From NCBI GenBank assembly GCA_947259355.1, contig CAMYMF010000041.1, positions 1-33,457 of the forward strand: DNA of 33,457 bases, written 5' to 3'. Numbering within the stretch: position 1 is the first letter of the stretch; each line of letters opens with the position of its first letter. Origin of the DNA: an uncultured Nitrospirota bacterium (GTDB taxonomy: Bacteria > CG2-30-53-67). The notes beneath the pieces are model-generated. The model ran no database searches, had not been told where the DNA came from, and worked only from the letters and a program-made list of their open reading frames with translations. Shown here one piece after another: positions 1 to 33,457 of the stretch. Position numbers and translations under genes: made by a program.

Positions 1-1203
1 CCCCATGTAGCATTCGATATCCTCCCGCAGCGCAGCGGAGTCGGTTTCCCGGTATCGGCGATCCAGATTGTTTACCACCCCTTCAAAGGGACGGCGGTAG
101 CTGTATCGATCCCCTTTCCCCTCCAGGCGGAACTCGATCTCTTCGTCTCCTGAACCGTGCAGCAGGGCCTCCTGTACCCGTTCAGGGAGATCCTTGAAGG
201 GGGTATTGATGTCGAAGCCATAGTGCCGGGAGAGCGAGGAGATCATCTGGTGGAAATAAAAGGTGTTGCGCCGGCCCCACGGTTTCAGCGCTCCCTCCCG
301 CAGAGAGAGGTTGCGGTTGGGAACGATGCGATGGACATCGATGCGCATGAGTGTGCCCAGCCCCTTGCACTCGGGACAGGCGCCGTGGGGACTGTTGAAC
401 GAGAAGAGGGCCGGTTCGACTTCAGGATAGCTCACCCCGCAAGCCGTACACGCCAGCCGTTCCGAGAAGAGCAACTCCTCTTTGCCCAGGACGTCAACGA
501 TCACGATGCCCTCACTGTGCTTCAGAGCCAGTTCGATGGAATCGGCCAGCCGCCGGGCGATTTCCGGTTTGATGACGAGGCGGTCCACAACGATCTCGAG
601 GGTGTGCCTGCGGTTCTTTTCCAGCACAATCTGCTCGGAGAGCTCCCGCATCTTGCCGTCCACGCGCACCCGGATGAAGCCGTCCTTGCGCATACGCTGC
701 AGTTCCTTCCGATATTCACCTTTGCGGTTGCGCACCACCGGGGCCAGCACCTGGATGCGGGTCTTCTCCGGCAGGGTCAACACGCTATCAACGATCTGGG
801 ATACCGTCTGGGATGTAATGGGCTGGTTGCACTGATAGCAGAAAGGCCGGCCGATGCGGGCGTAAAGTAGACGGAGGTAGTCATAGATTTCCGTGACTGT
901 GGCTACCGTGGAGCGGGGGTTGCGGCTCGTTGTCTTCTGTTCGATGGAAATGGCCGGGGAGAGGCCCTCGATCAGATCGACGTCGGGCTTTCCCATCTGC
1001 TCCAGGAACTGCCTGGCATAAGCCGACAGTGATTCCACATACCGCCGCTGACCCTCGGCATAGATGGTGTCAAAGGCCAGCGACGATTTGCCGGAGCCCG
1101 ACAGTCCGGTGATCACCACCAGTTGGTCTCGCGGAATCGTGAGGCTGATGTTCTTAAGGTTGTGCTCCCGGGCTCCCCGGATCTGAATGGCATTCCCTTT
1201 CAC
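1..1203 (-). CDS. uvrA: UvrA, excinuclease ABC subunit A (N-terminal 401 residues, runs off the window)
   Basis: DNA-damage recognition ATPase of nucleotide excision repair; it acts in the cytoplasm with UvrB and UvrC. The GTG start at 1203 is preceded by a GAGG ribosome site about five bases upstream. The protein opens with the family signature [12 protein letters not shown] (about residues 8-19) and the Walker A motif GLSGSGKS (33-40). The conserved stretch [20 protein letters not shown] follows. Further on are CxxC pairs ([19 protein letters not shown]) that build the UvrA zinc modules, and the SFNSPHGAC motif. A complete UvrA is about 940 residues, so more than half lies outside the window. 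The reading frame is intact to base 1. Transcription is divergent from bamD across a 174-base gap. Confidence 0.97.
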
Positions 1204-1231
1204 GGCACCCTCGGAGAAAAGGCAAAAAGCT

Positions 1232-1260
1232 ATCCTAGCAAAAGCGGAAAACAAAGTAAA
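1232..1260 (-). promoter_or_regulatory. Probable sigma-70 promoter of uvrA
   Basis: On the minus strand, TTTACT (1260-1255) and TAGGAT (1237-1232) are separated by 17 bases. Each matches the consensus hexamer at four of six positions. The predicted transcript would start about 20 bases before the uvrA GTG. No LexA-type CTG-N10-CAG box is evident beside it. This is a pattern call only. Confidence 0.45.
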
Positions 1261-1290
1261 CAGAGACGAAAAGGGACGGGGTGTTTTTCC

Positions 1291-1319
1291 TTGACATTCG
1301 GCGGGGGAGTGTGTATAAA
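1291..1319 (+). promoter_or_regulatory. Strong sigma-70 promoter of the bamD-like gene
   Basis: A perfect -35 TTGACA (1291-1296) and a near-perfect -10 TATAAA (1314-1319) are separated by exactly 17 bases. Transcription would start near 1326 and leave a leader of about 50 bases before the ATG at 1378. This is the best promoter match in the window. Confidence 0.8.
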
Positions 1320-1377
1320 AAAGGCCCTAACATATTGATATTTCATGTAAAATGATCATAGGACGAGGTGCGAGACG

Positions 1378-2499
1378 ATGCGCACGACGCATGGGACGGC
1401 CGGTCGAGGCAGTTCTACATGGATGCGGTGCCTGGGGATTCTGCTGGCAGGGGCGGCCGTCGCCGCGCTGCTGAGCGGCTGTTTCTGGAAGAAAAAGGCG
1501 CCTGAGACGGAAGCCACGGCCGAGCAGGTCTATGCAGAAGGGGTCGACCTGATCAAGCGCGATCGCTTTGAAGAGGCCCGGGAGGCCTTCAACCGGATCA
1601 AAGTCATGGGCGCCGAGCCGGACTTGGAGCGCCTTGCCCAGGTCGCCGTGGCGGACAGCTACTTCGAGGAGAAAGAATATGAAGCCGCGCGGGTGCAATA
1701 CGAAGAGATCTTCAAACTCCATTCCGGCGGCAGCTTGGCCGACTATCTGCAATACCGCATTGGCGAGTGCTATTTCTGGCAGTTGAACACGGTCGATCGG
1801 GATAGCTCGAGCGCCAAGAAAGCGCTGGCATCGTTCAACCGCTTTGTCCGGGATTTCCCCCAGAGCCCCTATGCGACCTCCGCACGGCTGCGTATTCAGA
1901 CCATCAAGACCTTTCTCGCGGAAAACGAGTTTCACGTGGGCCGGTTCTACCTCGGTAAGAAAGCATACTTCGCAGCCATCAATCGATTCAAGAAGGCCTT
2001 GGTCCTTTATCCCGACTCCGGGATTTCGGACAAACTGGTCTATTATCTCTACCGCACCTACAAATCACTCCGTGACGAAGATCATGCTGAGCAGTACAGG
2101 CAACAGCTTGTCGAGGAGTATCCCCACAGCGAGTTCATTCCAATGCTTCGTGCGCACGAAGAAAGCGCGCTGTGGCCGTGGGATTGGCGCCATGGGGCAG
2201 CGGCGCGGCCAGCGGGCCCCGTGCCCGGTCGGACGGTTCTCGCCATGGGGCCCGGTGGGGCGACGCGCACAGATTCCGGCGGGGCGCGGCCAACGGATTC
2301 GCCGGCCTGGGAAGCCGTGCCCTTCGGCCTGGCCGGCACCTATTGGGGGCCGGACCGGAACGCGTGGCATCGCAGGCTCCTACTCCTCGGCGAGAGGGAT
2401 GCGGAGACCGGCTGTGTGCCCTGTCTCCCAGAGATTCCCCCCGACGAGAAGGTGCGTTTCCAGACGCGTTCTCTGACCGACAAGATTTTCCCTTGGTGA
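1378..2499 (+). CDS. bamD: BamD-like outer-membrane assembly lipoprotein with unusual C-terminal tail
   Basis: Predicted lipoprotein component of the beta-barrel assembly (BAM) complex, anchored in the inner leaflet of the outer membrane. The ATG at 1378 has a GAGG about nine bases upstream. A hydrophobic signal (about 17-34) ends in the lipobox LLSGC with lipidated Cys35. Residues about 46-258 form TPR-like helical repeats (RFEEAREAFNRI, YEAARVQYEEI, ALASFNRFVRDFPQSPY). The BamD hallmark region of 'ENEFHVGRFYLGKKAYFAAINRF' type covers about 182-204. The family normally ends near residue 245-270. Here the frame continues for about 113 residues rich in Gly, Pro, Arg, Ala and Trp with no visible domain. 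The stop lies 10 bases before the next ATG, so the two genes are probably co-transcribed. A generic TPR lipoprotein is the main alternative. Confidence 0.82.
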   Translation: MRTTHGTAGRGSSTWMRCLGILLAGAAVAALLSGCFWKKKAPETEATAEQVYAEGVDLIKRDRFEEAREAFNRIKVMGAEPDLERLAQVAVADSYFEEKEYEAARVQYEEIFKLHSGGSLADYLQYRIGECYFWQLNTVDRDSSSAKKALASFNRFVRDFPQSPYATSARLRIQTIKTFLAENEFHVGRFYLGKKAYFAAINRFKKALVLYPDSGISDKLVYYLYRTYKSLRDEDHAEQYRQQLVEEYPHSEFIPMLRAHEESALWPWDWRHGAAARPAGPVPGRTVLAMGPGGATRTDSGGARPTDSPAWEAVPFGLAGTYWGPDRNAWHRRLLLLGERDAETGCVPCLPEIPPDEKVRFQTRSLTDKIFPW

Positions 2500-2509
2500 T
2501 GTTTGCTCC

Positions 2510-3175
2510 ATGAGTTCTTATTACCCCCTCTTTCTGAATCTGCAGGGCGAAAAAACACTGGTCATCGGGGGCGGACAGGTGGCCGAGCGAAAAATCCGCA
2601 CCTTGCTCCGCTACGGGGCGGCCGTGACGTTGGTGAGTCCGGAAATCACGGTGGGGCTGGAAAGGCTGGTTGAGCAGAGGGGGGTGGCGCTTCGCCGACG
2701 CCCCTTTCGGGCGTCGGACTTGCGGGGTGTTCGTCTCGTGATCTGTGCCACCAACGACGAAGTCACGAACCGAAGGGCCGCCCGAGAGGCTGAGAAGCGG
2801 CGCATCCTGCTCAACGTTGTCGATGTTCCCGAATTGTGTCGGTTCATTGTTCCCTCGGTGCTGCGGCGAGGCGATTTGACCGTGGCCATTTCCACCGGCG
2901 GGGGCAGCCCGGCGCTCGCGAAACGGGTGCGCCGGGAACTCGAAGCCCACATCGGGCCAGAGTATACGGAGTTCCTCGGGTTGCTGAAGCGAGTGCGACG
3001 CGTCGTTAGGCGGGATGTGTCCCAGGAAGCAGAGCGGCGGGCGATCTATGGGGCCCTCATTGACTCGGAGGCGCTGGCATTGCTCCGGGCCGGCCGACGG
3101 GACGCTGCGCGGGCAGTTGTTCACGAGATTCTCGGACAGTTCGGCATCAAGTCTTCGGGGGTGGGCTCGGGATAG
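2510..3175 (+). CDS. Precorrin-2 dehydrogenase / sirohydrochlorin ferrochelatase (CysG N-terminal / Met8p type)
   Basis: Bifunctional enzyme for the last steps of siroheme synthesis: NAD-dependent oxidation of precorrin-2, then iron insertion. The N-terminal Rossmann fold carries the nucleotide-binding motif VIGGGQVAERK (about 18-28). VVDVPELCRF follows, with Asp105 at the place of the catalytic aspartate of CysG/Met8p. The conserved STGGGSPALAKRVRRELE segment comes next. The protein has 221 residues, matching the stand-alone family, and lacks the SUMT methyltransferase half of enterobacterial CysG. It starts 10 bases after the bamD-like gene; a GGTGA overlapping the bamD stop may serve as its ribosome site. 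Siroheme is needed by sulfite and nitrite reductases and by some d1/alternative haem pathways, but no such partner gene lies nearby. Confidence 0.93.
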   Translation: MSSYYPLFLNLQGEKTLVIGGGQVAERKIRTLLRYGAAVTLVSPEITVGLERLVEQRGVALRRRPFRASDLRGVRLVICATNDEVTNRRAAREAEKRRILLNVVDVPELCRFIVPSVLRRGDLTVAISTGGGSPALAKRVRRELEAHIGPEYTEFLGLLKRVRRVVRRDVSQEAERRAIYGALIDSEALALLRAGRRDAARAVVHEILGQFGIKSSGVGSG

Positions 3176-3261
3176 CCGACGAGCCGTGCCCGCCAAAGGC
3201 TCTGCCGACGATACGTGTCTGTGAGAGGTGGCCCGTGCTCATTTTTCGCAAGGAGAAGGCC

Positions 3262-4647
3262 ATGTGCTTCTGCCCAAGGGGTGTGGCCCGGCTGCTCATA
3301 CTCATCTTTGCCATGCTGAGCGTCGCTTCGGTGACTCGGTCGGAAGCGCAGGAGTATCGCCGTCGGGATGCCGTTGTCCGCGCGGTGGAGAAGTCCTCAC
3401 CGGCCGTCGTGAATATCCGCACGGAGCAGCTCCATCAGCGACGCTCGCCGTTCACGGTGGGCCCCTCCGATCCTTTTTTTGACAGGTTTCTGGAGGAATT
3501 CTTCGACGCGTTCGGCCCCCGGGAATATCGAACGCAGAGCCTCGGCTCGGGTGTGATCATCTCGCCGGAAGGCTACATCCTCACCAATCAGCATGTGGTT
3601 GCGCAGGCATCGAGCATCACGGTACGACTCGCCGACCAGCAGGAGTATACGGCGCATCTCGTGGGGGCCGACCCCAGATCGGATCTCGCGGTGATCCGGA
3701 TCGAGAACGCCGGACGGCTCCCCTATATCCAAATGGGGCGTTCCGATGATTTGATGATCGGCGAGACGGTGCTGGCCATCGGCAACCCCTTCGGTCTCTC
3801 CCATACGGTGACTACCGGCGTCGTGAGCGCCATCAACCGCACGGTCGAGACGGGACAACGGACCTACCATGATTTTATCCAGACCGATGCGTCCATCAAT
3901 CCGGGCAACAGCGGCGGACCGCTACTGAACATCCGGGGGGAACTCATCGGGATCAACACAGCCATCTACCAGAAAGCGGAGGGGATCGGGTTCGCCATTC
4001 CCATTGGTCGCGCCCACCGCATCTATGAAGACCTGGTTCGCTTCGGTGAGGTCCAGATGCCTTGGATCGGCGTATTCCTCCAGGACCTGACGCCGAGCCT
4101 GCGGCAATACTTCGGTATCACCGCAGAGGAAGGGGTGCTCGTTTCCAAAGTGATCGCAGCAAGTCCCGCGGCCAAGGCCGGCGTAGCGGAGGGCGACGTG
4201 ATCATCCGGATCGACGAAGAGGTGGTTGCCGATCGGGACGCCTATCTCGCGCTGATTGATGCGTATCCGCCCAACCGGCGGATTCCCATGACGCTCATTC
4301 GCGATGGACAGACGCGGACCGTTCAGATCCGGGGCGCCGAATTCACCGTGGCCACGGCTGTGGCCATCTCACGGCAGTGGCTGGGTATCGAAGTCTCCCA
4401 AGTGTCCGAATCGCAGGGGAACCGATCGTCCGGTCCCAAGGGAGTGCGGGTCTCTGAGGTTGTCGGGGGCTCTGCGGCTCACCGGATCGGAATTCGAGCG
4501 GGGGATCTGATCGGACAGGTGAACAACCGTCGTATCGCTACCCTGCGGGACTACCGCAAGGCCGTGCAGCAGGCACTGAATAACGAAACCGTGGTCCTGC
4601 TGGTCATCCGGCAGCAGACCGGCTATTACGTGACCCTTTCGCCCTGA
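3262..4647 (+). CDS. HtrA/DegP-family periplasmic serine protease with two PDZ domains
   Basis: Envelope protease/chaperone that handles misfolded exported proteins. I chose the ATG at 3262 because AAGGAG sits six bases upstream. An in-frame GTG at 3235 with GAGAGG before it is a credible alternative that adds nine residues. Signal-peptide-like residues about 8-30 precede the trypsin-like domain. The catalytic triad is visible as His111 (TNQHVV), Asp141 (DPRSDLAV) and Ser217 (GNSGGP). PDZ1 spans about 265-355 and PDZ2 about 372-455. The 461-residue length is typical. The pairing with a BamD-like gene upstream makes a small envelope-quality group. The last 44 bases overlap the 3' end of the convergent chemoreceptor gene. 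DegP, DegQ and MucD cannot be told apart here. Confidence 0.95.
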
Positions 4648-6421
4648 GCCCCTCAGCCGGTTTGGCCGCGGTGCGCCGGGCGGTCTCGGTGCTCAATCGA
4701 TAGTGCGCCGCCATCTCCTGCAGTTGGTTCTGCTCCTCCAGCATCGACCGAATAGAGGCGTCGAGTTCCGATGAAATGCCGACCCGGTCCTGGGTGGTGC
4801 GACGGATATGGTCGATGGCCTTGACGATCTGTTCGCTGTTGTTCTCCTGCTTCTTGGCCGCTTCCTGAATGTCGCGCACCCGTCGGATGACAATATTTCC
4901 GGTCTCTGCAGCCTGTCCGCCGCTAGACACCTGTTCGCCGATGGCCTGTTTCAACTGTATGGTTAAGGCGTTGATCTTTTCTGAGGCGTTTTGGATCCGG
5001 GCGCTGCCGGTGCGCTGGTTCTGCATGGCTGTGCGGAACTGATCAATCATACCATTGATGTAATCCACCGTTTCCCGAACCATGGTGATTCCTTTGGACT
5101 GTTCCCGCGTCGATTGTTCAATCTTCTGGGCCATCTCAGCGGAGTGGCCGGCGCTGTGGAGGATTTTCTTCAGAGCCTCTCCCGCATCTATCGAAAGACC
5201 TTTGCCTCGTTCGGCCTTGGCCTTGCCTTCTTCGATGGTCGCCACGGCCTCCGTTGCGTCCCGCTGCACTGCCTTGATGACGCGGGCGATCTCCTTGGTG
5301 GACTCGGAAGTCCGGTCCGCCAGGGCCTTGATTTCGCTGGCGACAACGGAAAATCCCTTGCCGTTCTCGCCTGCCTGCGCGGCTAGAATAGAGGCATTCA
5401 GTGAAAGCAGCTCCGTCTGCTCCGACACTTCCCTGATAACGGTCAACATACGGCCGATATCCTCCGAGCGTTCATGGAGCTTCTTGACGATCTGCTCGGA
5501 CTTCACCACGGCTTCCTGAATGGCGTCCATGCCAGTGATGGTGTCGGCGACGGACATCATGCCCAACTCCGACGCGTCGACGGCCACCTGTTCCGCAATC
5601 CGTACAGACTCCTGGGCATGCTTGGAGACTTGCCGGACACTGACATCCATCTCGACAATCGTGGAGACGAGCTCTTCCGAGGATTTGGATAGCCCCGACA
5701 CACCGTCGGAGATTTCGCGGATGGTTGCCGTCATCTCGGCGATGGATGAAGCAGTTTCCTGGACCGACTCTGCAAGGGCCTCGGTGTCCCGTTCGGCATC
5801 GTTGTGGGTGCTTTGCATCCGTGCCACAGCGTCGGCGTTTCTCTCGGCCGCGTCCAGGAGGCTGTCCGTGTCCTGGGCGATGGCCTGGATGGAGCGGTTC
5901 AAGGCATCCAGGGATGCGTACGCACTCTCCATGGCTTCCGTTTCCTGACTGGCACTACGGCTCATCTTGCGAGAGTTGCGAGTGATGGTTTCGGCCATTT
6001 CCGACAGGGTCTTGGTCGTCCCCGCGATATTTCGGATCAGTGTCTTGATATGGGTCGCAACATTCTGAACCGTTTCGGAAAGCGCCTGCAGTTCGTAAAC
6101 CTCCGTGTGCGTCTCCCAGATGTCCAGGTTGCCGTCAGAGACTTTGGCCGCCGCGATGGACACGTCCCGCAACGGGCGCAGAATCTTCTTTCCCACCAGC
6201 CAGCCGGCTGCGGGGATCGTCACGGCCAGAGCGAGAAAGCCATAGAGTATGGACTGCTTCAGGAGATGAAACAAGTCCGGCTCCGTTCCATCACCGGAGA
6301 GGGCGAACAGGAGCGGCAAAGCGGTGGCCACAATCGTGACCGATGCGACCGCGGCCATGGCGCGCAGCAATTTTCCATTGAGATTTTGTGAGTCCGGTCG
6401 GGACGATATCGGATCAGCCAC
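4604..6421 (-). CDS. Methyl-accepting chemotaxis protein with minimal periplasmic loop
   Basis: Transmembrane chemoreceptor/signalling protein. I place the start at the GTG at 6421 because GGAGGT (6434-6429) lies seven bases upstream; a TTG at 6451 is also in frame but has no clear ribosome site. The 605-residue protein has TM1 (about 21-41), a loop of only about 16 residues, TM2 (about 57-79), a HAMP linker (about 80-130) and a long helical signalling domain. The conserved hairpin tip is [20 protein letters not shown] (about 333-352), followed by [19 protein letters not shown]. With so small an external loop it has no classical periplasmic ligand domain, so it may sense membrane state or act through a partner. 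No che genes are nearby. Its 3' end overlaps htrA by 44 bases, tail to tail. Confidence 0.95.
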
Positions 6422-6719
6422 AGAACAGACCTCCACTGAATTCTCTGACAACCGTTGTATAGGGCGATTCGGGTCTTCTTGATTGAATGTTATTTAATTA
6501 TATTTCAACACAGCCCTCCCGGAATTGTAAACATTTTTTTCTTGAACCTTTGAGTGCAAATGCATTATTTTCTGTGAGGTTAGCCGAGCAACACCGGAGA
6601 GGGAGACTTCCGAAAGGGGCCGGCCCATACGCGGGTTTCAACTCGCAGCGGCGGTGTCCCTCGGCATTTGGGGAGCGACGGCGCAATTGCAGGGCCGCGG
6701 TTTCTTTAGTGGAGAGCGG

Positions 6720-7700
6720 ATGCTCAGGTATCTTGCAAAACGGATCATCATGATGGTGCCCATGCTCATCGGGATCACCATTATCACCTTTGTCGTCATA
6801 CACCTGGCACCGGGCAGTCCGGTGGATGCCATTACCGAGCTCAATCCGAAGGCCTCGGCCGAAGCCCGGGAGAATCTCAAGCGGATCTATGGGCTGGATA
6901 AGCCACTGCACATCCAGTATGCGGATTGGGTGCGTCGGCTTGCCGTGATGGATCTGGGCAATTCCTTCACCGACGGCCGGCCGGTGCTTCGCAAGATCCT
7001 GGATGCCCTGCCCATTACGATTCTGATCAATGTGCTCTCCTTGCTCCTCATTCTCGTGGTCTCCGTGCCCATCGGGATCATCTCTGCGACGAAGCAGTAC
7101 TCCCTTTTCGACAAGGCCACCACGGTCTTCGTCTTCATCGGCTTTGCCATGCCCACATTCTGGCTTGCCCTGTTGCTGATGATCTTCTTCGGCGTCTACC
7201 TCGGCTGGCTTCCCATCTCAGGCCTGCAATCCATGCATGCCGATCAGCTCTCCTTCTGGGGGCTTTTCTGGGACCGGACCCAACACCTGATTCTGCCGAT
7301 ATTTGTCAGCAGTTTCGGGGGGTTGGCCGGGTATTCCCGCTACATGCGTTCCAGCATGCTCGAGGTGGTCCGCCAGGACTACATTCGTACGGCCCGGGCC
7401 AAGGGACTGTCGGAGAACCGGGTCATTTACAAGCACGCCCTGCGCAATGCGCTCATGTCGACCATCACCATCCTGGGGCTCGCCATCCCGGGGCTCATCG
7501 GCGGAAGCGCCATTTTCGAGCAGATCTTTGCCATCCCAGGGATGGGGAAGCTCTTCCTCGAGTCGACTTGGGCCCGGGACTTCCCGGTGGTCATGGGGAT
7601 TCTGGTCATCGGGGCGCTGCTGACGCTGGTGGGCAACATGATCGCCGACATCGGGTATGCGCTGATCGACCCCCGTATCCGGGTGGAGGGTGGTGAATGA
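6720..7700 (+). CDS. ABC transporter permease, DppB/OppB family
   Basis: Inner-membrane permease of a peptide/nickel-type (PepT family) ABC importer. The ATG at 6720 follows GGAG at five bases; an upstream in-frame start at 6654 is less likely because the family begins with the MLRYLAKRI-type N-terminus. The 326-residue protein begins with a TM segment and the hallmark [13 protein letters not shown]. It ends with several TM helices and the cytoplasmic EAA loop that docks the ATPase ([22 protein letters not shown], about 223-244). Its TGA overlaps the next gene's ATG as ATGA (7697-7700), indicating translational coupling. No binding protein or ATPase genes flank it. Confidence 0.93.
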
Positions 7701-8554
7701 GATCCAGCGAATCTTATCTGCAGATCGTGGGACGGCGTTTCCGGAGAAACCGTCTCGCCGTGAGCGGCTCGGTCATCATCTTGGTTCTTTTCACACTGGC
7801 CCTGCTGGCCCCGGTGCTCAGCCGGCACGATCCAGCTGCCATCGACGTCGACAATATCCTGAGCCCGCCCAGCCTCGAGCACTGGATGGGAACCGATGAG
7901 TCCGGCCGGGACGTGATGAGCCGCATGATCTACGGCGCACGCATCTCCATGCTGGTCGGGTTTGTGGCTGTCGGGATCGCCACCTTCATCGGGATTCTCT
8001 TCGGCGCCGTGGCGGGCTATTACGGCGGGCGCATCGATGCCGTCATCATGCGTTTCGTCGACATCATGCTTTGCTTTCCCACGTTCTTCCTGATTTTGGC
8101 CGTCATCGCCATACTGGAGCCCGGTTTGATGAACATCATGATCGTCATCGGGGTGACGGGCTGGATGGGGGTGGCCCGTCTGGTGCGGGCCGAGTTCCTC
8201 TCGCTCAAGGAGCAGGAGTACGTGCAGGCGGCCCGGGCCTTCGGCTCTTCCGATCTTCGGATTATTTTCCGTCACCTGCTCCCCAATGCCATGGCGCCGG
8301 TCCTGGTTTCCGCGACCTTTGGGATCGCGGGGGCTATTCTGACAGAGTCGGCCCTGAGCTTCTTCGGGCTCGGGGTGCAGCCGCCGACACCCAGTTGGGG
8401 CAACATCCTGGGCTCGGGCTACAAGTACATCGATTTTGCCCACTGGCTCTCGGTCTTCCCGGGACTGGCCATCCTCGTCACCGCCCTGGGGTACAACCTC
8501 CTCGGGGAGGGGCTCCGTGACGCCCTCGACCCTCGGCTTGAGGGTTCGCAATAA
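7697..8554 (+). CDS. ABC transporter permease, DppC/OppC family
   Basis: Second permease of the same PepT-family importer; it would form a heterodimeric channel with the preceding DppB-like protein. It overlaps that gene by four bases (ATGA). The 285-residue protein has the usual N-terminal [11 protein letters not shown] entry and first TM helix. The extracytoplasmic [21 protein letters not shown] motif (about 62-82) is typical of DppC/OppC. The EAA loop [20 protein letters not shown] covers about 174-193. The C-terminal [19 protein letters not shown] signature is present. After it comes the tRNA-Leu gene, so the expected dppD/dppF ATPases and dppA binding protein must be encoded elsewhere. 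The substrate could be dipeptides, oligopeptides or nickel; the sequence does not decide. Confidence 0.94.
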
Positions 8555-8569
8555 CGGCAGCCTTTTCCC

Positions 8570-8598
8570 TTGACAAGGCAGAGGCAACTGGATAAATT
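8570..8598 (+). promoter_or_regulatory. Promoter of tRNA-Leu
   Basis: A perfect TTGACA (8570-8575) is followed after 17 bases by TAAATT (8593-8598), within the AT-rich GGATAAATTA. Transcription would begin near 8605, about 15 bases before the mature tRNA end. The hexamer at -10 is only a four-of-six match. Confidence 0.6.
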
Positions 8599-8619
8599 AC
8601 TCACTCCTCTGTTTCGGGT

Positions 8620-8706
8620 GCCGAAGTGGTGGAACTGGTAGACACGCTGTCTTGAGGGGGCAGTGGGGGCAACCTCGTACGAGTTCGAGTCTCGTCTTCG
8701 GCACCA
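8620..8706 (+). tRNA. tRNA-Leu (anticodon GAG), CCA encoded
   Basis: Acceptor stem GCCGAAG (8620-8626) pairs fully with CTTCGGC (8696-8702), followed by discriminator A and an encoded CCA (8704-8706). The anticodon stem CTGTC/GGCAG (8647-8651 and 8659-8663) encloses the loop TTGAGGG, giving anticodon GAG (8654-8656), which reads CUC and CUU leucine codons. A long variable arm, expected of a class II tRNA, lies between 8664 and the T-arm. The T-arm is ACGAG-TTCGAGT-CTCGT. The 87-base length fits tRNA-Leu. The gene has its own promoter just upstream and a terminator about 70 bases downstream, so it is a single-gene unit. Confidence 0.97.
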
Positions 8707-8775
8707 AATGAACTCTCCCCGTCATATCATCTGACGTTTGCCACATCCCATTTTCCCATATGCTTCATATCTATA

Positions 8776-8800
8776 GGGAGTCCTTGCGGGCTCCTTTTTT
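8776..8800 (+). terminator. Rho-independent terminator downstream of tRNA-Leu
   Basis: GGAGTCC (8777-8783) and GGGCTCC (8788-8794) form a seven-pair stem with one G-T pair and a TTGC loop. Six T follow at 8795-8800. It ends the tRNA transcript. It also argues that the response-regulator/kinase gene begins after 8800 rather than at the in-frame ATG at 8760. Confidence 0.8.
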
Positions 8801-8933
8801 CGTCGCAACGTCAACCATGCGATCCCGACTGCTTTGCGGGCTAAAGATCCAACGTCGCTGCGCCGATACGGTCATCAGGGACATCCGGGTTGTTGTGTCA
8901 ACAGTGCTGGTTGGCCAATCGGGGGCCACGGGA

Positions 8934-10115
8934 ATGCATTGCGAGAAGAATATTCTCGTCGTCGATGACGAGAGCCGAAACGTGCGACTGTTGAAAGCCC
9001 TCCTGGTACCCATGGGCTACGCCGTACAGACGGCACTGAGCGGTGCGGAGGCCATGGAGATCGTCGACAAAGCGTGTCCGGATCTGTTGCTTCTCGACAT
9101 CATGATGCCCGAGATCGACGGATTTGAGGTGTGCCGACGGGTCAAGGAAAACGAGTCGACACGGCCCACACCCGTCATCATGGTGACGGCGCTTCAAAGC
9201 AAGGAGGACCACCTGAAAGCCATGGAAGCTGGCGCAGATGATTTCTTGAGCAAACCGGTGGATGCGACGGAGTTGTCCATTCGGATCAAGTCCCTCCTCA
9301 GGATAAAGGCATACCACGAAGATCTGCAGGCCAGTTACAGCGAAATCGCCGAAAAGAACGAAAAACTGGCCAGCCTGCATCAGATGAAAGAACAGCTCAT
9401 GCACATGATAGTCCATGATCTGAGCAATCCGCTCAACAATATCACCTGGGGTCTGGAACTGCTTTCAGCGGGTCGGGACGAACTCCCCGGTGTCTTTACG
9501 GGACTCATTGATGGGCTGGTCTGCAGTTGCAGAGATGTGAACGACATGGTGCAGAACATTCTGGACGTATACAAAATGGAAGACGAGAAGCTCAAGCCCG
9601 TTAAGAAACTGGGGTCTTTGGACGGGTTGATTCGTGAAGTCGTCTCCCTATTTGAGCTGAAGGCAACAGAGAGAAGAATCTCCATGACGTGCGAGGCGTG
9701 TATGCAACTCCCCACCGTTTCGCTGGACGCGGTGCTCATCAAGCGGGTTTTGGCGAACCTGCTGAACAACGCCATCCGGCACACACCAACCGGGGGGGAG
9801 GTCGGTGTTGCGGTGGCGCACCTGCCGGACGAGAGGGCGGTTTGCGTCCGTGTCTGGGACAGTGGCAGCGGGCTGGCGCCTGAGTATCACGAAAAGATAT
9901 TCGACAAGTTTGAACAGGTCCATCTCAGAGTGTCGGCTGGGCGATCGGGAGGGCATGGGTTGGGGCTGGCCTTTTGCCGAATGGCCGTCGAGGCCCACGG
10001 AGGTCGTATCTGGCTGGAAAGTCATAGTGATGGTGGGGGGTGCACTTTCTGCTTCACCCTGCCGCTGGTCGAATCGGTACGGACGACACAAGTGTCGACA
10101 GCGAGGATGTCATGA
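8934..10115 (+). CDS. Receiver-domain histidine kinase (REC-HisKA-HATPase), cytoplasmic
   Basis: Soluble two-component protein with the receiver at the front. The start is set at the ATG at 8934 (393 residues). The frame is open back to 8760, but a terminator lies inside that stretch and the receiver fold begins at residue 5. No good ribosome site precedes 8934, and a GTG at 8904 is possible. REC (about 5-122) has the acidic pair in VVDDE, phospho-acceptor Asp55 (LLLLDIMMP), Thr in VTA and Lys in SKP. A coiled linker (about 125-152) follows, then the H-box with His161 (IVHDLSNPLNNI). The N-box is NLLNNAIRHTP, the G1 box DSGSGLAP and the G2 box GGHGLGLAF. There are no membrane segments. Its TGA overlaps the next start as ATGA (10112-10115). 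It probably receives phosphate from another kinase, with its own kinase domain under receiver control. Confidence 0.93.
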   Translation: MHCEKNILVVDDESRNVRLLKALLVPMGYAVQTALSGAEAMEIVDKACPDLLLLDIMMPEIDGFEVCRRVKENESTRPTPVIMVTALQSKEDHLKAMEAGADDFLSKPVDATELSIRIKSLLRIKAYHEDLQASYSEIAEKNEKLASLHQMKEQLMHMIVHDLSNPLNNITWGLELLSAGRDELPGVFTGLIDGLVCSCRDVNDMVQNILDVYKMEDEKLKPVKKLGSLDGLIREVVSLFELKATERRISMTCEACMQLPTVSLDAVLIKRVLANLLNNAIRHTPTGGEVGVAVAHLPDERAVCVRVWDSGSGLAPEYHEKIFDKFEQVHLRVSAGRSGGHGLGLAFCRMAVEAHGGRIWLESHSDGGGCTFCFTLPLVESVRTTQVSTARMS

Positions 10116-11914
10116 AAGCGATGAAGGTTCTGGTGATCGAGGACAACCCCATCAACATGAAGCTGGTACGCTCGCTGCTCGAGATAGGGGGCTATCAGTG
10201 TCTGGAAGCCGGAGAGGCCGCGACGGGCATCCAACTGGCCCGGCAGCACAAACCGGAGCTGATCTTAATGGATCTGCAGCTGCCAGGGATGGACGGCCTG
10301 ACCGCGACCAGGCAGATCAAAGAAGATCCCGACCTCCAGGGAATTCCGGTTCTTGCGCTGACGGCCCATGCCATGCGGGGCGATGATTCCAAAGCTCTGG
10401 CCGCTGGGTGCTCGGCGTATATTCGTAAACCGATCGACACGCGTCGGTTTTTGAAAACCATTGCACCCTTCCTGCGGCGCGGGAGCAGCAATGCCCACCC
10501 GGTGGTGCCTTCGGGCAAGGTGTTCAGGCCGAGAATTCTGGTTGTGGACGACATGCCGGTGAATGTGAAAATTCTGGCTGCCAAGCTGCCGGCGGCCCAG
10601 TTTGACGTGCTCAAAGCGTACGGCGGGGAAGAAGCCATCGAGGTCGTGCGTCGGGAATCGCCCGATCTGATTCTATTGGATTATATGATGCCCGAGGTCG
10701 ACGGCTACGAGGTGACCAAGGTCTTGAAGAGCGACGCGGACACCCGGGACATTCCGATTGTCATCATTACGGCGCTCGATGGCACAGAGGAGAAGATCAG
10801 CGTGTTGGAGGCGGGCGCGGAAGACTTCCTGAACAAACCAGTGAACACGGTGGAGCTTCTCGCCCGGGTGAACTCCCTGTTGCTCATGAAACAATACAAA
10901 GAGCAGCTGAGTCTTCGCCGCGAGTCGGCGGGTCTGTCGGTGTGGCGCGAGGGAGAAGACGCCCTCCCCAACGTGGCCGATGACTTCCCCACGATCCTCA
11001 TTGTGGAAGACGGCGAAAGAGATGCGCGACTGTTGGAGAGCTGCCTGCACGGTATGCCGGTGCGGGTACTGCAGGCAAATAGCGGCCAGGAGGCCCTGCT
11101 CTATGCGAAGCGACGCCAGGTGGATCTGGTAGTTCTCGACATTCTCCTGCCCGACATTGATGGATTCGAGATTTGCCGCCAGATCAAGGCAGACAGCCGG
11201 ACCGAGGATATCCAGATCGTCATGGTGACCTGCCTGCGGGACTTGGACAACAGAATCAAAGGGATCGAGATGGGGGTGGACGATTATCTGATCAAGCCGG
11301 TGCAGAGTCGAGAGCTCTTGGCCAGGATCAAGACCCTATTGAAAAAGAAATTCTATCTCAATCGGCTGCAGCTTCATCTCGAAGCGGCCATGACCACCGC
11401 CATTTTGGATGGCCTGACCGGTCTTTACAACCATAACTATCTGCAGCGTTTTCTCGAATTGGAACTCAAGAAATCGGCCCGCCATCGTTATCCCGTTGGA
11501 TTCCTCCTGGTCGACATCGACGATTTCAAAGCCTGCAATGACTCCTTCGGCCATCTCACGGGCGACCAGATTCTCAAGGAGGTCTCTCTGGTGTTGCAAG
11601 GCGCACTACGGGACACCGATCTGGCGTCGCGCTACGGTGGTGAGGAGTTTGCGGTGGTTTTACCGTATTGCGACAAACAAAACGCCCAGCGGGTGGCGGA
11701 ACGGGTCCGCGAGCAGATTGCCGCACACCCCTTTTCAGAGAAGATTGATGAATTTCAGGGTGGTCTCACCGTCAGCATCGGCGTTGCAGCGTACCCCGAG
11801 GATGCCGCTACCCCTCAGGATTTGATTCGACGGGCCGATCGAATGCTTTATGCGGCAAAGAAAGATGGTAAGAACCGGGTCTGCCTGCATCCCTGCGAAC
11901 CTGTTCAGTCATAA
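10112..11914 (+). CDS. Triple-receiver diguanylate cyclase (REC-REC-REC-GGDEF)
   Basis: Predicted c-di-GMP synthase controlled by phosphorylation, resembling PleD but with three receivers. The ATG at 10112 overlaps the preceding stop and has GAGG five bases upstream, so it is coupled to the kinase before it. The protein has 600 residues. REC1 (about 3-122) has acceptor Asp54 (ILMDLQLPG). REC2 (about 140-258) has Asp190 (ILLDYMMPE). REC3 (about 293-411) has Asp343 (VVLDILLPD). All three retain the acidic pair, the Thr and the Lys-Pro motif, so all look phosphorylatable. The GGDEF domain (about 425-595) has an active-site GGEEF at 509-513. An intact RxxD inhibitory site (RDTD, 500-503) lies five residues before it. 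A six-pair GC hairpin (11916-11940) without a T tract follows the stop. Confidence 0.95.
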   Translation: MKAMKVLVIEDNPINMKLVRSLLEIGGYQCLEAGEAATGIQLARQHKPELILMDLQLPGMDGLTATRQIKEDPDLQGIPVLALTAHAMRGDDSKALAAGCSAYIRKPIDTRRFLKTIAPFLRRGSSNAHPVVPSGKVFRPRILVVDDMPVNVKILAAKLPAAQFDVLKAYGGEEAIEVVRRESPDLILLDYMMPEVDGYEVTKVLKSDADTRDIPIVIITALDGTEEKISVLEAGAEDFLNKPVNTVELLARVNSLLLMKQYKEQLSLRRESAGLSVWREGEDALPNVADDFPTILIVEDGERDARLLESCLHGMPVRVLQANSGQEALLYAKRRQVDLVVLDILLPDIDGFEICRQIKADSRTEDIQIVMVTCLRDLDNRIKGIEMGVDDYLIKPVQSRELLARIKTLLKKKFYLNRLQLHLEAAMTTAILDGLTGLYNHNYLQRFLELELKKSARHRYPVGFLLVDIDDFKACNDSFGHLTGDQILKEVSLVLQGALRDTDLASRYGGEEFAVVLPYCDKQNAQRVAERVREQIAAHPFSEKIDEFQGGLTVSIGVAAYPEDAATPQDLIRRADRMLYAAKKDGKNRVCLHPCEPVQS

Positions 11915-11980
11915 TCCCCCGGATCACCAGACTGCGGGGGCCTGGTACCCGAAAAGCGTTTATGAGGAGGAGAGAGACAC

Positions 11981-13846
11981 GTGGTTGTGTCCGAACGTAT
12001 CCTTATTGTGGATGATGATCCCATTATCTGCGAGCTGCTGAGTGCCGAGCTGGGTGCCCAAGGCTATGCGGTGAGCACCGTGGACCGAGGCGAGGCGGCT
12101 CTCGAGACATTACAGCGGGAATCCTTCAGCCTCATCATGCTCGACCTCTACCTGCCCGGCATTCACGGAATCGATGTGTTGCGGGAAATCCGCCGCGTGC
12201 ATTCCGACGTAGATGTCATCCTCATGACGGGCCATGCTTCGACGGAGACCGCCATCGAGGCGCTGCGCTTGGGCGCACAGGATTACTTGAACAAACCCTT
12301 GGTGAATCTCGATTCCGTCATCCACGTGATCCGCAAAACCATTGAAAAACGTGAACTCCAGCGGGAAAACCACCGGCTGGTGCTCGAGTTGCAGACGAAG
12401 AATCTGGAACTGGCCTCCGCCGTCAAACGCCTGACCTCCCTGATGGATGCCGGCCGGGCGATGAGCGGCGTTTTCAACATGGATCACCTTCTGGACTTCT
12501 TCCTTGGGCTGGTGACCGAAGAGCTGGGTGTGAAACGCTCCTCCGTGATGCTCGTTGACGACGCCACGCAGGAGATCTATATTGCCGCTGCCCGGGGGCT
12601 CGATGAAGAGATCGTCAAGTCCGTCCGTCTGAAAATCGGAGAGGGGATCGCAGGGCGGGTCGTACAGGAGGGGCGGCCTATCTTCGTGGAGGATATCGAA
12701 GGGGATTGGGGCGGCGGCGGTGCTCAGAGGCCCGATCTGTCTCAGTCCTTCATATCCTTTCCCATTGTCCTGGGGGTCCCCATCAAGCACAAGGCGGGTG
12801 TTCTAGGGGTAATCAATCTGACCAACAAAAGCTCTGGTCTTCCCTTCGACAAACGGGACGTCGATTTCGTGGCCACCCTGGCCGGACAGGCCGCCGTGGC
12901 CATCGAGGCGGCCAAGCGCTTCAAGGAAATCCGGGCGTACCAGCAGAACCTGGAGTCCGTCGTGAACGACAGAACCCTGGAGCTGCGGGAAGCCAGCCAA
13001 CGGGCCTATCTCATGGCCGAGCGGGCCGAGGCGGCCAACCTGGCCAAGAGTCAGTTTCTGGCCAACATGAGCCATGAGCTCCGCACCCCCTTGAACGCGG
13101 TGATCGGATTCTCCGAGCTGCTCGTCGATAGCCATGCGGGGCCCTTGACACGCACACAGGAGGAGTACCTGCAGGACATCCTTGTCAGCGGCCGCCATCT
13201 GCTGGCCCTGGTGGAGGACATCCTGGACTTGTCCAAGATCGAGGCGGGAAAGATGGAAATGGAGCTGGGACCGGTGGACATGGCGTCGCTGCTGGAGGGG
13301 AGCCTGTTCATGGTCAAGGAGAAAGCTGCACGCCACGGCATTTCCCTTGCGGTGGGTTCGGGAGAGGCCATACGGGTGATCATTGCAGACGAACGAAAAC
13401 TCAAACAGGTGGTGTACAATCTGCTCTCCAACGCCGTGAAGTTCACACCCGACGGAGGCAGCATCGTTCTGTCAGCACGGGAAGTTGAAAAAGATTTTCT
13501 CCTGGAAACCATCCCCCGGTCTTTCTGCCAAGAATGTGGTGAGTTGATGAACAAAGATGCGCCGGCGTATCTGGAAGTCGCCGTGCGCGATACGGGCATT
13601 GGTATCCGGCCGGAAAATCTCAAGAAGATCTTCGAGCCCTTTCAGCAGGACGACAATTCCACCTCCCGCAGATTCGGAGGGACGGGATTGGGCCTTTCGC
13701 TCTGTCGCAAGATCATGGAAATGCACCGGGGGGCGATCTGGGTGGAGAGCGAGCCCGATCAGGGAAGCACCTTCACCTTTGCCATCCCCATGACACCCGC
13801 AACGGACGCGGTGGCCCCTGCCGACGAGTCCGTGGTTGAAAGCTGA
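11981..13846 (+). CDS. REC-GAF histidine kinase with CxxC insertion in the ATPase domain
   Basis: Soluble sensor kinase, third gene of the signalling cluster. The GTG at 11981 follows GAGGAGG ten bases upstream; the protein has 621 residues. REC (about 5-120) has VDDDP and phospho-acceptor Asp55 (IMLDLYLPG), with the NKP lysine. A helical linker leads to a GAF domain (about 165-312; KIGEGIAGRVVQEGRPIFVED). A coiled segment (about 315-355) comes next, then HisKA with His365 (NMSHELRTPLNAV). The HATPase has N-box NLLSNAVKFTP, G1 DTGIGI and G2 GGTGLGLSL. Between the first strands of the HATPase and the G1 box there is an insert of about 25 residues containing FCQEC (Cys516 and Cys519). No membrane segments are seen. 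GAF domains often bind small molecules or cyclic nucleotides; the ligand is unknown here. Confidence 0.94.
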   Translation: MVVSERILIVDDDPIICELLSAELGAQGYAVSTVDRGEAALETLQRESFSLIMLDLYLPGIHGIDVLREIRRVHSDVDVILMTGHASTETAIEALRLGAQDYLNKPLVNLDSVIHVIRKTIEKRELQRENHRLVLELQTKNLELASAVKRLTSLMDAGRAMSGVFNMDHLLDFFLGLVTEELGVKRSSVMLVDDATQEIYIAAARGLDEEIVKSVRLKIGEGIAGRVVQEGRPIFVEDIEGDWGGGGAQRPDLSQSFISFPIVLGVPIKHKAGVLGVINLTNKSSGLPFDKRDVDFVATLAGQAAVAIEAAKRFKEIRAYQQNLESVVNDRTLELREASQRAYLMAERAEAANLAKSQFLANMSHELRTPLNAVIGFSELLVDSHAGPLTRTQEEYLQDILVSGRHLLALVEDILDLSKIEAGKMEMELGPVDMASLLEGSLFMVKEKAARHGISLAVGSGEAIRVIIADERKLKQVVYNLLSNAVKFTPDGGSIVLSAREVEKDFLLETIPRSFCQECGELMNKDAPAYLEVAVRDTGIGIRPENLKKIFEPFQQDDNSTSRRFGGTGLGLSLCRKIMEMHRGAIWVESEPDQGSTFTFAIPMTPATDAVAPADESVVES

Positions 13847-14450
13847 TTCCTTTGGGTATGCCTGGATTTCGTTGGAAAGAGCCCCGGTCTGCCCCGGCGC
13901 CGCGGGAAAATTACGCCGTCCCCGTCGAGCCAGAAATAATGTTCAGCCCGGATATTGCATGAGCAAATCTAGTGTGAGGCCGGACTCGTAGCGGCGTCGC
14001 ATTCTGCGAAGACGGATAAACTGCCATATGTGGCGTTGCAACGAATTTCCTCACTTCGAAATATTCCAGTCTTCAGCGAGAAAATTCTCTGCGCCTTGCC
14101 TATGTTGCTTCTACGGCCTCTCGTCACGATCACTTATGCAATATCCGCGCTGGAGACAGCGTGCAGGTGTTGCAAGAAGTATACACTCCTCCGTGTTGCG
14201 GCCACCACAAGCAAGGGCCGGCCGGACCTTTCCAGAGTGACTTTCTGACCCCCGCCAGTCTTGCACTGACTCGTTAAGCTGCTGATATCCTTCATTCTTT
14301 CGACAACGAGGGAGCCCGCCCACAGGTGGAAGGACGCTGTCCGAGTTTTGGCATCGTCCTTGCAGATCCTCCAAATAGAGAAGCATGGATATGTTCATTA
14401 GAGGTGTGCGCCGCACGATGACGCGATATGCGGCCATGGAGGGTTGCATA
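13847..14450. other. 604-base stretch without a convincing gene
   Basis: Several short open frames exist (for example 14028-14240 plus and parts of 14111-14572 minus), but none has a recognisable motif, credible ribosome site or coding-like composition. A GC-rich patch near 13893-13910 contains GGCGCCGCGGG but no T tract, so I do not call a terminator. The stretch probably holds the promoter of the DUF3108-type gene, but no strong -35/-10 pair stands out. Confidence 0.5.
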
Positions 14451-15269
14451 GTGGCACCCAAGCAGGGAACCAAGCTCGGAGCTTTCGCGGCGGCAGTGGT
14501 CGTTTTTCTTTTGGCGCTGCTGGTACCGAATCTGCCCGCCAGCCGGACAGGACAAATCCCCGGTGGGGCCATCGCACCAGCTCCCTTCGGTCTGGGCGAG
14601 GAACTCCGTTACGTGATCCGCTGGGGAGTGGTGCCGGCGGGCCACGGAACGATCAAGATTTCTCATGCGGAGCAAGGCAAAGCGGGCGTGTACCACATTG
14701 TCACCACGGCGCGTAGCAACGCCTTCGTCGATACGTTCTACAGAGTTCGCAACCGGATCGAATCCTTTCTGGATCTGAACCGCCAGGCCTCTGTGGGCTA
14801 CCGCAAGATCCAGCGTGAAGGGCGCCGTAATCGGGACGTGGACCTCGTCTTCGATCATAGGGAGAACCGGGTGACCCTGATCAAGAACGGCAAGATCAAA
14901 CGGGAAATCACCGTTCCCGGCAACGTTCACGATCCCCTGTCGGCCATCTACTATCTCCGCACCGTCCCGAGCTTTGATAACGGCCCGGTGTCTTTGAATG
15001 TGACGGATGGCAAGAAGAGTTATCAGGTTTCCGTCCGGGTGCTCGGGAGAGAGGCGGTGGAAACTCCGCTGGGCTACTTCAATACGATCAAGGTCGAGCC
15101 AAGCATCGAAGATATGGAGATCATCTTCGAGAAAAAGAAAAACGGGAAGCTGTTCATATGGCTTACCGATGACGCACGGAAGATCCCGGTGAAAATGAAA
15201 AGTGAGCTCTACTTCGGGTCGATCCAGGCGATTCTCTCCGACGCCAGTTTGGGTACCCGTGACGATTAG
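14451..15269 (+). CDS. DUF3108-type exported protein
   Basis: Conserved protein of unknown function, predicted to be exported. I prefer the GTG at 14451 because GGAGGG (14438-14443) sits seven bases before it. In-frame ATGs at 14385, 14391, 14418 and 14436 would add up to 22 residues of charged sequence before the signal. From the GTG it has 272 residues. A hydrophobic segment (AAAVVVFLLALLVPNLP, about 12-28) acts as a signal peptide or anchor. A mainly beta domain follows, opening with FGLGEELRYVIRWGVVPAGHG, which is the pattern at the start of the DUF3108 family. Later motifs include DPLSAIYYLR and LFIWLTDDARKIPVKM. DUF3108 proteins are thought to be periplasmic or outer-membrane-associated; no reaction is known. 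It sits alone between the signalling cluster and the converging hisH. Confidence 0.75.
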   Translation: MAPKQGTKLGAFAAAVVVFLLALLVPNLPASRTGQIPGGAIAPAPFGLGEELRYVIRWGVVPAGHGTIKISHAEQGKAGVYHIVTTARSNAFVDTFYRVRNRIESFLDLNRQASVGYRKIQREGRRNRDVDLVFDHRENRVTLIKNGKIKREITVPGNVHDPLSAIYYLRTVPSFDNGPVSLNVTDGKKSYQVSVRVLGREAVETPLGYFNTIKVEPSIEDMEIIFEKKKNGKLFIWLTDDARKIPVKMKSELYFGSIQAILSDASLGTRDD

Positions 15270-15582
15270 CCCCCATCTGGAAATGGCCCTTTTCCCGATG
15301 AGCTGCGTTCTCCGCGTGTTTACTTCCGCAACGTATAATCAATACGCCTCGTCGTAAACCCTTGTGCGGCCTTGCTCATCGAAAAAATTGGTCATTTATT
15401 ACGCGGAAACAATTGGCGCCCATTTTATTTTCTGCAACTAGCGATGCGTGCGTGTCGGGGGTTCGAGTGCCCTCGGGTGCCCGCCAACCCCCCCGTACCC
15501 CAAACTGTAGGCCGATGTAGACGATCTGAATAAGCTGTGGATGGGTCTGTGGACGCTCTGTGAGGAAGCTGTGGAGGCGTGG
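15270..15582. other. 313-base intergenic region between converging genes
   Basis: No protein gene is supported. It contains a T-arm-like tRNA remnant candidate around 15451-15487 and a short helically phased CTGTG repeat at 15535-15579 next to the hisH stop. No clear terminator with a T tract is seen for either converging gene. Confidence 0.5.
15535..15579. repeat. Four degenerate CTGTG units at 11-12 base spacing
   Basis: CTGTG occurs at 15535, 15547, 15558 and 15569. Three of the four continue as CTGTGGA, and an AAGCTGTGGA block occurs twice (15532-15541 and 15566-15575). The period equals one helical turn, so all copies face the same side of the DNA. The array ends four bases before the hisH stop codon. 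Function unknown. Confidence 0.55.
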
Positions 15583-16224
15583 CTACGATCTGTTGCTACT
15601 CAATCGGGCAAAGTTCTTTAGGATGGACAGCCCCAGGGCCTGACTCTTCTCCGGATGGAACTGCGTCGCGAAGATATTGTCTTTCCAGATCATTGATGTG
15701 AACTCGACGCCATACTCCGTGCGGGTAGCCACGACCGCCGGGTCTTCGGGATCCACGTAGTAGGAGTGCACGAAGTAGAGATAGGCCCCATCCGGGACGT
15801 CTGCCAACACCGGGGGGGCGCTGAGCTTGCGGATGGCATTCCAGCCCATGTGCGGGATCTTGTAACGCGATTTGGTCCCGCCCTCGGCCCTTTCAAAGCG
15901 GAACTTGCGCACTTTGCCGGGGATGATATCCAGGCCCTCGAAACGGCCGAACTCCTCGCTCTCTGTGAAAAGGATCTGCAGGCCGAGGCAGATTCCCAGA
16001 TAGGGTTTGCCCGCCTCGATGTGTGCCCGAATCGAATCCGTAAGCGAGCGCTCCTCGAGATGGCGCATACAGTCCCGAAACGCACCGACGCCGGGCAGCA
16101 CGACCGCCGACGCGCTCCGGACAGACGCCGGGTCTTGCACCACCCGGGCTGGGGTGCCCACCTTCTCAAATCCCTTCTGGACACTGCGCAGGTTGCCCAT
16201 TCCGTAATCGACAATGGCAATCAT
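15583..16224 (-). CDS. hisH: HisH, imidazole glycerol phosphate synthase glutaminase subunit
   Basis: Class I glutamine amidotransferase that releases ammonia for HisF in histidine and purine-precursor (AICAR) synthesis. The ATG at 16224 has GAGG five bases upstream and gives the standard family start MIAIVDYGMGNLRSV; 213 residues is a normal length. The nucleophile is Cys79 (GICLGLQ). The rest of the catalytic triad is His190 and Glu192 (QFHPEKS). PHMGWNAI (about 124-131) is a typical HisH motif. HisF, its obligate partner, is not in the window. A REC-GAF-GGDEF gene lies 135 bases upstream on the same strand and separates hisH from hisDCB. Confidence 0.97.
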   Translation of the reverse strand: MIAIVDYGMGNLRSVQKGFEKVGTPARVVQDPASVRSASAVVLPGVGAFRDCMRHLEERSLTDSIRAHIEAGKPYLGICLGLQILFTESEEFGRFEGLDIIPGKVRKFRFERAEGGTKSRYKIPHMGWNAIRKLSAPPVLADVPDGAYLYFVHSYYVDPEDPAVVATRTEYGVEFTSMIWKDNIFATQFHPEKSQALGLSILKNFARLSSNRS

Positions 16225-16359
16225 TATCTCCTCGTTCTCTTGTGTTGAGGAGGCCATAGTAGCGATTCGCGCAAACTCTGTCAATCGGGGATTTATTGTG
16301 ACAGCACTTGTTGGTTAGCCTTGGGGTACTTGTTGTGCAGGTAGTTTGCGTGGGGCTCT

Positions 16360-17784
16360 TTATTCCCGAGCGGTCGCGAGGCTGCGTTTGTGTTCGGCTT
16401 TGTTGATGTAAAGGCCGCGGTCTGCAATGCCCACCAGATCGTCCACGGTCTGCACGTTGACGTCGGGGTGTGTAGAGATACCGTGACTGATGATGACGTT
16501 TTCACCGTTGATCGACTCGAAGCGGTGATTCATAATCGCTTCGATAACGCGGCCCGCCTCGCATTCCGCTCCCTTGCGATCTGTTTGGGGCAGCAGAACA
16601 ATGAACTCGTCGCCACCATAACGGGCGACGATATCGCTCTTGCGCACGCGAGTCTTCAGCAAAACGGCCAGTTCCTTGAGAATGCGGTCGCCCGTTCTAT
16701 GTCCGTGGGTGTCGTTGATCTCCTTGAAGTTGTCCACATCGAGCATGATGACGGAGAGCGGGGTGTTGTAACGCTCCGCCCGGTTGAATTCCTCATCGAG
16801 CCTTTTATAGAAATAGCGATGATTGAAGATACCCGTCAGCCCATCGGTGGTGGCGAGGCGCTCCAGATGAATGTTGGCCAGTTCCATCGATTCGAACAGA
16901 GCGGCATTGATCAGAGCATTCGCAGAGGCGTTGGCAACAATCTGGCAGAATTGGATTTCCCGTTCATCAAAGGAACTCCCCCGGCGGGCGGTCCGCAGAA
17001 GAATCGTCCCGATGACGTTCTGTTTCATGATGACCGGTAAGACCAGCAGGGAGTGAATGTTGATGGCTTCGAGATTGTCGCGCACCGTTTCGACGATGGG
17101 GTCACGGTGTATATCGTTGACGACCAGCACCTGCTTAGTGTCCAGCACTTTTCTGATCTCGGGATACTTGTCCAATTCGATGGTCAGGTTGTAAATGTTG
17201 GGGTCCTCGTTAGAGGCGACCACATATCCCTTTTCTGCATTCGTGTCGATTCGGACGATGGAGCAGCGCGCAACGTTGATGATTTCCGATATCTTCTTGA
17301 CGATGGAGTAGAGCACCTCCCGGGAGTCAAGCGAAGAGGTGATGGCATTGCTGATGTCGAGGATGGCCAGGAGGTCTCGCTTCTCCGCTTCCAGCTTGTT
17401 GAACAGTTTTGCCCCTCGGAGCAAGGTCCGGACCCTGGCGAGAAACACGGCTTCGTCAATGGGCTTGATGATGTAATCGTCGGCGCCCGCCTCCAATCCT
17501 TGAACCATATCCTCCTTCCGTCCCATGGCGGTCATCATGAGGATGGGGATCCGTTGCAGCGTCGGATCCTCTTTGATGGTTCGGCAGATTTTGACGCCGT
17601 CGACATCAGGCATGAGCCGATCCAGGATGATCAGATCGGGTTTCTTATGCCGGATACTTCGAAGCCCAGCGGTTCCCTCTCCGGCCTCGAGAACGGCATA
17701 ACCTTCCTTCTCCAGGAAGTTCCGGATGGTCTCTCGTATCAGTTCGTCGTCGTCGACGATAAGGATTCGAATGTCTTCTTTCAT
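16360..17784 (-). CDS. Response-regulator diguanylate cyclase (REC-GAF-GGDEF)
   Basis: Predicted c-di-GMP synthase. The start is set at the ATG at 17784 (474 residues); a TTG directly before it (17787) is possible, and no strong ribosome site is visible for either. REC (about 5-122) has VDDDE, acceptor Asp55 (IILDRLMPD), Thr in MTA and Lys in IKP. A GAF domain (about 148-297) follows. The GGDEF domain (about 310-470) has an intact GGDEF at 390-394. An RxxD inhibitory site (RKSD, 381-384) lies five residues upstream, so activity and product inhibition are both expected. It lies between hisB and hisH on the same strand but has its own promoter, so it looks like an insertion into a his gene cluster. 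Confidence 0.95.
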   Translation of the reverse strand: MKEDIRILIVDDDELIRETIRNFLEKEGYAVLEAGEGTAGLRSIRHKKPDLIILDRLMPDVDGVKICRTIKEDPTLQRIPILMMTAMGRKEDMVQGLEAGADDYIIKPIDEAVFLARVRTLLRGAKLFNKLEAEKRDLLAILDISNAITSSLDSREVLYSIVKKISEIINVARCSIVRIDTNAEKGYVVASNEDPNIYNLTIELDKYPEIRKVLDTKQVLVVNDIHRDPIVETVRDNLEAINIHSLLVLPVIMKQNVIGTILLRTARRGSSFDEREIQFCQIVANASANALINAALFESMELANIHLERLATTDGLTGIFNHRYFYKRLDEEFNRAERYNTPLSVIMLDVDNFKEINDTHGHRTGDRILKELAVLLKTRVRKSDIVARYGGDEFIVLLPQTDRKGAECEAGRVIEAIMNHRFESINGENVIISHGISTHPDVNVQTVDDLVGIADRGLYINKAEHKRSLATARE

Positions 17785-17833
17785 CAAATATGGATGAAAC
17801 CGAAAGAATTTTGCTTTATTTATCGTTATTTTT

Positions 17834-17862
17834 ACTATAGCAAAGGGACCCCAGATTTACAA
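17834..17862 (-). promoter_or_regulatory. Promoter of the REC-GAF-GGDEF gene
   Basis: On the minus strand, TTGTAA (17862-17857) and TATAGT (17839-17834) are 17 bases apart, in an AT-rich patch unlike the surrounding sequence. Transcription would start about 45 bases before the ATG at 17784. hisH may be read through from this promoter, because only 135 bases separate the two genes. Confidence 0.6.
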
Positions 17863-17955
17863 TCAATATTTTGGGCTCTTGGATGATGATTCGGGCCGGA
17901 GCTCACACGCTATTGGGGGCCAGGAACCCGCTAAAAGAATTAGTTTTTCTTAGTG

Positions 17956-18543
17956 TTAGAGCGTCCCTTTTGTGGAGGGCACCCCCGTATTCCGGGGGTC
18001 TAGCGAACAGGCTTGCTCCAGCGCGCGAGCCGTCGCCTTGAATATGGCTTCCAGGATATGGTGCTGATTTTCTCCGTAAATCAGGTTGATGTGCAGGGTT
18101 GCCTTCAGATGGTTGACCAGAGCCCGGAAGAACTCTTCCGCCAGTTCCAGATCAAACTCACCTACTTTGCCGCCGGCCAATTGTGCGCTGAATGTGAGGT
18201 GAGGTCTTCCCGACAGATCGATGGAGACCTGGGCCAGCGTTTCGTCCATGGGAATGGAGGCATGGCCGTAGCGGCGAATCCCTTTCTTGTCGCCCAGACC
18301 TTTCTCAAACGCCTTTCCGAGGCAGATGCCGATGTCCTCAACGGTGTGGTGAAAATCGACTTCCGTGTCGCCGGAGGCTTTGATGGAGAGCTCAAAGAGG
18401 CCGTGGCGCGAGAACAACTCGAGCATGTGGTTCAAGAACGGAACGGGCGTCTGGATATCGTACTGACCCTTTCCATCGATGTGGAGCACGACGGTAATCT
18501 CGGTCTCCTTGGTCTTGCGAACGATCTTGGCTTTTCTCGCCAT
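17956..18543 (-). CDS. hisB: HisB, imidazoleglycerol-phosphate dehydratase
   Basis: Manganese enzyme that dehydrates imidazole glycerol phosphate to imidazole acetol phosphate, the substrate of HisC. The 195-residue monofunctional form lacks the phosphatase domain of enterobacterial HisB. Motifs include [16 protein letters not shown] (about 33-48), the metal-binding [14 protein letters not shown] (about 63-76), [15 protein letters not shown], and the second metal site [18 protein letters not shown] (about 157-174). The ATG at 18543 directly follows the TAG that closes the original hisC reading frame (18546-18544), so translation of hisB was probably coupled to hisC. The hisC frame now ends at 18557. 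Confidence 0.97.
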
Positions 18544-19435
18544 CTATCTTCCTCCCTCAAAGAAGCGCTTCAAAGACGCGAGGAACGCATTGTTCTCGTC
18601 GGGCTTGCCCACCGTGACCCTTAGACACCCGGCCAGGAGACCGGGCTGGTCCAGGTTGCGCACCAGAATGCCGTCGCCGAGGAGGTGCTGAACAGGCATT
18701 GACATTGTATGGTAGCCGCACCTTTTCGAGCTGTGCCACGACCTCGGCGCGCCCCATGAGGAACCCGACACGCAACGCCGCCATGCCGATCTTGGACAAG
18801 GTCCGCAAGACAACTAGACCGGGGTAGCGGGAGAGTTCCTTGAGATAGCCAGCCGTCCCGCTGAAGTCGAGATAGGCCTCATCAAGCACCGTGATACCGT
18901 CAAAGGCATCTAGTATACGGATCACCTGGTCTCTTGCGAAGGCGTTGCCCGTGGGATTGTTGGGCGAGGCCAGAAAGAGAATCTGCGGTTTCTCACGGCG
19001 CGCCACCTCCAGCAGCGTCGTGGTGTCGAGCTCGAAGTTTTCTGTCAGGGAAACGGGGATGGCGCGCTGGCCGAAGGCCGCTGCAATGATGCCGTACATG
19101 GAAAAGGTGGGGCTGGGAAAGAGCACTCCCTTGCCCTGGCCCAAGAAGGTTGTGATCAAATACCCGATGAGCTCATCCGAGCCGTTGCCCAGCAGGAGTT
19201 GGTCCGGGGCTACGCCGGTCATCTCTGCGAGTACTGTTTTGAGCCCGGCCGCGCCCGGGTCGGGATAGCGATTTAAATGAATCCGTTCCAGGGCCTCCCG
19301 GATCTTGAGCGATATCTCGGCCGGAGGGTCATAGGGACTCTCATTGGCATCGAGCTTTACCGGCGCCGCTGTGTGTTCGATGGTATAGGGCGTAAGCGAG
19401 CGGACCTCTGGGCGCAGCAGATCTAGGGGATTCAT
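18544..19435 (-). pseudogene. hisC: HisC, histidinol-phosphate aminotransferase: internal deletion with frameshift
   Basis: PLP-dependent transaminase of histidine synthesis. The ATG at 19435 overlaps the hisD stop (ATGA). The first 247 residues are a normal HisC large domain: KLDANESPYDPP, LGNGSDELI, ASPNNPTGN, DEAYLDFSG, and TLSKIGMAALRVGF with PLP-binding Lys215, up to RLPYNVNA. After codon 247 (18697-18695) the frame reads an unrelated tail, CSAPPRRRHSG and onward, to a stop at 18557. Shifted by one frame, the true C-terminus resumes at once: HLLGDGILVRNLDQPG and LAGCLRVTVGKPDENN, ending at the TAG at 18544. Compared with the family (about 350-370 residues), about 70 codons between the two parts are missing. 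The small domain is therefore largely lost and the product should be inactive. A true deletion and an assembly error cannot be told apart here. Confidence 0.88.
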
Positions 19436-20745
19436 CGGTCGGCCTCGTCTTCTTCGATCGCTTCTTTTCGGATCGACACGGCCCGCGCGTGCCCCGGCAG
19501 CTGTTCCAGTTCCGCCAGTAGGATCGTGTCGTCGCAGACCTTGCGAAAACCATCGCGGGTATAGGAAATGAGGCTGGATCTCTTGTAGAAATCGCCCATG
19601 TGCAGGGGCGAGAAGAAGCGTGAGGTGCCGCCGGTGGGAAGCACATGATTCGGCCCGGCCATGTAATCGCCGATGGGCTCGGCTGAATAGCGTCCCAGGA
19701 AAATGGCCCCGGCATTCTCCAGATCGTCCAGGAGGTCCGAGGGATTCCGGGTCATGACTTCGAGATGTTCCGGACCGATGGCGTTGGCCACCTGCGCCGC
19801 CTCCTGCAGGTGCTTCACCCGGACCATGGTGCCGAAACGTTGGAGCGCTTCTTGCGCGATCTCCCGGCGGGGCAGCGTCTTGAGTTGTTTGTCGAGCGAT
19901 GCCTGAACGTCCTGAATGAGCTGCGCGGAATCGGTCACCAGGATGGCCCAGGCCATCTCATCGTGTTCGGCTTGGGAGAGCATGTCGGCGGCGACAAAAT
20001 CGGGATTGGCCGTCTGGTCGGCGATGATGAGGATCTCGCTCGGTCCGGCGATCATGTCGATATCGACCAGGCCGAAGACGAGCTTCTTGGCCAGGGCCAC
20101 GTAGATGTTCCCCGGTCCCACGATCTTGTCCACCCGGGGGATCGATTCGGTACCGTAGGCCAGCGCAGCCACCGCCTGCGCCCCGCCTACCCGAAAGATC
20201 CTGTCCACCCCTGCAATGCGCGCGGCCGCGGGGACGTAGGGGTTGATCTCTCCTCCCGGTGCCGGGGTGACCATGAGAATCTCCCGGACGCCGGCCACCC
20301 GGGCCGGAATGGCGTTCATCAGCACAGAGGAGGGATAGGCCGCCTTGCCGCCCGGCACATATATGCCCACCCGGTTCAGTGGGCGCACGATCTGGCCGAG
20401 AATGACCCCATCGTCATCCGTGACGGTCCAGCTCTCCTCCCGCTGCCTCTCGTGAAACGCGCGGATTCTGTCAGCCGCGGTTTGCAGAGCGGCCAGGGCT
20501 TTTGGGTCGGCTGCCGCCTCCGCCTGGTCGATCTGCTTGGGCGTCATCTCGACGGTCGATGCATCGAGCGTGAGACGGTCAAATTTCCGGGTCAGCTCAA
20601 AGAGCGCGCGGTCTCCCTTTTCGCGGACTCTGGCGAGGATGGCCCCCACATCTTTGACAACTTTCTTGGGAATGTCGCCGCTGCGGTCCTGAAAGCGTTT
20701 GAGCGTAGCCTCAAACCCCGGCTCCGATGATTCGAACAAATGCAT
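19432..20745 (-). CDS. hisD: HisD, histidinol dehydrogenase
   Basis: Zinc enzyme that oxidises histidinol to histidine in two NAD-dependent steps. The 437-residue length is normal. Visible motifs are VGIYVPGGKAAYPSSVLMN (about 126-144), VGGAQAVAALAYGTE (about 186-200), the family signature DMIAGPSEILIIAD (about 230-243), zinc ligands Gln258 and His261 (SQAEHDE), and the catalytic pair Glu326-His327 (GPEHLEV). The end motif AGPNHVLPTGGTSRFFSPL is also present. It starts 22 bases after dapA and overlaps hisC by four bases, so it belongs to the same operon. Confidence 0.98.
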   Translation of the reverse strand: MHLFESSEPGFEATLKRFQDRSGDIPKKVVKDVGAILARVREKGDRALFELTRKFDRLTLDASTVEMTPKQIDQAEAAADPKALAALQTAADRIRAFHERQREESWTVTDDDGVILGQIVRPLNRVGIYVPGGKAAYPSSVLMNAIPARVAGVREILMVTPAPGGEINPYVPAAARIAGVDRIFRVGGAQAVAALAYGTESIPRVDKIVGPGNIYVALAKKLVFGLVDIDMIAGPSEILIIADQTANPDFVAADMLSQAEHDEMAWAILVTDSAQLIQDVQASLDKQLKTLPRREIAQEALQRFGTMVRVKHLQEAAQVANAIGPEHLEVMTRNPSDLLDDLENAGAIFLGRYSAEPIGDYMAGPNHVLPTGGTSRFFSPLHMGDFYKRSSLISYTRDGFRKVCDDTILLAELEQLPGHARAVSIRKEAIEEDEADR

Positions 20746-20767
20746 GCTTTGGCGTGCGCCTTTCTTG

Positions 20768-21643
20768 TTAGATCAGACCGTAGGCTTTGACGACCGCATC
20801 CAACTGCTCGCGGTTTTTGGGCGCCATGGGACAGAGCGGTAGCCGAAAGCTCTCCTCGCAGAGCCCCATCAGATGTAGTGTGGTCTTGACGGGGATGGGG
20901 TTCGTTTCCAGAAACATGGCCCGGGTTAAGGGCAGCAGCCGGTAATGCAGGGCTTGGGCTCGGGCGATGTCTTGGTTCCCATACGCGCGCACCATCTCCG
21001 CCATATCGGCAGGTGCGGCATTGGCCACAACAGAGATGACCCCTTTGCCGCCCACGCTGAGCAGCGGCAGCACGGTAAAATCATCGCCCGAGAGCACGGC
21101 AAAATCTTCCGGGCACTGCTCGATGATCCGGCTCACCTGATCGAGATCGGCCGACGCTTCTTTTATCCCAACGATGCTGTCGACCTTCGCCAGCCGTGCC
21201 ACCGTCTCGGGCAGCATGTTCAGCGACGTTCTGCCGGGCACGTTATACAGAACCAGCGGAAAGACCGTCTCCTGGGCGATCTTCTTGTAGTGCTGATAGA
21301 CCCCTTCCTGCGTCGGTTTGTTGTAGTAGGGGGAAATCAGCAACGCACCGTCCGCACCGGCCTCCTTGGCCGCTTTCGTCAGGTAGATCGACTCTGCGGT
21401 GGAATTGGAGCCCGTTCCCGCAAGCACCGGGACCCGCCCGCGAACCTCCTCGATGGTGATGCGGACAACCTCCATATGCTCTTCGTGGGACAGCGTCGCT
21501 GACTCCCCGGTGGTACCGCAGGGAACGATGCCGTCCACCCCCTTGTCGAGGAGGAAGTGGATCAGTGAACGGAGGCTCTCCTGGTCAATGGTTTCGTCCT
21601 TCTTGAGCGGTGTGACAATGGCTGGTAAGGTTCCGTGAAACAT
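20768..21643 (-). CDS. dapA: DapA, 4-hydroxy-tetrahydrodipicolinate synthase
   Basis: First committed enzyme of the lysine/diaminopimelate pathway; it condenses pyruvate with aspartate semialdehyde. The 291-residue protein keeps the Schiff-base lysine Lys161 (VGIKEAS), Thr44-Thr45 (GTTGE), Tyr133 and Arg138 (LYNVPGRTS). SGDDFTVLPLLSVGGKGVIS-type sequence follows, as expected. The ATG at 21643 is preceded by an AGGAGG-like site (the plus strand reads CCCTCCTTT upstream). It lies 47 bases after the zinc-ribbon gene and 22 bases before hisD. Together with dapF it places diaminopimelate synthesis in the same transcription unit as histidine genes. Confidence 0.98.
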   Translation of the reverse strand: MFHGTLPAIVTPLKKDETIDQESLRSLIHFLLDKGVDGIVPCGTTGESATLSHEEHMEVVRITIEEVRGRVPVLAGTGSNSTAESIYLTKAAKEAGADGALLISPYYNKPTQEGVYQHYKKIAQETVFPLVLYNVPGRTSLNMLPETVARLAKVDSIVGIKEASADLDQVSRIIEQCPEDFAVLSGDDFTVLPLLSVGGKGVISVVANAAPADMAEMVRAYGNQDIARAQALHYRLLPLTRAMFLETNPIPVKTTLHLMGLCEESFRLPLCPMAPKNREQLDAVVKAYGLI

Positions 21644-21690
21644 GGTCCCTCCTTTCCCGACAGAGCCGGCTCATCGATCGAATACCTGGG

Positions 21691-22128
21691 CTAGTCCGTC
21701 TCGATCACAGATCCCTTGAGTGTGATACGCACCCCGCCGACGCCCCAGGCAAGGAGATTGTACAATCCCCCAACGGCCAAGCCGACGACAGCGCCCACGA
21801 TCCCATGGATCAGAAACGACAGCAAGAGGATCCCCGCCCAGGGCATGCCGTGCAGCGCTCCCTCTCCGAAATGCTGTGCGGCAACGCCCGAGAGCCCGAC
21901 CCCCACAATGAAGATTCCAATCACGATGCCGAAGATGGCATACATCATAAAAGAGAATTTGACCAGCGACCAGACACCGATTCTGCGCACCTCCAGTGTC
22001 CGATCGCCCACGGGGCGCGGCCCAGCCCGCGCCACCTGAGGCTGCTTTTCGCCGCAAAAGGCGCAGAATTCACCCCTAGGGAAAATCGCCTTCCCGCAGG
22101 AGGCACAGAAACGCGCGTGCGATGCCAT
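21691..22128 (-). CDS. Zinc-ribbon membrane protein of unknown function
   Basis: Small inner-membrane protein of 145 residues. The ATG at 22128 has GGGAG five bases upstream. An N-terminal zinc ribbon has two CxxC pairs (Cys8/Cys11 and Cys22/Cys25; RFCASCGKAI and EFCAFCGEK). A proline-rich linker (about 28-45) leads to RRIGVWSLVKFSFMMYAIFG. This is followed by two hydrophobic helices (about 56-80 and 97-122) and a short hydrophilic end. The segment with R-x-I-x-x-x-S-x-x-K before the first helix recalls DUF3566-type membrane proteins, but I hold that only loosely. It sits between dapF (31 bases) and dapA (47 bases) on the same strand, so it is co-transcribed with cell-wall precursor genes; a function there is unproven. 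Confidence 0.75.
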   Translation of the reverse strand: MASHARFCASCGKAIFPRGEFCAFCGEKQPQVARAGPRPVGDRTLEVRRIGVWSLVKFSFMMYAIFGIVIGIFIVGVGLSGVAAQHFGEGALHGMPWAGILLLSFLIHGIVGAVVGLAVGGLYNLLAWGVGGVRITLKGSVIETD

Positions 22129-22159
22129 GTAAACTCCCGATTGAAAGACCCTGTCCGGG

Positions 22160-22987
22160 CTAAGGTGAAAGCTCGATGGTCCCTGTGAAAACCTCCTGCC
22201 CGGGACCGGTGAGTGTGACGCGATTGTCCGGTGCCCAGCGGATCTCGAGATCGCCCCCCGCAAGGTGGACTTTGACCTCGCGCTGGGTCCATTCGTTCAG
22301 CGCCGATGCCACCACCGCGGCGCACGCGCCGGTACCACAGGAGGGCGTCTCCCCCACGCCCCGCTCCCAGACCCGCATGCGAATTTCCTCGCGGCTTAGA
22401 ATCTGCACGAATTCCACATTGACCCGGTTGGGAAAGAGGGGGTGCGACTCGATGGTTGGTCCAACCTCCTTCACGGGGAACGTGTCCAGCGCGTCCACGG
22501 GGACCACGCAATGGGGATTGCCCATGGAAACGCAGGTCATGGTGTAGGTCTGCTCCCCCACACGGATCGGTTGGGCGATGACCCGCCCTTCGAACTTCAC
22601 GGGGATGGCCGGACCCTCCAGGATCGGTTCTCCCATGTCGACAGAGACGAGCGCGCCACGAATCGTGGGGGTCATGATTCCTGCGGGCGTCTCCACTTGA
22701 ATCGTCGCCTTGTCCGTCAGGCCGCGATCCTTCAGATATCTGGCGAAACAGCGGATACCGTTTCCGCACATCTCCACCTCGGAGCCGTCGGCATTGAAGA
22801 TCTGCATCTGAAAGTCCGCCCGCAGGGACGATCGGATGAGGAGCAGTTGGTCGGCTCCAATACCGAATCTGCGGTCACACAAGAAACGCGCGTTTCGGAT
22901 CACCCGGTCGGAATCATTGTTCCGGGCGTCGACAACGATGAAATCGTTGCCCGTTCCCTGCATTTTCGTAAACGTGACGGCCGCCAT
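22160..22987 (-). CDS. dapF: DapF, diaminopimelate epimerase
   Basis: Cofactor-independent epimerase converting LL- to meso-diaminopimelate for lysine and peptidoglycan. The 275-residue protein shows both half-site cysteines: Cys74 (EMCGNGIRC) and Cys217 (PSCGTGACA). It also has the N-terminal KMQGTGNDFIVVDAR (about 8-22), FNADGSEVEMC and SMGNPHCV. It starts 63 bases after rsmA. DapF and DapA in one operon, with the zinc-ribbon gene between them, point to the succinylase, acetylase or aminotransferase branch being completed elsewhere. Confidence 0.98.
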   Translation of the reverse strand: MAAVTFTKMQGTGNDFIVVDARNNDSDRVIRNARFLCDRRFGIGADQLLLIRSSLRADFQMQIFNADGSEVEMCGNGIRCFARYLKDRGLTDKATIQVETPAGIMTPTIRGALVSVDMGEPILEGPAIPVKFEGRVIAQPIRVGEQTYTMTCVSMGNPHCVVPVDALDTFPVKEVGPTIESHPLFPNRVNVEFVQILSREEIRMRVWERGVGETPSCGTGACAAVVASALNEWTQREVKVHLAGGDLEIRWAPDNRVTLTGPGQEVFTGTIELSP

Positions 22988-23050
22988 GGGATCAGATCCG
23001 TGCTGGAGGTTGAAGAATCGCTCAAAGCTACCACAATCGGGGGGTCTATT

Positions 23051-23863
23051 TCAAAGGAGAAATGCCGACAAACGGGCGAATTCCTCCATTGAAAGGGTCT
23101 CGGCCCGCCGGGTCGAGACGATCCCGGCCGCGTCAAAGGCCGCATCCAAGCGCTCCGTGGAAAAGAGTCCGGAGCCGATGAGCGCGTTGCGTAGGGTTTT
23201 GCGGCGCTGGGAAAAAGCTGCCCGAACGATGCGAAAGAACCCATCCGGATCGCACACGTCCACCGGCGGGTGTGTCCGCACGCGCAGCCTGACGATGGCC
23301 GAGTCGACTTCGGGAACCGGGTAGAAGGAGGTCTTGGGGACCTCGGCGACGATGGCGGCCGACATGTAGAACTGCACGGCAATGCTCAGAGAGCCGTACT
23401 TCTTTGTACCGGGGGCGGCCGTGATCCTTTGGGCCAGCTCTTTCTGGAGCATGATCAGAATCAGCGAAAAGCGCTGCACCCTGCCGATGAGGTGCATCAG
23501 AATAGGCGTGGAGATGTAGTAGGGCAGATTGGCCACGACCTTCACCTTGTCCTCGGGAAGCTCCTCCAGATTGAAATGCAGGATGTCCCCATGCACGATC
23601 TGCACATTGCTCTGTTCCGTAAAACGCCGGCGGAGGTGTCGACAAAGCTCAGGATCCGTCTCCACGGCAATGACCTGCCCCGCTGCGGCCAGCCCCTCGG
23701 TCAAGACGCCGAGACCGGGTCCGATTTCCAGGACCGTGTCTCCGGCAGCGAGATCCGCATGATCGAGAATCGTCTGCAGCACTCCCTCGTCCTGGAGGAA
23801 ATGCTGTCCTCTCTCCTTCTTGATTCTGAAGCCGATTTGGGCGAGTGTCTTTCTGACATTCAT
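23051..23863 (-). CDS. rsmA: RsmA (KsgA), 16S rRNA (adenine1518/1519-N6)-dimethyltransferase
   Basis: SAM-dependent methyltransferase that dimethylates the two adenines in helix 45 of 16S rRNA late in small-subunit assembly. I chose the ATG at 23863 (270 residues, AGAG upstream); the frame is open to 23926, but the added residues do not match the family. Motifs: KKERGQHFLQDEGVL (about 16-30), the SAM site VLEIGPGLGVLTEGL (about 44-58), VETDPEL, and the catalytic NLPYYISTP (112-120). It appears to be the first gene of the long minus-strand operon rsmA-dapF-(zinc ribbon)-dapA-hisDCB. No strong promoter is visible upstream; TACAGT-like -10 candidates have poor -35 partners. Confidence 0.97.
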   Translation of the reverse strand: MNVRKTLAQIGFRIKKERGQHFLQDEGVLQTILDHADLAAGDTVLEIGPGLGVLTEGLAAAGQVIAVETDPELCRHLRRRFTEQSNVQIVHGDILHFNLEELPEDKVKVVANLPYYISTPILMHLIGRVQRFSLILIMLQKELAQRITAAPGTKKYGSLSIAVQFYMSAAIVAEVPKTSFYPVPEVDSAIVRLRVRTHPPVDVCDPDGFFRIVRAAFSQRRKTLRNALIGSGLFSTERLDAAFDAAGIVSTRRAETLSMEEFARLSAFLL

Positions 23864-23983
23864 GGTCGCTCTCTGCACAGGTCTTTTTCCAGCGGCGTGT
23901 CTGACTGTAGCAGATTTTGGTTCCAAACTGAAGAAATCAACGATATGGGAAAACGACTTCCACCCTTGTGCCGGACATTTGCG

Positions 23984-24012
23984 TTGACAATAAATGGTGG
24001 GTTTGATTAAAT
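23984..24012 (+). promoter_or_regulatory. Promoter of the degenerate-receiver kinase gene
   Basis: A perfect TTGACA (23984-23989) is followed after 17 bases by TTAAAT (24007-24012). The start point would be near 24019, with a leader of about 58 bases to the ATG at 24077. Confidence 0.6.
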
Positions 24013-24076
24013 AAAATCATCATCTGATGGTTGTCAATCCTTGGCTTCAGGCGTCTCACCCGACAGAAAATTCCCC

Positions 24077-25249
24077 ATGAGTGAACCTGTCCGAATCCTC
24101 ATCGTTCATTCCGACCCGAAAATATCGACGAGCATAAAAGAGATGCTGGCGGACGAGGGCTATCATGTGCATGCGTGTCAGGGGAGTGACTGCGGCATGC
24201 AGTCACTGGAGGAGCAGCTCTATCATTTTGTGCTGCTGGATGCCACCATGCCGTCGGACGACCAGCTCGATCTGATGGAGCACATTACGGAATGCTGCCC
24301 CAGCACGCTGGTCATCCATGTTTCTTGGCATGCCATGCTGAAGTCCGCTGTCGAAGCGCTCCATGGGGGCGCACCAGAGAAGGGCGGGCGGGACGCCGTC
24401 AGCCTCGAAGCGATGAAACGGACCCTCCACCGTTTGTCCCAAAGCATCCAAGGCCAGAATCGGGACAAGGAGGACCGCCGGAAAGCCCTGATCATGGCGA
24501 AGGACCTGCAGGAAGCCAACCTTCGCCTTCTGGAAATGGACCGGAAGAAAGAGAGCTGTCTTGCCGTTGCCACCCACGAACTGAGAACACCCATCACCAT
24601 CCTGAAAGGGTACATCCGGCTCCTGCGCGACGAATCTGTGGGCAAACTCAACAAGAGACAAAAACACCTTCTGGATGAGTCTAACCGCAACTGCGACCGG
24701 CTGCTGGGTTTGGTCAACTCCATGCTTGATCGCAGCCGGCTGGACTCGGAGATTGTGGACATTCACTTCCAGCGCCGGCCTTACATGGAGACCGTGAAGC
24801 AGGTTGTCTCACAGATGCAGCATTACATCGAAGAAAATGGCCTGACAGTGAAGACCGAATTCCCCAAAGAGCAAATTCTTGTCCCCTACGACGCGAATGC
24901 CATCGAGCAGATCCTCATCAATTTGATCAGCAACGCCGTCAAGTTCACGCCGTCTCCGGGGGAGATCACCATTCGGTGTGAGCACAAAAATGGCGCCGTG
25001 ATTACGGAGGTCATCGATACGGGGGTGGGAATCGAGCCGGATGAGATCCCCAAGGTCTTCGACGAATTCAACCGGGTCGGCAAGCATCACGGACGCCGTA
25101 AAGGCGCCGGTCTCGGACTCTCCATCTGCAAGAAGATCATCCGGGCGCACAGAGGCGACATCTGGGTGGAAAGCCATGTGAGCCGCGGCAGCCGTTTTTC
25201 CTTCTCCCTCCCCCAGGATGTGACGGCGCCAGCCTGTCTGCGGCACTGA
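24077..25249 (+). CDS. Histidine kinase with degenerate N-terminal receiver-like domain
   Basis: Cytoplasmic kinase of 390 residues, starting at the ATG at 24077; an in-frame TTG at 24041 is less likely. Residues about 5-98 align with a receiver (VRILIVHSDPKISTSI; FVLLDATMP with Asp55). However, the two metal-binding acids are replaced by His11-Ser12, and the domain stops before the conserved lysine and last strand. A charged linker (about 100-160) follows. HisKA has His167 (VATHELRTPITILKGY). The HATPase has N-box NLISNAVKFTP, G1 DTGVGI and G2 GAGLGLSICKKII. No membrane segments are seen. It lies 413 bases upstream of the sigma-54 regulator of the exopolysaccharide operon on the same strand, making it the best local candidate for that regulator's kinase; this is inference. 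Confidence 0.92.
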   Translation: MSEPVRILIVHSDPKISTSIKEMLADEGYHVHACQGSDCGMQSLEEQLYHFVLLDATMPSDDQLDLMEHITECCPSTLVIHVSWHAMLKSAVEALHGGAPEKGGRDAVSLEAMKRTLHRLSQSIQGQNRDKEDRRKALIMAKDLQEANLRLLEMDRKKESCLAVATHELRTPITILKGYIRLLRDESVGKLNKRQKHLLDESNRNCDRLLGLVNSMLDRSRLDSEIVDIHFQRRPYMETVKQVVSQMQHYIEENGLTVKTEFPKEQILVPYDANAIEQILINLISNAVKFTPSPGEITIRCEHKNGAVITEVIDTGVGIEPDEIPKVFDEFNRVGKHHGRRKGAGLGLSICKKIIRAHRGDIWVESHVSRGSRFSFSLPQDVTAPACLRH

Positions 25250-25662
25250 ATTCGTGGTTTGATTGCCTCCCACGGCAGACCGTCCTTGTGACCCGACGTT
25301 TTCCTGTGGGAATATTTTTTCCCCTAATTAGAAAACTCTTTCCCAGAAAGTGAAAAAAGTTTCCCTCCCCTCAGTTCCATGCGGAAAAGTTTTTCTCAAA
25401 ATGCTCGGATTCATACGGATGCGTGGTTTAACCCGCTTTTGTCATTTCCTGATTTGTTTTGCATATAAATTATGTTAAGCTATACACAATAGCTACTTTC
25501 CTGACCTTGTTTCTATGATGGACCGGTCTCGTGTGCGCGGCGGGTGGCGAGTACCGTCGACGCGGCTCGGATTTGCGTTCAGCTCGGAAATCTCGCGCGA
25601 GGGAGCCTGACAGGGCAGCACTCATTTTTTTGCACAAATTCTTGCAAACGCAGGAGAGTCCC
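25250..25662. other. 413-base intergenic region and leader of the sigma-54 regulator gene
   Basis: The first 200 bases are AT-rich with A/T runs. A weak terminator-like pairing (CCCAC 25269-25273 with GTGGG 25306-25310, then a T run) may end the kinase transcript. A promoter candidate lies at 25458-25486. The last 130 bases turn GC-rich. They hold the 10-base palindrome CTCGCGCGAG (25592-25601) and an imperfect hairpin (25603-25623) followed by seven T. No protein gene is supported. Confidence 0.45.
25458..25486 (+). promoter_or_regulatory. Possible promoter of the sigma-54 regulator gene
   Basis: TTTGCA (25458-25463) and TATACA (25481-25486) are 17 bases apart within the most AT-rich part of the gap. 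The -35 is weak (four of six), the -10 good (five of six). It implies a leader of about 170 bases. No GG-N10-GC sigma-54 element was found in this gap. Confidence 0.45.
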
Positions 25663-27120
25663 ATGTCTGAAGATACCACGATTCTGGTGATCGACGATGA
25701 GATAGAAATCTGCAATTATCTGAAGACATTGATCTCCCAGTTTGGGTACCGGACGGAGATTGCCACCAGCGGCAAGGACGGACTGGAGGCCTTCAAGAAG
25801 GGGACGCCTGCCCTGGTGATCCTCGATGTGATCATGCCCGATATGGACGGACTGGAAGTGCTCAAGCAGATTCAATCGAACGGTGCGGAAACCGGCGTGG
25901 TCATGCTCTCGGGGCATCGGCAGACGAGCACGGTTGTCGAGGCCATGAAGCTCGGGGCCATCGACTTTCTGAACAAGCCTTTCGATCCCGACGAATTGGA
26001 GATTACCATCAACAAGGTCTTGGAGCGGCGGGAATTGATCTCCGAAGTGCGGCGGCTCAAGAAGCAGGTCGGCGAGCAGAACGGCAGCCAGATTCTGTTC
26101 GGCAACAGCGACAAGATGGGGGCCATCAAAGAGATCATCGACCAGGTTGCGGACACCGACATTACCGTCCTGATCCGGGGCGAGAGCGGGACCGGCAAGG
26201 GGCTCATCGCTCGGTTCATCTATGCCAACTCCACCCGGCGGGACCAGCATTTCGTCAAAGTCAACTGTGCCGCCCTGCCCGACGAACTCCTGGAAAGTGA
26301 GCTGTTCGGCTATGAAAGGGGGGCCTTCACCGGTGCTCACAAGAAGAAGCCCGGCAAGTTTGAATACGCCAACCGGGGCACCATTTTTCTCGATGAGATC
26401 GGCGAGATCCACCCCGCGCTGCAGGCCAAGCTCTTGCAGGTTCTTCAGGACGGTGAGTTCTCACCCCTCGGGAGCGAGCGGGATATCCGGGTTGATTCCC
26501 GGGTCATTGCGGCGACCAATCGGGATCTGGAAGCGGCCGTCTCGGAAGGGCGATTTCGGGAGGACCTCTATTTCCGTCTAAACGTGGTCTCCATCCTGGT
26601 GCCGCCCCTGCGGGAGCGGATGGAGGAGATCCCGATTCTTGCGGAACACTTTCTGCATAAATACAATCGCAAATACAACAAGACCTTCTCCAAGCTTTCT
26701 ACGGAGACCATGGATATTTTCATGAACCACAACTGGCCCGGCAACGTGAGGGAACTGGAAAACATGATCAAGCGAGTTGTGGTTCTTGGCAGTGAGAAGC
26801 CGATTCTGACGGAATTCAATCTTCGGGAAGAAGATGCCCTGGTACCGATTCGCGTCATCGACGAGGATCAGCCGGAGCCCCGTGCCGTCCTCGGATCACC
26901 GGAAAGTGCATTCGTGGACAGCCTTCTGGCGGGCAAAGAGGAGTACAGCCTGCGGGAGGTAAGTAAAGCGGCGTGTAGACTGGCCGAAAAGGAGCTGATC
27001 GGCAAGGTCCTGAAACAGACGAACTGGAACCGAAAGAAGACAGCGGAAATACTAAAAGTGAGTTATAAAGCCTTGCTTTACAAGATTAAAGAAAATAATA
27101 TAGACAAGTTTAACAACTGA
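25663..27120 (+). CDS. Sigma-54-dependent response regulator, PrsR-like (REC-AAA+-Fis)
   Basis: NtrC-type transcription activator. The ATG at 25663 follows AGGAGA; the frame is open to 25531, but the receiver begins at the chosen start. Length is 485 residues. REC (about 5-122) has IDDE, Asp55 (VILDVIMPD) and Lys in NKP. The AAA+ domain has Walker A GESGTGKG (173-180), the sigma-54 contact loop GAFTGA (220-225), Walker B TIFLDEIGE (about 240-248) and a C-terminal NWPGNVRELENM. The C-terminus is a Fis-type helix-turn-helix (NRKKTAEILKVSYKALLYKI). It lies 46 bases upstream of the exopolysaccharide export gene. In XrtA/PEP-CTERM systems a regulator of this kind (PrsR) controls the exopolysaccharide and sorting genes, and that role is inferred here from context. 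Confidence 0.93.
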   Translation: MSEDTTILVIDDEIEICNYLKTLISQFGYRTEIATSGKDGLEAFKKGTPALVILDVIMPDMDGLEVLKQIQSNGAETGVVMLSGHRQTSTVVEAMKLGAIDFLNKPFDPDELEITINKVLERRELISEVRRLKKQVGEQNGSQILFGNSDKMGAIKEIIDQVADTDITVLIRGESGTGKGLIARFIYANSTRRDQHFVKVNCAALPDELLESELFGYERGAFTGAHKKKPGKFEYANRGTIFLDEIGEIHPALQAKLLQVLQDGEFSPLGSERDIRVDSRVIAATNRDLEAAVSEGRFREDLYFRLNVVSILVPPLRERMEEIPILAEHFLHKYNRKYNKTFSKLSTETMDIFMNHNWPGNVRELENMIKRVVVLGSEKPILTEFNLREEDALVPIRVIDEDQPEPRAVLGSPESAFVDSLLAGKEEYSLREVSKAACRLAEKELIGKVLKQTNWNRKKTAEILKVSYKALLYKIKENNIDKFNN

Positions 27121-27166
27121 CCCATCGGCCTATAGAATCAAGGGGAAATGCGGGAGAAAGGAGAGC

Positions 27167-27784
27167 ATGATGACGAGAGCCATCCTCATTTTTTGCATCG
27201 CGGCCGTCCTGGCCCTGTCCGGATGCGCCAGCACCCCGAAACAGCCGACGGCTCCCGGGCCGGCCGCTACTGGAATGCCCCCCTCTGGTGTTGCAGAGGG
27301 ATCTGCCGTAGAGCAGTATATCATTGGTGCCGAGGACGTGCTGCTGATCTCCGTGTGGAAGGATGAAAATCTGACCACGGAAGCGGTGGTCCGCTCTGAT
27401 GGAATGATTTCCGTGCCCCTTGTGAACGACGTGAAGGCCAGCGGCCTGACCGCGCTGCAGCTCAAGGAAGAGATCACCAAACGGCTCATGGAATACATTC
27501 CCGGGGTCGAGGTGACGGTGGTGGTCCAACAGATGAACAGCAACAAAGTCTACATCCAGGGCGAGGTACAGAGGCCGGGCCCTCAGCCCTTCAATGGCAA
27601 TCTCACGGTGATCCAGGCCTTGGCGCTGGCGGGGGGTCTCACGCCCTATGCCGACAAGAACTCCATCATCATTCTCCGGGCCGGTGGTGAACAGCTTCAT
27701 TTCGACTACAGTGCAGTGAGCAGAGGCAGGAACCTGGAGCAGAACATAATCCTGAAACGGGGGGATACGATCATTGTTCCCTGA
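27167..27784 (+). CDS. Polysaccharide export outer-membrane lipoprotein (Wza/EpsE family)
   Basis: Outer-membrane export channel component for exopolysaccharide. Two adjacent ATGs (27167 and 27170) follow AGGAG; spacing favours the second. The 205-residue protein has a signal peptide ending in the lipobox LALSGC with Cys20. A low-complexity Pro/Ala linker (about 22-46) follows. Then come the poly_export domain (about 49-125; YIIGAEDVLLISVWKDENLT, VRSDGMISVPLV) and one SLBB domain (about 126-170; VYIQGEVQRPGPQPF, LTVIQALALAGGLTPYADK). It is shorter than Wza, which has more SLBB repeats, but matches the short exporters of XrtA-type clusters. It is the first structural gene of the operon. Confidence 0.93.
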   Translation: MMTRAILIFCIAAVLALSGCASTPKQPTAPGPAATGMPPSGVAEGSAVEQYIIGAEDVLLISVWKDENLTTEAVVRSDGMISVPLVNDVKASGLTALQLKEEITKRLMEYIPGVEVTVVVQQMNSNKVYIQGEVQRPGPQPFNGNLTVIQALALAGGLTPYADKNSIIILRAGGEQLHFDYSAVSRGRNLEQNIILKRGDTIIVP

Positions 27785-27873
27785 GGATGATGCGATGGTG
27801 CACTGGCGCTTCTGTCATCCTTTTGTAACATTTGAGTGTAACACTGACTTCATCGAGTAAGGAACCCTTTCTC

Positions 27874-29628
27874 ATGGAACAGCCCCAGGCAATGGACATC
27901 CGCGATTTGTGGCGGATCATCCGCAAAAGAAAGTGGTACATTCTCCTGCCGGCGGTGATTCTTTTTTTGGTCATCACAGCCATCGCCTTCCTGCTGCCGG
28001 CCATCTACAAATCGGAGACCCTGATTCTCATCGAGAACCAGAAGATTCCGCTGGAGTTCGTGCAGTCAACGGTCACCTCGGCCGTGGAGGAGCGGCTCAA
28101 TATCATCAACCAGCGGATCATGAGCCGCACTCGTCTCGAGCAGATGATTGATAAGTTCGATCTCTATCCCGAATATCGCGAGAAATGGACGCAGGAAGAG
28201 ATCATCGAGAAAATGCGTGAAGACATCCATCTCGATATCGTCTCTGCAGACGGGGTGGACAAGAAGAGTGGTCGGCCCGTAACCTTCACCGTGGCCTTCA
28301 ACCTCTCCTATGAAGGAAAAGACCCGAGCAAGGTGCAGAAAGTGACCAGCGAACTCGCGTCTCTCTATATCGAAGAGAATCTCCGGGTTCGCGTGGATGC
28401 AAGCGCCGTGACGACCCAGTTCATGTCGGATGAGTTGCGGAAGATGGAAGAGGCGATCCAGAAGCTGGGCAAGAAGATTTCCGATTTCAAGCAGGAACAT
28501 CTCGACGAGCTTCCTGAGCGCCTGCAGGTGAACGTGGCCAACCTGGACCGCTATGAACGTTACCTCGAGACCACCCATCGGGATCTCGCCAGCGCCAAGT
28601 CGAGCCTGCTCTTTCTCCGGGGACAACTGGCCGCTGTGGACCCCGATGCCACCATGGTGTCCAGTTATGGACAGAGGATCCTCTCGCCCAAGGAGCAGTT
28701 GGAGATCGATCGGACCAATCTGATCAGTCTGCAGGCACGACTCTCGGATAACCACCCCGATGTGGTGGCGATCAAGGAGCGGATCGAGCGGCTCGAAACC
28801 GAGGTGGGGGGTGCCGCTTCGAGCCCGCTCAGAGAAGAGTTGGCCCAGAAGCAGAATGCGCTGACGGAGTTGCTCTCCACGTACACCGACAAGCACCCCG
28901 ATGTGATCCGCACCCGTGCCGAGATTGCCGATCTCAGGGAGAAACTCGCGCAAGCCCGAGCCGGTGCGTCCAAGGGATATGCAGCGAACCCGACGAATCC
29001 AGCCTACATCAACTTGCAGACACAGATCGAGTCGAAGAAACTTGAAATTCGGGCGCTGGAAGGGCAGCGACAGGAGTACATGAAATTAATCGAGTACTAC
29101 CAACAGCGGATCGGCAACACCCCAGCCGTCGAGAAGGTACTGGCTGCCATGCAGAGCGACTACGACGTCGCCAGGGCTAACTACCAGGAACTCGTCAACA
29201 AAGAGACCCAGGCCAAGATTTCCGAGAGCCTGGAGAACCGCCAGCAGGGCGAGCGCTTTGCCATCATCGATCCTGCGCAGCTGCCTGAGGAGCCCTACAA
29301 ACCGAACCGGCTGGCCATTATGTTCATCGGTCTGATCCTCGGCATCGGCGCCGGCGCCGGCGCCGGCTTCCTCTCGGAGTACATGGACCAGTCCTTCTCG
29401 AGTGCCGATGAACTGCGAAGCTTTGCCAAGCTGCCCGTACTCGCGGTGATCCCGAAGGTTGTCACACAAAGCGAAACCCTGCGCCGGCGCAGAAGAACGC
29501 GGATGGCGCTCGTCTCATCGGTGCTGGCTCTGGTCGGTATATTGGCGGTGGTGCAGGTATTCTTCTTTAAATTTGATATTCTTCTTATCAAGCTGATCCG
29601 TGAGGCACAGAAGCTTCCTATCCAGTAA
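27874..29628 (+). CDS. Chain-length determinant / polysaccharide co-polymerase (Wzz family, XrtA-system type)
   Basis: Inner-membrane co-polymerase that sets polymer length and works with the export channel and the tyrosine kinase. The ATG at 27874 has AAGGAA upstream; an in-frame TTG at 27832 was rejected. The 584-residue protein has a Wzz N-terminus (MDIRDLWRIIRKRKWYILLP) with TM1 at about 23-43. A long periplasmic coiled-coil part contains a repeated motif (DNHPDVVAIKERIERLE and DKHPDVIRTRAEIADLREKL). The Wzz C-terminal signature is LPEEPYKPNR. TM2 spans about 479-500, and an extra C-terminal TM about 543-565. It lacks the fused kinase domain of Wzc; the kinase is a separate gene further on. 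Confidence 0.93.
   Translation: MEQPQAMDIRDLWRIIRKRKWYILLPAVILFLVITAIAFLLPAIYKSETLILIENQKIPLEFVQSTVTSAVEERLNIINQRIMSRTRLEQMIDKFDLYPEYREKWTQEEIIEKMREDIHLDIVSADGVDKKSGRPVTFTVAFNLSYEGKDPSKVQKVTSELASLYIEENLRVRVDASAVTTQFMSDELRKMEEAIQKLGKKISDFKQEHLDELPERLQVNVANLDRYERYLETTHRDLASAKSSLLFLRGQLAAVDPDATMVSSYGQRILSPKEQLEIDRTNLISLQARLSDNHPDVVAIKERIERLETEVGGAASSPLREELAQKQNALTELLSTYTDKHPDVIRTRAEIADLREKLAQARAGASKGYAANPTNPAYINLQTQIESKKLEIRALEGQRQEYMKLIEYYQQRIGNTPAVEKVLAAMQSDYDVARANYQELVNKETQAKISESLENRQQGERFAIIDPAQLPEEPYKPNRLAIMFIGLILGIGAGAGAGFLSEYMDQSFSSADELRSFAKLPVLAVIPKVVTQSETLRRRRRTRMALVSSVLALVGILAVVQVFFFKFDILLIKLIREAQKLPIQ
29347..29367 (+). repeat. GGCGCC hexamer repeat inside the Wzz-like gene
   Basis: Three perfect GGCGCC copies plus GGC encode the small-residue run GAGAGAG within TM2. 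Unit changes would add or remove two residues without shifting the frame. Confidence 0.6.
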
Positions 29629-29719
29629 CGCCCTGAACAGCGAGTGCCTGTAGGAGGATCGGGAGGCGGTATGACCGTGCGGCGGACAAACTCAGGCACC
29701 GGGGAGCACCAGCGAGACG

Positions 29720-31096
29720 ATGAATTTTCTGCGATTTTCCTATCAGTTCAAGAAAGGGCTGATGTTCCTCGCCGAGGGGGTTCTGATTTTTCTCTCCGTG
29801 CTGGCGGGCGTTTATTACCGCACGGGGACCCTCGATCACGAACTGGTCATCAGCAAGGCGTTCCTCACCACGGTGGTCTGTCTGATCAGTCTCTATTATG
29901 CGGATCTGTACAACCCCAAAATCATCAAAGACATTCGGGAGCTGCTGATTCGCTTGATGCAGGCCTTGGGCGTGGCCTCCATCGTGCTGGCCGTCATTTT
30001 CTACGTTTATCCTCTGCTCATGATCGGTCGGGGCGCGTCGCTGGTCTCGGCCTGTCTCATCATTGTGTTGATTGTGTCGTGGCGGCTCTTTTACCGCTCG
30101 GTTCTCATGCTGCAGGGGATGGAAGAGCGGATCTTGATCGTCGGTACCAATCCCTTTGCCATTGCACTGGCCGAAGAGATCACGGCGCAGAGCACGCTGG
30201 GATATCGGGTGGTCGGCTATATCGGGCGCGATCCCGGACGGATGGTCGGCAATCCCGCCAGCCGGCCCGTCCTGGCGGATCTGCCCGGCATCGCGCAGGT
30301 TGTGCAGGATCACCAGATCAGCCAAATCATCGTTTCTCTGTCGGAGCGACGGGGCCGGCTTCCCATGGAGCACCTCGTCGAATGCAAGATGGCGGGAGTC
30401 GTGGTCAATGAGGGGGTCAGTTTCTACGAGAAGATCACCGGCAAGATCCTCATCGACAAGCTGCGGCCGAGCTGGCTGATCTTCTCTTCGGGATTCGACA
30501 AATCGAGACTAGTCACCGGCACCAAGCGGATTCTCGAAGTGGTGATCTCGTCGGTCGTACTTGTCCTGCTGCTGCCGGTCATCCTGTTCATTGCTATTCT
30601 GATCCGTCTGGACAGCCCCGGTCCCGCCTTGTTCAAACAGAGGCGGGTGGGGGAACAGGGGAAGCAGTTCGTGCTTTACAAGTTTCGGTCAATGACGGCC
30701 GATGCCGAATCGGAGACCGGACCCGTCTGGGCCGGTGACGACGATGCCCGGGTCACGCGGATGGGACGTTTTCTGCGAAAGACCCGCCTGGACGAACTGC
30801 CCCAGCTCTTCAATGTGATTAAGGGAGACATGAGCTTCGTCGGGCCCCGGCCTGAGCGGCCTTATTTTGTGGCCCAGCTTTCCAAGGAGATCCCCTACTA
30901 CGGGATTCGCCATACGGTCAAGCCGGGGATCACCGGTTGGGCCCAGGTCCGATATTCCTACGGTGCCTCCGTGGAGGATGCCAAGGAGAAATTGCAGTAC
31001 GACCTGTTCTATATTAAACATATGTCCCTGTTCCTTGATCTGGAAGTGATTCTGGACACAATCAAGGTTGTTTTTCTCAACCGAGGCGCGAGATAG
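29720..31096 (+). CDS. Exopolysaccharide initiating sugar transferase (TIGR03013-like, WbaP/EpsB type)
   Basis: Polyisoprenyl-phosphate sugar-1-phosphate transferase that loads the first sugar on undecaprenyl phosphate. The 458-residue protein has four N-terminal TM helices (about 13-33, 46-62, 82-103, 107-124). A nucleotide-binding-like CoA_binding_3 region follows (about 135-235; [20 protein letters not shown]). A further TM lies at about 274-296. The catalytic bacterial sugar transferase domain comes last, with [40 protein letters not shown] and FVGPRPERP. The start at 29720 fits the family N-terminus, although its ribosome site is weak. A stronger site (GGAGG at 29662-29666) precedes an out-of-frame ATG at 29671, and a TGA overlapping that ATG closes the real frame upstream. 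Confidence 0.94.
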
Positions 31097-31157
31097 CAGC
31101 TGTTCCTGGCTGCTGTGTGAATCTCCTCGTTTCGCAGGTTCCGGGAGGTTTCATTCA

Positions 31158-31958
31158 ATGAGTAAGATTGAAGAGGCGCTGGCCAAGGCGAAACAGACCC
31201 GGCAGGGTGAACAGAGTCCCATCCATGATGCATCCATGGAGATCTCACCGGCCTACACGACCGTTTTCCAGGAGGTGAACCCATCCGTGGCGGAAGAGAA
31301 CCGGATGGTGGCGCTCTCCGAGGTGAACACTCAAGCCACGGAGCAGATTCGGATCTTGCGGACGCAGATTCTGCAGAAAACCGAGGGGCAGGGGAACAAC
31401 TGCCTGATGATCACGAGTGCTCTGGACGGAGAGGGAAAGAGTACGCTGGCAGCCAACCTGGCCATCGCCATCGCCAGGGAAGTCCACCGAACGGTGCTGC
31501 TGGTCGATGCCGACTTGCGGCGACCCGCGCTGCATGAGCTTTTCGGCCTGAAGCCGGAAGCGGGACTGATGCATTATCTGTTGGACCATGTGCCCATCGA
31601 GGATCTGCTGATTCGAACGGGCGTCGAGAAACTCACCTTTCTGCCGGCCGGCGGGAGCCTGCCGAACTCCACCGAGATCCTCCGCTCGCCCCGCATGCAG
31701 GAACTCATCCGGGAGGTCAAGATGCGCTATCGCGACCGCTATGTCATTTTCGACTCCTCCCCACTGCTCCCCACGGCGGACCCCATGGTCCTGTCCCAGT
31801 TCATGGACGGAGTCATTCTGGTTGTGCGGGCGGAACGCACGGCACGGAGCCACCTTGCTGAAGCCCTGGGCCACCTGAAGGAACGGAACGTGTTGGGGGT
31901 TGTCATGAATGATCAGTCAGCGGTAGACGATATTTACAGTACTTATAAGTACGACTAA
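31158..31958 (+). CDS. BY-kinase-like tyrosine autokinase of the exopolysaccharide system (TIGR03018 type)
   Basis: Cytoplasmic P-loop kinase that cycles phosphorylation with the Wzz-like partner during polymer export. The ATG at 31158 follows GGGAGG. The 266-residue protein opens with SKIEEALAKAK, a usual start for the XrtA-associated kinase. Walker A is SALDGEGKST (87-96), Walker A' VLLVDADLRR (113-122), and the second Asp motif is VIFDSSPLL (about 196-204). EQIRILRTQ (about 62-70) is the BY-kinase oligomerisation motif. The C-terminal tail has three tyrosines (260, 263, 265; IYSTYKYD), the expected autophosphorylation cluster. A GC hairpin (31960-31973, CCGCC-GAGC-GGCGG) without a T tract follows the stop. 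Confidence 0.93.
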   Translation: MSKIEEALAKAKQTRQGEQSPIHDASMEISPAYTTVFQEVNPSVAEENRMVALSEVNTQATEQIRILRTQILQKTEGQGNNCLMITSALDGEGKSTLAANLAIAIAREVHRTVLLVDADLRRPALHELFGLKPEAGLMHYLLDHVPIEDLLIRTGVEKLTFLPAGGSLPNSTEILRSPRMQELIREVKMRYRDRYVIFDSSPLLPTADPMVLSQFMDGVILVVRAERTARSHLAEALGHLKERNVLGVVMNDQSAVDDIYSTYKYD

Positions 31959-32014
31959 TCCGCCGAGCGGCGGGCCCACTGCGGTCCGTCCCGGCCCTTC
32001 AATGAAGGCACGCC

Positions 32015-33199
32015 ATGTATAACGAATTCTACCATTTCAAAGAGAAGCCCTTTTCCCTGACGCCCGATCCGGAGTTTCTCTATCCGAGCAAATCTCACAA
32101 GCGGGCCTTCGCGTATCTGGAATACGGCATCAAGGACCCGTCGGGATTCGTCTGCATCACGGGTGAGATCGGCACGGGAAAGACCACTCTGCTGCGGGTC
32201 TTTCTGAACAGTCTCGACGATGAAGTGCAAGTGGCGAGGGTTTTCAATACCAAGGCCTCGTCTTCGGAGCTCCTGGCCATGATTCTTCAGGACCTCGATG
32301 TGGACCCCTTCGGAAAGACCAAGACGGAGCTGATCGCTGCGCTCAACAAACACCTGGTGGACACCTTTGCCAAAGGGAGCCGGGTGGTGCTCGTCATCGA
32401 TGAGGCGCAGAATCTCAGTGAGGATCTGCTCGAAGAGATTCGGCTGCTGTCCAACCTCGAGACGGAGAAGACCAAGCTGCTCCAGATTATTCTGGTCGGT
32501 CAGTCGGAGCTGCGGGGGCTCCTGCAGCGGTCCAACCTTGAGCAGTTCCGCCAGCGTATCACCGTCAACTATCACATTCCGCCCCTCGATCGGGATGAGA
32601 CGGCCGCCTACATTCGCCACCGGATCAAAGTGGCCAGCGACGGCCCCGCCGTCGACTTTCCGGACCCCGTCATCAATGTGATCCATCAATACTCCCGGGG
32701 CGTCCCGAGACTGATCAACGTGATCAGCGATGCGGTCCTTCTCTGCGGCTTTGTGGAGGAGAAGAAGCAGCCCGATGAGGCTATGATCGAGACGGTGATC
32801 AAGGATATGATCAGCGAGGGGACCCTGCGAGACCCCTTTGGGCCGGGGCAGGCGACGGTTGCAGCGGCACCGGAACGGGCACCGGCGGACAGTGCCGTCT
32901 ACCGAGAGCTCACCCTGCTGCGCGACAAGATGCGCTCCCTGGAGACGCGAACGGAGACCCCCGAAAATACGCTCGCCGACCTCGTGGAGTTGACCCGGGG
33001 GCTCCTGGAACAGCAGGCCCAGGTGCGAAGACAGCTGGAGGAGATTCACCGCCGGGAGAAGGCCCTTGCGGTGTTGGAGGAGAAGCTGAAGAACAAGGAT
33101 GAGGAGTTGGCCAAACGGGAACGGGTGATCAATACTTTTATGTTGCAAGCCAGAGAGATGAACATGCAAGTGGACCCGGTTCTCTCGGAAAAGGAATAG
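32015..33199 (+). CDS. ExeA/GspA-like AAA ATPase of XrtA exopolysaccharide clusters (TIGR03015 type)
   Basis: P-loop ATPase found next to exopolysaccharide and exosortase genes; the exact role is unknown. The 394-residue protein begins MYNEFYHFKEKPFSLTPDP, the hallmark N-terminus of the ExeA-like family. Walker A is GEIGTGKT (50-57) and Walker B VVLVIDEAQNL (about 124-134). LVGQSELRGLL, QRITVNYHIPPL and SRGVPRLINVISD complete the AAA domain (to about 265). The remaining 130 residues include an Ala/Pro linker and a long coiled coil (about 300-380, LRDKMRSLETRT to LKNKDEELAKRE). There is no C-terminal peptidoglycan-binding domain or TM, unlike ExeA proper. The next gene starts two bases after the stop. 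Confidence 0.92.
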   Translation: MYNEFYHFKEKPFSLTPDPEFLYPSKSHKRAFAYLEYGIKDPSGFVCITGEIGTGKTTLLRVFLNSLDDEVQVARVFNTKASSSELLAMILQDLDVDPFGKTKTELIAALNKHLVDTFAKGSRVVLVIDEAQNLSEDLLEEIRLLSNLETEKTKLLQIILVGQSELRGLLQRSNLEQFRQRITVNYHIPPLDRDETAAYIRHRIKVASDGPAVDFPDPVINVIHQYSRGVPRLINVISDAVLLCGFVEEKKQPDEAMIETVIKDMISEGTLRDPFGPGQATVAAAPERAPADSAVYRELTLLRDKMRSLETRTETPENTLADLVELTRGLLEQQAQVRRQLEEIHRREKALAVLEEKLKNKDEELAKRERVINTFMLQAREMNMQVDPVLSEKE

Positions 33200-33201
33200 C
33201 C

Positions 33202-33457
33202 ATGAGCCTTGCGCAGAAACGGGAGCGTGAGCTGCTGCAGAAGATTCGAAACGCGTCACTCCGGGCCGGCGTGGTAGGCCTCGGCTACGTGGGCTTGCCC
33301 CTGGCGGTAGAGTTCGCGGCCGCAGGATATCGGGTCACTGGCATCGACAAAGACGCAGACAAAGTCCGGCAGATCAACGCAGGCAAGTCTTACATCCCCG
33401 ATGTCAAGACCGCTGTAGTCCGGGAGCTGGTGCAGAGCAGCCGCCTGAAGGCCACCG
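33202..33457 (+). CDS. Nucleotide-sugar dehydrogenase, N-terminus (probably UDP-N-acetylglucosamine 6-dehydrogenase)
   Basis: NAD-dependent enzyme that oxidises a UDP-sugar to its uronic acid for the exopolysaccharide. The ATG at 33202 follows AAGGAA and lies two bases after the ATPase stop. Only 85 residues are in the window. They show the Rossmann motif GVVGLGYVGLPLAVEFA (about 23-39) and GIDKDADKVRQINAGKSYIPDV (about 47-68), both typical of the WbpA/Ugd superfamily. The N-terminal helix before the fold and the SYIPDV motif favour the WbpA/TviB-like branch over UDP-glucose dehydrogenase. The substrate is uncertain because the rest is missing. Confidence 0.9.
   Translation, partial: MSLAQKRERELLQKIRNASLRAGVVGLGYVGLPLAVEFAAAGYRVTGIDKDADKVRQINAGKSYIPDVKTAVVRELVQSSRLKAT

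Follow-up and report, generated by a model that had tools for sequence, protein, structure and literature searches.

The hisC locus

The window, by which we mean the whole stretch of 33,457 nucleotides that was analysed, is contig 41 of the draft genome of an uncultured Nitrospirota bacterium (3.1 Mb, 94 contigs, 89.7% complete), and carries on its minus strand a cluster with the order dapA-hisD-hisC-hisB-[response regulator/GAF/GGDEF]-hisH. It was compared with one genome of the same genus, here called G001, and with four further members of the family. The genes hisD (19432..20745, minus strand; TIGR00069, 551 bits), hisB (17956..18543, minus strand; NCBIfam) and hisH (15583..16236, minus strand; GATase Pfam) are intact, with 90, 93 and 86% identity to G001, respectively, and like dapA they are full length and collinear with that genome. 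Between hisB and hisH lies a response regulator-GAF-GGDEF gene of the diguanylate cyclase type (16360..17787, minus strand; Pfam), which has the same place and length in G001. Other steps of the pathway are encoded elsewhere: contig 4 carries hisF, and probably also hisA, and contig 38 carries hisG. Both hisG and hisF are intact. The original prediction spoke of an otherwise intact his operon with hisD and hisB undamaged; the neighbouring his genes are indeed intact, but the term operon is a loose one for a cluster that includes dapA and a response regulator/GAF/GGDEF gene and that has hisF and hisG on other contigs.

The hisC gene of this cluster (hisC1) occupies positions 18544-19435 of the minus strand. 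Its reading frame opens at 19435 and runs normally for about 249 native codons up to RLPYNVNAC (18690..19435, minus strand; TIGR01141 positions 1-245; 84% amino acid identity to HisC1 of G001), after which it is out of register until a stop at 18557. The open reading frame in the ORF list (18557..19435, minus strand) thus encodes 292 amino acids with about 43 non-native residues at the end. The true C-terminus, GDGILVRNLDQPG...GCLRVTVGKPDENNAFL, is found in a second frame (18544..18689, minus strand; TIGR01141 positions 305-348; residues 309-355 of G001 HisC1 at 83%) and ends at 18544; the native stop (18544-18546) thus abuts hisB, whose ATG is at 18543. The DNA was aligned with the collinear region on contig C56 of G001, which has a hisC of 356 codons. 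The two sequences are about 83-86% identical on both sides of a single gap of 179 nt and show no other break, similarity being resumed immediately on either side of the junction (18689..18690, minus strand). The predicted internal deletion with frameshift, following a normal large domain that reads up to RLPYNVNA and followed by the C-terminus in another frame just before hisB, was thereby confirmed; its size had been overestimated, as about 60 codons are absent instead of about 70.

In the encoded protein the large domain is present, including the PLP lysine K215 in RTLSKIGMAALRVG, which is invariant across six orthologues, and R222. The small domain and the C-terminal arginine (GCLRVTVG) are not in frame, since TIGR01141 positions 246-304 are absent and the remainder is out of frame, and the whole protein scores 247.3 bits against a curated TIGR01141 cut-off of 276.55, compared to 344.8 bits for the G001 orthologue. 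In the enzyme of Mycobacterium tuberculosis, Arg330 anchors the phosphate or carboxylate of the substrate (PMC4703992). Having lost the in-frame GCLRVTVG arginine and some 60 small-domain residues, the HisC1 product would lack both the small domain and the conserved substrate-anchoring residue, and judging from its sequence it is almost certainly inactive. Translation of hisB should not be blocked, because the new hisC stop, 13 nt before the native one, lies just 13 nt upstream of hisB.

Relatives and the state of the reading frame

All five family relatives have a full-length hisC at this position (352-358 codons). The short form is thus confined to this assembly, and a short form shared by the whole lineage, for which the relatives were to be checked, is refuted. 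The comparison also bears on the idea of a programmed frameshift or bypass that would yield a working short HisC, in line with the continued conservation of the C-terminal frame (83%). However, the 60 or so small-domain residues are missing in any frame, the short form was seen in none of the five family members, and predicted RNA folding around the junction is no better than that of shuffled sequences (z -0.73), which makes such an explanation very improbable.

Two other irregularities in the window were noted. At 13847-14384, G001 has an extra yidC-like gene of 499 codons that is missing from the window without a remnant; the suspicion of a second deletion at about 13.8-14.4 kb was dropped in favour of a difference in gene content, as yidC is intact on contig 22. 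At 1378-2499 on the plus strand, a BamD/YfiO-type lipoprotein ORF overruns its usual length by about 120 residues and has an odd tail of low complexity, either through a frameshift late in the gene or through extension by chance.

Apart from the deletion, hisC1 looks like a gene under selection. The dN/dS ratio of its 5' part relative to G001 is 0.134, with values of 0.05-0.23 for 18 neighbouring genes, 0.105 for hisD and 0.05 for hisB. At sites that are invariant in four outgroups, three private changes are found in the window lineage and three in the lineage of G001, and among all sites where an outgroup is matched by one of these lineages alone, the counts are 13 and 11. Relaxed selection before the deletion was considered and rejected, as dN/dS resembles that of the neighbours and the changes are symmetric between the lineages, and even the C-terminal remnant, although out of frame, has kept 83% identity to G001. 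The locus thus has the properties of a recent pseudogene, i.e. a disabling lesion in a gene that is otherwise conserved and that is intact in relatives. Since nothing but the deletion itself has decayed, the lesion is either very recent or not present in the organism at all.

Deletion in the strain or fault in the assembly

The choice between these two possibilities depends on the quality of the assembly around hisC and in general. Frame breaks were surveyed in 445 kb of this genome (G000) against 1.03 Mb of G001, which gave 66 orthologues of at least 70% identity lying wholly inside the sample. A genome with decaying genes in general, or an assembly full of errors, was considered and rejected on this basis: 11 genes of this genome were flagged, but six of these turned out to be antisense ORFs or over-extended starts and four were partial-domain matches or differences in start site, leaving hisC as the only truly split gene. 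The window contains no run of N. No direct repeats that could have caused slippage or collapse by the assembler occur at the hisC junction, where the flanks share a microhomology of 0 to 1 nt and no repeat of k-mer size. A search of the 94 contigs for the missing piece of hisC yielded only one chance-level match with stops, and the bin has neither a second allele nor a fragment of that piece.

Because none of the other orthologues among the 66 is split, no N run is present and the junction has no repeat through which an assembler could have collapsed the sequence, we moderately favour a deletion that truly occurred in the sequenced strain over a local assembly or read fault. An assembly, chimeric-read or gap-closing fault, with an intact hisC1 in the organism itself, is less probable but deserves serious consideration, given the fragmented state of the draft, the fact that the lesion is a single one without any further decay, and the intact hisC in all five family relatives. 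In another genome compared (G002), the second hisC gene described below is split by an assembly break across two contig ends (G002:C17:2-760 and G002:C8:3-395).

A second hisC gene

As alternatives to a sequencing or assembly fault, the original prediction had named the use of another aminotransferase and histidine auxotrophy, and suggested a search for a second HisC-like enzyme. Such an enzyme is present and intact: HisC2, of 358 amino acids, is encoded on contig 47 (L051:3710-4786) between pheA and tyrA-aroA-cmk-ispH (cmk and ispH named by eye), in a cluster for aromatic amino acids, and scores 347.0 bits, over the TIGR01141 cut-off of 276.55. It is kept across the family at 66-87% identity, with a dN/dS of 0.16 relative to G001. 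Its best match in the PDB is the Listeria HisC 3FFH (223 bits), followed by the aromatic aminotransferase of M. tuberculosis, 4R2N (210 bits).

The distribution of the two HisC types was surveyed in 41 genomes. At least seven genomes with an intact hisD (G017, G021, G022, G025, G027, G028 and G034) have no TIGR01141 match over the cut-off other than a HisC2-type protein, and in most of them its gene is a neighbour of tyrA or pheA. In a phylogenetic tree these proteins form a group with HisC2 that is separate from the his-cluster proteins (the clade has an SH-aLRT of 94, and several inner forks are weak). Other relatives have the his-cluster type only, or both. Three genomes (G016, G032 and G040) have only the HisC2 type and no hisD match, so the type also occurs where the pathway seems to be absent. 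Across hisD-keeping lineages, his-cluster HisC and aromatic-cluster HisC2 thus occur singly or together (relatives of HisC2, L248-L266).

Consequences for histidine synthesis

We propose that, in the genome as assembled, hisC1 lost 179 nt inside its small domain with a shift of frame, probably through a deletion that the sequenced strain really carries, and that this loss would be very recent, as what is left of the gene still appears to be under selection. Step 7 of histidine synthesis would then probably be covered by HisC2 of the pheA-hisC2-tyrA-aroA cluster, acting, like the enzyme of Bacillus subtilis, as an imidazole-acetol-phosphate/aromatic aminotransferase of broad specificity. Family, gene context and distribution make such a rescue likely on sequence grounds, and the account as a whole, i.e. 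a recent real deletion with step 7 taken over by HisC2, may well be correct, with the balance tipped just slightly in its favour.

Auxotrophy, which was foreseen as one outcome, need not follow from the lesion, because HisC2 is intact and over the cut-off and because a HisC2-type enzyme is the sole HisC alongside hisD in at least seven other genomes. Alternatively, a strain with a real lesion could be auxotrophic and depend on histidine supplied by its community. The HisC1 product without a small domain would fit this, rescue by aroT-type paralogues is not universal (PMC3896937), and a very recent loss would not yet leave decay elsewhere. Against it stand the intact HisC2 and the maintenance of hisG, hisF, hisD, hisB and hisH, with low dN/dS for hisD and hisB, and we regard auxotrophy as improbable. 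Annotation pipelines would nevertheless score the genome as auxotrophic for histidine, or leave hisC out, despite the second HisC, which calls for caution.

If the preferred reading of a real deletion buffered by HisC2 is right, the locus offers a clean early example of paralogue-buffered gene loss. A wider interpretation, that the lineage has been caught discarding its his-cluster hisC while one aromatic-cluster aminotransferase takes over both pathways, a state that is fixed in several other bacterial groups, is rather speculative and we think it doubtful.

Comparison with known systems

Compared to the his-cluster HisC of TIGR01141, HisC1 of the window shares the position between hisD and hisB and the N-terminal two thirds with the PLP lysine, but it lacks 179 nt of the small domain, is shifted in frame and scores below the cut-off (247 versus 276.55 bits). 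HisC2 has its nearest solved relative in the 3FFH type of Bacillus and Listeria, and its gene likewise adjoins tyrA and aroA; the B. subtilis HisC is classified as EC 2.6.1.9 and listed under aromatic amino acid biosynthesis, with 3FFH as the nearest structure (PMC6522883). It differs from this type in that all members of the family have it together with a his-cluster hisC, and its specificity is a predicted one. The similarity of HisC2 to Rv3772 (4R2N), an aromatic aminotransferase of M. tuberculosis that has no histidinol-phosphate activity (PMC4703992), is almost as high, and the aroT gene of Corynebacterium glutamicum did not rescue a hisC deletion (PMC3896937). In the alignment, however, Val86 of Rv3772 is replaced by Asn in HisC2, and a hydrophilic state at this position was reported in the other homologues aligned by the authors of the Rv3772 study (PMC4703992). 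The locus is not a new kind of system: of the two hisC genes, one has become a null allele of an ordinary sort in recent times, or a fault of the assembly gives it that look.
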